64,000 nt of DNA, taken from the NCBI GenBank assembly GCA_016936555.1, contig JAFGXR010000037.1, forward strand, positions 1-64,000. The letters run 5' to 3'. The translations under genes were made by a program, and so were the position numbers. The DNA is from Spirochaetales bacterium. Lineage in GTDB: Bacteria; Spirochaetota; Spirochaetia; DSM-2461. Of the stretch, positions 1 to 64,000 are shown piece after piece. Within the stretch, counting starts at the first letter, position 1. Every line of letters starts with the position of its first letter. Under the pieces are notes generated by a model. The model saw only the letters and a list, made by a program, of their open reading frames with translations. It had not been told where the DNA came from and made no database searches.

Positions 1-131
1 AGAAGATTATATTTCCATAGAAACGGGATTATTATTCAAGGCTTGAATCTCCTGGTTGTAGAGAAATGAATTCTGGCATTGATATTGTATCGCGGGTCAT
101 CGAGCCTATAAGCAAGCAACAATTCTATCAA

Positions 132-160
132 TTTACATTCCCCCCCAATTCCTCTAAACT
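132..160 (+). promoter_or_regulatory. Promoter of chromate transporter operon, leaderless type
   Basis: -35 TTTACA (132-137), 17-bp spacer, -10 TAAACT (155-160), then exactly 6 nt before the ATG at 167. No Shine-Dalgarno precedes that ATG, so transcription should start at or next to the start codon. This was read by eye; the same geometry recurs at seven other starts in the window. I see no gene in bases 1-131. Confidence 0.5.
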
Positions 161-166
161 CCTCCC

Positions 167-739
167 ATGATAAGGGATAAAATCAAAGAACTCGGATTTC
201 TCTACAGGCTCTTCTTCAAAATCGGATTGTTCTCCATCGGCGGCGGTTATGTCATGCTGCCCATGCTCAAAGATGAACTTGTGACAAAGCGCAATTGGGT
301 CGATGACCGGGAACTGCTCGACTATTACGCCATCGGTCAGGCTACGCCGGGAATTATCGCCATCAACACATCGACATTCGTCGGCTTTAAGCGTCAGGGA
401 ATTTCCGGAGCTATCGCGGCAACAGCCGGCATGGTAACGCCCTCTCTGATCATCATCACAATCATTGCGGCCTTTATCCCCTTTATGCAGCAGAATGAGT
501 ATTTTCAAAAAGCTTTCCGGGGCATACGAGCCGCCGTTGCCGCCCTGCTTCTCCACACTCTCTACACATTGGCTGCGAAAATGTTCAACGGAGCTGCAAA
601 AAGAAATATTCTCATAGCCATGGCCATGATTCTCGCCTTTACCGCGGTTGCTCTTTTCGGACAGTCTCCCGTTGTCGTCGTCCTGGCTGCGGGACTTTCG
701 GGATGGCTGGGCGGGGCAATGAAAAGGGAGAGAGTCTGA
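167..739 (+). CDS. Chromate transporter, N-terminal-type half (ChrA family)
   Basis: Membrane protein of 190 residues from the short-chain CHR family, in which two single-domain halves form the chromate (oxyanion) transporter. The signature FKIGLFSIGGGYVMLP lies at about residues 17-32, followed by the conserved AIGQATPGIIAINTSTFVG block (about 63-81) and several hydrophobic helices. Both motifs are typical of the family. The gene shares its last base with the next gene (TGATG), so the two are translationally coupled and probably form a heterodimer. The promoter sits 6 nt before the ATG, suggesting a leaderless transcript. The actual substrate (chromate or another anion) cannot be read from sequence. 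Confidence 0.92.
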   Translation: MIRDKIKELGFLYRLFFKIGLFSIGGGYVMLPMLKDELVTKRNWVDDRELLDYYAIGQATPGIIAINTSTFVGFKRQGISGAIAATAGMVTPSLIIITIIAAFIPFMQQNEYFQKAFRGIRAAVAALLLHTLYTLAAKMFNGAAKRNILIAMAMILAFTAVALFGQSPVVVVLAAGLSGWLGGAMKRERV

Positions 740-1269
740 TGTCCCTGATCGAACTCTTTATCGTCTTCTTTAAAATCGGACTGTTCACAATCGGCGGTGG
801 ACTGGCGAGTCTTCCCCTTCTGAAAGAAGCTGTCGTCGACGGCGGCTATATAACCAGTGACGAGTTTATCGATATGGTGGCAATCAGCCAGTCCACACCG
901 GGACCGATCGGCATCAACATGGCAACTTATACGGGGTTCAAATTGGCCTCCGTTCCCGGAGGGATCGCCGCGACGGCGGGAATCGTCATGCCCTCCTTGA
1001 TAATTATCATTCTCATAGCGGCCCTGATGAAAAACTTCGCTTCCAGCAAAGCGGTTCAGGACAGCCTGAGTGCCATCCGCCCTGCTGCTCTGGGCCTTAT
1101 CGCCTCCGCCGTGTGGTTTATTCTGAGCGAAGCCGTCCTTCCGGAAGGGCAGTTCTTTCTCCCCGGGTTTCTGATTATGGCCGTGATTCTTATTGCCAGA
1201 AGTCTGAAGAAAGCCACACCGGTACTGTATATTCTGGCCGGCGCTCTGGCGGGTATCCTGTTCCTTTAA
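739..1269 (+). CDS. Chromate transporter, second half (ChrA family)
   Basis: Second CHR-family half, 176 residues from the ATG at 739 (a longer frame opens at 703 but only adds a tail overlapping the upstream gene). A good Shine-Dalgarno (GGGAGAG) precedes 739. It repeats the family signature (FKIGLFTIGGGLASLPLL near residues 9-26, AISQSTPGPIGINMATYTG near 54-72) and has the usual membrane helices. Two adjacent short genes are the standard arrangement of SCHR pairs. The stop codon overlaps the stop of a broken GNAT gene on the other strand. Confidence 0.92.
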   Translation: MSLIELFIVFFKIGLFTIGGGLASLPLLKEAVVDGGYITSDEFIDMVAISQSTPGPIGINMATYTGFKLASVPGGIAATAGIVMPSLIIIILIAALMKNFASSKAVQDSLSAIRPAALGLIASAVWFILSEAVLPEGQFFLPGFLIMAVILIARSLKKATPVLYILAGALAGILFL

Positions 1270-1379
1270 TTTTTCAGTCGTAACCGGGCGACAACTTCGT
1301 CGTCTTCCATTTCTCCCGTTTCTATGAAGCCCTGACAGCTGTACAGCTGCCTTACCGATCGGGAACAGGAAAGAATGAT
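1266..1379 (-). pseudogene. Remnant of a GNAT acetyltransferase (C-terminal end only)
   Basis: On the minus strand an open frame ends in TAA at 1268-1266 and reads, just before the stop, SVRQLYSCQGFIETGEMEDD and EVVARLRLKN. This matches the end of GNAT N-acetyltransferases (LY..xGF.E.G followed by a terminal strand). There is no room for the acetyl-CoA binding part or a start codon: the frame runs back into the marR promoter at about 1400. I read it as the 3' scar of a gene whose 5' part was lost when the marR/nitroreductase block was joined here. Confidence 0.6.
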
Positions 1380-1416
1380 TGAAATCAAGATCGGTGTTAG
1401 GGGCAAATTTTTTTTC

Positions 1417-1445
1417 TTGACGATATTACTAGTTAGTAATATATT
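1417..1445 (+). promoter_or_regulatory. marR promoter with a perfect palindromic operator between -35 and -10
   Basis: -35 TTGACG (1417-1422), 17-bp spacer, -10 TATATT (1440-1445), 6 nt, then ATG at 1452. The spacer is filled by ATATTACTAGTTAGTAATAT (1423-1442), a 9-bp inverted repeat around GT. A regulator bound there would block RNA polymerase, so MarR autorepression is the simplest reading. The related site at 1913-1932 lies upstream of the nitroreductase. Confidence 0.72.
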
Positions 1446-1451
1446 TCAGAC

Positions 1452-1895
1452 ATGATCAGTGAACAACAGTACAGCCCTGATGAAAGACTGGATTTCAGTG
1501 TCATCATCGCCGTCTTCCGGGCTATGCAGACCGTGAAAAAGAGCGAAAGCATAACTCTGGACAGGGGGAAGCTGACTTCTTCGCAGTTCAGTGTTCTGGA
1601 GACCCTTTATCACAAAGGGCCGCTCCGAGTGTGCGAACTGCTTGAAAAAACGCTCTCTTCCGGCGGGAATATGACTGTCGTGCTGAAAAATCTCCAGCAG
1701 GACGGGTTGATTTTGAAAGTTAAAGACCCTGAAGACGGAAGGGCTTTTGTTGTACAGCTGACCGGAAAAGGATTTCAGTTGATTGACGGGATTTTTCCCG
1801 ATCATATAAAGGAAGTTCAGTCTCTTTTATCCCCTCTGACTGATGAGGAGAAGAGAGAGCTGGTTAGAATCCTGAAGAAGCTGAATAGAATTTGA
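1452..1895 (+). CDS. MarR-family transcriptional regulator
   Basis: 147-residue winged-helix regulator. An N-terminal dimerisation helix (about 14-32) is followed by the wing region: LTSSQFSVLETLYHKGPLRVC near 41-61, recognition helix around SGGNMTVVLKNLQQDGLI near 70-88, and the beta-wing VKDPEDGRAFVVQLT near 91-105, typical of MarR proteins. The ATG is not preceded by a Shine-Dalgarno and sits 6 nt after the -10 box, so the mRNA is probably leaderless. Near-identical palindromes lie in its own promoter and before the following nitroreductase, so it probably represses both and responds to an electrophile or aromatic ligand. The ligand is unknown. Confidence 0.9.
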   Translation: MISEQQYSPDERLDFSVIIAVFRAMQTVKKSESITLDRGKLTSSQFSVLETLYHKGPLRVCELLEKTLSSGGNMTVVLKNLQQDGLILKVKDPEDGRAFVVQLTGKGFQLIDGIFPDHIKEVQSLLSPLTDEEKRELVRILKKLNRI

Positions 1896-1912
1896 TTTTT
1901 TATTTTTACCAA

Positions 1913-1932
1913 ATATTACTAGTTAGTAGTAA
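1913..1932 (+). promoter_or_regulatory. Second MarR operator, upstream of nitroreductase
   Basis: ATATTACTAGTTAGTAGTAA repeats the marR promoter palindrome with changes only in the last four bases. It lies 14 nt before the nitroreductase ATG, immediately before the Shine-Dalgarno AGGAG (1935-1939). It could act as a roadblock or repressor site for an internal promoter; no clear -35/-10 pair was found around it. Confidence 0.65.
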
Positions 1933-1945
1933 ATAGGAGATTTGT

Positions 1946-2548
1946 ATGAGTTCCATATTTGACAGAAGATCGGTTAATTTTTTTGATTCCTCCAGGGACA
2001 TAAATGATGATTTACTGAAGCAGATTATCGATCTGGCTTCTACGGCGCCCTCGGCATTCAACCTCCAGCCCTGGGATATTATTGCTGTGAGAACGGCCGA
2101 GGCGAAGGAAAAGCTGCACCGCCTGACAGGCGGGCAGGACAAGGTTCTCGAAGCGCCGGTCACTCTCATAGTGATAGGAAACAGATCGGGATACGACGGA
2201 ACGAATCCGGTCTGGAAACAGCTCGAAGCGGCCATGGGCGCCGATGGCGCGGCTGGGGCGCGCTCTATGGCGGAAAATCTCTACGGCTCGACGGAGGAGA
2301 GAAAGATCAAATTTGCCGAAAGCAATGCCGGTCTGTTAAGCATGTCCATCATGTATGCGGCCAGACATTTCGGAATCGATTCCCACCCCATGAGCGGGAT
2401 GGATTTCGACGGGATCAAAAAAGAATTCGGTCTGAATGAGAATCAGGACGCGGTTATGCTCATAGCCCTCGGCTATTTCGACAGCACCAAAGATCTCTAT
2501 CCGAGATCGCCCAGACGGGCTTATGAAGAATTGGTGGCTATTGTATGA
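1946..2548 (+). CDS. Nitroreductase-family flavoprotein
   Basis: 200-residue NAD(P)H-dependent FMN oxidoreductase. The N-terminal RRSVNFFDSS and the following IDLASTAPSAFNLQPWDIIAV block (about 29-49) match the FMN-binding start of nitroreductases. The SMSIMYAARHFGIDSHPMSGMD segment (about 132-153) and the ALGYFD...SPRR end match the C-terminal half. Such enzymes reduce nitroaromatics, quinones or electrophiles in the cytoplasm. Control by the upstream MarR protein through the shared palindrome suggests a detoxification role. The stop overlaps the start of a truncated downstream frame (ATGA), indicating former translational coupling. Confidence 0.9.
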   Translation: MSSIFDRRSVNFFDSSRDINDDLLKQIIDLASTAPSAFNLQPWDIIAVRTAEAKEKLHRLTGGQDKVLEAPVTLIVIGNRSGYDGTNPVWKQLEAAMGADGAAGARSMAENLYGSTEERKIKFAESNAGLLSMSIMYAARHFGIDSHPMSGMDFDGIKKEFGLNENQDAVMLIALGYFDSTKDLYPRSPRRAYEELVAIV

Positions 2549-2613
2549 GCAAAGGGAGAATGCCGGTCCTGTTCGCAGGTCACGGCTCTCCCTATAACCT
2601 GAATTTGTCCTGA
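2545..2613 (+). pseudogene. Remnant of a DODA-type (4,5-DOPA dioxygenase-like) gene, first ~23 codons
   Basis: ATG at 2545 overlaps the nitroreductase stop (ATGA). The frame reads MSKGRMPVLFAGHGSPYN and soon stops (TGA 2611-2613). MPVLF.GHGSP.N is the characteristic N-terminus of LigB/YgiD-type extradiol dioxygenases, including its metal-binding His. The remaining ~240 codons are absent because the 3' end of the convergent acyl-CoA ligase begins at 2592. The simplest reading is a deletion or rearrangement joint at about 2595. Confidence 0.6.
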
Positions 2614-4397
2614 TCGCGGAGCATCTCATTTTCGTCCCGGATAATGTCGCCGCGGATTTCCTCCTCCAGATGCCACAGCTCCTTCGCTCTGTTCAGTTCC
2701 TCCTGTTCCAGAACTGTATAGGCGATTTTACCGACCTTGGTCTGGGGCAGCTCACTGCGGAATTCGATCTCTCTCGGGCAGCTCCATTTGTTGATCCGTT
2801 CGCGGCACCAGGCGAAAAGCTCTTCTTTCATCTCCGGGCCTTCCTTCTCCGGATCATTCAGAACGATAAAGGCTTTCACTTTCTGGATCTGATAGGCGTC
2901 GGGAACACCGATGGCGCAGACTGATGCCACGTCTTGGTGGGCATCGAGTATCTCCTCGATCTGAGTGGGGTAGACGGCTATTCCCGATACCTTGATCATT
3001 CTCTTCAGCCGCAGTTTGAAATAGATGAAACCGTCCTCATCGATATGGCCGATATCTCCCGTATGAAGCCAGGTTATTCCCTCAGCATCCTTTTTAAGAA
3101 CCTGATCCGTTTCCTCCGGCTCGTCGAGGTATCCGAGCATAACCGTGGGGCCGCAGACGCAGATTTCCCCTTCCTCTCCGGGGGGAAGCGTTTCGCCGGT
3201 TTCGGAGTTGACTATCTTGAAATACATGTCGGGATAGGGGATGCCCACGGACCCTTTGCGGTATTCCGCTTCGGGCATAACGGCGCAGACCGTAACCGAT
3301 TCGGTAAGTCCGTATCCTTCTCTCAAAGGAACTTTCGCACCGTTTTCCTTCAGCAGCTGATCGAAGCGGATCTTGATGCTGTGGGGAACCTTGTCGCCGC
3401 CGGCGAAAGCCCCCTTCATGTTACTCATATCGGCTTTGCGCATATTGCTGTCTGTCAGAAGCGCTTCATAGAGGGTCGGAACGCCGGCGATGATTTCGGG
3501 CCGTTCCTTCCTGATCATTTTTCCGACCAGTTCGGCGGAGAATTTGGGCACGAGGATGCACTTCCCACCGGCGCACAGCATGGAGTGAATACAGACCGCG
3601 AGGCCGAAGCCGTGGAAAACCGGAAGTATAGCCAGAACCGAATCTCCCGGTTTCAGATGGCCGATGATCTCGCTTCCCTGTACTCCGGTCTGAGCCGCCA
3701 GGGCGTTGAAATTGTCGCTGGAGAGCATAATCCCCTTGGACCGGCCCGTTGTCCCCCCGCTGTAGAGAATCACGGCCATCTCATGAGGAGCCATGCTTTT
3801 CTCGGTACCCGATGTTCCGGGCTTTACGCTGTTCATCAGGTCTTTCCACCAGATGATCCTTCTGTCCGCCGGCACTTTTTTTATTTTCCGCCCTTTGGTC
3901 AGAAAAAACAGCGAGCTTTTGACATTGCCCATATAATCGCCCAGTTTTGTCACGACAAGCTTTTCCAGAGGCGATTTATCGAGAATCGGGGTGAAGTTGG
4001 GAACGAAAGCGTCGAGAGTGAAGGCCCATTTGCTTTGGCTCAGGTTCAGGTAATAGAGTATTTCGTCGGCAGCTGAAAGGGGGTGTATCATGCTGGCTAT
4101 GGCCCCCGCTTTGTTGAGGGCATAAAAGAAAATAACGGCCTGGGGTGTATTGGGCATGCAGACCGTTACCCTGTCTCCAGGCCGGAGCCCGTTTTTCTCC
4201 AACGCGGCGGCGCACCTGTCGATATCGGCCAGAAACTGACGGTATGTGTTTCTGAGTCCCAGAAAATCCCAGGCGATCAGATCGGGAGTGTCCTTCGCCT
4301 GACCGGCGATGGCACCGTAAAGGCTCATATGCCTGTATTCAAGTTTAAAGGGAACGGTTCCGAGAAATTTTTTCCAGGGGGCATTTTCTTTCATCAT
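2592..4397 (-). CDS. AMP-forming acyl-CoA synthetase (long-chain fatty-acid CoA ligase type)
   Basis: About 601 residues. It activates a carboxylic acid to acyl-AMP and then acyl-CoA. The ANL-superfamily P-loop VILYSGGTTGRSKGI lies near residues 210-225, the REGYGLTES adenylate motif near 360, the TGDIGHIDEDGFIYF hinge region near 445, and a terminal QTKVGKIAY with the catalytic lysine near 555. The start at 4397 (or 4394: ATGATG) follows GGAGAAGG and overlaps the stop of the acyltransferase gene, so the two are coupled. Substrate chain length cannot be read. Its 3' end sits on the DODA remnant, marking a rearranged junction. Confidence 0.9.
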   Translation of the reverse strand: MMKENAPWKKFLGTVPFKLEYRHMSLYGAIAGQAKDTPDLIAWDFLGLRNTYRQFLADIDRCAAALEKNGLRPGDRVTVCMPNTPQAVIFFYALNKAGAIASMIHPLSAADEILYYLNLSQSKWAFTLDAFVPNFTPILDKSPLEKLVVTKLGDYMGNVKSSLFFLTKGRKIKKVPADRRIIWWKDLMNSVKPGTSGTEKSMAPHEMAVILYSGGTTGRSKGIMLSSDNFNALAAQTGVQGSEIIGHLKPGDSVLAILPVFHGFGLAVCIHSMLCAGGKCILVPKFSAELVGKMIRKERPEIIAGVPTLYEALLTDSNMRKADMSNMKGAFAGGDKVPHSIKIRFDQLLKENGAKVPLREGYGLTESVTVCAVMPEAEYRKGSVGIPYPDMYFKIVNSETGETLPPGEEGEICVCGPTVMLGYLDEPEETDQVLKKDAEGITWLHTGDIGHIDEDGFIYFKLRLKRMIKVSGIAVYPTQIEEILDAHQDVASVCAIGVPDAYQIQKVKAFIVLNDPEKEGPEMKEELFAWCRERINKWSCPREIEFRSELPQTKVGKIAYTVLEQEELNRAKELWHLEEEIRGDIIRDENEMLRDQDKFRL

Positions 4398-5332
4398 TCC
4401 TTCTCCACACACTCATTTCTGCAGCCTTCCGCCTCTTCCGGTCTGAATTTTTTCAGTTTCAGTCTTTCGAGATTGACTTTTTCGAGTTCAGGAGGATTTT
4501 CAAGAATGGAGGGATTCTCCACCATCTCTTTAAAGAGATCGATTGACTTGGCGCAGTAGATTCCGTCCTTGATTCTGTCGTCAAGCGTGTAGGTCACTTT
4601 GACGACATCCCGCTCCTGCAGTTTTCCCGCTTCGTCGAGATAGCGGAATTTTTTGAATTTTCCCAGTGCAATGAAGATACCGCATGTCCCCCTTTCGAAA
4701 TTGTGATGGAAAGGCGCGTCGACACCGACACTCCCCACATTGGTGACGAAGGAGGTCACGTACATGGGGTCCGCCTTGATCAGCGATGCCGGCAGAATAT
4801 TGTGATAGTCGAGGAAGTTGTACATCCGGAAGAAAAATTTGAGGAAGAATCGCGGAAACTTCATCAGCGTTTCATTGAGATCATCGCTTTCGTTTCCCGC
4901 ATCGCTTTTTCCCCTGTTTACATAGCCGTGAATTTTTTTCCTGACAGACCACAGGGTCTCAAAGGGGGAAAAGGGGACGGTAATATTGATTTCCTCACCT
5001 TCGTCGGTCAGTTCTTTTTTGGCTATGAAGTTTAAGAGAATTTCATTCCTCTGATAATAGTTAAATCCGGAAATGAACCGGTTGAGATCCGGTCTCAGGG
5101 CGACAGTTCTTGCCAGCCCGCAGAGAAAAACCTGAAAGAATGTGAGTCTGCCCTCAGAATCTTCATGCTCCCTGTTCCATTTCTCAATATAGGGCAGTGT
5201 TTCCGTAACATCGAATTCCTGTTCGAAATAGATAGCCGACTCGGTACGTCCCGGCATCATGTAGGGGAGCATCCTCGTAAAATGATGAAGCCCTTCTATA
5301 TATGTACCGTCGGGTCTTGTTTTTTTCAGCAT
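4394..5332 (-). CDS. CAT-fold acyltransferase (2-oxoacid dehydrogenase E2 catalytic-domain-like)
   Basis: 312 residues, no lipoyl or subunit-binding domain. The body resembles the chloramphenicol-acetyltransferase/E2 catalytic fold: LTFFQVFLCGLARTVALRPDLNRFI near 63-87, and DAPFHHNFERG near 203-213, equivalent to the catalytic HHxxxDG motif but with the Asp replaced by Arg. A GGAGAGA Shine-Dalgarno precedes the ATG. It is coupled to the acyl-CoA ligase by an ATGA overlap, so it probably transfers an acyl group made by that ligase to an unknown acceptor (lipid or small molecule). The altered active-site motif makes the reaction uncertain. Confidence 0.72.
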   Translation of the reverse strand: MLKKTRPDGTYIEGLHHFTRMLPYMMPGRTESAIYFEQEFDVTETLPYIEKWNREHEDSEGRLTFFQVFLCGLARTVALRPDLNRFISGFNYYQRNEILLNFIAKKELTDEGEEINITVPFSPFETLWSVRKKIHGYVNRGKSDAGNESDDLNETLMKFPRFFLKFFFRMYNFLDYHNILPASLIKADPMYVTSFVTNVGSVGVDAPFHHNFERGTCGIFIALGKFKKFRYLDEAGKLQERDVVKVTYTLDDRIKDGIYCAKSIDLFKEMVENPSILENPPELEKVNLERLKLKKFRPEEAEGCRNECVEKE

Positions 5333-5409
5333 ATTGTCTCTCCGGTGCGGTATTGCCGCTTTTTATTCAGATTATTCTATATGTGAAAAAAACAATGCGC
5401 AACGAAAAA

Positions 5410-6486
5410 TCAGATTCCGAGAAATCCCGTCAGGGAATGGAGGATGTTGTGCAGATATTCTCCGTTCAACCGGTAGTATTTGGCGCTGACCTGCCTCCGT
5501 TCCGTCAGAATGCCCGAATCGGAAAGGGTTTTCAGATGACGGGATACCGCTGACTGGCTGAATCCCAGATCTTTTATGATTTCCTGGGAACAGGCTTCTT
5601 TCCCATTGGCGATATATTTCAGGATTTTGAGCCGTCCGGGATCGGATATCGCCCCGATTTTTCTGGCCAGTTCATCGATGCTGTTCAGCTGGGCCATAAG
5701 CCGTCTCTTCTCGTAGGTATCGGGATTGAAGAAGATGTACAGGACTCCCTGCGAGAGCATCTTCGAATAAATTCCCCCTACATCCTTATTGGGAATAAAA
5801 CTCAGTCTGTATCCATTCTGAAGGGCGAAAGCGACTTTCTCTTCATGGATATCCGAACCGGTCATAAGGCTTATGGCTTTCAAAAGAGGCATTTTGTTTA
5901 AATAGGACAATTCCGTTTTACCGATGAAATCGGCAAGATCGTCTTTGACCGCATCCCACCTCTTTCTGAAGGAGCCGTTCCACAAGCCGGAGATGAACTC
6001 CACAATGATCTGCTGCATTTCCCCGGGATTTTTGAGATAATTGAACGCTTCCCTTTCTATCTTCCGGTCAATATGGTCCGCATCAAAACTTTCCAGAAGG
6101 AAATCTATAAAATGATCGGGAGACCGGAGAATCCTGCGGCCGATTTCATCTGTCGGCAGATCTTTCATCGTACCTGCTTTCCAGTCATGACGTTCGCGAT
6201 AGAAGGTCAGAATATTGTTCTGCAGTTCCAGAGGGTCGCAATGTTTCAGATATTCGAGATATCCGGGAAAATCCTTGAAGGTATGCTGGGGAATAACCGC
6301 GTGGTGGAGGCCGTTGAATACCAGACCGGCCCGTTCCTTCTGTTCCTCTGTCAGGCCCGGATCGATAAAACTGCCGGGGTCCTGTGCGGTATTGGAAAGA
6401 ACGATCATGCTGTTAAGAATGTTCAGAACCGGATTCAGTTCCAGCCCTGGTCCCCTGTGGAGCGATATGATATTATCTGAAGGCAA
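5410..6486 (-). CDS. ArsR-type regulator with long N-terminal domain
   Basis: About 358 residues. The C-terminal ~85 residues form an ArsR winged helix (IGAISDPGRLKILKYIANG, then CSQEIIKDLGFSQSAVSRHL, then the wing ILTERRQVSAKYYRL). The preceding ~265 residues are of a type I do not recognise and carry no obvious metal-site cysteines. A longer frame opens at TTG 6561, but that TTG is the -35 box of a good promoter. TTG at 6486 follows GGGAG with 8-nt spacing and is chosen as start. It heads the acyltransferase/acyl-CoA ligase operon and probably regulates it, perhaps in response to an acyl compound. Confidence 0.75.
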   Translation of the reverse strand: MPSDNIISLHRGPGLELNPVLNILNSMIVLSNTAQDPGSFIDPGLTEEQKERAGLVFNGLHHAVIPQHTFKDFPGYLEYLKHCDPLELQNNILTFYRERHDWKAGTMKDLPTDEIGRRILRSPDHFIDFLLESFDADHIDRKIEREAFNYLKNPGEMQQIIVEFISGLWNGSFRKRWDAVKDDLADFIGKTELSYLNKMPLLKAISLMTGSDIHEEKVAFALQNGYRLSFIPNKDVGGIYSKMLSQGVLYIFFNPDTYEKRRLMAQLNSIDELARKIGAISDPGRLKILKYIANGKEACSQEIIKDLGFSQSAVSRHLKTLSDSGILTERRQVSAKYYRLNGEYLHNILHSLTGFLGI

Positions 6487-6532
6487 TGGTTTTTCTCCCT
6501 TTTTTAGAAAACCCGTAAAACCGGGTAATGAA

Positions 6533-6561
6533 AATTTATCATTGAACAGATAAAAAGTCAA
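6533..6561 (-). promoter_or_regulatory. Promoter of the ArsR-type gene
   Basis: Reading the minus strand: -35 TTGACT (6561-6556), 17-bp spacer, -10 TAAATT (6538-6533). Start of transcription would be near 6526, about 40 nt before the TTG start at 6486. It argues against the longer reading frame that would begin inside this promoter. Confidence 0.5.
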
Positions 6562-6570
6562 AATAGGGAA

Positions 6571-6597
6571 ATAAAAAACCCGGCCGAGCCGGGTTCC
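6571..6597 (-). terminator. Rho-independent terminator after the outer-membrane-like gene
   Basis: Perfect 8-bp stem AACCCGGC / GCCGGGTT (6577-6584 with 6588-6595) and a 3-nt loop. On the minus strand it is followed by a T run (GGGTTTTTTATTT). It lies 2 nt past the end of the gene at 6599 and terminates that leftward transcript. Confidence 0.9.
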
Positions 6598-6598
6598 T

Positions 6599-7132
6599 CT
6601 AGAAAATATTGTTCCACTGCCAGCCTATGCCGAAGCGCGGATACTTGTAGGCTCCTATGACATAAGTCACATCGACATAAAATCCGCCCAGTGATCCTTT
6701 TGCGCCGACGCTGAAACCACCGAGACTGAAAACGGGAAATGTGGACAGGTAGTATCCCAGGTGCGGTTCGATAAACGTCGTTTTGCCGCCTATTCTGAAT
6801 ACCGCATTAATGGGCATGTCAAAAACTACAGCCTTTGTACCGCCGTCATCTGTGGAGGTGGATAATGCCGTAAAGCCGAGTTCCAGACCTGTACTGAAAG
6901 TCTCGTTGATTCTGTATCGTCCTGTAACGGTAACTCCGGCTCTTAAAAGGAAGAGAGGAGAGAGGATGTCGACAAAATCGTAACCTGTTCCCGACAGGTA
7001 TCCCGTTGAAACGACTGCTCCGACATCCAGGCCTATGGGCCGCAGGTTTTGTTCCGCTTCCTGTGCTGATAGATTAAGCACGGGCAAAGCAAGCATAACA
7101 ATCAGAAACGTAAAAAACAGTTTTCTTTTCAT
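6599..7132 (-). CDS. Small secreted beta-barrel-like protein, probably outer membrane
   Basis: 177 residues from the ATG at 7132, preceded by AAGGAG. The N-terminus MKRKLFFTFLIVMLALPVLNLSAQ is a Sec signal peptide with cleavage after SAQ. The mature part alternates polar and hydrophobic residues, has many Gly/Tyr/Phe and ends in an aromatic (WQWNNIF), typical of a small outer-membrane beta barrel. I do not recognise a specific family. The frame extends upstream to 7195 but that part overlaps the promoter. It is monocistronic, with its own promoter and strong terminator. Confidence 0.75.
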   Translation of the reverse strand: MKRKLFFTFLIVMLALPVLNLSAQEAEQNLRPIGLDVGAVVSTGYLSGTGYDFVDILSPLFLLRAGVTVTGRYRINETFSTGLELGFTALSTSTDDGGTKAVVFDMPINAVFRIGGKTTFIEPHLGYYLSTFPVFSLGGFSVGAKGSLGGFYVDVTYVIGAYKYPRFGIGWQWNNIF

Positions 7133-7166
7133 TTTGACTCCTTGTAAAAGATCTTCACTTTTTTGA

Positions 7167-7195
7167 ATTATAGGATATGGGATTATTAATATCAA
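7167..7195 (-). promoter_or_regulatory. Promoter of the outer-membrane-like gene
   Basis: Minus strand: -35 TTGATA (7195-7190), 17-bp spacer, -10 TATAAT (7172-7167). The start of transcription is near 7160, giving a ~28-nt leader with Shine-Dalgarno AAGGAG before ATG 7132. Confidence 0.75.
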
Positions 7196-7213
7196 CTCTG
7201 TTAATTTTCGGAA

Positions 7214-7525
7214 TCAGATATCAAGGCCCATATTCAATCTCTCCATATCGGACAGATCATCGAGTGACCGCGGTTCCGTCCATACGAGGTTAAGAGAGAA
7301 CTTGTCCACAAGGGGATCCCGCCGCAATGTGCTTTCCACCATATTGAAGAGCACCGGTCCGTAGGGGCAGTCCGGCGTTGTCAATGTCATATCGACTGTC
7401 ACGTTGGCTCCGGCGATGATGACTTCGACGATCAGTCCCAGATCGACGATGCTCACTCCCAGATCGGGGTCTATAATAGGGCGGAGAATATCCAGAATAT
7501 ACTGTTTATCGAATTTGTTTTCCAT
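7214..7525 (-). CDS. DUF59/MIP18-family Fe-S maturation protein (SufT-like)
   Basis: 103 residues. The DUF59 core is clear: LDILRPIIDPDLGVSIVDLGLI near residues 12-33 and LTTPDCPYGPVLFNMVE near 63-79, with the family Cys. These proteins assist maturation of Fe-S proteins or cluster transfer. It is the last gene of the suf operon, 3 nt after sufU, which supports that role. It is a single-domain protein without an additional P-loop. Confidence 0.85.
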   Translation of the reverse strand: MENKFDKQYILDILRPIIDPDLGVSIVDLGLIVEVIIAGANVTVDMTLTTPDCPYGPVLFNMVESTLRRDPLVDKFSLNLVWTEPRSLDDLSDMERLNMGLDI

Positions 7526-7528
7526 TTT

Positions 7529-7981
7529 CTACTCCGTGGTCGCCGGCTCCGCTTCCTCTTTCAGAGCCGATTTCAAAGTGTGCCAGGCCAGAGAGGCGCA
7601 TTTTATTCTCATGGGGAACTGGGCGACCCCAGAAAGAGCTTCCAGTTTTCCCAGGGACTTGTCTCCTTCTTCCTCGTCCGGGTGGTATCCGGTGAGCATG
7701 ACATGGACCTTGTCGAAGACTTCCAGAGCCTCTTCTACAGTCCGGCCTTTGAGGTTTTCGGTCATCATCGAAGCCGAGGCCTGGGAGACGGCGCAGCCCG
7801 ATCCCTGAAAATTGATCTCCTGAATGATTTTTCCATCCACTTTCAGAAACACTTCCAGATGATCGCCGCAGAGCGGGTTGTCCCCTTCGGCACAATGGGT
7901 GGGATTTTCCATGGAACAGCAGTTCCTCGGGTTCCTGTAGTGGTCCAGTATCATTTCCTGGTATAATTCCTGATCTTTCAT
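7529..7981 (-). CDS. sufU: SufU Fe-S scaffold / sulfur-transfer protein
   Basis: 150 residues. It has the SufU/IscU-like Cys set: Cys38 in NPLCGD with Asp40, Cys63 in GSGCAVS, and Cys128 in RIKCASLAW. The insertion between the second and third Cys (about 20 residues longer than IscU, rich in Glu/Asp here) is the SufU hallmark; SufU proteins bind zinc and accept sulfur from SufS. Start overlaps the sufS stop by 4 nt, so the two are coupled. Confidence 0.92.
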   Translation of the reverse strand: MKDQELYQEMILDHYRNPRNCCSMENPTHCAEGDNPLCGDHLEVFLKVDGKIIQEINFQGSGCAVSQASASMMTENLKGRTVEEALEVFDKVHVMLTGYHPDEEEGDKSLGKLEALSGVAQFPMRIKCASLAWHTLKSALKEEAEPATTE

Positions 7982-9162
7982 AATTTGAATTTCTCCCTGA
8001 TTTCCGGCAGGGCTTCCGCCAGGAAGTCTATATCCTGCTTATTGTTATAGAGCCCCAGAGACAGCCTGGTCGCGGCCGGGACATTATAGTAATTCATAAG
8101 TGGCTGGGCGCAGTGATGTCCGGCCCGGACGGCGATGTTCTTCATGGCCAGTTCGTGGGCTATGTCGTGGGGATGGGCGTCTCCGAGAGTGAAGGTCAGG
8201 GCTCCGGACCTTTTGGCAGGAGATCCGATAATTTCAAGTCCGTCGATTTTTTCCAATCTGGCAAGAGCGTAATCCATCAGCTCCTCTTCATAGGCTTCCA
8301 CTTTCTTCATTCCTGTCCCTTCGAGGTAGCGGACCGCTTCGGCGAGGCCGATAGTTCCGGCGATATTGGGAGTTCCCGCTTCAAATCTGTGGGGTATTTC
8401 GTTCCAGGTCGTCTTCTCGAAGGTCACGCGGAGAATCATATCCCCGCCGCTCTGATAGGGTCTCATTCTCTCCAGTCGTTTCTTTTTTCCGTAGAGAACG
8501 CCGATTCCCGTCGGGCCGTACATTTTGTGTCCCGAGAACGCGTAGAAGTCGGCATCGAGATCTTTCACATCGACAGGCGTCCGCCCGACCGCCTGGGCTC
8601 CGTCTATCAGCACGGGTATGCCCCTGTCGTGTGCCTCGGCTATGATCTCTTTCACGGGATTGACCGTTCCCAGAACATTGGAAATATGGGTCAGAGAGAG
8701 GAGTTTTGTTTTCTCCGTCATCATTCCGCGTAATGCTTTCCGGTCCAGATTCCCTTCCCGGTCGACGGGAATCACTTTCAACCGGGCGCCCGTTCTCTCG
8801 CAGAGAAGCTGCCAGGGAACGATATTGGCGTGGTGCTCCATGTGGGTTATGAGGATTTCATCTCCTTCTTTCATCAGCGGTTCGGCAAAGGAAAAAGCCG
8901 CGAGATTGATCGATTCCGTTGTGCCGCGGGTGAAAATCACTTCATCGCTATTCCCGTTGATAAAACGGGCCACTGTCTCCCTCGCGTCCTCGTAGGCGGC
9001 TGTGGCTTTCGCGCTGAGTTCATAGACTCCTCTGTGGACATTGGCATTTTCATTCCGGTAAAACCGGTCGATCCGCTCAATCACCTGATAGGGCTTCTGG
9101 GTCGTCGCGCCGCTGTCCAGATAAACGCCTTCGGCGAGAAGGGGGAAATCCTCCCTATTCAT
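7978..9162 (-). CDS. sufS: SufS-type cysteine desulfurase
   Basis: 394 residues, class V PLP aminotransferase fold, group II desulfurase. PLP lysine in FSGHKMYGPTGIG (about 225). Catalytic Cys in RAGHHCAQP (about 355) on the short loop typical of SufS, and the THMEHHANIVPWQ block near 107-119. It abstracts sulfur from L-cysteine and hands it to SufU. Full length, coupled at both ends (8-nt overlap with sufD, 4-nt overlap with sufU). Confidence 0.95.
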   Translation of the reverse strand: MNREDFPLLAEGVYLDSGATTQKPYQVIERIDRFYRNENANVHRGVYELSAKATAAYEDARETVARFINGNSDEVIFTRGTTESINLAAFSFAEPLMKEGDEILITHMEHHANIVPWQLLCERTGARLKVIPVDREGNLDRKALRGMMTEKTKLLSLTHISNVLGTVNPVKEIIAEAHDRGIPVLIDGAQAVGRTPVDVKDLDADFYAFSGHKMYGPTGIGVLYGKKKRLERMRPYQSGGDMILRVTFEKTTWNEIPHRFEAGTPNIAGTIGLAEAVRYLEGTGMKKVEAYEEELMDYALARLEKIDGLEIIGSPAKRSGALTFTLGDAHPHDIAHELAMKNIAVRAGHHCAQPLMNYYNVPAATRLSLGLYNNKQDIDFLAEALPEIREKFKL

Positions 9163-10363
9163 AGAGTCCTTCCATTAACAGAGAAATCTTTTCCCGGATC
9201 AATGATCCGATTTCACCCATACCCAGTCCGTCGACCAGGCGGGAGGCAAAGGCTTCGAGGAGTACTTTCCGGGCCTGTTCCTCCGTGAATCCACGGGTCT
9301 GCAGATAAAAGAGCTGCTGCGGATCGAGACGGCCTGCAGTGGCTCCGTGGGAGCATTTCACATCGTCCGCCCAGATTTCCAGCTGAGGCTCCATATTGAT
9401 TTCCGCCGTATCGTCGAGAAGTATGGTTTTGAACTGCTGGACCGCATCGCTTTTCTGAGCGTCCCGGGCGATTCTCGCATACCCTCTGAAAGTCCCCTGT
9501 CCTTTATCCAGGGCGACAGCCCGGGATTCGGTCCGGCTGGTGCAGTGCGGTGCATCGTGATAAACCGTAATATCGCTGTTGTGGTTGCGTTCCCCTTTTC
9601 CCAGATAGAGGCTGTCCACTTCGGCTTCACAGTTCTCCTCCTTCAGGGCGATGTGATACTCGTTCCGGCTGAGGTTTCCACCGCTTATGAGATTCCGTCC
9701 GTGATAACGGCTGCCCGTCAGCTGTTTTATGTAGAGATGGTTGAAAACGTGAGCCGAATCTCCTTCCTCCTGGAGGACCAGATGATCGATCCGGCTGTCT
9801 GCACCCATTACAATTTCCGTCACCGAGTTGTGAAAAACGATTCCGCCCCCGGAACTTGAAAAGCTCTGAATCAGCTCCAGTTCAGCTCCCGGCTCCAGTA
9901 TGACGAGAAGCCGCGGATTGGTCCGGATGGAATTTTCCGCTCCCTCAATATGCTGAGGCAGGTAGAGAGGCTTTCCTTTGGGGCCTTTCCTGACAGTCAG
10001 GACAGTGTAATCTATGAGGCTGGAACCGTTCAGATCGTAGAAATAAGATCCTCTTTCGTCTCCCGCTTCCCCCAGCCGATCCAGATTCCTGTCGAAGTCG
10101 AACCTGTCGGAAAGCTCCGCTTTGCGTTTTTCCGACAGGAGCGGGATGCCGTTTACCGTATCAATCCGGTCGCAGAACTGATCCCAGAGGCGGTAGTCCT
10201 GCGGTCTCTTTGTCAAAGTGGAGATATGGGCTTCCTGAAACAATCCTCCGGTAATAGCCGATATATCGAATTTGCGCCACCGTTCGGTCTTCGTATCGGG
10301 GAGTCCCGATTGTTCCAGCCGGCCGGCCCTTGTCTTTTTATAGTCAATTACATCAACCGGCAT
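9155..10363 (-). CDS. sufD: SufD subunit of the SufBCD Fe-S assembly complex
   Basis: 402 residues. The C-terminal half carries the parallel beta-helix core typical of SufB/SufD (SDAVQQFKTILLDDTAEINMEP, then DDVKCSHGATAGRLDPQQLF with the conserved His, then GFTEEQARKVLLEAFA). The N-terminal part is SufD-like (TKTERWRKFDIS). It partners SufB and SufC in cluster assembly in the cytoplasm. Overlaps sufC by 11 nt and sufS by 8 nt. Confidence 0.93.
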   Translation of the reverse strand: MPVDVIDYKKTRAGRLEQSGLPDTKTERWRKFDISAITGGLFQEAHISTLTKRPQDYRLWDQFCDRIDTVNGIPLLSEKRKAELSDRFDFDRNLDRLGEAGDERGSYFYDLNGSSLIDYTVLTVRKGPKGKPLYLPQHIEGAENSIRTNPRLLVILEPGAELELIQSFSSSGGGIVFHNSVTEIVMGADSRIDHLVLQEEGDSAHVFNHLYIKQLTGSRYHGRNLISGGNLSRNEYHIALKEENCEAEVDSLYLGKGERNHNSDITVYHDAPHCTSRTESRAVALDKGQGTFRGYARIARDAQKSDAVQQFKTILLDDTAEINMEPQLEIWADDVKCSHGATAGRLDPQQLFYLQTRGFTEEQARKVLLEAFASRLVDGLGMGEIGSLIREKISLLMEGLYE

Positions 10364-11108
10364 ACTCTTCCTCTTTCACCCAGTTGTAGCCTTTCGATTC
10401 CAGTTCGAGGGCCAGTTTGCTGTCTCCCGAAAGGACGATCTTCCCGTCAATGAGAACGTGCACGAAATCGGGGGGGATAAAATCGAGGAGCCTCTGGTAA
10501 TGGGTTACCAGAATGACGCCGTTCTCGGAACTCCGGAATTTCTCCACGCCGCCGGCGACGGTTTTCAGGGCATCGATATCGAGTCCCGAATCGGTTTCGT
10601 CCAGAATGGCCAGTCTGGGGTTGAGAACCAGGAGCTGCAGAATCTCATTTCTCTTTTTCTCACCGCCGGAAAATCCCGAATTGACGGCCCGTCTTGTCAG
10701 TTCGTGGCTCATGCCCACCTCATCCATTCTTCGAAGCAGGTACTCATTGAACTCATAGGCGTCGAGAGGGGCTTCGCCATTGGATTCCCTGATGGCGTTG
10801 AGGGCATTTTTCAGAAAATAGATGTTTGTAACGCCGGGGATTTCCACGGGGTACTGAAAGCCGAGAAAGAGACCGGCTCTGGCCCTTTCGAAGGCTTCCA
10901 TCTCCAGAAGATCCTCGCCCCGATACCGGATCTCACCGGATAGGACTTCGTAAGCGGGATTGCCGGCCAGCACCTGTGACAGCGTGCTTTTTCCCGAACC
11001 GTTAGGACCCATTATCGCGTGGACTTCTCCGGGATTCACCTTGAGGGAAATCCCTTTTAATATTTCTTTTCCCTCAACCGAGGCGTGTAAATCTTTGATT
11101 TCTAACAT
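10353..11108 (-). CDS. sufC: SufC ATPase of the SufBCD complex
   Basis: About 251 residues from ATG 11108, preceded by AAAGGAGAAACC (an in-frame ATG at 11135 lacks a good Shine-Dalgarno). ABC ATPase: Walker A GPNGSGKST near 33-41, signature FSGGEKKR near 146-153, Walker B LAILDETDSGLDIDAL near 168-183. It energises SufB/SufD during cluster assembly. No membrane partner is present, as expected for a Suf ATPase. Confidence 0.95.
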   Translation of the reverse strand: MLEIKDLHASVEGKEILKGISLKVNPGEVHAIMGPNGSGKSTLSQVLAGNPAYEVLSGEIRYRGEDLLEMEAFERARAGLFLGFQYPVEIPGVTNIYFLKNALNAIRESNGEAPLDAYEFNEYLLRRMDEVGMSHELTRRAVNSGFSGGEKKRNEILQLLVLNPRLAILDETDSGLDIDALKTVAGGVEKFRSSENGVILVTHYQRLLDFIPPDFVHVLIDGKIVLSGDSKLALELESKGYNWVKEEEYAG

Positions 11109-11131
11109 GGTTTCTCCTTTATTCATCCCTT

Positions 11132-12577
11132 TCACCCGACAGATCCTTCGAGGCTGACTCCGAGCAGTTTCCGCGCTTCAACGGCAAACTCCATGGGCAG
11201 TTCATTGAGAACTTCCTTGCAGAATCCGTTGACGATCATGGTGACGGCGTCCTCCGGTTCGATTCCCCGCTGCTGCAGGTAAAAGAGCTGATCGTCGCTG
11301 ATTTTCGAGGTCGTCGCTTCGTGTTCGATAATGGCTGTGCTTCCCTTGGCGTCGATATAGGGGAAGGTGTGGGCTCCGCAGCGGTCACCTATGAGCAGCG
11401 AGTCGCACTGGGAAAAGTTCCGGGCGTTGGTTGCGGCCGGACCGGTCCGCACCAGACCCCTGTAGGAGTTGCGGGCTCTGCCCGCCGAAACGCCTTTGGA
11501 GATGATGGTGCTGTTTGTGTTTTTTCCCAGATGGATCATCTTGGTGCCCGTGTCGGCCTGCTGGTAGTTGTTGGTGACGGCGATGGAGTAGAATTCCCCT
11601 GTGGAATTATCCCCTTTCAGAATACAGCTGGGATATTTCCAGGTCAGGGCCGAACCGGTTTCCACCTGGGTCCAGGATATTTTCGAATTGTCGCCGTGGC
11701 ATTTCCCCCGTTTGGTAACGAAGTTGAAAATGCCTCCTTTCCCGTTTTTGTCGCCGGGATACCAGTTCTGCACCGTGGAGTATTTGATTTTCGCGTCCTT
11801 GTGGGCGAACAGTTCCACAACGGCGGCGTGAAGCTGGTTTTCATCCCTCTGAGGAGCGGTACACCCTTCGAGGTAACTCACTTCGGCGCCTTCCTCGGCG
11901 ATGATCAGTGTCCGTTCGAACTGTCCGGTCCCTTTGGCATTGATTCGGAAATAGGTGGACAGCTCTATAGGGCATTTCACTCCCCTGGGGATATAGCAGA
12001 AGGAACCGTCAGTAAAAACCGCGGAGTTGAGAGTGGCGAAAAAGTTGTCCCGCCAGGGGACGACTGAACCGAGATACTCTCTGATCAGTTCGGGATGAGT
12101 CTGGACCGCCTCGGAAAAGCTGCAGAAGATGATCCCCATCTCCCCGAGCATCTCTTTATAGGTCGTGGCAACCGAGACGCTGTCGAATACGGCGTCGACC
12201 GCCACGCCGGAGAGGGCTTTCTGCTCTTCCAGAGGAATGCCGAGCTTTTTATAGGTTTCAAGAATTTCCGGATCCACTTCGTCAAGGCTGCCCAGTGTTT
12301 TCTTCTTCGGCTGGGCGAAGTAGATGATATCGTTGAAGTCGATGGCCGGCACATTCATGGAGGACCAGTTCGGCTGGTCCATGGTCAGCCAGTGGCGGTA
12401 GGCCCGGAGACGGAAATCGAGAAGAAATTCCGGTTCGTTTTTCTTCTGGGAAATGAGTCGGATAATATCTTCATTCAGCCCTTTCGGGGCTGTTTCCTGC
12501 TCAATATCGGTATGGAATCCCCATTTGTATTCGCTGTTTGTGAATTCCTCGATGCTGTTTCGTTTTGTTTCTTTCAT
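11132..12577 (-). CDS. sufB: SufB subunit of the SufBCD Fe-S assembly complex
   Basis: 481 residues, first gene of the operon. Family blocks include [20 protein letters not shown] near 257-276, [18 protein letters not shown] near 345-362, and [21 protein letters not shown] near 415-435. It is the main scaffold on which Fe-S clusters are built with SufC and SufD. The start has only a weak AAGG about 10 nt upstream. A GTAAT-N4-ATTAC palindrome lies just upstream and may be the control site of the operon. Confidence 0.95.
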
Positions 12578-12592
12578 TTTTGTTAACCTTAA

Positions 12593-12610
12593 TGGTAATT
12601 ATTATTACAA
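12593..12610 (-). promoter_or_regulatory. Candidate operator upstream of the suf operon
   Basis: GTAAT-TATT-ATTAC (12595-12608) is a perfect 5-bp inverted repeat, extending imperfectly to 18 bp (TGGTAAT / ATTACAA). It lies 16-33 nt before sufB. A possible -10 TATATT lies just upstream on the minus strand, which would put the palindrome around +1. AT-rich palindromes of this shape are common for Fur-family regulators; which regulator binds is unknown. The rest of the 12578-12671 gap holds nothing else I can see. Confidence 0.4.
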
Positions 12611-12671
12611 TGATAATATAACAAAAAAAACAGAGATAAGTAAATATTTCTAATTTAATTAAGCACAACTA

Positions 12672-13322
12672 CTAAGAAGAAGAGGAATTATGAAAATCGT
12701 GCATAATATGAGCCGTCAGGATCGACTCGATGAGATTTTCCTCCCGGTTCTCCATAGCTGAAATTAAAAGGCTGTGCTGTTTTATGTAGTTTTTAAGCGA
12801 TGCGGGATCCAGCTGCTGGTTCAGCCTCAGCAATTGAATACGAGCATCGAGCTTTTCGAAAATATCGTAAAGCACGGAATTGCCGCAGTTTCTGGCAATG
12901 GAGAGATGAAACAGACTGTCCATCTCGAAGGCGGAAGCCTTATCCCCCGTTTCATTCAGTTCCAGGCAGCGCTGGGATATCTCTCTCAGTTCTTTGTAAC
13001 TTTCGGGATTTCCCTTCCGGCTCAGCAGTTTGGCCGACAGGACCTCCAGATCGATCCGCACTTCGGCAATCTCCCGCGCTTCTTCTTCCGAAATGATAAC
13101 CACTTCGGCATAGCTTCTCGGTTTTATATAAATGAGTCCGTAATCGCTCAGTTTTTTCAGGGCTTCGCGCAGAGGTGTGCGGCTCACTCCGAATAATTTG
13201 CTCAGAGAGGCTTCGGGTACTCTCTCTCCGCCTTTGAGTTCGCCGGAAAGTATCATTCTCTTGATGTGGTCGTGAACCTGATCTGACAGGCTTTTTCGGG
13301 TTATTAATTCTTCCATAATCAT
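12672..13322 (-). CDS. GntR/FadR-family transcriptional regulator
   Basis: 216 residues. N-terminal GntR winged helix (SLSDQVHDHIKRMILSGELK near 11-30, then PEASLSKLFGVSRTPLREAL near 37-56). The C-terminal all-helical FCD ligand domain (about 85-210) carries the metal/acid-binding pattern D..FH..I (EMDSLFHLSIARNCGN) and late His residues. A perfect TTGTATACAA palindrome overlaps its own -10 box, and three related sites lie in the tct/pdxA divergent promoter region, so it very probably represses the flanking carboxylate locus and itself. Start ATG 13322 is 6 nt after the -10 box, without Shine-Dalgarno. Confidence 0.9.
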   Translation of the reverse strand: MIMEELITRKSLSDQVHDHIKRMILSGELKGGERVPEASLSKLFGVSRTPLREALKKLSDYGLIYIKPRSYAEVVIISEEEAREIAEVRIDLEVLSAKLLSRKGNPESYKELREISQRCLELNETGDKASAFEMDSLFHLSIARNCGNSVLYDIFEKLDARIQLLRLNQQLDPASLKNYIKQHSLLISAMENREENLIESILTAHIMHDFHNSSSS

Positions 13323-13328
13323 ATTCTT

Positions 13329-13356
13329 ATTGTATACAAAAAACTATCTGTGATAA
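13329..13356 (-). promoter_or_regulatory. gntR promoter with GTATAC operator on the -10 box
   Basis: Minus strand: -10 TACAAT (13334-13329) exactly 6 nt before ATG 13322, with a weaker -35 TTATCA (13356-13351) at 16-bp spacing. The perfect palindrome TTGTATACAA (13330-13339) covers the -10 box, so the GntR protein probably represses its own synthesis. The predicted transcript is leaderless. Confidence 0.65.
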
Positions 13357-13366
13357 AGTTTAATAT

Positions 13367-13400
13367 TGAAGACTGCCCGTCTGCAAACGGACAGTCTTCA
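13367..13400 (-). terminator. Stem-loop terminator after the tct operon
   Basis: 14-bp arms (13367-13380 and 13387-13400) with one mismatch or wobble and a 6-nt loop, lying 26 nt past the tctC stop. It is followed on the minus strand by AT-rich sequence (ATATTAAACTTT) rather than a clean T run. It separates the tct operon from the gntR promoter. Confidence 0.7.
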
Positions 13401-13426
13401 TGGAGTTCTGAAGTCAGAGAAGGATA

Positions 13427-14380
13427 TCAGTTCCCTGTGTACATATCTTCGAATTTCTGCATGTACGCTCTGGCTTCATCTCCGCCTTTAAAATTGGAGA
13501 CGAGAAGGAACTTGCTGATATAATCTCTCTTCCAGGCATCTGACTCGGAAACTTTTCTGAACACTTCTGTCCAGAACTCAACAGCTGCTTCGGGCATATC
13601 GGCAGGTCCGACGATACCTCTGTAGATTTCGAACTCGATGTCGTACCCCAGTTCCTTGAAAGTGGGAGCGTCGAAAGGTTCTCCGAATCTGCTTCCTCCT
13701 GCTGCAACGACGGGAACAAGCTCTCCGCTTTTAACCAGATCGAAAGACGCTGCGGGTTTGGCGATGGCCATATCGACATGTCCGCCCAGAAGCTGGGTAA
13801 GCGCTTCGCCTGTTGAGTCGGATCTGAGGTATTCCATATCTCCGCCCACTTCTTTTTTCATGGCGTTGTAGATCGCTTCGTCATCGGATTTGGATCCGCC
13901 CATGAGAAGTCTTTTGCCGCCTTTGAGGGCGCTGATGATATCCTGGATCGTCTTGTACTGGGAGTTCTTGTTAACGAGAATAATCTGGCCGTCCAGAGCC
14001 ATTACGGCCAGGGGAGTCAGTCCGTCGAGGTCTCCGCCTTCCATCTGTACCATTGGCTGAAGGTCTCCCGAGTTGAACGTCAGAAGAGTGTGGGCTTCAT
14101 TTTTCATGGTGCTGACCATTCTTCTGCCGACAGCTCCGCCTCCGTCAGTTTTGTAGTTGATAACGATATTCTCGTCGACCAGACCCTCGTTTTTTATAAT
14201 TTCGGCAATAGTCTGTGTAAAAATTGAAGAACCGCCGCCGGCGCTCGATGTAACAACCCATTCAACGACTTTCTGGGGCGCCCAGGGGCCTGAAGCCTCT
14301 GCTGAATCCTGTTTACCTTCCGCAAATGCGAAACCAGAAACCATGGCTGTCATAAGTATAGCAGCTAAAATCTTTTTCAT
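13427..14380 (-). CDS. tctC: Tripartite tricarboxylate transporter substrate-binding protein (TctC family)
   Basis: About 317 residues from ATG 14380 (AAGGAGAT upstream). Signal peptide MKKILAAILMTAMVSGFAFA, then the mature periplasmic binding protein with the TctC/Bug fold (VVTSSAGGGSSIFTQ near 36-50, YKTDGGGAVGRRM near 74-86). It binds a carboxylate in the periplasm and delivers it to TctA/TctB. It is the last gene of the leftward tctBAC operon. Ligand is unknown; context suggests a hydroxy or sugar acid. Confidence 0.93.
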   Translation of the reverse strand: MKKILAAILMTAMVSGFAFAEGKQDSAEASGPWAPQKVVEWVVTSSAGGGSSIFTQTIAEIIKNEGLVDENIVINYKTDGGGAVGRRMVSTMKNEAHTLLTFNSGDLQPMVQMEGGDLDGLTPLAVMALDGQIILVNKNSQYKTIQDIISALKGGKRLLMGGSKSDDEAIYNAMKKEVGGDMEYLRSDSTGEALTQLLGGHVDMAIAKPAASFDLVKSGELVPVVAAGGSRFGEPFDAPTFKELGYDIEFEIYRGIVGPADMPEAAVEFWTEVFRKVSESDAWKRDYISKFLLVSNFKGGDEARAYMQKFEDMYTGN

Positions 14381-14440
14381 GTAAATCTCCTTGATTTTGT
14401 TTATATTCATCGGGCCGTATAGGCCTGAGTCCTATGTGAA

Positions 14441-15961
14441 TTATTTTGCCCGGCCGGCATTCGCTTTGGTTCCACTGATCTTTCGAATAACCGCTTTAAA
14501 GACCGGTGTCAGAATCGTGAGGATCAGGAATATCATCAGACCGGCGGCTATGGGCTTCTGGAAAAAGATCAGGGGGCTGCCGTCCGATATGAGGAAAGAC
14601 CGCCTGAAATCCCGTTCCAGAGTGGGCGCCAGTACGAAAGCCAGGAGCAGGGGCGCTATGGGGTAGTTGTTTTTGCTCAGGTGGAAACCGGCGAAACCGG
14701 AGGCCAGCATGAGAAGAACGCCGTAGAGCGAGTTGCTCGCGCTGTAGGCTCCCATAATGCAGACAGTTGTAATAATAGGCACCATTATCCTGGTCGGCAC
14801 TTTCAGAATCCTGATCAGAAAAGGAATAATGGAAAGGGCGACCACAAGGGTGATCATATTGGCAACATAGAGTGAAGCTATGAGTCCCCAGGTAAACTCC
14901 GGTTCGTTCTGGAACAGAAGAGGACCGGGGCTCAGGCCGTACATCAGCAGTCCGCCGAGCAGGACCGCACCGGTTCCCGATCCGGGAATCCCGAGAGAGA
15001 GAAGAGGTGCGAATGCTCCGGCTGCCGCCGCGTTGTTGGCCGCTTCGCAGGAGGCCACGCCTTCTACGATTCCGGTCCCCATTTCTTCCTTGTTTTTCCC
15101 GACTTTCTTTTCCAGCATGTATCCGAGGAAAGAACCGGTCGTTGCGCCGGCCCCGGGAAGTATGCCGATGATAGTTCCCAGAAATGAGGACCGAATGGCC
15201 GGGGGCAGAATCCTCTTGAATTCCTCTTTGGATAAAATACTGTCTTTGATGGTCAGTTTCTGATCTACCGAATCGTTGCTGTCCCGGGGCTCCATCATCT
15301 GGAGGACCTGGGAAAAGCCGAACATGCCGATTACCAGAGGAATAAAGGATATCCCGCCGAGCAGGTGAAGGGAGCCGAAACTGAAGCGGGGAGTCCCCAC
15401 GACGATATCGAATCCCACGGTGGCCAGAACGATTCCTATCATGGTCGAAACCAGTCCTTTGGTGGGGTTGTCGCCGACGAGCCAGCTCAGAGAGGTCATG
15501 GCGACCATGAGGAGCGCGGCCATTTCAACCGGTCCGAATTTGAGTCCCAGTCTTGCCAGGGCCGGACCGGAAATGGTCAGAATGATGATTCCGATGGTTC
15601 CGCCGATAAATGATGACAGATTGGCTGTGAAAAGCGCTTTACCCGGTTTTCCCTTCAGCGCCATGGGATGTCCGTCCAGCGCTGTCATAACGGCGGGGCT
15701 GTCTCCGGGGATATTGATTAGAATGGAGCTGAAGGATCCGCCGTACATATTGGCATAATAAATAGCAGACAGCATGATAATTCCCGTTACGGGATTGAAT
15801 TTGAAGGTCAGCGGCAGAAGGAGGGCCACTCCGGCGAGTGAACCGATACCGGGCATGGCTCCGACGATGATTCCCAGAAGGGCTCCGATGGCTGCCGCCA
15901 TGAAATTCTGTATGGTCAGGGCTGTTTGAAATCCCTGCATCAATAATAAAAAAGTTTCCAT
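14441..15961 (-). CDS. tctA: Tripartite tricarboxylate transporter large membrane subunit (TctA family)
   Basis: 506 residues, about 12 membrane helices. Two TctA signature repeats are visible: ALLGIIVGAMPGIGSLAGVALLLP near 27-50 and FLGTIIGILPGAGATTGSFLGY near 260-280. Also SCEAANNAAAAGAFAPLLSLGIPGSG near 305-330. It is the channel/carrier subunit of a secondary, cation-coupled uptake system. It starts 3 nt after the tctB stop. Confidence 0.95.
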   Translation of the reverse strand: METFLLLMQGFQTALTIQNFMAAAIGALLGIIVGAMPGIGSLAGVALLLPLTFKFNPVTGIIMLSAIYYANMYGGSFSSILINIPGDSPAVMTALDGHPMALKGKPGKALFTANLSSFIGGTIGIIILTISGPALARLGLKFGPVEMAALLMVAMTSLSWLVGDNPTKGLVSTMIGIVLATVGFDIVVGTPRFSFGSLHLLGGISFIPLVIGMFGFSQVLQMMEPRDSNDSVDQKLTIKDSILSKEEFKRILPPAIRSSFLGTIIGILPGAGATTGSFLGYMLEKKVGKNKEEMGTGIVEGVASCEAANNAAAAGAFAPLLSLGIPGSGTGAVLLGGLLMYGLSPGPLLFQNEPEFTWGLIASLYVANMITLVVALSIIPFLIRILKVPTRIMVPIITTVCIMGAYSASNSLYGVLLMLASGFAGFHLSKNNYPIAPLLLAFVLAPTLERDFRRSFLISDGSPLIFFQKPIAAGLMIFLILTILTPVFKAVIRKISGTKANAGRAK

Positions 15962-15964
15962 TTT

Positions 15965-16420
15965 CTATCCTAATATAAGGTCGAATACATATCCTGCAGG
16001 GAAAGGGACCTGCAGCCACATAACGAAAATGCCGTAGCAGGCGGCGGTGGTTATAACTGATATGGAAAGAGCTAACTTCCAGTTGTACTTTTCATAGAGC
16101 TTCAGCCAGCCCAGAATATAGAGCAGAAGCGCCGGAAAAAACCCTATGACCAGAGCGGCCAGTACGGTGGCGATCGCGGCCAGAAGGGGATGATAACTGG
16201 CTTTGAAATATTCAGGTGCTTCTCTTTTTAATCCGTCGACAAAGGCTATTATGCTGATTCCGGCCAGGATAATGCCTACAATAGAGGGAAAAAAACCGCT
16301 GGCAGGTCCGTTGTTGCCCCACCATCCGTAACTCTTCAGTCCGTAAATGAACCAGAGAGCACCGACAGCAAAGGTGAGAACAGGAATGACAGCCCTTGTA
16401 TTTATTTTTAACGTCTTCAT
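15965..16420 (-). CDS. tctB: Tripartite tricarboxylate transporter small membrane subunit (TctB family)
   Basis: About 151 residues from ATG 16420 (GAGGAG upstream; the longer frame to 16462 has no Shine-Dalgarno). Four membrane helices, with the second pair separated by a cytoplasmic loop (DGLKREAPEYFKASYH), as expected for TctB. First gene of the tctBAC operon, transcribed from the promoter at 16505-16533 and flanked by two GntR sites. Confidence 0.88.
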   Translation of the reverse strand: MKTLKINTRAVIPVLTFAVGALWFIYGLKSYGWWGNNGPASGFFPSIVGIILAGISIIAFVDGLKREAPEYFKASYHPLLAAIATVLAALVIGFFPALLLYILGWLKLYEKYNWKLALSISVITTAACYGIFVMWLQVPFPAGYVFDLILG

Positions 16421-16477
16421 AATTCTCCTCGAATCTCTATTGAACCGGTATCTGATTACCATTGTTGGTCTGGTGAA

Positions 16478-16487
16478 TTGTATACCA
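16478..16487. promoter_or_regulatory. GntR operator, downstream side of the tct promoter
   Basis: TTGTATACCA, matching 9 of 10 bases of the perfect site at gntR. It lies about 11-20 nt inside the tct transcript. Its centre is 62 bp (about six helical turns) from the site at 16540-16549, so a dimer-of-dimers loop across the promoter is possible. Confidence 0.6.
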
Positions 16488-16504
16488 TATTCAATATATC
16501 TGTG

Positions 16505-16533
16505 ATTTTAGGACTGAATTTTTCAGCTGTCAA
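16505..16533 (-). promoter_or_regulatory. tctBAC promoter
   Basis: Minus strand: -35 TTGACA (16533-16528), 17-bp spacer, -10 TAAAAT (16510-16505). Transcription start near 16498, giving a ~78-nt leader to tctB. It lies between two GntR-type sites. Confidence 0.75.
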
Positions 16534-16539
16534 CAAAAA

Positions 16540-16549
16540 TAGTATACAA
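16540..16549. promoter_or_regulatory. GntR operator, upstream side of the tct promoter
   Basis: TAGTATACAA, 9 of 10 bases identical to the perfect TTGTATACAA site, 6 bp upstream of the tct -35 box. Confidence 0.6.
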
Positions 16550-16834
16550 TTTTTGTGGAGATGTTGATCCGGCTCTTCTCCCGTGTGGTTTCCGGGATTC
16601 CGACAAGTGTTCCTGAGGTGGGAAATCATATGTCCTGGAAGGATAAGATGTATTTAAAATATTGTAATGTAAGTATATAAAATATTGTATTTGATTACTG
16701 AATAACTATTGAACAATAGATTGACAGAAACTTTCTGATCATAACCGGATAAGAACCGATAGATTTAAATCGATATTTTTTGATCTGAAATGGCGAGTCA
16801 GCTTTGAAATATTGAGGAAATTCTTTAAAAAAGA

Positions 16835-16862
16835 TTGACTAAAAACACAAATGGTATACAAT
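16835..16862 (+). promoter_or_regulatory. Promoter of the pdxA-like operon with GntR operator on the -10 box
   Basis: -35 TTGACT (16835-16840), 16-bp spacer, -10 TACAAT (16857-16862). TGGTATACAA (16852-16861) covers the -10, the same layout as at gntR, and predicts repression by the GntR protein. The ~55-nt leader ends with Shine-Dalgarno CAGGAG before ATG 16925. Confidence 0.7.
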
Positions 16863-16924
16863 ATACAACAGTTGGTCTGGTTTCATCTGATTATCCTAAG
16901 AATAGATTCAGGAGTATCTGAAAA

Positions 16925-17917
16925 ATGAAAAAGACAATAGCATTTATGATCGGTGATCCCGCCGGTATAGGGCCTGAGATCACAACTAAATGCCTCGGCG
17001 ATTATAAGATTGATGAAAACGTCAGAATTCTCCTGATCGGTGATAAGAAGAGTTTCGACAGAGCTCAGGATATCACCGGTTCGGAACTGAATGTGCAGGT
17101 GATTGCAGAAGACCGGCTGGATGAAGCGGAAGGGCAGTATCTCTTTCTGGATGTTCCGGCGGACGGAGGCAGTGAAATACCTTTCGGGGTTGTATCACCC
17201 GTTGCGGGGGCCTGCGTTTACGAATCCCTGAAAAGAATCATGAATCTGATTGATGGGAAGAAGGTGAACGGTTTCGTTTTCGCCCCCTTTAATAAGGAAG
17301 CGATGAAACTCGGCGGCTGTCCCTATTCCAGCGAACTGGAAATGTTCAAGGATCATTTCAACCGCCACGATGTAAACGGCGAAATCAATTACCTGGCGCC
17401 TATCTGGACGAGCCGGGTGACTAGCCATATCGCGGTAAAGGATATCGCATCCTATATAGTCAAGGACCGTGTTCTTTCTTCCATTCTTTTCCTCGAGGAG
17501 GAAATGAGGCGTTTCGGACTGGATCATCCCCGCATTGCCGTCGCCGCCCTCAATCCCCATGGCGGAGAGAAGGGGCTTTTCGGGACCGAGGAAATAGACC
17601 ATATTGCTCCGGCTGTCAAAGAGGCTGCCGCAAAAGGGCTCGATGTTTCGGGACCTTATCCTGCCGATACGATTTTTCTGCGGGTCCGGAAAGGCGAGTT
17701 CGACGGAGTTTTATCCATGTATCACGATCAGGGACAGGTGGCGACGAAACTTCTCGGATTTGATTCCGGTGTCACGATTCACGGGGGCATGCCCGTGGCC
17801 ATCGCCACTTGCGCGCATGGAACGGCTTTCGATATAGCCGGAACGGGGAAAGCCGGGGCCAATGCCCTGACCGAGGCTCTTAAAGTGGTTCTCTCCTCTC
17901 TGGAAAAGGAAGGGTGA
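16925..17917 (+). CDS. PdxA-family dehydrogenase (PdxA2-like catabolic paralog)
   Basis: 330 residues. Metal-dependent NAD dehydrogenase/decarboxylase fold of 4-hydroxythreonine-4-phosphate dehydrogenase: N-terminal MIGDPAGIGPEI, metal His residues in RVTSHIAV (about 162), ALNPHGGEKGLFG (about 210) and SMYHDQGQV (about 265). In catabolic operons PdxA2 proteins oxidise and decarboxylate phosphorylated C4 sugar acids (erythronate or threonate 4-phosphate) to DHAP. Position at the head of a transporter-linked operon favours a catabolic rather than pyridoxal-synthesis role. The partner DUF1537 acid kinase is absent from the window, so the substrate is unclear. Confidence 0.85.
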   Translation: MKKTIAFMIGDPAGIGPEITTKCLGDYKIDENVRILLIGDKKSFDRAQDITGSELNVQVIAEDRLDEAEGQYLFLDVPADGGSEIPFGVVSPVAGACVYESLKRIMNLIDGKKVNGFVFAPFNKEAMKLGGCPYSSELEMFKDHFNRHDVNGEINYLAPIWTSRVTSHIAVKDIASYIVKDRVLSSILFLEEEMRRFGLDHPRIAVAALNPHGGEKGLFGTEEIDHIAPAVKEAAAKGLDVSGPYPADTIFLRVRKGEFDGVLSMYHDQGQVATKLLGFDSGVTIHGGMPVAIATCAHGTAFDIAGTGKAGANALTEALKVVLSSLEKEG

Positions 17918-17918
17918 T

Positions 17919-18725
17919 ATGGCCATAAAACTCGGACTGGCTGTCGCGCCGGAAAACGCTCTGATGTCGGCTTTCGTGGTTTTCAGGGACAAACTGGAGA
18001 TCAGTCTGGAAAAAGCGGCGCGACTCGGTTACGACGGAGTCGAACTGGCTCTTCTTCACAGGGACCAGGTGGACCTCTCTTCCATAAAAACGCTGCTGAA
18101 AGATACGGGTCTGGAAATCCCCATGGTTTCGACCGGGCAGATTTTTGCCGATACGGGAGTGAATTTTACCCATTCCGAGGCGGATAAGCGGGAGAAAGCC
18201 GTTTCCGATTTTCTGGGACTGATGGAGGTGGCTGCCGAACTGGGCAGCATGATCAATATCGGACGCCTCAGGGGAATGCTCCATGAAGGAGAACCTTCGG
18301 AGGATTATTTCCGGCAGTCTATGGACCGCGTTCTGTCCCGGGCCGGAGAGCTGGGCGTTACCGTGGCTCTGGAGCCGGTTAACCGCTATGAGATCAATTT
18401 CCTCAATACCGTGGATGAATGCGCTCGGATGATCAGAAGTATCGGACATAAAAACCTGGTTATGATGCCCGATATTTTCCATATGAACATCGAGGATCCC
18501 TCTATCGAAGGGGCGTTCCGGAAGCACGCCGATCTGGTCGGTTACGTCCATTTCGCCGATACGAACCGCTGGGCTCCCGGAAGAGGTCATATGGATTTTC
18601 AGAGCATCATAGGTTCCCTGAAGGATATCGGGTACGAGGGCTATGCCTCTGTGGAAATTCTTCCCTATCCCGAACCCGATCAGGCCGCTTCCGAAGCTCT
18701 GTCCACTTTGCGGAAATATATCTAG
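17919..18725 (+). CDS. Sugar-phosphate isomerase/epimerase family TIM-barrel protein
   Basis: 268 residues, AP-endonuclease-2-like TIM barrel. Metal ligands are visible: Glu in VTVALEPVNRYE (about 150), Asp/His in VMMPDIFHMNIED (about 183), His in VGYVHFADTNRWAPGRGH (about 210) and Glu in YASVEILPYPEP (about 247). The last block resembles 5-keto-L-gluconate epimerase (IolO-type) and hydroxypyruvate-isomerase-like enzymes. It probably isomerises a keto- or aldo-acid intermediate. It begins one base after the pdxA-like stop. Confidence 0.82.
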   Translation: MAIKLGLAVAPENALMSAFVVFRDKLEISLEKAARLGYDGVELALLHRDQVDLSSIKTLLKDTGLEIPMVSTGQIFADTGVNFTHSEADKREKAVSDFLGLMEVAAELGSMINIGRLRGMLHEGEPSEDYFRQSMDRVLSRAGELGVTVALEPVNRYEINFLNTVDECARMIRSIGHKNLVMMPDIFHMNIEDPSIEGAFRKHADLVGYVHFADTNRWAPGRGHMDFQSIIGSLKDIGYEGYASVEILPYPEPDQAASEALSTLRKYI

Positions 18726-18735
18726 GAGCCCTCAT

Positions 18736-19122
18736 ATGAATTTTAATATTGAGCATTTGGGTATTATGGCTGAAAATCCCCGGTTTCTGGCGGACTGGTA
18801 TATTTCCACTCTTGGTTTCAGTGAACTCTTTCAGCCCGAGGGAGAGGGTATGCCCGTTTTTATCCGCGATGGCAACGGCGTGACACTTGAGTTTTTCAGC
18901 AAACCCGAATCCTATGTCTTTTCCGGCGGCGATTTGCGGAAAAACCAGCACCTGAGTCTGTCCGTACCGGACTTCGACCGGGCTGTGGCGGAACTGGAGA
19001 AAGCGGGAGTCTGCTTTAACGACGAACCGTTTACGATTTTTATGGGCGGCAGGGTCCGGTTTTTCCGGGATCCCGAAGGGAACTGGATTCATCTTATCTA
19101 CAGGCCCGAAATGCCCTGGTAA
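18736..19122 (+). CDS. VOC-superfamily (glyoxalase/dioxygenase fold) protein
   Basis: About 128 residues from ATG 18736 (TAGGAG upstream; the longer frame to 18643 lies inside the previous gene). Two beta-alpha-beta-beta-beta modules: NIEHLGIMAENPRFLADWYISTLGF at the start and FFRDPEGNWIHLIYRP at the end, with metal-ligand-like His and Glu (EFF, WIHLI). Such small VOC enzymes act as epimerases, lyases or isomerases on oxo-acids. The specific reaction is unknown; it may handle an intermediate of the operon's pathway. Confidence 0.8.
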   Translation: MNFNIEHLGIMAENPRFLADWYISTLGFSELFQPEGEGMPVFIRDGNGVTLEFFSKPESYVFSGGDLRKNQHLSLSVPDFDRAVAELEKAGVCFNDEPFTIFMGGRVRFFRDPEGNWIHLIYRPEMPW

Positions 19123-19134
19123 AGGAAAGGAATT

Positions 19135-19992
19135 ATGCAAACAGTAAAGTTAAGCAATATGGAGCTTCAGGCTCAGGCACAGCGGTTCAGAATAGATGTT
19201 CTGAAAACGCTCCACGATAAACAGACAGGACACTGGGGCGGCTCGGCGTCGGTCGCCGATATCCTCACCTATCTCTATTTCGAAAGAATGAACATCCGCG
19301 TCGAAGACCCTCTGTGGGAGGACCGCGACCGGCTGATTCTCAGTAAGGGCCACGCTTCGCCTATGCTCTACGCCGTTCTGGAGGGACGGGGATTTCTGGA
19401 GGCGGGGACTCTCTCCTCCTTCCGGGATCTGAACAGCTCCATTCAGGGGCATCCCTGCATGAATAAAACGCCGGGAGTGGAGATGTCCACCGGGGCTCTG
19501 GGCCACGGTCTTTCTGTGGGACTGGGCATGAGCCTCATTTCCCGGATGAGGGATAATTCCTTTTACACTTATGTGATTGTCGGAGAGGGGTGTCTCAATG
19601 AAGGGCAGTCCTGGGAAGCCATTATGGCGGCGGGCAAGTTCGCACCGGAAAAACTGGTGCTCCTTGTCGATTACAATAAGGTCCAGCTCGACGGAACAGC
19701 TGAAGAGATCATGCCCCTCGATCCGCTGGCCGACAAGTTCCGGGCTTTCAACTGGAATGTGCCGGAGCGGTCATTCGACGGTCATAATATGGACAGTATC
19801 GAAGAGTCTTTCAAATGGCTCGACAGCCAGACAACCGGTCCCTCGGTTATCATCTTCGACACTGTTAAAGGGAAAGGCGTCTCCTTTATGGAGAACTCCA
19901 ATGCCTGGCACGGGGCCCCTGTGGGCGATGATCATTTTGAAAAGGCTCTGCCCGAACTGACGGAGCAGCTGGCCCGATGGGAGAAAAAGTGA
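19135..19992 (+). CDS. Transketolase, N-terminal (ThDP-binding) subunit
   Basis: 285 residues, equal to the first third of a full transketolase. Contains the KTLHDKQTGHWGGSAS start, ILSKGHASPMLYAVLE near 66-81, LGHGLSVGLGMSL near 121-133, and the ThDP motif GEGCLNEGQSWEA...NKVQLDG near 148-185. Split transketolases are common in archaea and anaerobes, and in special pathways such as apulose-4-phosphate cleavage (AptAB) and the sulfo-transketolase pathway. The next gene encodes the other half, with a TGATG overlap. Confidence 0.93.
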   Translation: MQTVKLSNMELQAQAQRFRIDVLKTLHDKQTGHWGGSASVADILTYLYFERMNIRVEDPLWEDRDRLILSKGHASPMLYAVLEGRGFLEAGTLSSFRDLNSSIQGHPCMNKTPGVEMSTGALGHGLSVGLGMSLISRMRDNSFYTYVIVGEGCLNEGQSWEAIMAAGKFAPEKLVLLVDYNKVQLDGTAEEIMPLDPLADKFRAFNWNVPERSFDGHNMDSIEESFKWLDSQTTGPSVIIFDTVKGKGVSFMENSNAWHGAPVGDDHFEKALPELTEQLARWEKK

Positions 19993-20921
19993 TGGAAAAA
20001 GCTATGAGAGACGCCTTCGGAGAGGCGCTCCTATCGATAGGAAAAGAAAACGACAGACTCGTAGTACTCGATGCCGATGTTTCGTCAAGTACCAGAAGCG
20101 GGAAGTTCGGACAGGTCTTTCCCGACAGATTTTTCAATGTCGGTGTGGCCGAGGCGAACATGGCCGATATGGCCGCCGGTATGGCGACCTGCGGATACCG
20201 GCCCGTCATCAGCGCCTTTGCCATTTTTCTGGCATTGAAATCGACGGACCAGATCCGGAATGTTATCTGCTACAACAATCTGCCGGTGATCATCGCCGGA
20301 GGATACGCAGGTCTTTCCGATTCTTTCGACGGAGCCAGCCATCAGTCGATTACAGACCTGGCCATAATGCGCTCTTTTCCCAATCTGACGGTACTGGCCC
20401 TTTCAGAAGCCGATGATGTCGAACCGGTCCTTCGTCAGGCTCTGGAAATTGATGGTCCCGTGTATATCAGAATGTGCCGGAATGCCAGTCCTGTTCTCAA
20501 TAAAAAAGAGCCGCTGACAATCGGAAGGGCTCAGGTTCTGAGAAGCGGTTCCCATATAACCATCGGAGCCTGCGGGATCACTGTGCCTATGGCTCTCGCA
20601 GCCGCTGAAGAACTGGAAGGCGAAGGTGTCGAGGCTGAAGTTCTCGATCTGGGAAGCATCAAACCTCTCGACAGAGAGACTCTGCTGGAGTCGGTATCAA
20701 AAACCGGCTGCTTCCTTTCGGTGGAAGAGCACTCAGTTCTGGGCGGACTGGGAAGCGCCGTGGCGGAAGTGCTGGTGAAAAGCCGTCCTGTCCCTATGGA
20801 TTTCGTAGGCGTGGATGATTGTTTTACCGAATCGGGACCTTATGAACCGCTCATGGAAAAGTATGGTATTGACAGCAAAAGTATCAGCCGCAAAGCTCTC
20901 GGGCTGACGGCAAGGAAATAA
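19992..20921 (+). CDS. Transketolase, C-terminal (pyrimidine-binding and regulatory) subunit
   Basis: 309 residues from the ATG at 19992, overlapping the previous stop. It has the pyrimidine-binding domain (LVVLDADVSSSTRSGKFG near 21-38, FNVGVAEANMADMAAGMA near 47-64 with the ThDP-activating Glu) and the C-terminal transketolase domain (ITIGACGITVPMALAAAEEL near 190-210). Together with the upstream subunit it forms a complete transketolase moving a two-carbon ketol unit. Acceptors and donors in this operon are unknown. Confidence 0.93.
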   Translation: MEKAMRDAFGEALLSIGKENDRLVVLDADVSSSTRSGKFGQVFPDRFFNVGVAEANMADMAAGMATCGYRPVISAFAIFLALKSTDQIRNVICYNNLPVIIAGGYAGLSDSFDGASHQSITDLAIMRSFPNLTVLALSEADDVEPVLRQALEIDGPVYIRMCRNASPVLNKKEPLTIGRAQVLRSGSHITIGACGITVPMALAAAEELEGEGVEAEVLDLGSIKPLDRETLLESVSKTGCFLSVEEHSVLGGLGSAVAEVLVKSRPVPMDFVGVDDCFTESGPYEPLMEKYGIDSKSISRKALGLTARK

Positions 20922-20932
20922 GGAGATTGAAA

Positions 20933-22216
20933 ATGAGTATACAGAAAAAAGCTTCGGAACTGCTTAAAGCCTTTAAAGGAGATTCCTACCGTTTCGGTCT
21001 GGATGTTCTGAAAGACATCGGATCCATCGCTTCGTCCTATGGAAAGAAAGCTCTGGTTATATCCAATACGACATATATGAAAGCAGTCTGCGACCAGGTT
21101 GTGGAATCCCTGAAAAGCGCCGGAATGGAATTGGCCGGAGACAGGATCGTACCCGATGCGGCGCCCAATGCTCCCAGGGAGGATGTATACAGAATCGAGA
21201 GTTACATTCTTCACTTCAGGCCCGATGTGGTTATTTCCATCGGAGGGGGAAGCTCAATCGATGCGGCCAAAGCGGCTATAGCCCTTGCCACACAGGGGGA
21301 AAACAGCCCCGAAATCGAATCCTATTTCGGGACAGGTCTGGTTTCGGAATCCATTAAAAAAACGGGGAAAGCCATGCTGCCCCATATCGCGGTTCAGACA
21401 TCGGCCAGTTCCGGAGCCCATCTGACCAAGTACTCCAATGTGACAGATCCCGTGGCGGGCCAGAAGAAACTGATCGTCGATGAAGGCATCATTCCCACGA
21501 ATCCTCTTTTTGACTATTCCGTGACGACGACCATGCCTCTCGGGCTGACGGTTGACGGCGCTCTCGACGGTATCGCCCACTGCCTCGAAGTATTTTACGG
21601 GGCAACGGAAGAGACCTATGACAAACTGGCCGATATCATGGAGACGGCTCTTCGCCTGATCGTAGAGTACACTCCTTTCGTTGTAAAGAATCCGGCCGAC
21701 AAGGTTGCGAGGGAAGCAATCGGACTTGCGACGGACCTGGGTGGATATGCCATTATGATCGGAGGCACCAACGGAGCTCACCTTACCAGTTTCTCTCTGG
21801 TCGATGTTACTTCTCACGGCAGGGCCTGCGGGATTATGAATCCCTATTACGCTGTGTTCTTCGCTCCCGCTGTTGAAAAGCAGCTTAAGCTTGTAGGCGG
21901 CGTTTTAAAGGAATACAAATATATTGAAAACGACATCGACGCTCTCCGGGGACGGGAGCTGGGAATGGCTGTGGCAGAAGGTCTCAGAGAATTCTCCCGG
22001 GCTGTCGGTTGTCCTGTTTCGCTGGGAGAGCTGGAAGGCTTTACCGATGGCCATATTGAAAGGGCTCTGACTGCGGCGAAGAATCCTCAGTTGAAGATGA
22101 AGCTTCAGAATATGCCCGTTCCTCTGACGGCAGAGCAGGTCGACGAGTATATGAAGCCGATTCTTCTGTCCGCGAAAACAGGGGATCTCTCTCTTATCAA
22201 ATCCTACGCGGGATAA
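20933..22216 (+). CDS. Iron-containing alcohol dehydrogenase
   Basis: 427 residues from ATG 20933 (AGGAG at 20921-20925; an upstream TTG at 20927 is too close to it). Group III Fe-ADH: ISIGGGSSIDAAKAA near 102-116, DGALDGIAHCLEVFYG near 203-218 with metal-binding Asp/His, and HGRACGIMNPYYAVFFAPA near 300-318. It should reduce an aldehyde or oxidise an alcohol with NAD(P). Lying next to the transketolase subunits, it may handle an aldehyde released by ketol transfer. Confidence 0.9.
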   Translation: MSIQKKASELLKAFKGDSYRFGLDVLKDIGSIASSYGKKALVISNTTYMKAVCDQVVESLKSAGMELAGDRIVPDAAPNAPREDVYRIESYILHFRPDVVISIGGGSSIDAAKAAIALATQGENSPEIESYFGTGLVSESIKKTGKAMLPHIAVQTSASSGAHLTKYSNVTDPVAGQKKLIVDEGIIPTNPLFDYSVTTTMPLGLTVDGALDGIAHCLEVFYGATEETYDKLADIMETALRLIVEYTPFVVKNPADKVAREAIGLATDLGGYAIMIGGTNGAHLTSFSLVDVTSHGRACGIMNPYYAVFFAPAVEKQLKLVGGVLKEYKYIENDIDALRGRELGMAVAEGLREFSRAVGCPVSLGELEGFTDGHIERALTAAKNPQLKMKLQNMPVPLTAEQVDEYMKPILLSAKTGDLSLIKSYAG

Positions 22217-22237
22217 ATCGAAGATATAATATAAGCA

Positions 22238-22261
22238 GGGGGCTCCCCGGAGCCCCCTTTT
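22238..22261 (+). terminator. Strong intrinsic terminator inside the catabolic operon
   Basis: Nine-base perfect arms (GGGGGCTCC at 22238-22246, GGAGCCCCC at 22249-22257) followed by TTTT. It stands 22 nt after the Fe-ADH stop and 22 nt before the LarA-like start, with no obvious promoter between. It should reduce or uncouple expression of the downstream larA-like to aldo/keto reductase genes. Confidence 0.85.
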
Positions 22262-22282
22262 CTGGTTGAAAGAGAGGAAAAC

Positions 22283-23611
22283 ATGATTCATACAAAGGAT
22301 CTGAAATTACCCGAAGGCACTGACATTCTCACCATGCCCCATCCGGAATCAGCCGTCAATCCGCGGCAGATGGTTGCAGATGCCCTGGAAAACCCCATCG
22401 GATCGCCGCAGCTCGGGGAAATCATCGCTTCTAAAAGCGGAAGGGCGGAAGAGCTCACGGCCTGTATTGTTATTTCCGACAGTACGAGACCTGTCCCCTA
22501 TAAAGGCGAGGCGGGCATTCTCTATCCGCTGGTGGAGAAACTGATGAACAGCGGTATTCCGGCATCGGGCATTCTCGTTCTTGTCGCAACGGGAACTCAC
22601 CGGGGACAGACCGATTCGGAGTTGAGGGATATGCTGGATCCACGGCTGTTCGAACTTCCTGTCAGAGTGGAAAATCATGATTGCCATAATGAGGAAAATC
22701 TCTCCTTTCTGGGCAAGACGGGACGGGGCAGTGATATACTTATCAACAGCGATTATGTTAACAGCGATATAAAAATCCTTACGGGACTTGTGGAGAGTCA
22801 TTTTATGGCCGGAGCTTCCGGAGGAAGAAAATCCATCTGCCCCGGGCTTATCGGGGAGAAGAGCACCTTCATTTTTCACGGCGCTCCCATGCTGGCCGAT
22901 GAACGGTCCTGTGCTCTCAACCTTGAGGGAAACCCCTGTCATGACGAAGCGCTGGATATGGCCCGTGTCGCCGGTGCCGATTTCATTGTCAATGTAACGC
23001 TGGACGGAAATTTTGATCTGACCGGTGTTTTTGCCGGACATCTGGAAAAAGCCCATGAAGCGGCGGTGGCCCATCTGAAAAGCTATACGGCCATTCCCGT
23101 CGAAAGGAAATATGATATCGTATTGACCCATGGGGGCTTCGTGGGGATTAATCACTATCAGGCGGCAAAAGCCGGAGTGGAAGCGGCACGGATCGTCAAA
23201 GAGGGCGGTTATGTTCTCATGGTCGCCGATAATACCGATACAGATCCAATCGGTTCTCTGGCTTACAGAACCATGCTTCAGCTTTTAAAACTGACAGGCC
23301 GGGAAGCCTTTGACAATACCATTCTGTCTCCCGACTGGACCTTCATTCCCGAACAGTGGCAGGTTCAGATGTGGAACCGCATGTTCAAAGTCATTCCCCA
23401 GGACCACTTCTATTATATGAGTCCCCAGTTCACCGATTCGGAATACAGGATCTGTCCCGGGGAAAAACTGTCAAACCTGAGCGGTCTTCAGAACGGGACT
23501 CCCGCTGAGCACCTCTCCGCCGCTGTTGCGAATTTGAAAGAGAAGCTCGGCGATGAAATTTCCATTTGCTGGATGGCCGACGGACCTTACGGAGTGCCTC
23601 TCTATGAGTAG
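22283..23611 (+). CDS. LarA-like nickel-pincer racemase/epimerase (DUF2088 family)
   Basis: 442 residues. Matches lactate racemase LarA architecture: CIVISDSTRPVP near 66-77, VATGTHRGQT near 103-112 with the catalytic His, NHDCHNEE near 133-140, and GLVESHFMAGASGGRKSICP near 171-190 containing the His and the Lys that tethers the nickel-pincer nucleotide. The active site is therefore intact. Homologs act on lactate, malate, phenyllactate, gluconate-type and other 2-hydroxy acids. No larB, larC or larE maturation gene is in the window, so the cofactor must come from elsewhere. It probably interconverts a hydroxy acid imported by the TctABC system. Confidence 0.88.
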   Translation: MIHTKDLKLPEGTDILTMPHPESAVNPRQMVADALENPIGSPQLGEIIASKSGRAEELTACIVISDSTRPVPYKGEAGILYPLVEKLMNSGIPASGILVLVATGTHRGQTDSELRDMLDPRLFELPVRVENHDCHNEENLSFLGKTGRGSDILINSDYVNSDIKILTGLVESHFMAGASGGRKSICPGLIGEKSTFIFHGAPMLADERSCALNLEGNPCHDEALDMARVAGADFIVNVTLDGNFDLTGVFAGHLEKAHEAAVAHLKSYTAIPVERKYDIVLTHGGFVGINHYQAAKAGVEAARIVKEGGYVLMVADNTDTDPIGSLAYRTMLQLLKLTGREAFDNTILSPDWTFIPEQWQVQMWNRMFKVIPQDHFYYMSPQFTDSEYRICPGEKLSNLSGLQNGTPAEHLSAAVANLKEKLGDEISICWMADGPYGVPLYE

Positions 23612-24260
23612 CCGCATCGCTCTCATCCACACGACATCACTGGTTCTCGAGCCGGTCAGGCTTGAACTGGAGAAACTCTCCGGAGATTACCGGTTCTTCC
23701 ATATGCTCGACGAAGCGCTGCTCCGCTGCATGATGTCTGAAGGAAATACTCCCGGCCTGACGGTACCCTGGCTCGAAAGGCTGGTCAACAGGTCTATCCG
23801 GGGAGGAGCTGACGGCGTTATCGTCAGCTGCAGTTCCCTCAGCATGTCGGTCGCCAGAGTTTCCGGCCTGGTTGATGTTCCCATCGAATCCATTGATACG
23901 GCGCTTTATAAAAAGGTTCTGGAAAACTATAAGAACCCCGTTGTTCTCATGACCAATCCCACGAACAGAGAGCCCGCCGAATATATGCAGAAGCTTATGG
24001 GAGCCCCCATGCCCGTTCACCTCTGCTCCGGTGCTTTTGAAGCTCTGAGCCGGGGAGACAGCGCCGGCCATGACGGACAGGTCATGAAGGAAGTGGAAAG
24101 GCTGGCTGAAAAACACGATGCCATCCTCTTTTCCCAGATTTCCATGGCAAGGGTCCGTTCGCTGTTGAAGCCGGAGCTGCTCTCCTTTGTCCATTCCAGC
24201 CTCGATTATCTGGAACTCACTGTCCAGGCACTTGAAGAAAAAACAGGAGCTGGTCTATGA
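23604..24260 (+). CDS. Asp/Glu/hydantoin racemase-superfamily protein
   Basis: About 218 residues from ATG 23604, overlapping the LarA-like stop by 8 nt. Two-domain racemase fold: IALIHTTSLVLEPV at the start, ADGVIVSCSSLSMSVAR near 72-88 with the first Cys, and a second half where the usual Cys is not obvious (ILFSQISMARV near 180-190). Relatives include maleate isomerase and hydantoin or amino-acid racemases. With one catalytic Cys apparently replaced it may not be a true racemase. The role in this pathway is unknown. Confidence 0.72.
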   Translation: MSSRIALIHTTSLVLEPVRLELEKLSGDYRFFHMLDEALLRCMMSEGNTPGLTVPWLERLVNRSIRGGADGVIVSCSSLSMSVARVSGLVDVPIESIDTALYKKVLENYKNPVVLMTNPTNREPAEYMQKLMGAPMPVHLCSGAFEALSRGDSAGHDGQVMKEVERLAEKHDAILFSQISMARVRSLLKPELLSFVHSSLDYLELTVQALEEKTGAGL

Positions 24261-25408
24261 AGGTCATTCTGGCGATCGATTCCTTTAAAGGCAGCCTGCC
24301 TTCTTCCAGGCTGGCAGCTGCTGCTGAAAAGGGCATTCTTGCCGTATATCCCGAGGCGGAAGTGGTAAAAATTCCTGTCGCTGACGGAGGAGAAGGGACT
24401 GTCGAAGCCCTGGTTGCCGGTACGGAGGGCTCCTATATCGATCTCGCAGTCCTCGGTCCACTTGATGAACCGGTTATGGCCCGGTACGGAATCAGTGGAG
24501 ACGGCTCTACGGCGGTTATCGAGATGGCCGAAGCGTCGGGACTGCCTCTGATTCCTCCAGATAAAAGGAATCCGGAAAAAACATCCACTTACGGGACGGG
24601 TCAGCTGATCCTGGACGGAATAGAGAGAGGGTGCCGGAACTTTGTCATCGGCATAGGGGGCAGCGCCACCAATGACTGCGGAACAGGAATGATGCAGGCT
24701 CTGGGGATGACTTTTCACGATAGCAGCGGAAAGGAGCTGAAGGGGTGCGGGGAGAATCTTCCAGAAATCGCGGCGATCGGGACAGACCGGCTCGACCCCC
24801 GTCTGAAGGAATGCCGGTTCCGGATAGCCTGTGATGTAGATAACCCCTTATACGGAGAGAGAGGAGCCGCTTATGTTTACAGCCCCCAGAAAGGGGCTGA
24901 CGAGGCAATGGTTCTGAGGCTCGATAGAGGATTGGAACACTTTTCCCGGATTGTTGCGGAGCAGTTCGGATTCGATATGAACCGGCTGCCCGGAGCCGGC
25001 GCCGCCGGTGGATTGGGGGGAGCTTTCGCCGCTTTTCTCAATGGTTCTCTTGAACCGGGTATCGGACTGGTTTTAAAGGAAACCGGAATCAGAGAGAAGC
25101 TGGAAGGGGCTGACTTCGTTCTGACCGGTGAAGGACGGATCGATTTTCAGTCGGTGATGGGAAAAACTCCTGTCGGCGTGGCAAAAGCAGCGGCGGAAAG
25201 AAATGTTCCTGTCATAGCCATTGCCGGGTCGGTTGCCGATGATGCCGTATCAGTTCACAATCATGGGATCTCCGCACTTTTTTCCATTATGAATTACCCG
25301 ATCACTCTGGAGGAGGCTCTCGAAGCTGACCGAACGGCTTTTCTGGTCGAAAGGAATGCCGAAGAGATCTTCCGCCTGATAAAAATCTGTCAGGGGAGGA
25401 GCTTATGA
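24257..25408 (+). CDS. Glycerate kinase (GlxK/GarK type I)
   Basis: 383 residues. Family blocks: IDSFKGSLPSSRLA near 6-19, VADGGEGTVEALVAG near 41-55, GIGGSATNDCGTGMMQALG near 134-152, and GAAGGLGGAFAAFL near 250-263. It phosphorylates D-glycerate (2-phosphoglycerate in this class), feeding lower glycolysis. ATGA overlaps with both neighbours show tight coupling. Its presence predicts that the operon's pathway ends in glycerate, or a close analogue. Confidence 0.93.
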   Translation: MKVILAIDSFKGSLPSSRLAAAAEKGILAVYPEAEVVKIPVADGGEGTVEALVAGTEGSYIDLAVLGPLDEPVMARYGISGDGSTAVIEMAEASGLPLIPPDKRNPEKTSTYGTGQLILDGIERGCRNFVIGIGGSATNDCGTGMMQALGMTFHDSSGKELKGCGENLPEIAAIGTDRLDPRLKECRFRIACDVDNPLYGERGAAYVYSPQKGADEAMVLRLDRGLEHFSRIVAEQFGFDMNRLPGAGAAGGLGGAFAAFLNGSLEPGIGLVLKETGIREKLEGADFVLTGEGRIDFQSVMGKTPVGVAKAAAERNVPVIAIAGSVADDAVSVHNHGISALFSIMNYPITLEEALEADRTAFLVERNAEEIFRLIKICQGRSL

Positions 25409-26346
25409 TTTTTTCCCGATTGTCACTGGGAACCTGGACATTTGCCGGTGATGCCATCTGGTCCGATAGCCCGGAAAAAGCAGCCATTGATGTCCTGCGT
25501 TTCGGTGCGGAGAGAGGAGTCAGGCTTTTTGATACAGCGCCGAACTATGGTAACGGCCGGAGCGAGTCCATTCTCGGAAAAGCCCTGGGAAACAGGGACG
25601 ATGTGTATATCGCTTCAAAGTGCAAAATTGAAGGATTAAACCGGGAAGAACTGACTCATATTATCGAAGGCAGTCTGAGAAATCTCAGGAGAGAGGCCAT
25701 CGATCTGATGCAGATCCATTGGCCATCTTCCCGTTCTGAAGAGACCTCAGCGGCTCTGGATCTCTTTGAAGATCTGAAAAGAGAAGGGAAGATCCGGGAA
25801 ATCGGTGTCTGTAATTTCGGTGTCGAGGATATGGACGAGAACCGGAAGAGTCCTCTCGCCTGCAACCAGCTGCCTTACAGTCTGATGTGGAGAGTCATCG
25901 AAGAGAATATCGGACCGTATGCCAGGGAGAGAGGGATACCGGTTCTGGCTTATTCTCCCCTTCAGCAGGGGCTTCTGTCCGGCCTGTATGCTGATCCCGG
26001 AGAATTTCCCGAAGGGAGAAAACGGACCCGTCATTACAAATCCCCGATAATGCTGGAAGAAACAGGGAACGCACTGAAGTCGTTTCTCGCCATATCTCAG
26101 GAATCGGGGATAGAACCTGTGACGCTGGCTATTTCTTATGTTCTGTCAAAGGATTTCATCGATTCCGTTCTGGCCGGGGCAAGAACGGCGGACCAGCTGA
26201 ATAAACTTCTGGCGGCTGTTGAATATCATCTCCCCGATGATGTTCAGAAGGCTCTCGATAAATCCACGCAGGAACTTTTTAAAGCCTGTGGCGGCAATCC
26301 CGATATGTACGGGGAAAGAGTGCGCTATACAAGCCGATGGAGATGA
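25405..26346 (+). CDS. Aldo/keto reductase
   Basis: 313 residues, AKR TIM barrel. The catalytic tetrad is visible: Asp and Tyr in LFDTAPNYGNGRSE (about 45-58), Lys in VYIASKCKIEG (about 73), His in LMQIHWPSS (about 104). NADPH-binding end RTADQLNKLLAAVEY. Reduces an aldehyde or ketone, or oxidises a sugar; substrate unknown. Last gene of the GntR-controlled operon, coupled to the glycerate kinase by ATGA. The next promoter begins right after its stop. Confidence 0.92.
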   Translation: MIFSRLSLGTWTFAGDAIWSDSPEKAAIDVLRFGAERGVRLFDTAPNYGNGRSESILGKALGNRDDVYIASKCKIEGLNREELTHIIEGSLRNLRREAIDLMQIHWPSSRSEETSAALDLFEDLKREGKIREIGVCNFGVEDMDENRKSPLACNQLPYSLMWRVIEENIGPYARERGIPVLAYSPLQQGLLSGLYADPGEFPEGRKRTRHYKSPIMLEETGNALKSFLAISQESGIEPVTLAISYVLSKDFIDSVLAGARTADQLNKLLAAVEYHLPDDVQKALDKSTQELFKACGGNPDMYGERVRYTSRWR

Positions 26347-26353
26347 TATAAGT

Positions 26354-26396
26354 ATTCGTATATGCGAATTGACATCGTACATATGAACTGTATAAT
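26354..26396 (+). promoter_or_regulatory. iclR promoter (perfect consensus) with upstream palindrome
   Basis: -35 TTGACA (26369-26374), 16-bp spacer, -10 TATAAT (26391-26396), both perfect consensus, then 6 nt before ATG 26403 with no Shine-Dalgarno: a leaderless transcript. ATTCGTATATGCGAAT (26354-26369), an inverted repeat with one mismatched pair, ends on the first base of the -35 box and is the likely IclR operator. Confidence 0.8.
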
Positions 26397-26402
26397 CAGA
26401 TC

Positions 26403-27170
26403 ATGAAGAACCGAAGTGTCGTGCGGGCCATTGAGATTCTGGGATTGATTTCCGAATCGAAAGACGGCCTCTCGCTCAACGAAATCGTCGAAAAAACGGA
26501 TATTCCCAAAACGACAGCCTATGAAATCCTCCTGATGCTTATGGAAACCCGCATGGTCCACAGCGAAGAGGGGAAGGTCCGGCTCTATAAAGTGGGACTC
26601 CGTTCCTTTCTGATAGGCAACAGGTACATACAGAATATGGATCTGATCCAGGTGGCCCGTCCTATTGTGGAAGAGACCATGCAAAAACTGAATATGACGG
26701 TTTTTATCGCCATGCTGGACGGGAACCAGATCGTTTATCTCCACAAATCCGAACCGGAATACGTTCCGATTTACACAGCCAATATTTCTAACCGGGAAGA
26801 TGCCTACTGCACATCCCTGGGGAAGGCCATTCTTTCGGGGCTCCCGGAAAGCGAACAGCGGGAGCTGATCGGGACCATGAGGTTCCGTCAGAGGACCGTG
26901 CGGACCATTATGGACGGCGATTCGCTTCTCAGAGATTTGAAAGAGACCAGAAAGCGCGGTTATTCCATCGATGACAGGGAAATCCTCGATTTCGTCAAAT
27001 GCCTGGGCGTTCCCCTTTTCAATCATAAAAACAGAGTCTGCGCCGCCATCAGTACGGCGGGACTGTACAGTGAAGAGCGGAATATCGAGGAAGAAGCGGG
27101 AATTCTTGTCGGAGCGGCCAGAGAGATCTCGAGGCGGCTCGGCTACGAAGGAGATTTTTATGGATCATGA
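26403..27170 (+). CDS. IclR-family regulator (KdgR-like by context)
   Basis: 255 residues. N-terminal winged helix (RAIEILGLISESKDGLSLNEIVEKTDIPKTTAYEILLML across about 5-43) and C-terminal GAF-like IclR effector domain (DAYCTSLGKAILSGLPE near 136-152, RGYSIDDREILDFVKCLGVPLF near 182-203). KdgR regulators of pectin and ketodeoxyuronate use are IclR proteins. The operon downstream encodes uronide enzymes (GH105-type, KduI, KduD), so a KDG- or DKI-responsive repressor is likely. It overlaps the next gene by 11 nt. Confidence 0.9.
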   Translation: MKNRSVVRAIEILGLISESKDGLSLNEIVEKTDIPKTTAYEILLMLMETRMVHSEEGKVRLYKVGLRSFLIGNRYIQNMDLIQVARPIVEETMQKLNMTVFIAMLDGNQIVYLHKSEPEYVPIYTANISNREDAYCTSLGKAILSGLPESEQRELIGTMRFRQRTVRTIMDGDSLLRDLKETRKRGYSIDDREILDFVKCLGVPLFNHKNRVCAAISTAGLYSEERNIEEEAGILVGAAREISRRLGYEGDFYGS

Positions 27171-28986
27171 TATTCCCATGTCGATCAAGATGGGACCGAA
27201 ATCTTTCAAAGGGATAAAAGACCTCGATGAGGGAAAAAGGATTGATGAATCACCTCTGATAGAGCTTTGCGATTTTGCCGACTACAGGCTGGATTGCGCC
27301 GATTTCCGCATGGTCTCAATTCTGCGGACCCTTTACAGTTATAAGGACCTGCTCAGCGAAGAAACAGCAGGCCGGATGGAGGACTCGGTTCTCCGGTTCA
27401 AATACTGGATGGATGAGCCCGGTGACGATTCCATGTGTTACTGGTCGGAAAACCATCAGATCCTCTTTTTCACCTGCGGCTATCTGGCCGGTCAGCTGTA
27501 TCAGAGGCAAACCTTCTCCAATTTTGGAAAAAGCGGTCTTGAAATGATGGAGATCTTCCGGCCCCGGATTCTGGCCTGGATGGAACACCGCTTCGATCAC
27601 GGCTTTATCGAGTGGCATTCCAACACCTATTACGAGGAAGACATTCCCCCTTTGACTTTGCTTGCGGATTTTGCTGATGAAGACCTTCAGCAGAAAGCCC
27701 TGATCATCCTCGACCTTTTTGTTGCCGATATGGCCATGCACAATTACAAAGGGCTTTTTTCCGTATCGAGCGGCCGCTGCTATGAGGATCAGAAGAGAGA
27801 GCCGCTGAAACAGGATGTTCTGGAAGTGAGCGAGTATTTATTCGGTCACCGTTACGTGGAAGAACTCGATTACTCGAGAATATCCAGCAATCTCTATCTG
27901 AGCCGCAGCTACAGGATTCCCGAAGTGCTCAGGGAAATCGCCGCCGATCAATCGCACGCGGTGATCAAAACATCCATGGGCCATGATTTTTCCGAACTGA
28001 AAGGATTCAGCCGGGAAAAAGGGGAGGAGACCACCGGTTACATTCAGTGGGCCATGGAGAGTTTTACCAATCCTCCGGTCATCAGGAGAACCATGAAGAT
28101 GTGGCGGCAATACAATATGATCGCCAATGATTTTCTCAAAGATTTTTCCATGCTCGACATGAAGGGGATCGGATTTCTTCTTCCCCTTATTTCCCGCCTG
28201 CTCAATCCCGTACAGGACGGCGTGGCCATCCGCAGGGCTGACACCTATACCTACCGGACCGCCGATTATATTCTCTCGACGGCCCAGAACCATTACCCCG
28301 GGACCTTCGGGGACCAGCAGCATATCTGGCAGGCGACTCTGAATGAGAAAATATCGGTTTTTACGACACATCCGGGAGTCGCCTTTTTTGATGATAACGC
28401 CAGGAATTTTTCTCCGTCCTACTGGGTCGGGAACGGAGTTCTGCCACACAGCGTCCAGCACGGCAATACGGTGCTGTCCATCTATGATACGCGGGGGCGA
28501 AAGGGCTTTATGGAGCGCAGCCGGGCTGATTTTACTCATGCCCATTTTCCTTTTGACAAGTTCGATCATTTCGAGATGGACGGACCTTATGCTTTCGGGA
28601 GATCGGGACAGAGCAAAGTGGCGCTGATCGGCCGTTATCCTCTGGAGAGGAGTGAGAAGGACAGGGCGGAGATAATTCAGAGGGGCAAAGTCACGTTCTG
28701 GATCTGCGTCATGGCCGGAGAAGAGGAATCCTTTGAGGATTTCACAGCCCGGATCCGGGAGACGGAAACCCTGTTTAAAGGAAAAACCCTTTCCTTCGGA
28801 AACATGGTGCTTCGCTATAAAGGATCCTTCGCCGTAGACGGAGAGACAGTGAATACGACATACAGAAGACTGGAATCTCCCTACGGATCTTTCAGCCGGG
28901 GAGATGAGGAAGTGGAATTCCGCATTAAGAACCGGAAGCTGAAATTGAATTTCAAAAAGAATATCAGAATGGAGGAATTGATATGA
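27160..28986 (+). CDS. Unassigned ~608-residue protein, paralog A; candidate uronide/polysaccharide-active enzyme
   Basis: Starts at ATG 27160 (AAGGAGA upstream); earlier starts lie inside iclR. No signal peptide, so cytoplasmic. I do not recognise its family. It shares many blocks with paralog B (30663-32651): FKYWMDEPGDDSMCYWSENH near 80-99, EWHSNTYYEEDIPPL near 150-164, a MHNYKGLFSVSSGR stretch near 190-205, ESFTNPPVI near 300, ADTYTYRTADYILSTAQ near 357-373, and YWVGNGVLPHSVQ near 420-432. A helical N-terminal ~400 residues followed by a beta-rich C-terminus recalls the alpha-toroid plus beta-sandwich plan of many polysaccharide lyases. This fold reading is inference. It is coupled to the symporter gene by ATGA. 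Confidence 0.6.
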   Translation: MDHDIPMSIKMGPKSFKGIKDLDEGKRIDESPLIELCDFADYRLDCADFRMVSILRTLYSYKDLLSEETAGRMEDSVLRFKYWMDEPGDDSMCYWSENHQILFFTCGYLAGQLYQRQTFSNFGKSGLEMMEIFRPRILAWMEHRFDHGFIEWHSNTYYEEDIPPLTLLADFADEDLQQKALIILDLFVADMAMHNYKGLFSVSSGRCYEDQKREPLKQDVLEVSEYLFGHRYVEELDYSRISSNLYLSRSYRIPEVLREIAADQSHAVIKTSMGHDFSELKGFSREKGEETTGYIQWAMESFTNPPVIRRTMKMWRQYNMIANDFLKDFSMLDMKGIGFLLPLISRLLNPVQDGVAIRRADTYTYRTADYILSTAQNHYPGTFGDQQHIWQATLNEKISVFTTHPGVAFFDDNARNFSPSYWVGNGVLPHSVQHGNTVLSIYDTRGRKGFMERSRADFTHAHFPFDKFDHFEMDGPYAFGRSGQSKVALIGRYPLERSEKDRAEIIQRGKVTFWICVMAGEEESFEDFTARIRETETLFKGKTLSFGNMVLRYKGSFAVDGETVNTTYRRLESPYGSFSRGDEEVEFRIKNRKLKLNFKKNIRMEELI

Positions 28987-30638
28987 AAGAAGGAAAGATG
29001 AAATTCCGCGAGATGGCCGCCTTTGCCGCCGGAGACTTATTCGGAGGGGGCGCCCAGCTGGTCATCGGCTTCTTTTACCTGCGTTTTCTAACCGATGTGG
29101 TCCGGATCAATCCCATTCTGGCGGGAACCGTCGTTCTCCTGTCCAAGGTCTGGGATGCGGTCAGCGATCCCATTATGGGCGGAATCAGCGACAATACGCG
29201 GAGCCGCTACGGAAGGCGGAGACCCTATATGCTGGCGGGATTCTTTCTTATTGTCATAGCCTTTACCATGCTGTGGTACGCTCCCGATTTCGATTCCCAG
29301 GCCGCCAAGTTCGCATTCGTGGCCTTCAGCTATATCTTTTTCTCCACGGTTTCCACCATCGTTATGGTTCCCTATACGGCTTTCTCCAGCGAGATCAGCC
29401 GGGATGTGAAAGAAAGGGGACGGGTGAACGGCGCCAGGCTTTTTTTCTCCCAGACGGCTTCGCTCATCGGAGCGGTCCTTCCCATGCTTATCGTGGGATT
29501 GTTTCCCGAGAAAAGAGGATATCTGATGATGGGGCTCCTCGTCGGTCTTTTCTATGCCGTTCCCTACCTGGGGATATTTCTCTGGTGCCGCGAAAGGACT
29601 CCGGTGCCCGATGAGAAAACGCGGTTCAGCCTGTCCAGAACTCTCTCGCCCTTTAAAATCCGATCCTACCGATCCCTGATCGGCATTTATCTTCTCGCTT
29701 TCTTTGTCATGGATGTGGTCAGTGCCGTCTTCACCTATTACATGACCTATTTTATCGGACGGGAGGATCTTCTGGAAATGGTTCTCGGCACCATGCTGAT
29801 CACTCAGATCGCCGCGCTGCCCCTGGTCGTCCTGCTGGCTGAAAAGATCGGCAAGCCCCGGACTTATATCGTTGGAGCGGTTATATTTATATTCGGTTCA
29901 TTTGCTCTGGGCTTCTATAACACGTCGTGGCCGATCGCATCGATATTCGTCATCGCTTTTGTCGTCGGACTGGGGCTTATCGGATGCATCGTCATCCCCT
30001 GGATCACCTTTCCCGATGTAACGGATATTTCCGAACTGGCCTTCGGGGACCGGCGGAGCGGCGCCTTTGCCGGATTCATGACTTTCCTGAGAAAATTTTC
30101 CTCGGCCATCGGTATCTGGGCGGTTGGATTCATGCTTCAGTTTTCCGGTTATATCCTGCCGGGAGATATCATCGTTCCGGAAGATTCCCATGTGAGAATC
30201 AACGGCGATTCGCTGATTGAAATAGACCTCTCGAAAGATGGAACGGCAGACATTCTGATCGAGCCGGATCTCAGCGAAGTTTTCTTTCCCCGCGGTGGCT
30301 CCATGCAGATAGACAGAGAGAACGGCGTTCTGTTTCTGATTCCCGAAGGAAAATCCGAGCCGGCTGTCATCGCCGAAAGGGGATTGAAAGTGTCTCAGGC
30401 ATACAACTTCGACCCGGATTCGACGATGAAATCGGTCAAATCCTTTAACCAGCCCGAAACGTTTATTCTCGGGCTGAGAGTCATCGTCTTTGTCCTTCCC
30501 GGCGTTCTTCTCCTGCTGGCTATCTTTATTGCGGCCCGTTTCCCTCTGACCAGGGAAAAGCACGAAAGGCTGCTCCTTCATTACAAAGAGGGCTTATCCG
30601 ATGAAGAGGTGGCGGAACTGAAAGCTCAGCTTATTTAA
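28983..30638 (+). CDS. MFS/GPH-family sugar:cation symporter with an inserted domain
   Basis: 551 residues, about 100 longer than usual GPH symporters. The GPH signature region LLSKVWDAVSDPIMGGISDNT near 49-70 and RYGRRRPYMLAG near 72-83 is clear, and about 12 helices are visible. Between helices 11 and 12 (about residues 390-485) sits a polar, beta-rich segment (PGDIIVPEDSHVRINGDSL through SQAYNFDPDSTMKSVKSF). Standard GPH members lack it, and by topology it should face outside the cytoplasmic membrane. Located between the two unassigned paralogs, it probably imports the oligo-uronide they act on. Confidence 0.85.
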   Translation: MKEGKMKFREMAAFAAGDLFGGGAQLVIGFFYLRFLTDVVRINPILAGTVVLLSKVWDAVSDPIMGGISDNTRSRYGRRRPYMLAGFFLIVIAFTMLWYAPDFDSQAAKFAFVAFSYIFFSTVSTIVMVPYTAFSSEISRDVKERGRVNGARLFFSQTASLIGAVLPMLIVGLFPEKRGYLMMGLLVGLFYAVPYLGIFLWCRERTPVPDEKTRFSLSRTLSPFKIRSYRSLIGIYLLAFFVMDVVSAVFTYYMTYFIGREDLLEMVLGTMLITQIAALPLVVLLAEKIGKPRTYIVGAVIFIFGSFALGFYNTSWPIASIFVIAFVVGLGLIGCIVIPWITFPDVTDISELAFGDRRSGAFAGFMTFLRKFSSAIGIWAVGFMLQFSGYILPGDIIVPEDSHVRINGDSLIEIDLSKDGTADILIEPDLSEVFFPRGGSMQIDRENGVLFLIPEGKSEPAVIAERGLKVSQAYNFDPDSTMKSVKSFNQPETFILGLRVIVFVLPGVLLLLAIFIAARFPLTREKHERLLLHYKEGLSDEEVAELKAQLI

Positions 30639-30662
30639 GAAAAAATTAAAAGGGAATTTTTT

Positions 30663-32651
30663 ATGAAAAAATGGCTTTTAACCATACCGGCTCTCCTGAT
30701 TGTTCTGGGAGTCTGGGTTGGAATAGACTTATACAATAATGGAAAAATCGAAAGAACCAATGCCAGGGACGACTATTCGCGATCTCTGAAATTGACAATC
30801 GACGATATCATGATCGCTCTGGAAGAAGGGGAGGAGCCCGATTATTCAGAGATAGACGGTACGCTGGAATATATAAAAGGCCGGTACGACTGTTCCGACT
30901 TCAGGATCCCTTCGATGATCCGCATTCTCTATAGCCACTCAGACAAACTCCCTGCCGATGTGGCGGAAAAAATCCGCGAGACCGCCACAGGGTTCAAATA
31001 CTGGATGGACCAGCCGGGAGACGATTCCATGTGCTACTGGTCGGAAAACCATCAGTTACTCTTTTCATCAAGCGAATACCTGCTGGGTCACTATTACAGT
31101 GACGAAATCTTCACCAATATGGATATTCGGGGCAGCGAACACAGCGAAATGGGTAAAAAAAGAGTGCTGACCTGGCTGGAACAGCGTTTTCTCTACGGGT
31201 TTACAGAATGGTACTCTTCAACCTACTATGTCGAGGATATCGCACCGCTTGCCGTTCTGATCGACTTCGCTCCCGATGAAGAGGTGCGGACAAAAGCGTC
31301 CATCGTCATGGATCTGCTCATTTATGATCTGGCGACCCAGAACTACAAGGGAACCTTTACGGTCAATTCGGGGCGCATGTATGAAAAAGCGAAGATGAGC
31401 GGACAGCACAGTTCCATTAAAGATTCCATTTCGCTTATCTGGCCCCGTTACAATGAAATCCTCAATGTGGAACATATCGGAGGAATGGAAGCCAACTTCA
31501 AATATGTAAAGCGCTATGAAGTTCCCGAAGTTCTGAGGGCCATCGGCTATGATCAGAACGGGGAGACCCTTATCAAAGCCAGTACGGGGCTCAATCTTTC
31601 CGAATTCGAAGCGGAGGGGCTGAACGGAACGGAAGACCCTCAGATCATGATGCAGTTCAACAGCGAGGCTTTCACCAATCCCGAAGTCATCGATAATACC
31701 ATCAAATACATCGACCGGACCGGAATGTTCTCCAATGAGTTCCTCAATGATTTCAAGCTGATCAATCTGGGGCTGCTGAAGACATTCAAACTGTCTCCCG
31801 CAGTCTCCCGGCTCCTCGATCCGCTTTATGACGGCACGGCTATACAGCGGGCCAACACCTATATGTACCGGACGCCCGATTACGCCATGTCGACGGCCCA
31901 GGCCTACCATCCCGGAATGCCGGGAGATCAGCACAGCCTTTTCTCCCTGACCATCAACAACGATTTCAATATCTTCGTTCAGAATCCGGCGGCTTCTCTC
32001 AAACCGGACGGCGCGCTGGGCAATTCGCCCAATTACTGGGTCGGCAACGGCTATCATCCCCATACGGTTCAGGAGAAGAACATCAATATGAGCCTCTGGG
32101 TGCTTCCTGAAAAAGTGAATCCACTCGGCGATCTGGCGGGTATGGCGAGAAAGATCAACAACTACACCCATGCCTTTTTTCCCCGGCAGTATATGGATCA
32201 GGCCATTGTGGAGGGCAACTACGCTTTCGGAAAAATCGGCGATGTCTATGTGGCCCTGACGGGAAAAAGCGATCTGGTATATAAACCCTTTGAAGGGACG
32301 GCCTATGATGAAGAGATGAGGCTGACCGAAGAGTACGATCTTATCCAGGAAGGCCGCGAAACCTACTGGATTACCGAAACCGGCACGGCCCGGCAGTACG
32401 GTGATTTTGAAACCTTCTGTGATGAAATCCGTTCGCTGGCCGTTTCCTACGGGGATGAAACGCTCAATTATAGAAATCTTCAGCTCACCTATAAGGGTGA
32501 CTTCCTCATCGATAACGAAGCCGTAGACCTGGAATACGACCGCTTTGACTCCAAATACGGCTTTGCGGAAAGAAAAAGCGATGTGATTGAGATCGATTTT
32601 GACGGAAAATCTCTTCTTCTCGACTTCAATAACAGCAGGAGGATATTTTGA
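30663..32651 (+). CDS. Unassigned 662-residue membrane-anchored protein, paralog B
   Basis: N-terminal MKKWLLTIPALLIVLGVWVG is a signal anchor (no clear cleavage site), so the body is probably periplasmic, unlike paralog A. Shared blocks: FKYWMDQPGDDSMCYWSENH near 111-130, EWYSSTYYVEDIAPL near 181-195, QNYKGTFTVNSGRMYE near 223-238, NTYMYRTPDYAMSTAQ near 398-413, YWVGNGYHPHTVQ near 459-471 and THAFFP near 501. Conserved acidic, His and Tyr residues in these blocks look catalytic. Family not recognised; a lyase or hydrolase on a uronic-acid polysaccharide is the best guess from the neighbours. It overlaps the next gene at TTGA. Confidence 0.6.
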   Translation: MKKWLLTIPALLIVLGVWVGIDLYNNGKIERTNARDDYSRSLKLTIDDIMIALEEGEEPDYSEIDGTLEYIKGRYDCSDFRIPSMIRILYSHSDKLPADVAEKIRETATGFKYWMDQPGDDSMCYWSENHQLLFSSSEYLLGHYYSDEIFTNMDIRGSEHSEMGKKRVLTWLEQRFLYGFTEWYSSTYYVEDIAPLAVLIDFAPDEEVRTKASIVMDLLIYDLATQNYKGTFTVNSGRMYEKAKMSGQHSSIKDSISLIWPRYNEILNVEHIGGMEANFKYVKRYEVPEVLRAIGYDQNGETLIKASTGLNLSEFEAEGLNGTEDPQIMMQFNSEAFTNPEVIDNTIKYIDRTGMFSNEFLNDFKLINLGLLKTFKLSPAVSRLLDPLYDGTAIQRANTYMYRTPDYAMSTAQAYHPGMPGDQHSLFSLTINNDFNIFVQNPAASLKPDGALGNSPNYWVGNGYHPHTVQEKNINMSLWVLPEKVNPLGDLAGMARKINNYTHAFFPRQYMDQAIVEGNYAFGKIGDVYVALTGKSDLVYKPFEGTAYDEEMRLTEEYDLIQEGRETYWITETGTARQYGDFETFCDEIRSLAVSYGDETLNYRNLQLTYKGDFLIDNEAVDLEYDRFDSKYGFAERKSDVIEIDFDGKSLLLDFNNSRRIF

Positions 32652-33766
32652 CAAAGGAATTCAAACTTCTACTGGAGCTGGCCGATGCGACGACGAAACG
32701 GCTGGCCTACGATTCCATCCCCTGGATGTGGGGAGAGGCTCTTCTCATGCATTCTCTGGGGTTGATCAATGAGCACCTCGGGGAAGACCGGTATACCGAT
32801 TACATCCGCAGCTATGCCGATCATCATATAAAAAAGGGCTGCCGGATCGATCAGTCCGATACGCTGGCCCCGACGCTGGCTACCTATTATCTGCAGAAAA
32901 AATTTCCCGATGGGGGATATGAAATAACGACGGACCGGGGCCTCGAATACATCAGGAATTCCGAGAAAATCCTCCACAATATGCCCAATCACCTGGGCCA
33001 TTCACTGGAGGGGAAACTCTATCCGAAGAGCATCTGGGTCGACTCGATCATGATGTACGGCGTGTTTACGAGCCTCTACGCCAAAGAGCAGGGCGTGCAG
33101 TGGCTCATGGATTTTGCGAAGAGCCAGCCCTCCTTTTTCCGCCGTTACCTCCAGGACGAAGAGAACAAGTTGTTCGTTCACTGCTACTGGACGAAAAGCG
33201 GCCGCAAATACCCGGAAAAACTCTACTGGGGCCGGGGGAACGGCTGGGTTATCGGAGCCATGCCCATGCTCATCGGCAACCTGCCCGACGGTCCGGAAAA
33301 AGAGGAATGCAAAGATATCGTCCGGGAAGTGAGCAAAGCGCTCCGGCCTCTTCAGAGAGAAGACGGATACTTCGAGACGCTACTCAATAAACCGGGGACG
33401 ACCCTGAAGGAGAGCAGCGCCACGGCCCTGATCGCATCAGGATGGATGCGGGCCGTCCGCGAAGGGTATCTGGACATTTCCTATCTCGATCCTGCCATCC
33501 GGGCCTACCGTGCGGTTCTCTGCGATCTGGAGAAAAGGGACGGTATGCTCAGCATGGATCATATCAGCGGACCGACAATCGCCATGCCGCTTATTCCGAA
33601 GCTGGGCTATAAGCTTCAGTATAAAATGCAGAGGTCCAACGACTGGTCCTACGGTCTTGCCGCGCTTTTCTTTGCCGGAATGGAATTTGAAAAAACCGTT
33701 TTCGGCGGCGATTCCAGGCATGAAGTTATATTGGAAAAATTAAACAAGGAAGGTCGGCAGTGCTGA
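32648..33766 (+). CDS. Glycoside hydrolase family 88/105-type unsaturated uronyl hydrolase
   Basis: 372 residues starting at TTG 32648 (AGGAGG upstream), overlapping the previous stop. (alpha/alpha)6-barrel enzyme: YPKSIWVDSIMMYGVF near 118-133 with the likely catalytic Asp, YWGRGNGWVIGAMPM near 194-208, and KESSATALIASGWMRAV near 256-272, all typical of GH105/GH88. It removes the unsaturated uronic acid that lyases leave at the non-reducing end, giving a keto-uronate for KduI/KduD. No signal peptide: acts in the cytoplasm after import. This supports a lyase activity among the neighbouring paralogs. Confidence 0.9.
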   Translation: MTKEFKLLLELADATTKRLAYDSIPWMWGEALLMHSLGLINEHLGEDRYTDYIRSYADHHIKKGCRIDQSDTLAPTLATYYLQKKFPDGGYEITTDRGLEYIRNSEKILHNMPNHLGHSLEGKLYPKSIWVDSIMMYGVFTSLYAKEQGVQWLMDFAKSQPSFFRRYLQDEENKLFVHCYWTKSGRKYPEKLYWGRGNGWVIGAMPMLIGNLPDGPEKEECKDIVREVSKALRPLQREDGYFETLLNKPGTTLKESSATALIASGWMRAVREGYLDISYLDPAIRAYRAVLCDLEKRDGMLSMDHISGPTIAMPLIPKLGYKLQYKMQRSNDWSYGLAALFFAGMEFEKTVFGGDSRHEVILEKLNKEGRQC

Positions 33767-33785
33767 CCTAAAGGAGAATAAAATA

Positions 33786-34622
33786 ATGAAAATGGATGTG
33801 CGTTACGCCAATCACCCCGAAGATGCCAGAAAGTATACAACTGAGGATATCAGACGGCATTTTCTCATCGAAAAGCTTTTTGAGGACGATCAGATCAATC
33901 TGACCTATTCCCATGTGGACAGAATCATCGCCGGAGGCATCAAGCCCGTCAAAGGGGGATTGAAACTGGAAGCCGGTAAGGAAATGGGCGTAGACTTTTT
34001 TATGGAGCGCCGGGAAGTCGGCGTCATCAACATCGGCGGCGACGGAGTTGTGGTTCTCGACGGGAAAGAGTATGAGATCAAATCCCGGGAAGGCGCCTAT
34101 ATCGGAATGGGGGTGAAAGAGGTCATTTTCAAAAGTTCTTCAGCTTCCGATCCTGCCAAATTCTACCTGAACAGCGCACCGGCCCACAAAGCCTATCCCA
34201 CGACGATTATCAATCTGGAAAAGGCCGGGAAAGTGAAGCTCGGCGATCCGGCCAATCTCAATGTGCGGACAATCTACCAGTTCGTTCATCCCGCGGTCTG
34301 CGAGAGCTGCCAGCTGGTTATGGGCATGACGATTCTCGAACCGGGGAGCGTCTGGAACACCATGCCCTGCCACACCCACGAGAGAAGAATGGAAGTGTAC
34401 ATGTACTTCGATATGGCCGAGGAAACCAGAGTCTTCCACTATATGGGACAGCCCGATGAAACCCGTCACGTCGTTATGGCCAACGAACAGGCCGTCATCT
34501 CTCCCAGCTGGTCCATCCATTCGGGAGTGGGAACAAGCAACTACACCTTTATCTGGGGCATGTGCGGCGAGAACAAAACCTTCGACGATATGGATTTCGT
34601 CGATATGAAAGATCTGAAATAA
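33786..34622 (+). CDS. kduI: 5-dehydro-4-deoxy-D-glucuronate isomerase (KduI)
   Basis: 278 residues, cupin-like fold. The zinc site is clear in MPCHTHERRMEVYMYFDM (about 193-210) plus a later His in SPSWSIHSGVG (about 238-248). N-terminal RYANHPEDARKYTTEDIRRHFL matches KduI. Converts 4-deoxy-L-threo-5-hexosulose uronate (DKI) to 3-deoxy-D-glycero-2,5-hexodiulosonate. Next gene is kduD. KDG kinase and KDPG aldolase are not in this window. Confidence 0.96.
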   Translation: MKMDVRYANHPEDARKYTTEDIRRHFLIEKLFEDDQINLTYSHVDRIIAGGIKPVKGGLKLEAGKEMGVDFFMERREVGVINIGGDGVVVLDGKEYEIKSREGAYIGMGVKEVIFKSSSASDPAKFYLNSAPAHKAYPTTIINLEKAGKVKLGDPANLNVRTIYQFVHPAVCESCQLVMGMTILEPGSVWNTMPCHTHERRMEVYMYFDMAEETRVFHYMGQPDETRHVVMANEQAVISPSWSIHSGVGTSNYTFIWGMCGENKTFDDMDFVDMKDLK

Positions 34623-34635
34623 ATAGGAGAGAGAT

Positions 34636-35430
34636 ATGTTTACAGAAAAAAGTTTTGACCTGACGGGTAAAGTAGCCTGGGTTACCGGCGCCTCATACGG
34701 AATCGGTTTTGCCATCGCTTCCGGACTGGCGAAGTACGGAGCGAAGATCGCCTTCAATGATATCAATCAGGATCTTGTCGACAAGGGATTGGCCGCCTAC
34801 AAAGATGCGGGGATCAATGCCAACGGTTATGTGGGCGATGTAACCAATGAAAATCAGATGGATGAGCTGGTTGGAAAAATCGAAGCGGACATGGGTCCGG
34901 TTGATATTCTGGTCAACAATGCCGGAATCATCAAAAGAATCCCCATGCATGAGATGAGCGCCGCTGATTTTCGTCAGGTTATCGATATCGACCTGAACGG
35001 TCCCTTTATCTGTGCCAAAGCGGTTCTTCCCTCGATGATGAAGAGGAATCAGGGAAAGATCATTAACATCTGTTCGATGATGAGCGAGCTGGGAAGGGAA
35101 ACCGTTGCCGGTTACGCCGCCGCGAAAGGCGGACTGAAAATGCTGACCAGAAATATCGCCAGCGAATACGGAAAATACAATATACAGTGTAACGGAATCG
35201 GACCGGGATACATCGAAACACCTCAGACTGCGCCTCTCAGGACTCCCGAGCATCCTTTCAACAAGTTCATCCTATCCAAGACGCCGGCCGAGCGGTGGGG
35301 GCTGACTGACGACCTGATGGGGCCGGCTGTCTTCCTGTCATCAAGCGCTTCGGATTTCGTCAACGGGCATGTCCTGTATGTCGACGGAGGCATCCTCGCT
35401 TATATAGGCAAGAATCCCATGGAACTGTAG
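34636..35430 (+). CDS. kduD: 2-deoxy-D-gluconate 3-dehydrogenase / DKII reductase (KduD)
   Basis: 264-residue short-chain dehydrogenase. NAD-binding VTGASYGIGFAIA near 16-28, NNAGII near 94-99, active-site Ser in CSMMSELGRE (about 148) and YAAAKGG near 160-166. The directly upstream kduI assigns it to reduction of 3-deoxy-hexodiulosonate to KDG. Shine-Dalgarno AGGAGAG precedes ATG. Last gene of the iclR operon. Confidence 0.92.
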   Translation: MFTEKSFDLTGKVAWVTGASYGIGFAIASGLAKYGAKIAFNDINQDLVDKGLAAYKDAGINANGYVGDVTNENQMDELVGKIEADMGPVDILVNNAGIIKRIPMHEMSAADFRQVIDIDLNGPFICAKAVLPSMMKRNQGKIINICSMMSELGRETVAGYAAAKGGLKMLTRNIASEYGKYNIQCNGIGPGYIETPQTAPLRTPEHPFNKFILSKTPAERWGLTDDLMGPAVFLSSSASDFVNGHVLYVDGGILAYIGKNPMEL

Positions 35431-35435
35431 ATCTT

Positions 35436-35463
35436 TTGCCGTTCCTTTCCTATGTACTATAAT
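35436..35463 (+). promoter_or_regulatory. Promoter of the sensor kinase operon
   Basis: -35 TTGCCG (35436-35441), 16-bp spacer, -10 TATAAT (35458-35463). The ~20-nt leader carries AAAGGAG before ATG 35491. Confidence 0.6.
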
Positions 35464-35490
35464 CAATATAGAACAGGGAAAGGAGCGCAT

Positions 35491-37779
35491 ATGATAAAGA
35501 AAGAGGCGGTTTTCGGCTTATTACTACTGATCCTGACGGGGCCGGTTCTGTGTCCGGAGGATATCTCTTCCATTCTGAATGAAGAAGAGCAGAATTGGCT
35601 CTTAGGGCACCGCGAAATTCTCTTTGTCAGCCAGACCGATTATCCCCCTTTCGAATTCAAGGGCAATGAGGACTACAGCGATGGTATGAGCATCGAGCTG
35701 ATCCGATGGATTGCCACGGAATTCGGTTTCAAGGCCCGTTTCCGCCATATGTCCTTTCAGCAGGCGCAGGAAGCTGTCTTGATAGGGGAAGCCGACGCTC
35801 TGACAAGCCTTTTCTACAGCGAAAAGCGCGATGAGAGCTTTGATTTCACTCCGCTAACCTGGGAAGTGCCGGCACTGATTTTCGTGCAGAGCGAAAGGCC
35901 CGATATCCGGTCCGTAGCGGATCTGCGGAACAGGAAGGTCGCTATGCAGCGGGGGGATTATGCCGGGGAATTCCTTGCTGATAAGGGGATAGACGCAACA
36001 ATCATATCCACCGACACCTTTGCCGAAGCAGTCGATCTGGTTATTGCCGGAGAGGCCGATGCGGTCATCGGAGACAAGCAGATCGTTCTCTATCATCTTT
36101 TCAGCCAGAATCTTATGAATATGGTCAAATCCGTCGGGGAGCCTCTCTACGTCGGACAGAACTCCATCGCCGTCATCGAAGGCAATGTCTATCTGCGGGC
36201 CATACTGGAGAAAGGAGTGGAGCAGGCCCGGGAGAACGGGATATTTGATAAAATCGACCGGAAATGGACCGGTGTCCGCTACAGCGATTCCAGGAGCTGG
36301 CTTGAAAAAAACCAGACTATACTCCTGTTTGCCATGGTTTCGATTCTTATCGTTCTTGTTCTGATTCTCTTGTGGAGTTTTCAGCTCCGGAGCCTGGTGG
36401 CGAAGCGCACCGCTGAACTGAAAAGGAACGAACTGCACCTTCAATCTCTCTTCGACTCCGTTCCCGATCTGCTCTGGCTGAAAGACAGCGACGGGAAGTA
36501 CCTGAAATGCAATAACCGTTACCGGCAGTTTCTGGGACACAATGCGGATCAGATCCGCGGTAAAACGGATTATGATTTTTTCAGCCGGGATAAAGCCGAT
36601 GTATATACGGAATATGACAGAATCGCTATGGAAAAAGGGGAAGCCTCCTATATCGCCGATATACGATATAAGAATGATAACCACAGGGAGACCGTGGAAG
36701 TCATCAAGAATTCTCTTCACGATGAAAAGGGAAATCTGGTCGGGATCTTGAGTATCGCCCACGATATGACGGAACGGTTCGAAGCCGAAACATTTCTCGA
36801 AGCCATCGTTGAAAATATCCCCAATATGGTTTTTGTCAAAGATGCCGAAACCCTCCGGTTTATCCGCTTAAACAAGGCGGCCGAGAGGATTCTCGGCTAT
36901 TCCGCCGATGATCTCAAAGGAAAAAATGACTATGATTTTTTCCCCGAAAGCGAGGCGGATTTTTTTACCATGAAAGACCGTGAAGCCTTATCGAAAAGGG
37001 AAGTAACCGATATTCCAGAAGAGCCGATCCTGACAAGCAGCGGCCAGAGCAGGATTCTCCATACCCAGAAAATCTCCATTCGGAACAAAGAGGGAAAACC
37101 GGTTTATCTCCTGGGTATCTCCGAAGATATTACCGAGCGGAAGAGAATCGAGAATGAGATGCGCAAAACGCTGAAAGAAAAGGAAATCCTCCTGAAGGAA
37201 GTTCATCACAGAGTGAAAAACAATCTCCAGGTTGTTTCCAGCCTCCTCAGCCTCCAATCGGAGAAGACCGGAGATCCCCGGGCCCTGGAAGTTTTTGCCG
37301 AAGCGGAAAACAAGGTAAAATCGATGTCTCTCGTTCATGAAATCCTCTATAAATCAGACAGCTTCGACAGAATACCCATCAGGAAGTATATGGAGAATCT
37401 GATGAGCCATCTGAGGGAAATGTATGTCGGGCGGGATATTGAAATCCGCATGGATATTGAAAATATAGATATCCAGCTCGAGAACGCTGTATCCTGCGGG
37501 CTCATTTTTACCGAACTTATATCGAATACTTTCAAGCATGCCTTTGCGGAAGGAGAGAGGGGATCGGTCAATATTTCTGTAAACGCACTGGAAGGCGGAA
37601 AGATTCAGGCTGTCGTGTCCGATAATGGATGCGGGTTCCCGGAAGATTTTAATCCGGAAGGAACCATGTCCATGGGAATCCGTCTGGTAATTGATCTGAT
37701 CGAGGGGCAGCTGGAAGGAGAGTGGTCTCTCAATCGTGAGAATGGAACGGAATGGACTTTTACCTGGCCTTGTGAATAA
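35491..37779 (+). CDS. Hybrid sensor: periplasmic binding protein-PAS-PAS-histidine kinase (HisKA_2)
   Basis: 762 residues from ATG 35491. Signal peptide (about 1-20), an amino-acid-type SBP_bac_3 domain (about 35-255: DYPPFEFKGNEDYSDGMSIEL, then GEADAVIGDKQI), one membrane helix (TILLFAMVSILIVLVLILLW near 280-300), and two PAS domains (about 315-430 and 435-550). Then a HisKA_2 dimerisation domain (KEVHHRVKNNLQVVSSLLSLQ, phospho-His near 572) and an HATPase (DNGCGFPEDF near 712). The periplasmic part should sense a small solute. Followed 14 nt later by its probable response regulator. Confidence 0.9.
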   Translation: MIKKEAVFGLLLLILTGPVLCPEDISSILNEEEQNWLLGHREILFVSQTDYPPFEFKGNEDYSDGMSIELIRWIATEFGFKARFRHMSFQQAQEAVLIGEADALTSLFYSEKRDESFDFTPLTWEVPALIFVQSERPDIRSVADLRNRKVAMQRGDYAGEFLADKGIDATIISTDTFAEAVDLVIAGEADAVIGDKQIVLYHLFSQNLMNMVKSVGEPLYVGQNSIAVIEGNVYLRAILEKGVEQARENGIFDKIDRKWTGVRYSDSRSWLEKNQTILLFAMVSILIVLVLILLWSFQLRSLVAKRTAELKRNELHLQSLFDSVPDLLWLKDSDGKYLKCNNRYRQFLGHNADQIRGKTDYDFFSRDKADVYTEYDRIAMEKGEASYIADIRYKNDNHRETVEVIKNSLHDEKGNLVGILSIAHDMTERFEAETFLEAIVENIPNMVFVKDAETLRFIRLNKAAERILGYSADDLKGKNDYDFFPESEADFFTMKDREALSKREVTDIPEEPILTSSGQSRILHTQKISIRNKEGKPVYLLGISEDITERKRIENEMRKTLKEKEILLKEVHHRVKNNLQVVSSLLSLQSEKTGDPRALEVFAEAENKVKSMSLVHEILYKSDSFDRIPIRKYMENLMSHLREMYVGRDIEIRMDIENIDIQLENAVSCGLIFTELISNTFKHAFAEGERGSVNISVNALEGGKIQAVVSDNGCGFPEDFNPEGTMSMGIRLVIDLIEGQLEGEWSLNRENGTEWTFTWPCE

Positions 37780-37793
37780 GCGGAGGAAAAACG

Positions 37794-38810
37794 GTGACAG
37801 CAGCAAGAGTATTAATCGTCGAAGATGAGGTTATCGTCAGCACCGATTTAAGCCGGAAACTGGATAAAATGGGGTACACTGTGACGGGCTGTGTCCGCTA
37901 CGGAGAAAAAGCTCTTGAAGCCGCACGGGCTGGCGAACCGGATATCGTTCTTATGGATGTTCATCTGAAAGGGGAGATGGATGGAACCGAAGCGGCGGAA
38001 CAGATTGTCGGACAACTGGATCTGCCGGTTATTTTCATGACGGCTTTTTCCGATGAGGAAACCATTGCCCGGGCCAAAAAGAGCGGTCCTTATTCTTATT
38101 TAACAAAACCCATACGCCTGGAAGAGCTGAAAATCAATCTCGAAATGGCTCTCTATAAGGTGAATACCGACAGGAAGCTGAAAGAGCATGAACTTTTTTT
38201 CCGCACAATCGTCGACCACACTTACGACTGGGAAACATGGGTCGGAGCGGAAGGGGAATTGATCTATACCTCTCCTTCCTGCCGGAGGATGACCGGGTAC
38301 GGTAAGGAGCAGTTCGAAGCGGATCCCGATCTCATTTACAGCATTATGGTCCCTTCAGGCGGCAAAGATCCTGTCCCGGAGTTTAAAGCTCACCGCCATG
38401 ATAAAAACCAGAAAATGACCATGGAGTTCTGTCTTAAAAAAGCCGACGGCAGCGAGATCTGGGTGGAGCACATCTGCCAGCCTGTTTTTTCCTTTGAAGG
38501 GGAGTTTCTGGGCCGGCGGGCCAGCAACCGCGATATCACCGGGAGAAAAGCCGCAGAGGAAGCCCGGGAGAAACTGATCGCCGAACTTCAGGACGCCATG
38601 GACAGTATTAAAACATTGAACGGCCTTCTCCCTATCTGCAGCCACTGCAAGAAAATCCGCGACGATGAGGGGTATTGGAATCAGGTGGAAACCTATGTGA
38701 GCAAATACACAGGTGCCGAGTTCACCCATGGGTTATGCCCCGACTGCGCGAAAGAGCTCTATCCCAAGTATTTTCCCGGTAAAAATAACTCCGGAGATCC
38801 CGAAGTTTAA
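37794..38810 (+). CDS. Response regulator with PAS domain and Cys-rich C-terminal motif
   Basis: 338 residues from GTG 37794 (GGAGG upstream). Receiver domain with acidic pocket EDE and phospho-acceptor Asp55 (IVLMDVHLKG), Thr in IFMTAFSDEE and Lys in YLTKPIRLEE. A PAS domain spans about 135-255. The end carries a C-x2-C ... C-x2-C pattern (ICSHCKKIRDDEGYWNQVE then HGLCPDCAKELYP, about 280-325), probably a zinc-binding knuckle. No DNA-binding or GGDEF output domain, so output may be by protein interaction. Pairs with the upstream HisKA_2 kinase. Confidence 0.88.
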   Translation: MTAARVLIVEDEVIVSTDLSRKLDKMGYTVTGCVRYGEKALEAARAGEPDIVLMDVHLKGEMDGTEAAEQIVGQLDLPVIFMTAFSDEETIARAKKSGPYSYLTKPIRLEELKINLEMALYKVNTDRKLKEHELFFRTIVDHTYDWETWVGAEGELIYTSPSCRRMTGYGKEQFEADPDLIYSIMVPSGGKDPVPEFKAHRHDKNQKMTMEFCLKKADGSEIWVEHICQPVFSFEGEFLGRRASNRDITGRKAAEEAREKLIAELQDAMDSIKTLNGLLPICSHCKKIRDDEGYWNQVETYVSKYTGAEFTHGLCPDCAKELYPKYFPGKNNSGDPEV

Positions 38811-38813
38811 GAG

Positions 38814-40748
38814 CTACGGATGATCTTGAAGCTGTAAGTTTTCATACTTGACTTGCAGAACGTTTTTTCCTTTTTCTGTCATAACCAGGCCGTATTTTCC
38901 CTCCTCGCGGCTTATGTAGCCTTCATTGATCAGTTCTCCCAGGATCCGGCGGATCTGAGCCTCTGTCAGTTTATGCCCGGCTTCCCCTGCCATGGCCGCC
39001 AGCTTCGCCCGTCCGGTGACTTTTTGCTTTCTATTGAGATGATCGATCGATTTTAAAAGGTTCAATGAGGACGGAGGGAGCTCTGAATCCTTCTGTGTTT
39101 CCTGAGAGACCATTCCATCGGGCAGAGAGCTCAGTTTCAGTTCCCCCGACTCTGAAAGGGCCGCCATAGTAAGGGCTGTATTTGTCAGCTCTGTGATATT
39201 TCCGGGCCAGCTGCAGCTTTTCAGGTAGGCGGTCAGTTCCCTGGCCGCTGTCAGCTTTCGTCCTGAATCCTGCAGGATCTTTTTAAATATCAGAGGAATG
39301 TCTTCCGGTCTCTCCCTTAAGGCCGGGATTCTCAAGTAGCTCTCCTTTAACTGGAAATAGAGATCGGCCTGAAAAGACTTGTTCACCATATTCTGAAGAG
39401 GATCGCCGCTCCAGGTCGAGATGAACCGCTTTTTTCCCCGATGATTAATCAGGAACAATAGAAGCTTTTTCTGGAGCGGCAGAGGCAGAAGCGCGGCTTC
39501 GCTGAGGATGACCACACCTTCTTCCTTATCGGAAACAAGTGTTTCGATCTCTTTTTCCATTTGCTCGTGATTCAGAGCTTCGAGGCGGATTGTCTGACAG
39601 ATCTGCTGTTTTCTGTGGGAACCGTTGTATATGGCTCTGGCCAGAAGCTTTTTCCCGGTTCCCCTTTCTCCTTCAATCAGGATATTGCGGTCAGTTGCAG
39701 CCAGTTTTTCAGCCTGTTTTTTTAATTTTAAAAGGGATTCGCTTTTTCCTGACAGTTTGTCAAAAGTCACTCTTTCCTGCGGGGCAGTTCCAATCGAGTC
39801 ATCTTTGGAAAAAACAATGCTGCAGATATAAGTGCTGCTGTTTTCATGGAGAGTTTTTCTCACGGAAAAATGTTTTCCGCCCGTTGTAAACCTGCCGCCC
39901 TTTTCTTTCCGGCTCTTCAGGAGAAAATTCAGCAGCTCCTGTGAATCGAAAATATCTTTCAGGCTGTAGCCTACGGGGCTTTCCAGTCCCGGGGTAAGTG
40001 CCGATCGGAAGTTCTCGTTGGCCATTAAAACAGTACCCGATGTATCATAGGTCAGAATGCCCTCTCCGGAGCCTTCGAGCAGCATGATGAGCTGGCTGTT
40101 CAGTTTGTTTATTTTCTGGGAATAAGCCGAAACTTTTGCGGAAGTGCTGACTATTTTTTTCAGATAGCGGAAGGAGGGCGCTTCTATTTCATCGGGGGAA
40201 ATCTCCAGGTACAGGAGAATGGAGGCCAGAGTCGGATAATCGAAGACCCTCGAACCCAGATCGTAAGCCTTGCTGACTTCGGCCGGCACGAGGTGTGTCT
40301 CCCCGGCGGTTATAGCTGTTTTAATTCCCTCCGTCTCCAGGAGGGGAGGATAGCAGGCTTTGTAGTTGAACTGATTAAAACCGATTTTTTTCAGAGCTTC
40401 GATGCTCTCTTCCGCAGACACTCTGTCATCATTGATAAAGAGAATATCTGTTCCCGGCGGAATGGCTACCAGGCTGTCGATTCCCTTATGGCTGATCGTT
40501 CTTCTTCCGCTGATGAATCGGCGGGCTGACAATCGGCCTATCTTGTCCCGCGCCTCTTCTTCGAGGGACCGGCTCGAGAAGACAATCAGGTCCGCATCCA
40601 CAGCGGAGGGATAGGACTCATCCAGTACAATCAGGTTGAAAATATGTTCTTTTTTAAGATAAATCTGCAATTGCTCGGAAAGAGAATCACCTGTGTCCCG
40701 GCTTCCGGTTATGAGAGTCAAGCTTGGATATTTCATAATTAAAGCCAT
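38814..40748 (-). CDS. Sigma54-activator-like regulator with degenerate AAA+ domain
   Basis: 644 residues. The N-terminal ~190 residues resemble the PrpR-type sensory domain (GTDILFINDDRVSAEESIEA). A PAS domain lies near 210-310. The AAA+ domain (about 335-545) has Walker A GERGTGKKLLA, but Walker B reads GVVILSEA instead of LFLDE and the GAFTGA sigma54-contact loop is missing. R-finger region LRIPALRERPEDIPLIF is kept. The C-terminus (about 575-640) is a winged helix (AQIRRILGELINEGYISREE), not the usual Fis-type helix. It likely works without sigma54. It is divergent from the YfcC carrier gene and probably regulates it. Start may also be the ATG four codons inside. Confidence 0.78.
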   Translation of the reverse strand: MALIMKYPSLTLITGSRDTGDSLSEQLQIYLKKEHIFNLIVLDESYPSAVDADLIVFSSRSLEEEARDKIGRLSARRFISGRRTISHKGIDSLVAIPPGTDILFINDDRVSAEESIEALKKIGFNQFNYKACYPPLLETEGIKTAITAGETHLVPAEVSKAYDLGSRVFDYPTLASILLYLEISPDEIEAPSFRYLKKIVSTSAKVSAYSQKINKLNSQLIMLLEGSGEGILTYDTSGTVLMANENFRSALTPGLESPVGYSLKDIFDSQELLNFLLKSRKEKGGRFTTGGKHFSVRKTLHENSSTYICSIVFSKDDSIGTAPQERVTFDKLSGKSESLLKLKKQAEKLAATDRNILIEGERGTGKKLLARAIYNGSHRKQQICQTIRLEALNHEQMEKEIETLVSDKEEGVVILSEAALLPLPLQKKLLLFLINHRGKKRFISTWSGDPLQNMVNKSFQADLYFQLKESYLRIPALRERPEDIPLIFKKILQDSGRKLTAARELTAYLKSCSWPGNITELTNTALTMAALSESGELKLSSLPDGMVSQETQKDSELPPSSLNLLKSIDHLNRKQKVTGRAKLAAMAGEAGHKLTEAQIRRILGELINEGYISREEGKYGLVMTEKGKNVLQVKYENLQLQDHP

Positions 40749-40921
40749 AATAACCCAAAATAGCCGAAAATAAAACCGAAAAATACTTTCAGGAGATGTC
40801 TGATTCTCCCTGATACCTCCTGTTTTCCCGATTCACTATTTTTACATTCCTGCATCTATAATGGACGAAACAAAAAACAAGGCTGGTTAAAGACTCGCCT
40901 AAGCGACCAAAGGAGTTCACT

Positions 40922-42460
40922 ATGTCCAGTGGAGAAAAAACAGGTAAACGCGTCTGGAGAATGCCCGATACGTACATCATCATCTTTCTCGTTGTCGTAT
41001 TTGCGGCACTGCTGACCTGGCTCGTTCCCGTCGGGGTATTTACGGGAACCCAGGAAGCGCCGAACGGCAAAACCGTGCTCGATCCGTCATCCTACACCAA
41101 TCTCTTTGTTGAAACTGAGGGAGAACTGGTAGCCGATCCATCCGGGGTAACCCATACAAAACCGATCGCCCTCTTCGAGCCATTCGGCGGAATGGGGCTG
41201 CTCAACTATGTTTTCGAAGGGCTCACATCCGGTTCCAAATGGGGAACGGCTGTGGGAATCATTGCCTTTATTCTCATCGCCGGCGGATCTTTCGGTATCG
41301 TACTGCGCACCGGAGCCGTTGAAGCGGGGATCATGGCCATGATCAGGAAGACTAAAGGAAAAGAGGTCCTTCTCATCCCCCTGCTTTTTCTGGTCTTTTC
41401 TCTGGGAGGCGCTGTGTTCGGCATGGGAGAGGAAGCCATACCCTTTGCCATGATCATCATTCCCATCGTCATCGCCATGGGCTATGATGCCATTACGGGA
41501 ATATTGATCACTTATGTGGCCACCCAGATCGGTTTCGCCACATCGTGGATGAATCCCTTCAGCGTTGCGATCGCCCAGGGAGTCGCAGGCGTTCCTCTTA
41601 TGTCAGGAGCACCTTTCAGAATTTTTATGTGGATTTTCTTTACGGCTGTGGGGATTGCTTTTACCTGGCTCTATGCCCATCGTATCAAAAAGAATCCCGA
41701 ACTGTCGGTCTCCTATAAAAGTGATGATTTTTTCCGGGAGGATTTCAAAGAAAAAGACCGTCTGGACATGAAGTTCACAACGGGACATATTCTGGTTCTC
41801 CTTACGGTCCTCGGCGCCGTTATCTGGGTCGTCTGGGGCGTCGTTTCCTACGGAGTCGGCAACGGATATTATATCCCTTCCATCGCTACGGTCTTCTTTA
41901 TCATGGGACTCGTGGCTGCTGTCATCGGGGGGATTTTCAAACTCAACGGTATGACATTCAATGACGGAGCAGCGGCTTTCCGCAGCGGAGCGTCCGATCT
42001 TGTCGGAGCGGCCCTGGTCGTCGGTATGGCCAAAGGAATCATCCTGGTCATGGGGGGAGACAGCACGGGAGATCCCAATATTCTCAACACCATCCTCCAC
42101 GGAATGGGATCTGTTCTGGCCGGTCTTCCCTCAGTTCTGTCCGCCTGGTTCATGTACCTGTTCCAGTCCGTTTTCAACTTCTTCGTTGTTTCCGGATCGG
42201 GACAGGCCGCGCTGACCATGCCTCTCATGGGACCGCTGGCTGAAATCGTCGGCGTGACAAAACAGGTCGCCGTTCTGGCTTTCCAGCTGGGAGACGGTTT
42301 CACCAATCTTATCGTTCCCACTTCGGGCTGCCTGATGGGCGTTCTGGGCGTGGCCAGACTGGACTGGGGAAACTGGGCGAAATTCCAGATCAAATTCCAG
42401 GGGCTGCTGGCGGTTCTGGGAACGGTTTTTATCATTATCGCCGTCATAACCGGATTCTGA
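40922..42460 (+). CDS. YfcC-family carrier (C4-dicarboxylate / amino-acid or peptide permease)
   Basis: 512 residues, about 12 membrane helices, AAAGGAG upstream. Matches the YfcC/DcuC-like family: MPDTYIIIFLVVVFAALLTW at the start, GGAVFGMGEEAIPFAMIIIP near 161-180, TSWMNPFSVAIAQGVAG near 207-223, and SGSGQAALTMPLMGPLAEIVG near 425-445. Members move dicarboxylates, amino acids or small peptides. The following isoaspartyl dipeptidase suggests uptake of isoaspartyl dipeptides or related compounds; that link is inference. Confidence 0.88.
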   Translation: MSSGEKTGKRVWRMPDTYIIIFLVVVFAALLTWLVPVGVFTGTQEAPNGKTVLDPSSYTNLFVETEGELVADPSGVTHTKPIALFEPFGGMGLLNYVFEGLTSGSKWGTAVGIIAFILIAGGSFGIVLRTGAVEAGIMAMIRKTKGKEVLLIPLLFLVFSLGGAVFGMGEEAIPFAMIIIPIVIAMGYDAITGILITYVATQIGFATSWMNPFSVAIAQGVAGVPLMSGAPFRIFMWIFFTAVGIAFTWLYAHRIKKNPELSVSYKSDDFFREDFKEKDRLDMKFTTGHILVLLTVLGAVIWVVWGVVSYGVGNGYYIPSIATVFFIMGLVAAVIGGIFKLNGMTFNDGAAAFRSGASDLVGAALVVGMAKGIILVMGGDSTGDPNILNTILHGMGSVLAGLPSVLSAWFMYLFQSVFNFFVVSGSGQAALTMPLMGPLAEIVGVTKQVAVLAFQLGDGFTNLIVPTSGCLMGVLGVARLDWGNWAKFQIKFQGLLAVLGTVFIIIAVITGF

Positions 42461-42485
42461 TATAATCGGGTTACACACATAATTC

Positions 42486-42610
42486 CGGGGGTTTTGCAAA
42501 CGTTCATTCCCACAACCCTCACCCGGCCTCTCCCGGAGGGAGAGGAGGCTAAAGTTCTACCATTCCCGGTTGAGGGCTGGATAGAATGATTCGACTTTTG
42601 CAAAAGCCCC
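42486..42610. repeat. Nested palindromic intergenic element (REP/MITE-like)
   Basis: About 125 bp. Outer near-inverted arms are GGGGGTTTTGCAAA (42487-42500) and TTTTGCAAAAGCCCC (42596-42610). The second level is ACAACCCTCA (42512-42521) against TTGAGGGCTG. A perfect inner hairpin CCTCTCCC-GGA-GGGAGAGG spans 42527-42545. Words of the form CCCTCACCCGGCCTCTCCCG are typical of dispersed bacterial intergenic repeats. It lies between the yfcC-like gene and iadA and would fold in the shared mRNA. No coding potential. Confidence 0.7.
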
Positions 42611-42634
42611 ATCTTATTTCAGGGAGTTAAAAAT

Positions 42635-43813
42635 ATGAGTTCTATTACGCTTATCGAAAACGGCGAAGTCTACGCACCGCAATACCTGGGTAAAAAAAAC
42701 ATATTAATCGGCGGAGAGAAAATCCTCGAAATAGGGTCAAGCGGATCCCCTGACATTTCCGGAATTGATATGAATGTAATTGACGCTTCAGGAAAAATCG
42801 TGACTCCCGGATTTATCGACGGCCATGTCCATATCTGCGGAGGCGGCGGAGAAGGGGGATTCCGGAGCCGGACGCCCGAAATATCCCTGACCGACCTGAC
42901 TCTGGCCGGTGTGACATCGGTCATCGGTGTACTTGGTACCGACGGAACGACCCGGACAATGGGAAACCTTATAGCCAAAGCCAACGGCCTTATCGAAGAG
43001 GGAATCTCCGCCTGGGTCCTCACCGGATCCTATCAGGTTCCCGTGCGCACCGTAACGGGCAGCATTACCGATGATATCATACTTATCGACAGAATTATCG
43101 GCACGGGGGAAATCGCGCTGGCCGATCACCGCTCATCCCATCCCGATCTCGATTCTCTGGCAAAACTTGTTTCCGATTCCCGGCTCGGAGGTATTCTCTC
43201 GGGGAAAGGGGGCATCGTCAATGTCCACATGGGCGACAGCACAGCTATGACCTCCCTTTTAATCAGCCTTTTCGAGGAGACGGAAATTCCCCCGGGACAG
43301 ATACTCCCGACCCATATGAACCGCAATCCCTATCTTTTCGAGGCCGCGAAAGAATACGTGGCCAAAGGGGGGTATGCCGATTTTACCACCAGCACGACGG
43401 AGCAGTTTATCAAGGAGGGGGAAGTTCCCGCCGCACAAGCTCTGAAGAGAATGCTCGATGAAGGTCTTCCCGTCGACCGGTTCACCATGACCTCCGACGG
43501 GCAGGGCAGTCTTCCCGAATTCGATTCACAAGGGCGGTTCCTCCGTCTGGGAATCGGTTCCTGCCGCTCTCTCGTCGCCACTCTGCAATCAGCCGTTCTG
43601 GATTTTGATATTGATCTGAGCGTTGCTCTGAAACCATTTACCGCTAATCCTGCGGCCATACATAAACTGAAGGGAAAGGGCGAACTGAAAGCCGGCAACG
43701 ATGCCGATATTCTAATCCTCAGCAGAGATTCTCTGGAAATCGATTCGGTCATAGCCCGGGGACAGCTGATGGTTCGCGGCGGCGAGCCTGTCGTCAGGGG
43801 AACCTTTGAATAG
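42635..43813 (+). CDS. iadA: Isoaspartyl dipeptidase (IadA type)
   Basis: 392 residues, amidohydrolase fold. Metal motif GHVHICGGGGEGGF near 65-78, the bridging residue region GEIALADHRSSHP near 155-167, His residues in IVNVHMGDS (about 202) and LPTHMNRNP (about 230), and the catalytic Asp in TMTSDGQGS (about 287). Removes N-terminal beta-aspartyl residues from dipeptides. Shine-Dalgarno AGGGAG. Located downstream of a YfcC carrier and the palindromic repeat, probably one transcription unit. Confidence 0.93.
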   Translation: MSSITLIENGEVYAPQYLGKKNILIGGEKILEIGSSGSPDISGIDMNVIDASGKIVTPGFIDGHVHICGGGGEGGFRSRTPEISLTDLTLAGVTSVIGVLGTDGTTRTMGNLIAKANGLIEEGISAWVLTGSYQVPVRTVTGSITDDIILIDRIIGTGEIALADHRSSHPDLDSLAKLVSDSRLGGILSGKGGIVNVHMGDSTAMTSLLISLFEETEIPPGQILPTHMNRNPYLFEAAKEYVAKGGYADFTTSTTEQFIKEGEVPAAQALKRMLDEGLPVDRFTMTSDGQGSLPEFDSQGRFLRLGIGSCRSLVATLQSAVLDFDIDLSVALKPFTANPAAIHKLKGKGELKAGNDADILILSRDSLEIDSVIARGQLMVRGGEPVVRGTFE

Positions 43814-43816
43814 AAA

Positions 43817-44038
43817 CTACTTGTCTGCTTCCCTCAATAGTTTTTCGGCTTCTTCAACATCGATGTCGCCGGTACGGAGCATTTTCAGAATTTCCATCCG
43901 TCCGATTTTTGATGAATCGTTCCTCTCGTAAGCCGCAAACATCCCCTCGATACGGCTTCTGACCGTGGGATAAGAGAGATGAAGAATCCTCTGCACTTCT
44001 TTCAGATTGCCCCGGCATTCCATTTTCACTGCGGTCAT
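43817..44038 (-). CDS. DUF2089-like small helix-turn-helix protein lacking the zinc ribbon
   Basis: 73 residues, GAGGG before ATG. MECRGNLKEVQRILHLSYPTVRSRIEG (about 6-32) matches the C-terminal half of DUF2089 proteins, which normally begin with a CxxC zinc ribbon. Here that part is absent. A SHOCT-like tail (GRMEILKMLRTGDIDVEEAEKLL, about 46-68) follows. It may be a compact regulator. No zinc-ribbon codons are found upstream in any frame, so it is short rather than frameshifted. It ends 4 nt from iadA, convergent. Confidence 0.7.
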   Translation of the reverse strand: MTAVKMECRGNLKEVQRILHLSYPTVRSRIEGMFAAYERNDSSKIGRMEILKMLRTGDIDVEEAEKLLREADK

Positions 44039-44081
44039 TTTCCCTCAGCGGGAAGGGGAATCTTGTACTTAAATCTGCCGA

Positions 44082-44111
44082 TTGACAGGAGACACCCTTA
44101 TTACCTAGTAT
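44082..44111 (+). promoter_or_regulatory. Promoter of the AI-2E-family gene
   Basis: -35 TTGACA (44082-44087), 18-bp spacer, -10 TAGTAT (44106-44111), then Shine-Dalgarno GGGAGG before ATG 44133. Confidence 0.6.
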
Positions 44112-44132
44112 TTCTCCAGAGGGAGGTCGCCA

Positions 44133-45284
44133 ATGACTCAAAGCTCGGTAAATAAGCTCGTCGTTCTGATTCTCGCGGCTGTTGTTTCAGCTCTTTTCGC
44201 CCTGATGATCAAAGGTTTTCTTATGACTCTGCTTCTCGCCGGGGTCTTTTCATCACTGAGCCAGCCCATTTACCGCAGGCTTCATAACCTTGTCCGGGGG
44301 CGCGCATCGGCTGCAGCGGGGCTGACTCTCCTGACCATTCTGCTTATAGTTATAATTCCTCTCAGCATTATTTTGAGTATCGTCGTCGTTCAGGCCCTTC
44401 AGGTCGGTCAGGCCGTCGGCCCCTGGATACAGGACATGATTTCCCAGCCCGACCGGCTGCTCTCGGCCCTTCAGAAAATCCCCTTTTATGAATACCTGGT
44501 TCAATATCAGGATGAAATCCTCCTCAAGCTGGGCGATCTTGTCAGCAGCCTCAGCTCGCTTCTGGTTAACAGCATCAGCCAGGTCACCTCTTCGACGGTT
44601 CAGGCGGGATTTCTCTTCTTCATATTCCTTTATGCCTTCTTCTTCTTTCTCAAGGATGGCAGGAAACTGATCAATCTCATCCTCTATTATCTCCCGCTGG
44701 AGGACGAGCCGGAAAGAAAGCTTCTCGATTACTTCACATCGGTCACGCGCGCCACTCTGAAAGGCACATTCCTCATCGGGATCATCCAGGGGACAATGGC
44801 GGCTCTGGGTTTCTGGATTGCCGGTATCGATTCGGTCGTCTTCTGGGGACTGATCATGACGATCCTGTCTATCATTCCCCTGATCGGTTCCTCTCTGGTC
44901 TGGATCCCCGCGGTCATTATCCTGGCTCTCTCGGGACGGATCGCCGCGGCTGTGGTCCTCGGTATCTACTGCGCCGTTCTCGTCGGCAGCATCGACAATA
45001 TCCTCCGACCCGTTCTGGTCGGCAAGGATACGAAGATGCATGAGCTCTTCATCCTTCTGGGGACTCTCGGCGGAATAGGTCTGTGGGGGATCTGGGGGGT
45101 GCTTATCGGTCCGGTTATCGCAGCCCTATTTATCAGTATCTGGGAGCTTTACGGACAGACTTTCGCCGAATATCTGCCCCCTGTTGTCGACGCGCTCTCC
45201 AGTGCCGAAGCCGCGGAGGGCGAAGAGGGCGAAGAGGGGGAAGGGGCCGATGAGGAAGAGGACGAAGATCGATCCGGCGAGTGA
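44133..45284 (+). CDS. AI-2E family (PerM/YdiK-like) membrane transporter
   Basis: 383 residues, about eight membrane helices with a central soluble part. The family block FWIAGIDSVVFWGLIMTILSIIPLIGSSLVWIP and the later VGKDTKMHELFILLGTLGGIGLWGIWGVLIGP region identify the AI-2E/PerM family. Substrates vary (AI-2 export, Na+/H+ exchange); unknown here. Odd feature: a strongly acidic C-terminal tail (about 355-383, mostly Glu, Gly, Asp and Ala). Confidence 0.9.
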   Translation: MTQSSVNKLVVLILAAVVSALFALMIKGFLMTLLLAGVFSSLSQPIYRRLHNLVRGRASAAAGLTLLTILLIVIIPLSIILSIVVVQALQVGQAVGPWIQDMISQPDRLLSALQKIPFYEYLVQYQDEILLKLGDLVSSLSSLLVNSISQVTSSTVQAGFLFFIFLYAFFFFLKDGRKLINLILYYLPLEDEPERKLLDYFTSVTRATLKGTFLIGIIQGTMAALGFWIAGIDSVVFWGLIMTILSIIPLIGSSLVWIPAVIILALSGRIAAAVVLGIYCAVLVGSIDNILRPVLVGKDTKMHELFILLGTLGGIGLWGIWGVLIGPVIAALFISIWELYGQTFAEYLPPVVDALSSAEAAEGEEGEEGEGADEEEDEDRSGE

Positions 45285-45287
45285 TTG

Positions 45288-45629
45288 CTATAGAAACCAG
45301 GACAGGGCAAAATTGACGGATGCTGCGAGAAACAGGGCGAGAGCCGATGGAATCCTCGATTGGCTCATTTTTTCATAATCCGCCCTGTTTCCGCTTATTT
45401 CATCAAGTCTGACACCATATAAAATATCTGTACTCTCCGGCCTGTCCACCCAACTCCCCTGTATCCTGTGAACACCCCATAAGGCCATAAGAAGCCCTGT
45501 AATAAATGCATTGGAGAATATGTTCCCCTCAATTTTATCGAGCGGTGTAAAGTCCAGAAGCCAGGTCAGGAAAAGAAGTACGCCGCTGAAGATTATCCCG
45601 TAGGCAAAGAACCGGGCAAACTGTTTCAT
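45288..45629 (-). CDS. Small membrane protein of unknown function
   Basis: 113 residues, three likely helices: FAYGIIFSGVLLFLTWLLDF near 8-27, NAFITGLLMALWGVHRI near 40-56, and LALFLAASVNFALSWFL at the end. GGGAGGAG precedes the ATG. I recognise no family. A TTGACT box lies upstream on the minus strand but the -10 is not clear. It is convergent with the AI-2E gene, 3 nt apart. Confidence 0.65.
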   Translation of the reverse strand: MKQFARFFAYGIIFSGVLLFLTWLLDFTPLDKIEGNIFSNAFITGLLMALWGVHRIQGSWVDRPESTDILYGVRLDEISGNRADYEKMSQSRIPSALALFLAASVNFALSWFL

Positions 45630-45746
45630 TCTGCTCCTCCCTAATACTGTAATAGTGCAGTTGAAAATTGAAAAGTCAAGTCATAACTTTTTTCTGGATA
45701 TGCTTCATTTCGGCGATTTGCTCTCCCTTATGGATCATAAAAGCTC

Positions 45747-45775
45747 TTGTTAAAAAAAAGTTAATACTTCATGAT
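45747..45775 (+). promoter_or_regulatory. Promoter of the PntC-like gene, leaderless type
   Basis: -35 TTGTTA (45747-45752), 17-bp spacer, -10 CATGAT (45770-45775), 6 nt, ATG 45782. No Shine-Dalgarno. Individually weak hexamers, but the spacing equals that at other leaderless starts here. Confidence 0.4.
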
Positions 45776-45781
45776 TGTTTC

Positions 45782-47602
45782 ATGCAAGCAATAATATTAG
45801 CCGCCGGAATGGGCAAAAGACTGAAGGGGCTCACCGCAGACAATACCAAATGCATGGTTAAGGTCAACGGAATTCCCATGATAGACCGAATGCTGGGAAG
45901 TCTGGAAAGACTCGAACTGGATCGTATCGTAATTGTTGTCGGTTATTGTGCCCGGGGCCTGATAAACCATATATCCGCACTTGATTTGAAGACTCCGGTT
46001 GTATATGTAGAAAATGAGATTTATGACAAAACCAACAATATCTATTCTCTCTATCTGGCTAAGGAGCATCTTCTGGCTGATGATACCATCCTACTCGAAT
46101 CGGATCTGATCTTCGAAGATGCTGTTCTCGAAAAAATACTGAATAATCCCTACTCAAGTCTGGCTCTTGTGGCTAAATACGAGAGCTGGATGGACGGTAC
46201 ATGCCTCACTGTAGATGATGATGACAATATCGTGTCCTTCCATAGCGGCGAGGATTTCCGGTTCAAGGATACAGGGCATTATTTTAAAACGGTTAATATT
46301 TACAAGTTCTCGAGAGAGTTCTCAACGTCTCATTACGTACCTTTTCTCAAGGCTTATAGCACAGCCCTCGGACAGAACGAATACTATGAACAGGTCCTTA
46401 AGGTCATTACGCTTCTTAAAAAGCCTGAAATTAAAGCTGTCCGGCTCGAAGAGGAAAAGTGGTATGAAATCGACAATGCCCAGGATCTGGATATTGCCGA
46501 GTCCATCTTTGCCGATACCCCCTCGGATAAACTGGCGAAGATGATGCGCCGTTACGGAGGTTACTGGCGCTATCCCCGACTCGCCGATTTCTGCTATCTT
46601 GTGAACCCCTATTTCCCCCCTGCGAAAATGGTCGATGAAATGCAGAGCAATTTTCACAGGCTTATGGAGAATTATCCTTCCGGTCAGAATGTCAACAGCC
46701 TGCTCGCAGCTGATTATTTCGGTGTTGATGAAGAAACCATCGTCGTCGGGAATGGAGCGGCCGAGCTGATCAAATCCCTGATGGAAAAGGAAGGGAGGGG
46801 AAAAACAGGTATTGTCTTCCCCACTTTTGAAGAGTATCCCAACAGATTGCCGGAGAGCGGGATCGTCCCTTATAAACCGGATAACAGAGATTTTACCTAT
46901 ACCGCTTCGGATCTGATCGCTTTTTATGATGGAAAAGATATCAGCTCCCTGCTCCTGATCAATCCTGACAATCCGACCGGAAATTTTATAGCGAGAGGGG
47001 AGATGGAACCGCTTCTGGACTGGTGTTCCGCCGGGAATATTCAGCTTATAGTCGATGAGTCGTTTCTCGATTTTGCCGAGGGAGCCATTGAGGAAAACTC
47101 GCTTCTTAAAACGGAACTCCTGGACAAACACAGGAATCTGGTCATTGTAAAAAGCATTTCCAAATCCTACGGTGTTCCGGGATTCCGGCTCGGGATTCTG
47201 GCCTCGGGAGATCGGCGGCTGATTGAGGAAATAAAAAAAGATGTGAGTATCTGGAATATCAACTCCTACGGGGAGTTTTTCATGCAGATAATCGGGAAAT
47301 ACAAGAGGGATTATGCCGCGGCGGCTCTTTATTTTAAAGAAGTCAGGGCTGGTTTTTTCGAAAGCCTGGGATCGATACCGGGAATCCGGCCCATAGCTTC
47401 ACAGGCCAATTATATCATGCTTGAGCTCACCGGCGGAATGAAAGCCGGGAAACTGGCGGAAGAACTGTTATGGAATCACAATCTTCTGATTAAGGATCTG
47501 ACTTCAAAAGTCGGCGGCAGAGGCGAGTATATCCGGATTGCCGTGAAGAGTGAGGAAGAAAACCGGAGACTGATCGAAGGGTTGGAGGATGTCCTGAAAT
47601 AA
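45782..47602 (+). CDS. PntC-like nucleotidyltransferase fused to a PLP aminotransferase
   Basis: About 606 residues from ATG 45782 (the longer frame to 45668 is AT-rich noncoding). N-terminal (1-240) LicC/PntC-type CTP transferase: AIILAAGMGKRLKGLTADNTKCMVKVNG near 3-30, with the acidic LLESDLIF near 102. The C-terminal part (about 255-600) is a fold-type-I aminotransferase resembling HisC/CobD: LLINPDNPTGNF near 393, KSISKSYGVPGFRLG near 457-471 with the PLP Lys. The same domain order is known from Treponema PntC, which makes CMP-aminoethylphosphonate. No phosphonate-forming PepM gene is in the window. It probably activates a choline-, ethanolamine- or aminoethylphosphonate-like headgroup for surface attachment. 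Confidence 0.82.
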   Translation: MQAIILAAGMGKRLKGLTADNTKCMVKVNGIPMIDRMLGSLERLELDRIVIVVGYCARGLINHISALDLKTPVVYVENEIYDKTNNIYSLYLAKEHLLADDTILLESDLIFEDAVLEKILNNPYSSLALVAKYESWMDGTCLTVDDDDNIVSFHSGEDFRFKDTGHYFKTVNIYKFSREFSTSHYVPFLKAYSTALGQNEYYEQVLKVITLLKKPEIKAVRLEEEKWYEIDNAQDLDIAESIFADTPSDKLAKMMRRYGGYWRYPRLADFCYLVNPYFPPAKMVDEMQSNFHRLMENYPSGQNVNSLLAADYFGVDEETIVVGNGAAELIKSLMEKEGRGKTGIVFPTFEEYPNRLPESGIVPYKPDNRDFTYTASDLIAFYDGKDISSLLLINPDNPTGNFIARGEMEPLLDWCSAGNIQLIVDESFLDFAEGAIEENSLLKTELLDKHRNLVIVKSISKSYGVPGFRLGILASGDRRLIEEIKKDVSIWNINSYGEFFMQIIGKYKRDYAAAALYFKEVRAGFFESLGSIPGIRPIASQANYIMLELTGGMKAGKLAEELLWNHNLLIKDLTSKVGGRGEYIRIAVKSEEENRRLIEGLEDVLK

Positions 47603-47632
47603 GGAGAGGCTGACTGTTTCCGGTCAGTCTCC
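47603..47632. terminator. Stem-loop between convergent genes
   Basis: GGAGA/TCTCC plus CTGAC/GTCAG arms (47603-47614 with 47623-47632), a 2-nt bulge and an 8-nt loop. It lies right after the PntC-like stop and includes the stop codon of the opposite gene (47624). Followed on the plus strand by ACTCTTTT. A probable terminator for the rightward gene. Confidence 0.5.
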
Positions 47633-50548
47633 CACTCTTTTCCAGTTGTTTATATCATAGAAATCCCCGTTGACCTGGAATACTCCGAAAGATTCATATT
47701 CCGGACCGGTTTGCTCCTTCGGGTTCCAGGCATGGGTCAATTGTCCCTCAACCACCCGTTTCGAATCCAGACTGTCTATCCAGGCTGACGCATCGGGATT
47801 AAAGGCTAACTGTGCCGTATCGGATGATGACATATTCTGTTCTTTCCTTTTGAGGGAACCTCTTCCGTTAAAATCTTTAACCATAAGCATTGAATTGAAA
47901 GCTGTGTGGTTTACCTTATCCAGACCCAGCGCCGACAGTCTGTCCTTATTTTTAACCGGTGCCGAGTAATCGGCGGATCTGTAATTCCCGTGATCGGAGA
48001 CGATTATGATTTTGGTATTGTCATAGAGACCTTTCTCTTTCAGATCCTTAAACCAATCCGCGAGAATCTTCAGGCTCCATTCCGTACTGTAGTAGGCGTT
48101 GCGGCCGTCCCTGTTGTCGCTGACCGAAGGATCGGGAAACCGGTCGGAGAGGAGAATCCCTTCAGCCGAGAGCGCATGGGGATGATGAGCTAAAAGACTT
48201 GTAATAAAGTAGTATTGTCCTCTGATGTCTGAAGCTATTGTCATCTCAGGCAGTTTGGTCAGCATAAGCCATTCGGGAAGCAGCTGTTTGAAGTAGCTTT
48301 GATAGACAAGAGCTCCTGAAAGAGGTCTCCAGAATCCGTCTTCGTAGACAAAGGATTTGAGTCCGTAGGGAACAGCCCGGAAGAGGGCAATAGCTTTGAG
48401 CAGTTTTTTGTTGATCGCGGTTTCATCTCCGACAGCGGCATCCTCTATATACGATTGTTCAAGGTTTCCCACATAATCATCGATTGAATGAACCGTAACG
48501 TCCAATTCTTTAAGTGAGGGCCATTTGTCCAGTAAGAATCCGAATTCGAAAGGCTCGACCAATGTCACGTCGAGATCAGCAGCCATGGCCTTTTCTATCA
48601 TCACATTATAGGCCCGTCCGATCTCTTCTATAACCGAATGCTCAAGGCTGCGGCGGTTGACTTCGGCCGGAGCGAATTCCGGTCCACCCATGATGGCCGG
48701 CTGGCCTGCTACCGTATTGGTGCCGACAGCCATGGTGTTGGGAAACCATGTAAACCCGTCAAAATCCTCTTCCAGCTCGGGAAAATCTTCCAGCAGTTCG
48801 AAAAGGTAACCTCCCGTCATCATATCCATCATAAAGACGACGACATTCTGTTCGCTTTCCGATAGAGGTACGGTCAGTTCCAGTTCCCCCGATGATAAAT
48901 CTGTAGCTGATCCCTTTTTGTTTTCATAGACCGGCGTTTTTGAGGCGGCCATTGCATGAAAGCCCTGTCCGATCAGAAGAATATTGAGACAGAGAAGCAT
49001 GGCGAATATCCCTTTTCTCCACCGTTCGGCGGCGGCTCTCATTATGGAAAAAAGAACTACAATGAGAGAAAAGTCCGCTATGTATGTAATTGCGTCACCC
49101 TGCAGAATTTCACTTTTAGACAAACTGAAACCGGTCAGAAACCCGAAATCGAAGGGGATGACGAATGCGTAGATAAAGACTCCGGAAGCGGCCGCTGTCA
49201 GGACCACCCAGGGAATAATACGCCAGCGGCCCGGTGTCAGGAGAGATAACACCGTTCCGCCTGCCACTATGATAAAGAAAGGGAGGAGATTTTCCATTAA
49301 CATCTCACCGGCGCTGAAACTGAATTGGCCGGGCAGAGAACTGTAAACCATCGCGGGAATCCAGAGCAGCCATGCGCCGGCAATAAGAATCAGGGAGAGA
49401 GTCATTTCCTCCCAACCGGATAAGGCTCCCTTCTTCTGAAAGGAGAACCCGTGACCCAGTTTTTTCGATTTCCATATGACAGACCGATAAATAAAGGGAA
49501 AGGTTAAAAGCAGTCCCAATCCCGTCTGGACTGTGAAAAGAGCTATCTGCCGCTTGAATACTCCGGCTGACGAGAGCTTTTCCAATCCGGTGCTTATATA
49601 GCCGGGAATGAAATTCAGACCCGAGACAGCCTGATAAATCAGGAAGATGAATAGTGCAGCGGCAACGGCCAGACGTCTTTTTCTTCCCCTACCTTTAGAG
49701 AAAACAAGTAAGAGCAGATGTATCACTTCCTGGAGGAAGAGAAGAATCATAACGACCGCGGGTAGTATTATTTTGGATCTGTGCGCGACAGCGGGGTAAA
49801 AGAGGCTGACAAAACTCAGATAGAATGCAAAGAGGGGTATGCAGTAGTACGCCCAGATCCCGATCAGGGGGAATATCTTTTTCATCCTGTTCCGGTCCGT
49901 TCCGTTAATATATGACGGCACTTCAGGAATCTGTTTGATCAGGGCGAATAGGTTGTTGGCGGTCCAGTAGAGAACAAGGCCGGCGGGAGACCGGTAGAGC
50001 AGTATCAGGAAAACGCCGGCCATAATCCAGAGGGGGATTCTTTCCGAAGTCTCCTTTGTATAAAGAAAAGCAGAAATGAGATTTAATCCTGTCATGACCA
50101 GCGGGAGAATATTTACGGGGATACCGGCCAGAATCAGCGAGCCGTCGGGAAGACTGAGGTTCTCGATAAACCAGAACGATACGCCGTTGAGCGCGCTGTA
50201 ATGGGACAGCATATGATAAGCCGCCAGGAAGAAGGGTATCTGTATCAGCAGGCCCAGCGACAGAATAACTGATTCGAGAGGCTTGTAATTATGTCTTCTG
50301 TGAACGGCATTTGTATAGAAATAACGTTCTCTTCCCCGGTATGCCCGTTTTATGGCTTCCAGCTCTTTCTTCATGGGAGCCTGTTCCATGGCTTTTTTCT
50401 TCTTCCACTTTTCCAGAGGAAGATAGACCGGCAGAAGAATGAGATTTACCATGACACTGAGAGCCAGTAGCGAGAGACCGTAATTCCCGGTTATTCCATA
50501 GGCTCCCGAGAAGAGAAAGGACAGAAAATTTTCCAGAGGCTTCAGCAT
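47624..50548 (-). CDS. YidC/Oxa1-like domain fused to a membrane phosphotransferase (alkaline-phosphatase fold)
   Basis: 974 residues. Residues about 1-215 look like the YidC/Oxa1 insertase core: GNYGLSLLALSVMVNLILLP near 22-41, a charged cytoplasmic hairpin rich in Lys and Glu, and GLVLYWTANNLFALIKQ near 190-206. Further membrane helices fill about 225-535. The C-terminal ~420 residues are of the EptA/LtaS/sulfatase type: metal Asp in VVFMMDMMTGG (about 572), VGTNTVAGQPAIMGG (about 607-620) with the likely nucleophile Thr as in EptA's GTATAxSxP, and IIIVSDHGNYRSADY (about 847-861). It probably transfers a phospho-headgroup outside the membrane. Coupled to the CDP-glycerol-transferase-like gene by an overlap. 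Confidence 0.75.
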   Translation of the reverse strand: MLKPLENFLSFLFSGAYGITGNYGLSLLALSVMVNLILLPVYLPLEKWKKKKAMEQAPMKKELEAIKRAYRGRERYFYTNAVHRRHNYKPLESVILSLGLLIQIPFFLAAYHMLSHYSALNGVSFWFIENLSLPDGSLILAGIPVNILPLVMTGLNLISAFLYTKETSERIPLWIMAGVFLILLYRSPAGLVLYWTANNLFALIKQIPEVPSYINGTDRNRMKKIFPLIGIWAYYCIPLFAFYLSFVSLFYPAVAHRSKIILPAVVMILLFLQEVIHLLLLVFSKGRGRKRRLAVAAALFIFLIYQAVSGLNFIPGYISTGLEKLSSAGVFKRQIALFTVQTGLGLLLTFPFIYRSVIWKSKKLGHGFSFQKKGALSGWEEMTLSLILIAGAWLLWIPAMVYSSLPGQFSFSAGEMLMENLLPFFIIVAGGTVLSLLTPGRWRIIPWVVLTAAASGVFIYAFVIPFDFGFLTGFSLSKSEILQGDAITYIADFSLIVVLFSIMRAAAERWRKGIFAMLLCLNILLIGQGFHAMAASKTPVYENKKGSATDLSSGELELTVPLSESEQNVVVFMMDMMTGGYLFELLEDFPELEEDFDGFTWFPNTMAVGTNTVAGQPAIMGGPEFAPAEVNRRSLEHSVIEEIGRAYNVMIEKAMAADLDVTLVEPFEFGFLLDKWPSLKELDVTVHSIDDYVGNLEQSYIEDAAVGDETAINKKLLKAIALFRAVPYGLKSFVYEDGFWRPLSGALVYQSYFKQLLPEWLMLTKLPEMTIASDIRGQYYFITSLLAHHPHALSAEGILLSDRFPDPSVSDNRDGRNAYYSTEWSLKILADWFKDLKEKGLYDNTKIIIVSDHGNYRSADYSAPVKNKDRLSALGLDKVNHTAFNSMLMVKDFNGRGSLKRKEQNMSSSDTAQLAFNPDASAWIDSLDSKRVVEGQLTHAWNPKEQTGPEYESFGVFQVNGDFYDINNWKRVGD

Positions 50549-51822
50549 TTCAGTTCCTCCGCGATGTCGAGCAGCTGTGCTGCCGCTGTTTCTCCGGCAT
50601 GGCCGAAATTGTACAGGGCTTCCCGGCGGATTTTTTCAATTTCACCTTTTCGGGGATTGTGGAGAAAGTCCCTGACGATGGAAGGGAGATGCGGAATATC
50701 ATCTTCGCTTATGGTCTTTCCCGCAGCCCGGCAAAGCGTTTTATCCCACATTTCATGGTCGAGATCCCAGGCTTCCATCCCGTCTCTGTTGAGGTCCGTA
50801 TCCATCAGTATGACCGGTTTCTCATAGAGGAACAGGTAGTCGTATATAACACCGGACAGATCGCTGATCATCAGACTGGATTCCCCCATGCTCTGTGATC
50901 CCGAAGGTCTGTCATCGAGAGCGAAGTTCTCATTATCTTTGAACTCATCCATAACCTCTTTCACCAGTTCGGGAAAGGATACGAAACTCTGGGGGTGGGG
51001 TCTGAAAATGACTTTGTAGTCATCGCTCAGAAGAGATTTGAAGAAATCTACGCCGAAGCGGTTGAGGATGGAATAGGGCTGCCAGGTCGGAGCCACCAGG
51101 ATGCTCGGTCTGCGGCCCGAACCGGGGGACACTGTCTCTGTTTCCCCCATCATGATATCGTAATAGGTCAATCCGGTTTCAAGCAGTTTTTTCGGTGCTG
51201 TGCCTCTCTTCTTTTCGGTTTCCCTGATGCTTTTGATCTGATAGGGTCCGCTGCATAAAACCGAATCGAAATAATCAAAGGCAAACTGCCGGTATGTATG
51301 GGTATCGGTCGGCGAATGGAGAATATGGGCGTAATGCCTGACATTCTTCGATCTCTTGAAGGTGAAAATATCGAGCTGGGGAGTTGTCGTTACGACAACC
51401 GGAGCCTTGAGCTGGTTCATAAATGCCAGAGCGCTGTTCATGCTCCCCAGCGCTTTGACTTCCAGAAAAGGAGAATTGTATGACAGAGCGGCATCAGCCG
51501 GATCAGCTGTAACATATGCGGATTTTATCTCCCTTTTTTCCAGTGCTTTTATGACGGGTAGGTATACATTCCAGTACTGTTTTCCTTCTGAGAAGAAAAC
51601 GATATCCGTTTTATCGAAGGATGTCTGAGTGGAAAATCCCCGGCCGGCCATCATATTTTTAAAGCGGTAGAAAAGCCCTGCAACGGAATAAAACAGAGTC
51701 GCGGCCAGGGCGAATAAAACATAAAGGATGGTACTGCCCGACATCGGGTCGATATAGGCGAATAGAGGCGATGGAATAACCATCAGCAAAGCCAGGTTGA
51801 AAAATATTCGTGATCGTTTCAT
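50542..51822 (-). CDS. CDP-glycerol glycerophosphotransferase-like protein
   Basis: About 426 residues from ATG 51822. An N-terminal signal/anchor (RIFFNLALLMVIPSPLFAYI) and a second helix (STILYVLFALAATLFYSVAGLFY) precede the soluble domain. The C-terminal region is TagB/TagF-like: SILVAPTWQPYSILNRFG near 238-255, VIFRPHPQSF near 270-279, and SLMISDLSGVIYDYLFLYEKPVI near 315-337. The family transfers glycerol-phosphate from CDP-glycerol onto lipid-linked or polymer acceptors. Its pairing with a PntC-like CTP transferase and an EptA/LtaS-like enzyme suggests phosphodiester decoration of a surface polymer. Confidence 0.82.
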   Translation of the reverse strand: MKRSRIFFNLALLMVIPSPLFAYIDPMSGSTILYVLFALAATLFYSVAGLFYRFKNMMAGRGFSTQTSFDKTDIVFFSEGKQYWNVYLPVIKALEKREIKSAYVTADPADAALSYNSPFLEVKALGSMNSALAFMNQLKAPVVVTTTPQLDIFTFKRSKNVRHYAHILHSPTDTHTYRQFAFDYFDSVLCSGPYQIKSIRETEKKRGTAPKKLLETGLTYYDIMMGETETVSPGSGRRPSILVAPTWQPYSILNRFGVDFFKSLLSDDYKVIFRPHPQSFVSFPELVKEVMDEFKDNENFALDDRPSGSQSMGESSLMISDLSGVIYDYLFLYEKPVILMDTDLNRDGMEAWDLDHEMWDKTLCRAAGKTISEDDIPHLPSIVRDFLHNPRKGEIEKIRREALYNFGHAGETAAAQLLDIAEELKC

Positions 51823-51924
51823 TAATCGTTCTTTAACCTTAAATAAAATGATTATTTGATGTTTAAGATAAAGATACATCGGGTCCAGCCATCATTACAA
51901 CTGCATAAGGACGGATAGGCCGTT

Positions 51925-52332
51925 CTAATCCTGAAAACCGATCAACCACTGCCCGGCGGATTCCAGATCATGGAAATCTCTGGCTTCGAAGTTTTTACCA
52001 TTAACGTCTTCACGGATCCGGTCCGTCGCGAATCTGTTCAGGCTGCTCCGGGAAACAAGAACTGCCGAATGGCGGAAACCTGAATTGATCGCCCTGGGGA
52101 ACCACTGTTCAGAGAGCCATCGCTGGTCTTCCGGAGCCACAGCTTTTGATTCGCGGTTGTCGGCAATCATTTTTGAGAGTTTCCGCTTTTCCATTTCGAT
52201 GAGCGCCCTGTCGCATGCTTCCCGGAATTCTCCGGAAGGAGTGAATCCGATCCATTTTATGTATATGGCATTCAGTTCCTCTTTGTAGAATATGCGGACG
52301 TGGGCATTTTCGTATAACGGCGGGCTTTCCAT
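51925..52332 (-). CDS. STAS/SpoIIAA-like small protein
   Basis: 135 residues, AGGGAACAG before ATG. The pattern YKEELNAIYIKWIGFTPSGEFREACDRALI followed by KLSKMIADNRESKAVAPEDQRWL resembles SpoIIAA/STAS-like single-domain proteins found beside sensors. No membrane segment. Function unknown; it stands alone between the envelope cluster and the alpha/beta hydrolase. Confidence 0.55.
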   Translation of the reverse strand: MESPPLYENAHVRIFYKEELNAIYIKWIGFTPSGEFREACDRALIEMEKRKLSKMIADNRESKAVAPEDQRWLSEQWFPRAINSGFRHSAVLVSRSSLNRFATDRIREDVNGKNFEARDFHDLESAGQWLIGFQD

Positions 52333-52402
52333 CAGCTGTTCCCTCTATCCTTTCAGAAATGGAAACCGGTCTTTTATATCCGACCGGCTCCCTATTATAC
52401 CA

Positions 52403-53443
52403 TCACTTCAGGAAGGGGAAAAACAGTTTCTCAAAATCATCTTTCCTATCGATAAAAGGACTGTGGCCGGCATCGGTTATTATTTCCTCCCTGTAACTCC
52501 CGCCATTTGCCGAATATTTTTCGAGGACATAACGGGTCTGATCAATCATGGGCTGAGGGGGACAAAGTTCTGCTCCCGGCCAGCCCGGAACGGCTCCCAT
52601 AGCTCCCAGCGCCGAAATATCGAAGAGAGAATTATTTGATACGATCTGATCCTCCGCCCCGCGGATCCAGAGGACCGGCGGGCGGGGTTCTATTTCGGAA
52701 AAAGAAGAGGCATTGAAATTCGTTCCGGCAAAGGCGTTGGCCACGCCCCTGCCACCCGGTGCGGCTCCCGGCCAGTTTCCCGATGCCGAGAAATCGCCGG
52801 GATACCAATCGTCTCCCACCCTGGTACTCAACATCGACTGGAGGAAGAGATCTTCGTTTTCCGGAATAAAAGGCGGTTTAATATAGAAAGAGCGGAACAC
52901 ATTGACTGGAGCCATCTGTTTATCGTCTTTTTCATAGCGCTCTGCCAGCAGGGAAACAAACTCCGGGCTTACCGACCCTGCTCCGGCCGGTGCGCCATCG
53001 GAACAGCAAAGAATCCCCTGTGCATTTTTCGTTCCGGCAAAACCGAAGGGACTCATAGGATCCACCAGTGTTATGCCGGTCATTCTGTGGGGGATTTTTA
53101 CGGCCAGTTTCATGACAATGCCGCCGCCCATACTGTGACCGGCTACATGGAATTTATCAATTCCCAGAGCATCGGCAAAACTGATAATGTCATCAACCAT
53201 ATCATCCAGTCCCAGCTCTGCCGATACGGGCAGGGGCTCTGTATCCCCGTATCCTCTCAGATCCGGTGCCAAAGCTCTGTATTCCAAAGGAAGGTCTATC
53301 ATTATTTCCTGCCAGAAAGCCCCTGAAGAGACATTGCCGTGAATGAAAAGAACTGTCTCACCTTCTCCTTTCCTTTCGTAATAAAATGTGTTCAGCCGGC
53401 TTGTCTGTATTGACGCTGTTTCGATTCCCTTTAACGTTTTCAT
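52403..53443 (-). CDS. Alpha/beta hydrolase
   Basis: 346 residues, GGAGG before ATG. Oxyanion region LFIHGNVSSGAFW near 33-45, nucleophile Ser in VAGHSMGGGIV (about 104), acid in PPVLWIRGAEDQIVS (about 275), His in ITDAGHSPFID (about 329). A long cap (about 140-260) is Gly/Pro rich. No signal peptide. Substrate unknown. A consensus promoter and a 23-bp palindrome lie upstream, and the divergent double-TetR gene is the likely repressor. Confidence 0.88.
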   Translation of the reverse strand: MKTLKGIETASIQTSRLNTFYYERKGEGETVLFIHGNVSSGAFWQEIMIDLPLEYRALAPDLRGYGDTEPLPVSAELGLDDMVDDIISFADALGIDKFHVAGHSMGGGIVMKLAVKIPHRMTGITLVDPMSPFGFAGTKNAQGILCCSDGAPAGAGSVSPEFVSLLAERYEKDDKQMAPVNVFRSFYIKPPFIPENEDLFLQSMLSTRVGDDWYPGDFSASGNWPGAAPGGRGVANAFAGTNFNASSFSEIEPRPPVLWIRGAEDQIVSNNSLFDISALGAMGAVPGWPGAELCPPQPMIDQTRYVLEKYSANGGSYREEIITDAGHSPFIDRKDDFEKLFFPFLK

Positions 53444-53460
53444 CGTTATCCTCCAATTTG

Positions 53461-53510
53461 TAGAGAGTTAATTCACCTCTCTATTATAGCTCTGTTAAGG
53501 AGTATGGCAA
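53461..53510 (-). promoter_or_regulatory. Hydrolase promoter with 23-bp palindromic operator
   Basis: Minus strand: -35 TTGCCA (53510-53505), 16-bp spacer, -10 TATAAT (53488-53483). Immediately downstream, 53461-53483 is a palindrome with perfect 7-bp outer arms (TAGAGAG / CTCTCTA) and further matches inside (18 of 22 positions). It covers the transcription start, a typical repressor site, most likely for the divergent TetR-type protein. Confidence 0.72.
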
Positions 53511-53559
53511 GAAAATAATCTTATGATATTTACCCTATACGTTGTATAATGCCTGAACT

Positions 53560-54684
53560 GTGAAAAACTCCAGACAGCTCATTATCGATACAGCTACTGA
53601 TTTATTCTCAACGGAAAGGTATGGAAATGTTTCCATTGCGGCGATATGCAGGAAAGCGGGTATTGCCAATAGCGTTTATTACTATTATTTCAAAGATAAG
53701 GAAGAACTTTACAAAGAAATCCTGGAGTATCTTTTCAACCGGCTGGATGAAGCATTCGGACGAATTGAAGGTGATTCCGAAGCGGACAGAATTAACTGTT
53801 TTATCTCCATACTGGAGACATGCAATATCCTCTATTCCCGGGAAATCGAAGTATACCGGGAAGGCGAATTCCATTTTCCCGAGTATGACCATGCGCTTAA
53901 AGCCATATATCACAGTTCCCTTGAAATGGTCTACAGACGGCCTTTGTCCCACGCCGAGTATTTGTATTTCACCGCCGGCGTCCGCTTTGTCGCATTGCGT
54001 TATACTCCGGAAGAGATGGTTCGGAAAAGAGAGGCTCTACTCTCTTTCATCTCCAATGGAATATTCGATGATTGTTTTTCTCTGACTTCCGGTGATTTCA
54101 CAGAGGTTCCCCGATTCTCAGAGACTTTTATTGAAAACAGCAGGGATAAAATGATCCGTTCCGGCTTGAAGCTGATCGGCGAGCAGGGGTTTGACCGGGC
54201 TCAGATCTTTGATATTTCCAGAAATGCCGGATATTCCGTGGGAATGTTCTATAAGAATTTCCGCGATAAGATTTCTTTTCTCCATGAACTGGTGGATCGT
54301 CTGAATTTCAGTTTAAAAGAGTCTCAGGAAAAATACAGGCCATCTTTTGCTTCAGGAGCAGATGAAGGATTGTTTTATCTTTATATAGAGATTTCTTTTT
54401 TCAAAGATAATCCTCATTATTTTAATCTGTTGAGAGAGGCATCATTTGCCGTACCTGAACGATTCAGGCTGTTTTATGACAGACTGGAGCAGGACTTTAT
54501 TGAAAGAGGTAACACATCAGGCAATCCCGATACTTCACTGGCTGTCAGTTTTCTTCTTGGCATCGGGTATTTCCTTGAAGGAGAGATTCTTTTCCGGGAG
54601 GATGCGCCTCCTTTGATTCCGCTGCTACTGGAACTTGGTGCTCTTCTTGATCATGGTATCCCGGCCAGATCAGTTTCCCAGTAA
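53560..54684 (+). CDS. Tandem double TetR-family regulator
   Basis: 374 residues from GTG 53560. Two complete TetR units in one chain. The first HTH lies at about 4-50 (IIDTATDLFSTERYGNVSIA, AICRKAGIANSVYYYYFKDK) with ligand domain to about 180. The second HTH is at about 190-240 (LKLIGEQGFDRAQIFDISRN, AGYSVGMFYKNFRDKISFL) with its own ligand domain to 374. Ordinary TetR proteins have one unit of ~200 residues, so this is a fused pseudo-dimer. A -10 TATAAT lies 9 nt upstream and no Shine-Dalgarno is visible. Likely controls the divergent alpha/beta hydrolase. Confidence 0.88.
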   Translation: MKNSRQLIIDTATDLFSTERYGNVSIAAICRKAGIANSVYYYYFKDKEELYKEILEYLFNRLDEAFGRIEGDSEADRINCFISILETCNILYSREIEVYREGEFHFPEYDHALKAIYHSSLEMVYRRPLSHAEYLYFTAGVRFVALRYTPEEMVRKREALLSFISNGIFDDCFSLTSGDFTEVPRFSETFIENSRDKMIRSGLKLIGEQGFDRAQIFDISRNAGYSVGMFYKNFRDKISFLHELVDRLNFSLKESQEKYRPSFASGADEGLFYLYIEISFFKDNPHYFNLLREASFAVPERFRLFYDRLEQDFIERGNTSGNPDTSLAVSFLLGIGYFLEGEILFREDAPPLIPLLLELGALLDHGIPARSVSQ

Positions 54685-55419
54685 GTTCCTGAGATTTTTT
54701 TTGAACTGATCGATCAGATCCTGTTCTGTTACATCCATTTTACAGGCAAGATCCCGATAAATCTCAACGATATCATCTGGGCGGGCATCTCTTCCCTTAA
54801 CCCAGGGGACGCCGGTCGGATTGTCGGTTTCGGCGAACATCCTCTCCGCCGGTATGTGCTTCCATATTTCCGATCCGCTCATAATGTCCGGACCGATTGT
54901 AAAAAAGGCACCCTGATTCAGAAAACCGGGAATGAGCTCTACCGGTCCCGAGTACCAGTGAATCACGGATTTCGGGATGTCGTAATCTTTCAATAGCTGC
55001 AGTATTTCCTCTTCCGCTCCTTTTGTATGGAGCGAAGGGATCGACTTGTATTTTGTTGCCAGCTTGAGTTGATCTCTCAGGACTTTTCTCTGCTGAGAAT
55101 CGGTTCCGCGGTCTTTAATCCAATGAAAATCCAACCCCATTTCACCTATAAGAACACTTCGGCTGAAGATCTGTTCCAGAAGATTTATAGGCCAGTTTTC
55201 CACTTGGCATCTCGCCGGGTGGATACCCGGTATAACAATAACATTCCTGTTCATTTCTGAAAGAGCAAGGGTCGCGTTGTAACTTTCCCGATCAATGGAA
55301 TTCGCCAGATAGAGTATATTGTTCTGCAGTTCGAAGGGAGAATTATTTTCCAGGTGAATATGAAAATCTATGTACTCAACATCATGAAGCTTATTCAATA
55401 TATTTTCTTTTAAATTCAT
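54670..55419 (-). CDS. TatD-family metal-dependent hydrolase
   Basis: About 249 residues from ATG 55419; the longer frame adds an AT-rich hydrophobic stretch without homology. Metal motifs: YIDFHIHLE near 16-24, GEMGLDFHWIKDR near 98-110, a His in IPSLHTKGAEE (about 137), HWYSGP near 160, and the terminal Asp in FAETDNPTGVPW (about 205). TatD-like proteins are phosphodiesterase/deoxyribonuclease-type or related hydrolases. No convincing Shine-Dalgarno. Its 3' end overlaps the TetR gene by 15 bp (convergent). Confidence 0.82.
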   Translation of the reverse strand: MNLKENILNKLHDVEYIDFHIHLENNSPFELQNNILYLANSIDRESYNATLALSEMNRNVIVIPGIHPARCQVENWPINLLEQIFSRSVLIGEMGLDFHWIKDRGTDSQQRKVLRDQLKLATKYKSIPSLHTKGAEEEILQLLKDYDIPKSVIHWYSGPVELIPGFLNQGAFFTIGPDIMSGSEIWKHIPAERMFAETDNPTGVPWVKGRDARPDDIVEIYRDLACKMDVTEQDLIDQFKKNLRNLLGN

Positions 55420-55747
55420 CAGAAGAATATTACCGTTCTTTTTCCGATCTGGGTAGGAAATATAGAAAAATCGGGACAATAATAAAAAAATAAAACACAT
55501 CTTTACATATTTTAAAATTCGACATAACATCAGTATGATGTTTAATGGAAGCAAGATAGTTTCTCTACTAAGGAAAAACAAATCATTCATTCGGTAGATG
55601 TATTACTTCCATTGGAGTTCAGACTTGTTTTTCAGGTACAGGGATGACCGGATTCTCAGGCTTCCGGAAGTTCTATACTCTCCTTTATTCAGAGGCAAGG
55701 ACTGTATTTTTTATTTGTATTACACCGGTGTCACTCACACTCTCCCG
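55420..55747. other. AT-rich intergenic region upstream of the dap operon
   Basis: About 330 bases between the TatD-like start and the dapD promoter. I see no convincing gene, RNA or repeat. Small inverted repeats (CCGGA/TCCGG near 55650, ACACCGGTGT near 55720) are present. No lysine-riboswitch core was recognised. Confidence 0.5.
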
Positions 55748-55776
55748 TTGACTCTCTTCATCTCTTTACCTATCAT
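55748..55776 (+). promoter_or_regulatory. dapD promoter
   Basis: -35 TTGACT (55748-55753), 17-bp spacer, -10 TATCAT (55771-55776), 8 nt before ATG 55785. No Shine-Dalgarno. Transcript would be leaderless or start with only 1-3 nt, leaving no room for a leader riboswitch. Confidence 0.65.
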
Positions 55777-55784
55777 GAAAAATT

Positions 55785-57002
55785 ATGAAATTTGAAGAAA
55801 TACTTAAGACACTTAAGTCAGCTGAAAAAGTTGAAAAAATAGATATAGTCAAAGCCGGCGAAGTCATTCACACCGTTCATAATCGCGAAGGCAGCGCCGG
55901 AAGCCTGCAGGTGATAGCCAACCTGGTCGGGTTCGACAATGGAAATATCGACAGAGCGCTGGCCCTCAGAGGGCTGGAGCTGTTCGGCGAACATGTCGCC
56001 GGAGCGGCGGCTCATCCCGGCCGGCATCCCAACGTGGAAATGCTGCAGAGCATCGGTGAGGGGGACTATGTGAAAGCCGTCGTTCACTACAAAGTTCCGG
56101 AAGGGCTTCAGGAACGGGTGGAGAAATTCACAGCGTTAAAAAAAGAGGGAAAACTTCTGTCCGAGAGAGAAGCTGCTCTTTCAACCTTTAACGAGGTTAT
56201 GGATCTGCTCGAAGCGGGATACCTCAGGACCGCTCAGGTTGTAGATGGCAGATGGCAGGCCAACCAGTGGGTGAAAAACGGCATTATGCTCGGTTTTCCC
56301 CTGGGAAATATTGTCGTGTACAGCGGAAGCAGCGACATCTCTTTTACCGATAAAGAGACATTTCCGGTCAGGAGGCTCACAGGCAGGGAAGGTTTTCGCG
56401 TCGTTCCCCCCGCCGCGGGCCTGAGACGAGGGGCATACGCCGGAGAGGGCTGTGTTTTCATGCCCCCGGGATACGCCAATGTGGGGGCCCATGTGGGTGC
56501 GGGAACCATGGTGGAAAACCTGGCGGGAAGCTGTTCCCAGATCGGCCGGGACAGCCACATCAGCGCCGGCGCCATCATCGGCGGGGTTCTGGACCCGGTC
56601 GAAGCGACACCTGTTATTCTGGGAGATCATGTTCTGATGGGAGAGGGGTCCGGAGTGACTCAGGGAGCCCGTCTCGGTGATCTGGTGACTCTGGCTCCGG
56701 GGGTTCATATCTCCAAAGCCACGCCGATCCTCGATCCGGTGAACAATGTCGCCTACACCGCGGCCGGAACGGCTGAACTGATCACCCACGAAATCGGCGG
56801 AGGGATTAAAACATACAGCACCGGCAGAATCCTTGCGGAGAAAGACGGTTCCTACGGACCTGAAATTCCCGCCGGTGCCCTGGTCATACCCTCCATGTCC
56901 GTCTCGAGCAAAGGGACTCTGAAGGTGACGCCCCTGATCGCAAAATACATTACGTCGGCCTCACAGCGCGCCTATGCTCTGGAAGAAGCCCTGAGAGGAT
57001 AG
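55785..57002 (+). CDS. dapD: Tetrahydrodipicolinate N-succinyltransferase (DapD), long form
   Basis: 405 residues, longer than the usual ~275-320. The N-terminal ~170 residues contain helical parts before the conserved DGRWQANQWVKNGIMLGFPLG block (about 156-176). The C-terminal left-handed beta-helix of hexapeptide repeats runs about 225-345 (MPPGYANVGAHVGAGTMVEN, SHISAGAIIGGVLDPVEATP). It succinylates tetrahydrodipicolinate in the DAP/lysine pathway. First gene of a four-gene dap operon. Confidence 0.9.
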   Translation: MKFEEILKTLKSAEKVEKIDIVKAGEVIHTVHNREGSAGSLQVIANLVGFDNGNIDRALALRGLELFGEHVAGAAAHPGRHPNVEMLQSIGEGDYVKAVVHYKVPEGLQERVEKFTALKKEGKLLSEREAALSTFNEVMDLLEAGYLRTAQVVDGRWQANQWVKNGIMLGFPLGNIVVYSGSSDISFTDKETFPVRRLTGREGFRVVPPAAGLRRGAYAGEGCVFMPPGYANVGAHVGAGTMVENLAGSCSQIGRDSHISAGAIIGGVLDPVEATPVILGDHVLMGEGSGVTQGARLGDLVTLAPGVHISKATPILDPVNNVAYTAAGTAELITHEIGGGIKTYSTGRILAEKDGSYGPEIPAGALVIPSMSVSSKGTLKVTPLIAKYITSASQRAYALEEALRG

Positions 57003-57006
57003 GCCC

Positions 57007-58143
57007 GTGAAACCGAAAAACACATTTACCGGGATTGAAATTTCAGAGATCCGGAAGATGAACGCTCTGGCGGGACGGGATACGATCAATCTCGGAATCG
57101 GCCAGCTCCCCGACGACCTTCCTCTATCCGTCAGGGATAAAGGGCTGGAGGCATTTGAGACGGGGATGACACGGTATACCTCCAATCAGGGATCCCCTGA
57201 ATTGAGAAAGCTGATAGCCGCCTATCATTCCGGGAAGAACGGCCGTACCTACAGCCCCGATCAGGTCATCGTGACAAACGGCGCCGAAGGGGCTTTGTGG
57301 AATATCTATGCGGTTTATCTGGACCGGGACGAGGAAGTCCTGATTCCGGAAATCGCCTTTTCCGTCTATCAGACCATTGCTGAGCTCCATGGAGGAAAGG
57401 CCGTCACTTATAAACTGAAGAGTGATTTCTCCATCGATCTGGATGATCTGGAAAGCCGGATCACCGGAAAAACGAAGTTTATCGTCATCAACAGCCCCAA
57501 TAATCCGACGGGAGCCGTACTGTCGGCGGAACAGGTCAGCGCTGTGACGGAAATAGCCGAAAGGCGGGGACTCTATATCATTTCCGATGAAATCTACAGC
57601 GAACTTTATTTCACAGAGAAATCCCCCTCCAGTCCGATGGAGTATTCAAGCAGAGTTATAACTGTAGACGGAATTTCAAAACGGGCCGCCGCGACGGGAT
57701 TGCGGATCGGCTGGACCATCTGCCCCGAAGAAATAGCCCGTCCCATGATCGTGGCCAACCAGTACATTACCACCTGTGCCTCCTCGGTTTCTCAGTACGC
57801 GGCTATCGCCTCGCTCGACGGATCATCGGACCGCTTTGTCGAGAGAGTCCGGCTCGAACTGGCGGAGAAAGGGCTGTATGCCTGGGAAATACTGAACAGC
57901 ATCAGGGGAATAAAAGTGGAAAAACCTCAGGGCGCCTTCTACACCTTTCCCGATATATCTGCTTTCGGAACTTCCCGTGAAGTGGCTCTGCGGATCCTCG
58001 ACGAAGTGGATGTTCTGACCATACCGGGACTGGCTTTCGGAGAGCGGGGGCGGAATCATATCAGGATCTCCTTCGCCGTTGATTTTGACAGATTGAAAGA
58101 AGCTCTGGGCCGGATGAAACATCTTTTCGAGAACTGGCACTAG
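57007..58143 (+). CDS. Class I/II aminotransferase, probable N-succinyl-DAP aminotransferase
   Basis: 378 residues from GTG 57007. Fold-type-I PLP enzyme: INSPNNPTGAVLSAEQ near 158-173, IISDEIYSELYF near 193-204, PLP Lys in VDGISKRAAATGLRIGW (about 225), FAFGERGRNHIRISF-type end (LAFGERGRNHIRISFA near 340-355). Position between dapD and lysA/dapE assigns it to the DapC step by context; sequence alone is consistent with several aminotransferases. Confidence 0.82.
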   Translation: MKPKNTFTGIEISEIRKMNALAGRDTINLGIGQLPDDLPLSVRDKGLEAFETGMTRYTSNQGSPELRKLIAAYHSGKNGRTYSPDQVIVTNGAEGALWNIYAVYLDRDEEVLIPEIAFSVYQTIAELHGGKAVTYKLKSDFSIDLDDLESRITGKTKFIVINSPNNPTGAVLSAEQVSAVTEIAERRGLYIISDEIYSELYFTEKSPSSPMEYSSRVITVDGISKRAAATGLRIGWTICPEEIARPMIVANQYITTCASSVSQYAAIASLDGSSDRFVERVRLELAEKGLYAWEILNSIRGIKVEKPQGAFYTFPDISAFGTSREVALRILDEVDVLTIPGLAFGERGRNHIRISFAVDFDRLKEALGRMKHLFENWH

Positions 58144-58159
58144 AAATCAGGAGTTTTTT

Positions 58160-59455
58160 ATGAAAGTGGAAGATATAAGCCGTCATTTTTCTCTGGAAGG
58201 AGACAGACTGACTGTCTCCGGTCTCGATGCTGTTTCTCTGGCTGAAGAGATAGGCACCCCTCTTTTTCTCTATGACGGGGAAACCATTAAAGAGCGCTAC
58301 GCCTATCTGAGGGAGAATCTGCCGAAAGAAGTGGATATCTTTTACGCCATGAAAGCCAATCCCAATATCGCCGTAGTCAAGCAGCTGGTCAATCTCGGAG
58401 CCGGTGTGGAAGTGGCTTCGGAAGGAGAGCTTTACGCCTGCCGTAAAATCGGAGCCGATCCGAAAAGCATTGTCTTCGCAGGGCCTTCGAAGACAGACGG
58501 CGATATCGCCATGGCTGTGGAAATGGGCATCTACGCCATCAACGCCGAAAGCGTCGGAGAAATCAGAAGGATCAATCGCGTCGCTGCTTCGTTGAGCAGG
58601 GTTATGGATGTGGAACTGCGTATCAACCCCGAGTTCGAAGTGGACGGGGCGGCCGTGAATATGGGCGGGGGATCGAAGAAATTCGGGATCGATTCGGAGG
58701 ATGTGGATAAAGCCATAGCCGAAGTTTCCTCCCTGACCAATATCCGGCTTCAGGGAATTCATATTTTCGCCGGCACGGGCATCCAGAACAGCAGAGGCTT
58801 TCTAAGCAATCTGGAAAACTGTTTCCGCCTGGCCGGAGAGATTAACGAAAAGCACTTCAAAGTCCTCTCCATCGATTTCGGCGGCGGTATAGGCATTCCC
58901 TATTCCGACGGGGACAGCGGACTCAGCATTGAGGGAATCAGCAGCAAAATTACGGAACTGATCGATAAATACCCCTTTATCCGGGATAACGGTACACGAC
59001 TCATCGCCGAACCGGGGCGGTACCTCGTCGGGCAGTGCGGCATCTATATAACAGAAGTCATAGACCGCAAGACATCGCGGGGGAAAGAGTATCTCCTGGT
59101 GGACGGCGGCGCCCAGCACCTGCTCCGTCCCGCGCTGATCGGCACGGCCCACCCCACGTTCAACATTTCCAGAGAGCAGAAAAAATTTGAAAGCTTTGAT
59201 GTGGGGGGAAGCCTCTGCACGTCAATCGATTTTCTGGGGAAAGATCTTCCGCTGCCGGCGGAAAGCGAAACGGGCGATCTGATCGGCGTTTTCTGTTCCG
59301 GCGCCTACGGATTCACGGAGAGCATGCCTCTGTTCCTGAGCCACGATGTCGCGCCTGAAGTGCTGGTCCTCAATGGAAAAGCCCATATTGTCCGGCCCCG
59401 AATGGAAATCCGGAAACTGGTCGATGAGATGGTCATCCCCGGGGAACTCTTATGA
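58160..59455 (+). CDS. lysA: Diaminopimelate decarboxylase
   Basis: 431 residues, fold-type-III PLP decarboxylase. PLP Lys in IFYAMKANPNIAVVK (about 59), VASEGELYACRKIGADP near 84-100, FGGGIGIPYS near 236-245, EPGRYLVGQCGIYITEV near 282-298, and the second active-site region CSGAYGFTESMP near 377-388. Converts meso-DAP to lysine. AGGAG precedes ATG. Overlaps the dapE-like start by 4 nt. Confidence 0.93.
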   Translation: MKVEDISRHFSLEGDRLTVSGLDAVSLAEEIGTPLFLYDGETIKERYAYLRENLPKEVDIFYAMKANPNIAVVKQLVNLGAGVEVASEGELYACRKIGADPKSIVFAGPSKTDGDIAMAVEMGIYAINAESVGEIRRINRVAASLSRVMDVELRINPEFEVDGAAVNMGGGSKKFGIDSEDVDKAIAEVSSLTNIRLQGIHIFAGTGIQNSRGFLSNLENCFRLAGEINEKHFKVLSIDFGGGIGIPYSDGDSGLSIEGISSKITELIDKYPFIRDNGTRLIAEPGRYLVGQCGIYITEVIDRKTSRGKEYLLVDGGAQHLLRPALIGTAHPTFNISREQKKFESFDVGGSLCTSIDFLGKDLPLPAESETGDLIGVFCSGAYGFTESMPLFLSHDVAPEVLVLNGKAHIVRPRMEIRKLVDEMVIPGELL

Positions 59456-60504
59456 TAGACATCGGGGCGGAACTTCCGGTCATCCTTAAAGAGCTCATAG
59501 CCGTAAAAAGTGTGACCGATGAGGAAAAAGATCTCTGCAATATTCTGGAAAAAACTCTTGAACCTCTGGAGGGAGAGCTGATCCGCGAAGGGAATTCTCT
59601 TGTCTACCATTTGAACAGAGGGAAAGAGAAACGGATTGCCCTGATCGGCCATATCGATACTGTCCCTGTTGGAAACAGCACGACGGAAGCCTATGAAAAG
59701 GACGGCTCTCTCTTCGGGAGAGGAGCCTGCGACATGAAGGCCGGTCTGGCCGTTATGCTGAAAATCATAAGCGAAGAAGCGGATGGCCGGATAGGCCTGT
59801 CCCATAATGTCTCATTCTATTTCTACTCCGGAGAGGAGGGGCCGGTGCCCAATGGCATTAACACCCTTCTGGAGCGGGGACATTTCAGGGATGTGGATTT
59901 CGCCTATATTCTGGAACCGACGGAAGCGCGCTACTCTGTGGGCTGCCTCGGTTCTCTTGCCGTAAAGAAAGAGGTTTTCGGCGTATCGGCCCACAGTGCC
60001 AATCCGCGGACGGGAGAGAACGCTCTGAATAAAGCACTGGAAATATACAGCAAAGTCAGAGAGATGGACGGCCTTATCGGATCGGACCGCACCCTGGACG
60101 GGCTGCTCTATTACGAGACGGTCAACATCACAGCCCTCAATACGTCCAACGCATTCAATGTTCTTCCTCCCCGGGCGGAACTGATGATCAATTACCGCTT
60201 CAGTCCCGAAAGATCCGTCGAAGAGGCGAAGGAGCTCCTCTTTTCCTATCTGGGAGAGGAAAATACCTTTATGGCCGATGAAGCGGCATCTTCCTACGCC
60301 GGTAAGGAAATCGAGAGCTTTTTAACTGATCGAATCGACAGGGAGATTATGCAGGCCTGGACCGATATGGCCCAGCTCAACGCGGCGGGAATCCCCGCCG
60401 TCAATTTCGGCCCCGGATCGATCCGCCATGCACACAAACCGGATGAGCATATCAATCTGAAGGATTTTTCTGACTTTTACAAATCCATGCTTCTCCATCT
60501 ATAA
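59452..60504 (+). CDS. dapE: Succinyl-diaminopimelate desuccinylase-like M20 peptidase (DapE type)
   Basis: 350 residues. M20 metallopeptidase: LIGHIDTVPVGN near 64-75 (metal His and catalytic Asp), GRGACDMKAGLAVML near 88-102 (bridging Asp), SGEEGPVPNGI near 124-134 (catalytic Glu and metal Glu), final His in GSIRHAHKPDEHI near 322-334. The dap operon position supports desuccinylation of N-succinyl-LL-DAP. DapE and related M20 members are close, so the assignment leans on context. Confidence 0.88.
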   Translation: MIDIGAELPVILKELIAVKSVTDEEKDLCNILEKTLEPLEGELIREGNSLVYHLNRGKEKRIALIGHIDTVPVGNSTTEAYEKDGSLFGRGACDMKAGLAVMLKIISEEADGRIGLSHNVSFYFYSGEEGPVPNGINTLLERGHFRDVDFAYILEPTEARYSVGCLGSLAVKKEVFGVSAHSANPRTGENALNKALEIYSKVREMDGLIGSDRTLDGLLYYETVNITALNTSNAFNVLPPRAELMINYRFSPERSVEEAKELLFSYLGEENTFMADEAASSYAGKEIESFLTDRIDREIMQAWTDMAQLNAAGIPAVNFGPGSIRHAHKPDEHINLKDFSDFYKSMLLHL

Positions 60505-60511
60505 TGGAGAT

Positions 60512-61495
60512 ATGTACAGATTATTTCATCCCCATGTCTATCAGGGCCCGCTGAATTTCAAGCATCGTAAAGGGTATTTTGAAGGTTGGTATTATAAATT
60601 CGTAACGAAAGAAAACCGCTCTCTGGCTTTTATCCCCGGTATTTCACTGGGAAAAGATGAATCCAGAGCCTTTATACAGATCATTGATGGAAAGGACGGT
60701 TCGACGGAATACATCAATTTTCCTCTCGATCAACTGGAATTGGGCTACAGACCTTTTTCCGTAACAATCGGCGGAAATCGTTTTTCCCTGACCGGCGTGG
60801 AGCTCTCAGACACTTTCCCTTTCAAGGGGCAAATCGCCATAAAGGAACCCTCTCTGTATCCCGTCAGCTTTTTCCGTCCGGGCATTATGGGGTGGTACCG
60901 CTATGTCCCCTTTATGGAGTGTTATCACGGCGTCGTCAGTACGGGACACAAACTTTCGGGCACACTGATGAAAGACGGCGAAACCATCGATCTGGAGGGA
61001 GGGTCCGGCTATATCGAAAAGGACTGGGGAACCTCCTTTCCCTCTTCCTATATCTGGATGCAGACCAACAGTTTTGCCAGACCCCGAACTTCCTTTATGC
61101 TTTCGCTCGCGAGGATACCCTGGTTCGGCTCGTGGTTCCGCGGTTTCCTCGGCTATCTGGTTCTGGAGGGAGAACTGATCACCTTTTCAACCTATACGGG
61201 AGCCCGTACGGTTGTTCGGGAGATCGGGATTGACCGGGTTTCAATGACAATTCATGGAAAAGGCCGCGGTAGAAAGGGATCTCTGAAAAAAGGGGAAGTC
61301 ATTGAGTTATCCGCTTCGAGAAAGATCGCCGGAGAATTGAAGGCTCCGGTCACAGGCTCCATGGACAGACGGATCAGCGAGAGCATCGACGGCAGGATCC
61401 ATGTGAAGTTCTTCCGGAAGGATTCGCTCCTTTTCGAAGAGGAATCGCCCTGCAGCGGACTTGAGATTGTCGGCGACCGGAAAGAACTCCTTTAG
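60512..61495 (+). CDS. Tocopherol-cyclase-family protein
   Basis: 327 residues. Opening HPHVYQGPLNFKHRKGYFEGWYYKFVTK is characteristic of the tocopherol cyclase-like family, as is GGSGYIEKDWGTSFPSSYIWMQ near 167-188. No signal peptide. Plant members cyclise tocopherol precursors; bacterial members mostly have unknown function and no tocopherol pathway is evident here. Starts 8 nt after the dapE-like stop and may be read with that operon. Its stop overlaps the convergent FHA gene by 4 nt. Confidence 0.8.
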   Translation: MYRLFHPHVYQGPLNFKHRKGYFEGWYYKFVTKENRSLAFIPGISLGKDESRAFIQIIDGKDGSTEYINFPLDQLELGYRPFSVTIGGNRFSLTGVELSDTFPFKGQIAIKEPSLYPVSFFRPGIMGWYRYVPFMECYHGVVSTGHKLSGTLMKDGETIDLEGGSGYIEKDWGTSFPSSYIWMQTNSFARPRTSFMLSLARIPWFGSWFRGFLGYLVLEGELITFSTYTGARTVVREIGIDRVSMTIHGKGRGRKGSLKKGEVIELSASRKIAGELKAPVTGSMDRRISESIDGRIHVKFFRKDSLLFEEESPCSGLEIVGDRKELL

Positions 61496-61851
61496 CTTAT
61501 GGTTATTTCGGTCTTGCCGATGCGGATGACATCGCCGCGCCTCAGCCTCTTCTGTTCGTTCGGCTTGAGCGGATTGTTGTTCACATAGGTGGCATTCGTG
61601 CTGCCCAGATCTTTTATGTAGGCTACTTTGGAAATGAACTCGATAAGGGCATGGCGCCGCGATACCAGGGGGTCATCGATCTGCAGCTTGCAGGATTTAT
61701 CCCTGCCGATGAGTATACTTTTATTGATTCTGATGCTGCTGGTATCGGTGCGCAGACGGAGCTGGTCTTCATCCTTCCTGCTCATGGCTTTTCCTTTATC
61801 GCTGCGCTTGTAAACCGTTTCTTCCATATCATCATTATGCCCCGAAATCAT
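61492..61851 (-). CDS. FHA-domain protein with N-terminal EETV motif (GarA/OdhI-like layout)
   Basis: About 119 residues from ATG 61851 (61827 is also possible; the longer frame needs a TTG inside the divergent control region). FHA domain at about 45-115: ILIGRDKSCKLQIDDPLVSRRHALIEF and LGSTNATYVNNNPL carry the phosphothreonine-binding Arg, Ser-Arg and Asn. The N-terminal DDMEETVYKRS resembles the kinase-target ET(V/T) motif of GarA/OdhI, where the phospho-Thr folds back onto the FHA domain. The divergent Ser/Thr kinase is the obvious partner. Confidence 0.8.
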   Translation of the reverse strand: MISGHNDDMEETVYKRSDKGKAMSRKDEDQLRLRTDTSSIRINKSILIGRDKSCKLQIDDPLVSRRHALIEFISKVAYIKDLGSTNATYVNNNPLKPNEQKRLRRGDVIRIGKTEITIS

Positions 61852-61904
61852 AAGCTTGTCTAACCTGAGCAATCTGTTATCATAGGAGGACAAGCGGAGG
61901 ATCT

Positions 61905-63650
61905 GTGGCCAAGGTACCGGAAAAAGTCGGAAAATATAAAATTCTCTCCCAGATCGGCAAAGGGGGGATGGGCGTCGTCTATTCTGCGGAGCATCCGACC
62001 CTGAAGCGGAAGATCATTCTGAAAAAACTGACGATACGGGATAAGGAGTTCCGGGAAAGATTCCGTCTCGAAGCGGATATGATGATGGATCTGCGCAGCG
62101 ACTACATCGTCGATATGTACGATCATTTCCGCGAAGGAAGTTCCTGGTATATCGCCATGGAGTACATCGAGGGGATGACTCTGGAGGAGCTGATAAAAAG
62201 GGACGGACAGCCGGAACTTCCTCTTGTCCTGTATATCATGCTCTGTACGGCAAAGGCTCTGGAATACATTCACAGCCGGGGAATCGTTCACAGAGATATC
62301 AAGCCCGCCAATATCTATATTTCCCGGAGCGGGGAAGTGAAACTCGGCGATTTCGGCATAGCCTCCTCATCGGGCCGCGACGTGAAGATAACCGATTCGG
62401 GAGCGGCTATGGGAACTCCCGCCTACATGGCTCCCGAACAGTTTGACGACAGTTCCACTGTGGGCGTCAAAGCCGATCTGTTTTCCTTCGGCGTGACTCT
62501 CTACGAGGCTCTCTGCGGAATCAAACCCTTCCGGTCCGGACTTTATACGGAATTGAAAGCGGAAATCCTCCGGGGAAAATTTCCCGCCGTGAAGAATCTC
62601 AGAAAAGATGTACCGGCAGGTCTTAACCGGCTTCTGCGGAGCTGCCTCAGAACCCGGCCTCTGTTCAGGCCCCGCCAGGCCTCTGATGTGCGGCGAGCTC
62701 TGGAACGGGAATCGGGAAGAGCGACGGAAGGGCAGATGAAAGAGCGGCTGTCTGCTGTTCTCAGTGAAAAACCTGAAGCAGAAAAAGCCCGGGCTTTAAC
62801 TGAAATGGTTCTGACGACAAGCCGTAAAGCGGTTCCCCTCCCTTTAATAAAGCCGGCTTTCCTGGCTATTACGGCTTTATCAGTCCTTATTCTCCCGGGA
62901 TTGTTTCTGAGCGGCCGGTACGGTTTACTGAATATCTCGGTTATTCCGGCCGTCGAGGACAGCGGATACGAGCTTTTCCTCTTCAATTCGGAACAAACGA
63001 CAAGGGGGCGCCTGGATATTAAAGGCCGGAAGAAACTGATTCTCCGGGAAGGTAGCTATCGTGTCAGGATCGAAAGCGGATCGACGGTCCTCTGGAGATC
63101 CGTTTATGTGATGTCGCTGAAGAAAAGCGGTAAGGCTCAGGCCCTGACAGTCCTGGCCGCTGCGCCGGATAGTCTGCCGATCGATCTCGATATATCGGTT
63201 AGAGACCGTTTTACCGGAAAGGATTTAACTGAAGAAACGGATATCTTTATCGGCGGAGAGGATAGGTGGATCCCTTTTCATAATGCTGGAGAACAAGAGC
63301 TCAGAACGGGTACACCTTTCAAATTTAAATTCAGCAAAGAGGGCTATCAGGATGAGATCTACGCATTCGATTCCCGCCATTATCAGACATTTCTGGATCT
63401 CGATATTCTCCTGTCTCCCCGGCCGGCGGAACTGACAATCGATCCCCGTGGGGGAAAAATCCTGATCAACGGGAAAAAGGAATATTTTTCCCTGGAAACG
63501 CTTCTTTATCAAACCATTCCGGCGGAAGGTAGCGAACCGGTCAAACTACGTCTTCTTCCGGGAACCTATTCTCTCTCCCGATCCTCTTCCGATGGGGATA
63601 TCCGGAAGGACATGGTGCTGAAAAGCGATGGAAAATATAATTTCCCCTAA
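61905..63650 (+). CDS. Membrane Ser/Thr protein kinase with extracytoplasmic repeats
   Basis: 581 residues from GTG 61905 (CGGAGG upstream). Hanks-type kinase about 7-270: GKGGMGVVYS near 17-26, IILKKL with the ATP Lys near 42, catalytic loop IVHRDIKPANIYI near 127-139, DFGIASS near 147-153, and MAPEQF near 175. One membrane helix (PAFLAITALSVLILPGLFLS near 308-327). The ~255 residues outside are beta-rich, with PEGA-like character near the end (DPRGGKILINGKKEYF, LRLLPGTYSL). Likely phosphorylates the divergent FHA protein in response to an envelope cue. Confidence 0.92.
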   Translation: MAKVPEKVGKYKILSQIGKGGMGVVYSAEHPTLKRKIILKKLTIRDKEFRERFRLEADMMMDLRSDYIVDMYDHFREGSSWYIAMEYIEGMTLEELIKRDGQPELPLVLYIMLCTAKALEYIHSRGIVHRDIKPANIYISRSGEVKLGDFGIASSSGRDVKITDSGAAMGTPAYMAPEQFDDSSTVGVKADLFSFGVTLYEALCGIKPFRSGLYTELKAEILRGKFPAVKNLRKDVPAGLNRLLRSCLRTRPLFRPRQASDVRRALERESGRATEGQMKERLSAVLSEKPEAEKARALTEMVLTTSRKAVPLPLIKPAFLAITALSVLILPGLFLSGRYGLLNISVIPAVEDSGYELFLFNSEQTTRGRLDIKGRKKLILREGSYRVRIESGSTVLWRSVYVMSLKKSGKAQALTVLAAAPDSLPIDLDISVRDRFTGKDLTEETDIFIGGEDRWIPFHNAGEQELRTGTPFKFKFSKEGYQDEIYAFDSRHYQTFLDLDILLSPRPAELTIDPRGGKILINGKKEYFSLETLLYQTIPAEGSEPVKLRLLPGTYSLSRSSSDGDIRKDMVLKSDGKYNFP

Positions 63651-63655
63651 AAAAA

Positions 63656-63684
63656 TTGAAATAGTCCTGGTTAGAACTTAAGAT
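63656..63684 (+). promoter_or_regulatory. Promoter of the response-regulator gene, leaderless type
   Basis: -35 TTGAAA (63656-63661), 17-bp spacer, -10 TAAGAT (63679-63684), 6 nt, ATG 63691, no Shine-Dalgarno. The -35 begins 6 nt after the kinase stop. Confidence 0.5.
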
Positions 63685-63690
63685 TAAATC

Positions 63691-64000
63691 ATGGAAACGA
63701 CTCGAAAAATGCTTATTATTGACGATGACTCTATAGTTCGAGAGAGCATCTCCGATTTTTTCGAAGACAGCGGATATGAAGTCATACAATGCCTGAACGG
63801 TCAGGAAGGCATTGAAGCCGTCCGGAAAGAGGAGCCCACTGTCATATTGTGCGATCTTCACATGCCCGGAATCTCGGGTCTGGAAGTTATCGATGTCGTA
63901 AAAAGAGAAAAGCCCGAAACCCCCCTCATAGTCGTATCAGGTAACGGTGTCATTAAAGACGCTATTGAAGCCGTTTCCCGCGGCGCCTGGAATTATATCA
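63691..64000 (+). CDS. Response regulator, receiver domain (cut by window end)
   Basis: First 103 codons, still open at base 64000. Receiver domain: MLIIDDDSIVRESI with the acidic pocket near 11-13, phospho-acceptor Asp55 in VILCDLHMPGISG, Ser in LIVVSGNG near 80. The output domain lies beyond the window. No Shine-Dalgarno; the -10 box is 6 nt upstream. Confidence 0.9.
   Translation, partial: METTRKMLIIDDDSIVRESISDFFEDSGYEVIQCLNGQEGIEAVRKEEPTVILCDLHMPGISGLEVIDVVKREKPETPLIVVSGNGVIKDAIEAVSRGAWNYI

Follow-up and report, generated by a model that had tools for sequence, protein, structure and literature searches.

Domain organisation of the three genes

The window analysed here is a stretch of 64,000 nucleotides from a Spirochaetales bacterium, whose genome is a draft (95% complete), so that gene absences are not final. 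Three intact open reading frames lie side by side in this window, as the first-pass annotation had claimed. The first (45,782–47,602, forward strand) encodes a candidate bifunctional headgroup activator of 606 residues, referred to as the fusion, having a CTP:phosphoamine cytidylyltransferase-like domain (residues 1–245; NTP_transf_3) and an L-serine-O-phosphate-decarboxylase-like PLP domain of class I/II (residues ~250–606). The second (47,624–50,548, reverse strand) encodes YidC-AlkP, a protein of 974 residues with a YidC-derived membrane domain (residues 1–212), about nine further transmembrane helices and an LtaS/PbgA-like domain of the alkaline phosphatase superfamily (residues ~560–974). 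The third (50,542–51,822, reverse strand; 426 residues) encodes a TagF-like putative CDP-headgroup transferase of family PF04464, with an N-terminal membrane hairpin that carries a YIDPxSGS motif. At its 3′ end the TagF-like gene overlaps with the beginning of the YidC-AlkP gene, and the two read as one operon. The fusion gene is convergent with this pair, with 21 bp separating the stop codons, and is therefore a neighbour, not an operon partner, in this genome. A weak terminator-like hairpin within the 21-bp gap was discarded, and no plasmid-borne copies were found when these were looked for.

The N-terminal domain of the fusion matches NTP_transf_3 of Pfam (E 7.5e-12), and its closest solved cytidylyltransferase is Tde-PntC, in which the LLESDLI motif is identical. 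Arg13, Lys23, Glu106 and Glu203 correspond to Arg15, Lys25, Glu104 and Glu196 of Tde-PntC, where Glu203 is placed from the LicC alignment and is shifted by one position when Tde-PntC is aligned instead. The catalytic Arg13 and Lys23 are kept in 33 and 34, respectively, of the 34 fusion homologues, and the amine-contacting Glu106 and Glu203 in 34 and 33. The amine-site residue is a glutamate, as in Tde-PntC, instead of the aspartate of the Lic phosphocholine pathway, from which a primary amine is predicted. Since 2-aminoethylphosphonate (AEP) and phosphoethanolamine are almost isosteric, this pocket cannot discriminate between them.

The PLP domain matches Aminotran_1_2 (E 2.1e-29) and is of class I/II and CobD-like; a class V (AEP transaminase) match was sought in this domain and none was found. 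In the tree it forms a clade with 6oux (the SMUL_1544 decarboxylase, a long branch; support 100/99), separate from CobD and HisC. When folds are compared, the CobD and SMUL_1544 structures rank at the top (Z 37.6–38.2), most HisC structures have Z values of 33–36, and 3ftb, annotated as HisC, equals the CobD/SMUL_1544 structures in fold score. The curated CobD model TIGR01140 is the best-scoring model, at 167.6 bits, which is under its cut-off of 290.55. The domain groups with the L-serine-O-phosphate-decarboxylase-like proteins (the SMUL_1544 group), as predicted from these comparisons, and not with class V AEP transaminases. The earlier description as a PntC-like fusion is thus right for the catalytic and amine-binding residues of the cytidylyltransferase and wrong for the PLP domain. 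With a candidate decarboxylase joined to a cytidylyltransferase, CDP-ethanolamine is the likelier product, and separate-gene homologues are found with a CDP-alcohol phosphotransferase.

An aminoethylphosphonate headgroup had also been suggested for this genome, in which case the fusion would activate AEP that is imported or made in the cell. Having Tde-PntC as the nearest solved cytidylyltransferase, with the same amine-binding glutamate and the identical motif, is in agreement with this, as is the presence of the same transfer pair beside phosphonate genes in other genomes. However, no PepM scores above the cut-off in the 95%-complete draft (PF13714, best 20 bits versus 31.5) and the PLP domain is decarboxylase-like; of the readings weighed here, this one is given the smallest probability.

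The TagF-like protein matches Glyphos_transf (PF04464; E 3.6e-8, 33.2 bits versus a gathering score of 22.1), has two hydrophobic segments at its N terminus and an RPHP motif (His276) that is invariant in 8/8 sequences, and is the sole PF04464 member in the genome. PF01066 (CDP-alcohol phosphotransferase) was sought in the three proteins and the whole genome, and LicD in the genome, and neither was found. The earlier label of this 426-residue protein as CDP-alcohol phosphotransferase-like has been dropped, since PF01066 is absent and PF04464 is matched. The single PF04464 gene and the absences of LicD and PF01066 were counted in favour of the main reading set out below. PF04464 together with an LtaS-like fold would also fit a teichoic-acid-like system, in which the TagF-like protein would use CDP-glycerol and the AlkP domain would act on glycerol phosphate, and TagD-like genes adjoin the pair at three loci (L070, L082 and L113). 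Against such a glycerol-type headgroup, which had been proposed earlier, no glycerol-3-phosphate cytidylyltransferase (TagD) reaches the cut-off in the source genome (best 38.5 versus 165.4 bits) and the neighbouring activator is of the aminoalcohol type; this system is considered very improbable.

The membrane domain of YidC-AlkP matches 60KD_IMP at residues 23–207 (E 2.8e-21, 76.6 bits versus 35), and E. coli YidC matches it in sequence and in structure. It shares this fold with the YidC/Oxa1 insertases and differs from them in the basic residue of the groove (Arg366 of E. coli YidC), which is an asparagine here and Thr, Asn, Ser or Gln in 72/72 YidC-AlkP proteins. Nine genuine YidCs of the same family keep a lysine at this position, and a separate genuine YidC with this lysine is present in the genome. 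As read from the alignment, the YidC-derived domain has lost its insertase-like character at this key groove residue.

At the C terminus of YidC-AlkP the Phosphodiest and Sulfatase matches are weak, that of Sulfatase being under the Pfam cut-off. Asp575, Thr612, Asp852 and His853 of the AlkP domain are present in 72/72 proteins and His788 in 71/72, with roles as threonine nucleophile and metal ligands given by analogy. LtaS, LtaP, PbgA and MCR-1 are among the Foldseek matches of this domain (LtaS 2w5r, E 4.5e-7), and its VIA-align Z values of 18–20 to LtaS, LtaP and YejM are level with those to sulfatases, so that transferase and hydrolase are not separable by fold. By analogy, the domain could be an extracytoplasmic headgroup transferase, with a hydrolase as the alternative. 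The possible hydrolase, the PLP score under the CobD cut-off and the long branch of 6oux were counted against the main reading.

Recurrence of the genes in other genomes

Co-occurrence in relatives, a check set beforehand, is far above chance: among 393 Spirochaetota genomes, 13 of the 30 full-length fusions lie within 5 kb of a TagF-like/YidC-AlkP pair (chance ~0.6% each), and this linkage is seen in four GTDB families. As had been proposed, the set recurs: a CTP-dependent activator is found with a CDP-headgroup transferase-like protein and a predicted extracytoplasmic phosphotransferase, and the fusion is not always linked to other genes instead. A same-strand, operon-like order is found in G003, G025, G207, G293, G298, G333, G371, G374, G071 and G403.

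It is possible that the fusion feeds something else here, for example a lipid headgroup, and that its place beside the pair is incidental. Its convergent orientation in the window and the 17/30 full-length fusions that do not lie within 5 kb of the pair point in this direction, and both were also counted against the main reading; so do the separate-gene homologues, which occur together with CDP-alcohol phosphotransferases and so probably serve in lipid synthesis. On the other hand, this genome is without PF01066 and LicD, the sister locus in G012 (activator 68% identical) keeps the same three genes in a different orientation, and in G003 and G025 the three form one operon; an incidental placement is judged rather improbable. 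At least four of the unlinked fusions (L168, L175, L189, L192) have a nearby gene resembling LicD, which is another CDP-headgroup transferase family, and in 11 fusion-bearing genomes no TagF-like match was found at the threshold used.

The pair itself is found in Spirochaetota, Bacteroidales, Clostridia, Verrucomicrobia and one Rhodospirillaceae genome. A TagF-like gene is within three genes on the same strand at 53/69 YidC-AlkP loci and an activator within six genes at 43/69, and 19 of the 20 loci picked by TagF-like carry YidC-AlkP. No activator was seen in the neighbourhood of the two closest YidC-AlkP homologues (63%; G012 C24 and G013). The activators beside the pair vary, including PepM-CyTase/Ppd/PntC-AEPT, Fe-ADH (HEP-type), TagD-like and a HisC-like fusion, when typed with curated models (AEPT over TIGR03301, PepM over TIGR02320). 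Two or three YidC-AlkP paralogues are served by 22 of the 52 counted TagF-like genes, which would be explained by a shared donor made by the TagF-like protein.

In relatives, the pair has glycan-locus neighbours: a Bac_transf initiating transferase (L047), Wzx/MurJ-like flippases (L042, L050), glycosyltransferases (L044, L050) and a UDP-glucose dehydrogenase (L049). These loci favour an alternative in which the TagF-like protein would act directly on a cytosolic undecaprenyl-linked glycan, a Wzx-type flippase would export it, and YidC-AlkP would polymerise, move or trim the headgroup outside, with no headgroup-lipid donor. LicD and TagF of Gram-positive bacteria act on lipid-linked glycans, which was also counted for this alternative. 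However, several YidC-AlkP paralogues per TagF-like gene suit a shared donor better, and lipid donors are used by the LtaS/MCR-type homologues, so that the direct-glycan route is regarded as unlikely.

Proposed mechanism and comparison with known systems

The three-gene set probably activates a small phosphate headgroup, most likely phosphoethanolamine, and attaches it to the cell surface. With modest confidence, we lean towards the main reading, in which the locus represents one version of a modular system that tailors headgroups at the cell surface, with three proposed steps and swappable activators. Gene content, adjacency, and domain and residue conservation support such a system, and from these sequence features we infer its chemistry and the order of its steps. 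In the cytosol, the fusion would decarboxylate L-serine-O-phosphate to phosphoethanolamine, which with CTP would give CDP-ethanolamine. At the inner membrane face, the membrane-anchored TagF-like protein would then use CDP-ethanolamine to place ethanolamine phosphate on an acceptor, either a lipid or a lipid-linked molecule. In the third and least certain step, the YidC-derived domain may provide a groove for the polar headgroup lipid to cross the membrane, and the LtaS/PbgA-like domain may pass the headgroup, via Thr612, to an extracytoplasmic glycan or polymer. Lipid scrambling in vitro has been reported for E. coli YidC (PMC10491306). In other genomes the pair would be fed by PepM/Ppd/PntC-AEPT (AEP), PepM-CyTase/Ppd/Fe-ADH (HEP-type), a HisC-like fusion or a TagD-like activator. 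A novel role for the YidC fold is suggested, as is a route from phosphoserine to CDP-ethanolamine in spirochaetes.

Tentatively, and with more doubt than belief, it can be proposed that a YidC-family protein has changed from insertase to lipid flippase within an LtaS-like transferase and that, together with the TagF-like protein, it forms a general transfer module for exchangeable CTP-dependent activators (phosphoethanolamine, AEP, HEP and others) in several phyla. If true, this module would supply the transfer half that is lacking in the account of bacterial phosphonate tailoring, of which the steps past nucleotidyl activation are described as still enigmatic (Rice et al. 2019). The pair beside PepM, Ppd, PntC-AEPT and non-phosphonate activators offers concrete candidates for these steps. 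As the first-pass annotation had supposed, no described system with this set was found in the open-licence literature searched, where nothing relevant was returned on YidC with alkaline phosphatase or phosphoethanolamine transferase, nor on HEP exopolysaccharide clusters or Treponema phosphonate with CDP-glycerol glycerophosphotransferase.

When compared with the Pnt pathway, the fusion resembles Tde1415, the PntC-AEPT of Treponema denticola (PMC6697681), in having an N-terminal NTP_transf_3 cytidylyltransferase joined to a PLP enzyme which is predicted, like that of Tde1415, to produce the amine to be activated, and in the catalytic Arg/Lys and the amine-binding Glu; the TagF-like/YidC-AlkP pair also adjoins PntC-AEPT in many genomes. 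It differs in that its PLP domain is class I/II decarboxylase-like instead of a class V transaminase, and in that its genome is without PepM above cut-off. The PntC-AEPT neighbours named in PMC6697681 are LicD-like and glycosyltransferase genes, and not YidC, glycerophosphotransferase or alkaline phosphatase. With the Lic pathway (LicC, LicD), the locus would share the passage of a CDP-activated amino-alcohol phosphate to a surface glycan, and LicD is near some unlinked fusions, whereas the TagF-like protein and YidC-AlkP stand here in place of LicD. The Glyphos_transf domain and the RPHP motif are those of the TagF/Cps3D polymerases (PF04464), from which the TagF-like protein differs in being short, in its YIDPxSGS membrane hairpin, in its YidC-AlkP partner and in its mostly non-glycerol activators. 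Like LtaS, PbgA and MCR-EptA, YidC-AlkP has a multi-transmembrane anchor and an external AlkP domain with a threonine nucleophile, for which the donor would be a headgroup lipid. Unlike in these proteins, the anchor holds a YidC-derived domain, and the headgroup probably comes from a dedicated CTP-activation route and not from bulk phospholipid.

Gene neighbourhood of the fusion

Three ORFs lie across 45782-51822, encoding the fusion (45782-47602, + strand; NTP_transf_3, 7.5e-12; Aminotran_1_2, 2.1e-29), the 974-aa YidC-AlkP protein (47624-50548, − strand; N-terminal 60KD_IMP, 2.8e-21, with a yidC_oxa1_cterm score barely above cut-off, and a weak C-terminal Phosphodiest/Sulfatase match) and the 426-aa TagF-like protein (50542-51822, − strand; PF04464, 33.2 bits versus a cut-off of 22.1). 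The latter two genes overlap, and the fusion gene is convergent to this pair, with a stop-to-stop gap of 21 bp. The adjacency on which the first-pass annotation based a candidate surface-decoration system is borne out in 393 Spirochaetota genomes, 30 with a full-length fusion and 103 with a TagF-like protein: 13 of the 30 fusions, spread over four GTDB families, are within 5 kb of pair members (12 of TagF-like, one of YidC-AlkP at a contig edge), as compared with about 0.6% each by chance. The co-occurrence anticipated among relatives is also found, TagF-like being present in 19/30 fusion genomes versus 84/363 others (Fisher p 9e-6, relatedness ignored). In a separate collection of 69 loci picked by YidC-AlkP, TagF-like is at most three genes away on the same strand in 53 and an activator at most six genes away in 43, several exceptions being short contigs; YidC-AlkP is found in 19 of the 20 loci picked by TagF-like. 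Among the hosts are Treponema, Brachyspira, Sphaerochaetaceae, Bacteroidales, Clostridia (Lachnospiraceae and others) and single genomes of Verrucomicrobia and Rhodospirillaceae, and glycan genes (Bac_transf, Wzx/MurJ-like, glycosyltransferases, UDP-glucose dehydrogenase) surround the relatives.

The window's genome assembly (95% complete) has no LicD, no PF01066, and no G3P cytidylyltransferase or PepM above cut-off, so that neither the aminoethylphosphonate option for this genome nor the CDP-alcohol phosphotransferase label of what is a TagF-like protein is upheld. Since LicD and PF01066 are absent and the window gene is the only PF04464 member, this neighbour is the sole candidate user of the fusion's product among the families searched. 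The window's genus (G000, G011, G012, G013) is without a canonical PgsA-type PF01066 match (zero matches in G000 and G011, 99% complete; one, at 105-155 bits, in other genera of the family), and genus-level loss of CDP-alcohol phosphatidyltransferases is possible.

Predicted chemistry of the fusion

The cytidylyltransferase half is closest to Tde-PntC (6pd1, 3.9e-14) and Spn-LicC (1jyk, 8.2e-14). The key Tde-PntC residues of Rice et al. (PMC6697681), Arg15, Lys25, the amine-contacting Glu104 and Glu196, align with R13, K23, E106 and E203 (the last by the LicC alignment, the Tde-PntC alignment being one residue off), conserved in 33-34 of 34 full-length fusions. Because both amine positions are Asp in LicC, the alignment favours a primary amine over choline as the probable substrate. 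The G006 fusion (L045, 5852-7672), without a TagF/YidC neighbour on its short contig, has altered catalytic positions (R13->E, D108->N, Y202/E203->C/N) and is possibly decaying.

The PntC-like reading holds for this half but not for the PLP half, which is not class V; the label "PntC" is replaced by "phosphoserine-decarboxylase/cytidylyltransferase-like". The top curated model is CobD (167.6 bits; HisC, 133.3), neither reaching cut-off, and the closest solved relative is 6oux (1.2e-48), entitled "SMUL_1544, a decarboxylase from Sulfurospirillum multivorans". This enzyme is an L-serine-O-phosphate decarboxylase that functions in norcobamide synthesis. The fusions, their separate-gene homologues and 6oux form one clade (support 100/99) in a tree that also includes CobD, 3ftb and HisC-like proteins, the 6oux branch being long. 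The predicted fusion structure (pLDDT 88.8) matches CobD and 6oux at Z 37.6-38.2 and HisC structures mostly at Z 33-36, 3ftb, annotated HisC, tying with the former. Ethanolamine phosphate for the Campylobacter capsule is made by the serine-phosphate decarboxylase Cj1436 (PMC12409886), and the proposed reaction therefore has a precedent in surface-polymer synthesis.

G001, G003, G020 and G023 have separate genes for a cytidylyltransferase, a PLP enzyme and a CDP-alcohol phosphotransferase, a version that CDP-ethanolamine synthesis fits. Such genes, with a serine-phosphate-decarboxylase-like PLP enzyme, stand one after another at L052 (14108-16795), L053 (6103-8663), L054 (8178-10772) and L056 (7065-9656), and the gene row is likely a CDP-ethanolamine (Kennedy-type) route in spirochaetes.

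Activators beside the pair

The earlier observation is right, more strongly supported than a sequence-only reading could show, and the finding widens to a modular tailoring system, phosphonate clusters included. The activator beside the pair varies between loci. It may be the window-type fusion, a PepM-CTP_transf_like fusion accompanied by Ppd and by a cytidylyltransferase joined to AEPT (L073, L218, L224, L229), PepM-CyTase with Ppd and Fe-ADH, the gene set as for hydroxyethylphosphonate (L065, L077, L092, L119, L223), a HisC-like fusion (L083, L225, L227), a TagD-like protein (L070, L082) or a lone cytidylyltransferase (L198). AEPT exceeds the TIGR03301 cut-off and the PepM of L043 that of TIGR02320; the activators' substrates are putative, assigned from family. 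The HisC-like type (L083, 9826-11859; L089, L106, L126, L225, L227) is a third cytidylyltransferase-PLP fusion adjoining TagF-like/YidC-AlkP (230.9 bits, cut-off 276.6), possibly for another amine headgroup, e.g. serinol phosphate.

The YidC-AlkP protein and a proposed order of reactions

The predicted YidC-AlkP structure (pLDDT 84.2) has LtaS as its top Foldseek match (4.5e-7), with PbgA, LtaP, MCR-1 and E. coli YidC among the others; by VIA Z-scores, LtaS-type proteins are level with sulfatases. D575, T612, D852 and H853 are invariant in 72/72 aligned homologues, and H788 is conserved in 71/72. The position of E. coli YidC Arg366 is T/N/S/Q in all 72 but Lys in nine bona fide YidCs from the same family, including the window genome's own. 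Lipid scrambling in vitro by E. coli YidC is described in a preprint (PMC10491306), and we hypothesize that the YidC-derived domain flips lipid.

Every activator type would yield a CMP- or CDP-linked headgroup, and because this output would be shared, TagF-like, the constant partner, would be its natural consumer. In 22 of 52 TagF genes counted, a single TagF gene has two or three YidC-AlkP paralogues nearby, which suggests a common donor with several acceptor-specific transferases. The most economical reading, which we put forward as a proposal, is that TagF-like would act inside, the YidC domain in crossing and AlkP outside.

Loci L073, L088 and L217 each have one TagF-like gene and three or four YidC-AlkP paralogues. 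The YidC and AlkP domains are on separate genes in G025 and apparently in G323; at L044 the halves (6808-9027 and 15571-16251) are about 6 kb apart, and the TagF/fusion operon still holds the YidC half.

Follow-up and report, generated by a model that had tools for sequence, protein, structure and literature searches.

A widespread fusion of a YidC-like domain with an alkaline phosphatase-superfamily domain, which probably attaches small phosphorus-containing groups to bacterial surfaces

What would a domain resembling the insertase YidC be doing on an enzyme resembling those that transfer lipid headgroups? The question is raised by a gene in the window (the whole 64,000 nt stretch of Spirochaetales DNA that was analysed), which an earlier note, made from the sequence alone, had read as a fusion of two kinds of protein not normally joined. 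On the minus strand this gene runs for 974 codons from its ATG with no internal stops, whilst the plus strand across the same interval is stop-rich. Counterparts from two congeneric genomes are likewise single frames of 974 aa that align with the fusion over their whole length at 62-63% identity, and other relatives supply more than 100 additional fused frames. A frameshift or assembly artefact joining two genes, raised earlier as something that might undo the reading, is ruled out by these intact full-length frames.

An AlphaFold2 model of the fusion, built from 103 relatives, has a mean pLDDT of 82. It divides the protein into a YidC core, four helices of low confidence, and then a five-helix membrane domain and an alkaline phosphatase-superfamily (AP) fold, both of which are modelled confidently (Table 1); the domain borders in the middle segment are of low confidence. 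Across relatives, the linker between the YidC-like and AP parts varies from 196 to 461 aa. A shorter relative from Treponema putidum gave a better model (pLDDT 91.6, pTM 0.88), in which there are two extra helices. As the number of extra helices is even in both layouts, we infer from the models that the AP domain lies outside the cell in each case. Foldseek searches matched the model of the fusion to PbgA, LtaS, MCR-1 and E. coli YidC, and that of the T. putidum protein to B. halodurans YidC (TM 0.72), EptA, MCR-1 and PbgA.

Table 1. Positions in the window of the fusion gene, its parts and its neighbours.
Feature	Position	Strand	Basis or remark
Fusion gene: YidC-like domain, membrane helices and AP domain	47624..50548	-	974 aa
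YidC/Oxa1-like domain, residues 1-213	49910..50548	-	Pfam PF02096; fold match to E. coli YidC 6al2
N35, position of the insertase groove Arg/Lys (E. coli R366)	50444..50446	-	Alignment to B. halodurans YidC 3wo6
Variable membrane segment, residues 219-358, four predicted helices	49475..49894	-	Model, low confidence
Conserved five-helix membrane domain, residues 379-535	48944..49414	-	Model; positioned as in EptA, PbgA and MCR-1
Predicted extracytoplasmic AP-superfamily domain, residues 556-974	47627..48883	-	Family profile, model and fold search
T612, candidate catalytic nucleophile (second Thr of GTNT...P)	48713..48715	-	Invariant, 103/103
D852-H853, metal-ligand motif (SDHG)	47990..47995	-	Invariant, 103/103
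Putative membrane-anchored TagF-like CDP-alcohol phosphotransferase	50542..51879	-	PF04464; upstream of the fusion
MobA-like nucleotidyltransferase fused to CobD/HisC-like PLP enzyme, convergent	45668..47602	+	Probable true start ATG 45782
Terminator-like hairpin between the convergent genes, 11 pairs	47606..47631	+	Consensus scan only

The likeness to YidC that had been noticed in roughly the first 215 residues is borne out by profile searches, residues 23-207 matching Pfam 60KD_IMP (PF02096) with E=2.8e-21 and 76.6 bits, against a cut-off of 35; the fusion also scores 85.6 bits with TIGR03592 (yidC_oxa1_cterm; cut-off 84.3). In structure, its model aligns with E. coli YidC (6al2_B) over 207 columns at 25% identity (rmsd 3.8), and that of the T. 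putidum relative with B. halodurans YidC (3wo7; TMt 0.72, rmsd 3.1). However, the groove differs from that of the insertase. Where insertases have the groove Arg/Lys, all 126 fusion-type or split domains lack a charged residue, most having N, T or S and two a gap, whereas 33 of the 36 canonical YidCs in the comparison set have K or R. T153, N156, N198, N199 and K205 are nearly fixed in the fusion-type subfamily and mostly different or variable in canonical YidC; W195 is invariant in the fusion-type domains (126/126) and occurs in most canonical copies too. A single branch with an SH-aLRT value of 100 separates canonical from fusion-type sequences in a tree of 162 domains, and by these sequence comparisons the YidC part of the fusion is a distinct subfamily of the Oxa1 superfamily. 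Three canonical YidCs from Lachnospiraceae (L141, L142 and L143) have N or Y in place of the groove Arg/Lys, which is called strictly conserved in the literature. Each of the 15 fusion-bearing genomes examined encodes a separate canonical YidC, as does the genome of the window itself, ruling out that the fusion is the sole YidC in these 16 genomes.

One explanation would leave the domain an insertase: it could serve as a built-in insertase or chaperone for the helices of its own transferase, or for the anchor of the TagF-like protein described below, with lipids untouched. Its profile and fold are clearly those of YidC, and an E. coli YidC with R366N can still make up for YidC depletion when residue 517 is Trp, R73 of S. 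mutans YidC2 being essential with W234 (PMC8920935); in the fusion-type domains, too, a Trp (W195) is invariant. Because insertase function can survive the loss of this Arg by itself (PMC8920935), the loss of groove charge is only suggestive of lost insertase function. However, that charge has gone from every member whilst new neutral polar residues have become fixed, a canonical YidC is present in every genome checked, and known EptA- and LtaS-type transferases function with no insertase of their own. We consider a built-in insertase unlikely. YidC and other Oxa1-family insertases are able to scramble lipids in vitro, according to simulations via the same groove (PMC10491306). To judge from its residues, the YidC-like domain of the fusion may handle lipids, a reading that we place somewhat short of even odds. 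More tentatively still, we suggest that this Oxa1 subfamily may have given up protein insertion and may ferry phospho- or phosphono-headgroups, linked to a lipid, through the membrane to the transferase with which it is fused.

The gene immediately upstream points to what such a headgroup might be made by. Its product matches PF04464 (Glyphos_transf; E=3.8e-8, 33.1 bits, cut-off 22.1), its stop codon overlaps the start of the fusion (ATGCTGA), and the window's genome has no other PF04464 gene. When its profile was compared with solved structures, Cps3D, TagF and TarL were matched. These TagF-like partners are short, single-domain proteins with an N-terminal membrane segment and conserved RPHPQ and SDxSG stretches; at the membrane segment they also have an invariant Y-[IL]-DP, mostly within YIDPGTGS. 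To our knowledge, TagF homologues with known function use polymers or lipid-linked sugars as acceptors, never simple lipids. Strong matches to the TagF subfamily (E<1e-100) occur in exactly the same 10 of 61 genomes as fused or split YidC/AP genes (Fisher p ~1e-11, uncorrected for kinship). A TagF-like gene lies within three ORFs of the fusion in 74 of 96 loci, and is directly adjacent in 61; the 22 loci without one include some on short contigs.

On the other side of the fusion is a convergent gene whose product, a nucleotidyltransferase joined to a CobD/HisC-like enzyme, is likely to make a CDP-activated amino-alcohol phosphate. Such a protein could by itself convert phosphoserine or phosphothreonine to a CDP-amino-alcohol. 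A terminator-like hairpin separates the two genes (Table 1), and a promoter scan performed no better than on shuffled sequences. Amongst 93 loci, 44 have a gene for a maker of a CDP- or CMP-activated group (CDP/CMP-X) or a nucleotidyltransferase of such a type, and about half have no CDP-X gene within the stretch examined; the stretches behind these counts and the TagF counts above are of unequal length, and the relatives partly redundant. Four gene types are represented: nucleotidyltransferase-CobD-like, PepM-cytidylyltransferase, PepM-MobA-type and LicC-LicA. The first accounts for about 21 loci, including the window, PepM-nucleotidyltransferase fusions for about 14 and LicC-LicA for four. 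Ppd and an iron-dependent alcohol dehydrogenase are encoded in several of the PepM clusters as well, a combination that presumably leads to 2-hydroxyethylphosphonate. In the window's genome, the best match to PepM scores 20 bits, below the cut-off of 31.5, and a phosphonate headgroup is rejected there on this basis. Since a CobD-like fusion adjoins and PepM is absent above the cut-off, the headgroup in this genome, a guess from the CobD-like gene, is most likely to be phosphoethanolamine or aminopropanol phosphate. Elsewhere in the window (60512-61495, plus strand) is a match to Tocopherol_cycl (PF14249, E=2.7e-15), which is unexpected for a spirochaete.

The other half of the fusion would be the outer enzyme. 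Taken by its own sequence, the C-terminus is weakly sulfatase-like, its matches to Sulfatase (E=0.004) and Phosphodiest (E=8.5e-5) both falling under the cut-offs; with PF00884 (Sulfatase) it reaches 17 of the 25 bits needed, whilst several relatives pass (one, for example, with 39.8 bits). The sulfatase check proposed earlier is thus answered not by the protein's own matches but by the family profile and the fold. A profile of 16 relatives matched sulfatases, LtaP, LtaS and the nucleophile stretch of MCR-1 amongst solved structures, and the structural matches to PbgA, MCR-1 and EptA span 600-690 columns; a viral structure library gave sulfatase-like matches only. Family profile and predicted fold agree with the earlier assignment of an AP-fold metal site to the last 420 or so residues. 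Within the GTxT..xxP nucleophile motif named with it, the second Thr (T612), the candidate nucleophile, is invariant across the 103 relatives and the first is not conserved. D575 of the metal site is invariant too, and H788 is found in 102 of 103 relatives. The active-site residues of the AP domain are intact; catalysis itself is predicted.

Taken together, a CDP-X maker, a TagF-like enzyme and an outer transferase are fairly likely to form one module. The same parts could be arranged as an LtaS-like polymerase, with the TagF-like enzyme providing a primer or chain inside, the outer domain extending or ligating a poly-alcohol-phosphate and the YidC-like part acting as a channel or dock. Of the solved structures, the polymerases TagF, TarL and Cps3D come closest to the partner, LtaS and LtaP are among those closest to the outer domain, and tandem paralogues could build a chain plus branches. 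Yet the neighbouring CDP-X genes would give ethanolamine-, choline- or phosphonate-type groups, which are usually chain ends or decorations, and the TagF-like protein is short and single-domain, making a polymerase improbable.

Alternatively, the outer domain may be a hydrolase that strips off or recycles such groups, whether as phosphodiesterase, phosphonate hydrolase or sulfatase, given that sulfatases and phosphonate monoester hydrolases score equally with LtaS in fold and profile searches. This is very doubtful, for the nucleophile is Thr in 103 of 103 relatives rather than the Cys or Ser that sulfatases convert to formylglycine, the preceding five-helix membrane domain is as in EptA and MCR-1, and the linkage is to biosynthetic genes.

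Fused or split YidC/AP genes are present in nine of 60 relatives of the window's genome. A genome-wide scan found at least 79 loci in at least seven phyla: at least 45 in Spirochaetota, 26 in Bacillota, three in Pseudomonadota, two in Bacteroidota, and one each in Verrucomicrobiota, Thermodesulfobacteriota and Actinomycetota. All of these counts are lower bounds. The search patterns fell in the YidC part, and the scan covered relatives having that part. The joining of insertase-like and headgroup transferase domains, presented in the earlier note as abnormal, is therefore characteristic of a widespread family and not an isolated oddity. Most loci have one to four fused copies. One Ruminococcaceae genome (YRB3002; G073, locus L125) has ten further YidC-family matches, fusion-type or partial, beside one canonical YidC. 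A search for plasmid carriage returned 30 matching plasmid records, none covering more than 80% of the query; those listed match the YidC part only and resemble ordinary YidC, and on these records carriage of the fusion on plasmids was rejected.

Three loci (L053, L068 and L113) encode the halves in separate genes, which are neighbours and keep the YidC-then-AP order, and in L043 the halves are separate within one cluster. In the T. putidum locus (L053:7136-8786, plus strand), genes for YidC alone, for AP alone and for the fusion alternate, and one of the AP genes is apparently split in two. Two further loci (L042:6285-8837, minus strand, and L073:5894-8341, plus strand) have a fusion-type YidC joined to another AP subfamily, the two AP parts being 30% identical to each other and unmatched by the family profile; both loci keep the same set of YidC, TagF and PepM, and their outer domain has apparently been exchanged. 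The recurring association, whether in fusions, split neighbours or with an apparently swapped AP domain, suggests that the halves work together. Chance fusion or an assembly artefact joining functionally unlinked halves, for which only the rarity of such fusions speaks, can practically be dismissed in view of full-length conservation in more than 100 proteins and at least seven phyla, split pairs that stay neighbours and the pairing of this YidC type with a second AP subfamily.

What the fusion encodes, then, is probably an enzyme for adding small phosphorus-containing groups to the surface of the bacterium, an activity predicted from sequence. Its substrates, the direction of transfer, the lipid-moving role and each chemical step are set out here as a proposal. 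In the cytoplasm, a neighbouring enzyme would make a small phospho- or phosphono-alcohol activated with CDP or CMP; for the window, the nucleotidyltransferase-CobD-like fusion would most likely yield CDP-ethanolamine or CDP-aminopropanol. On the cytoplasmic side of the membrane, the anchored TagF-like enzyme would pass the phospho-group from the nucleotide to a lipid acceptor, giving a lipid phosphodiester. The YidC-like domain would no longer be a general insertase and would use its polar, uncharged groove to carry the lipid headgroup or present it outside. Finally, the AP domain would load the phospho-group on T612 and pass it on to an acceptor such as a surface glycan, in the manner of EptA and LtaS, members of the AP superfamily whose donors are lipid phosphodiesters. 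We give the whole two-part surface-tailoring mechanism a probability of roughly 40%. The lipid- or polymer-handling platform imagined earlier for the YidC part is partly supported by the loss of groove charge, the separate YidC and the linkage to TagF-like and CDP-X genes.

No description of a YidC/headgroup-transferase fusion was found in searches of the open-licence literature. Members of the family exceed the cut-off of the NCBI YidC domain model, and hence risk being annotated as insertases, in contrast to their conserved partners, which are surface-polymer genes. If the mechanism is true, it offers a specific candidate for the route by which CMP-phosphonates and CDP-alcohols are delivered to surface glycans, and would supply the missing transfer step in many pathways that decorate surfaces with phosphonates, phosphocholine or phosphoethanolamine. 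It would also be a natural case in which lipid scrambling by the Oxa1 family, seen so far in vitro and in simulations (PMC10491306), is a protein's purpose.

Each part of the module resembles a known system and departs from it. With the YidC/Oxa1 insertases (3wo7, 6al2) the fusion shares the five-helix core with a cytoplasmic hairpin, in sequence as well as fold; however, the fusion-type domain lacks the groove Arg or Lys, has the neutral polar residues T153, N156 and N198 fixed, and is joined to or adjoins a transferase in genomes that, where checked, also have canonical YidC. LtaS and LtaP, EptA, MCR-1 and PbgA/YejM have the same combination of a five-helix membrane domain and an outer AP fold, with a Thr nucleophile and an Asp-His metal motif. 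To this the fusion adds the N-terminal YidC-like domain and two to four extra helices; its first metal ligand is Asp, whilst that of LtaS and EptA is Glu, it has an invariant Lys891, and its identity to the solved relatives is only about 10-14%.

The partner gene matches the catalytic region of TagF, TarL and Cps3D (PF04464). Unlike these, it is short, with the invariant Y-[IL]-DP at its N-terminal membrane segment, and amongst the 61 genomes strong matches to its subfamily never occur without a YidC/AP gene. Finally, as in the Pnt and Lic pathways (PepM, PntC, LicA, LicC, LicD), neighbouring genes of the family make nucleotide-activated phosphonate or phosphocholine, and the later steps of phosphonyl tailoring by Pnt have been described as enigmatic (PMC6697681). 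Where those pathways would have a LicD-type transferase, the module described here has a TagF-like gene and the YidC/AP fusion.
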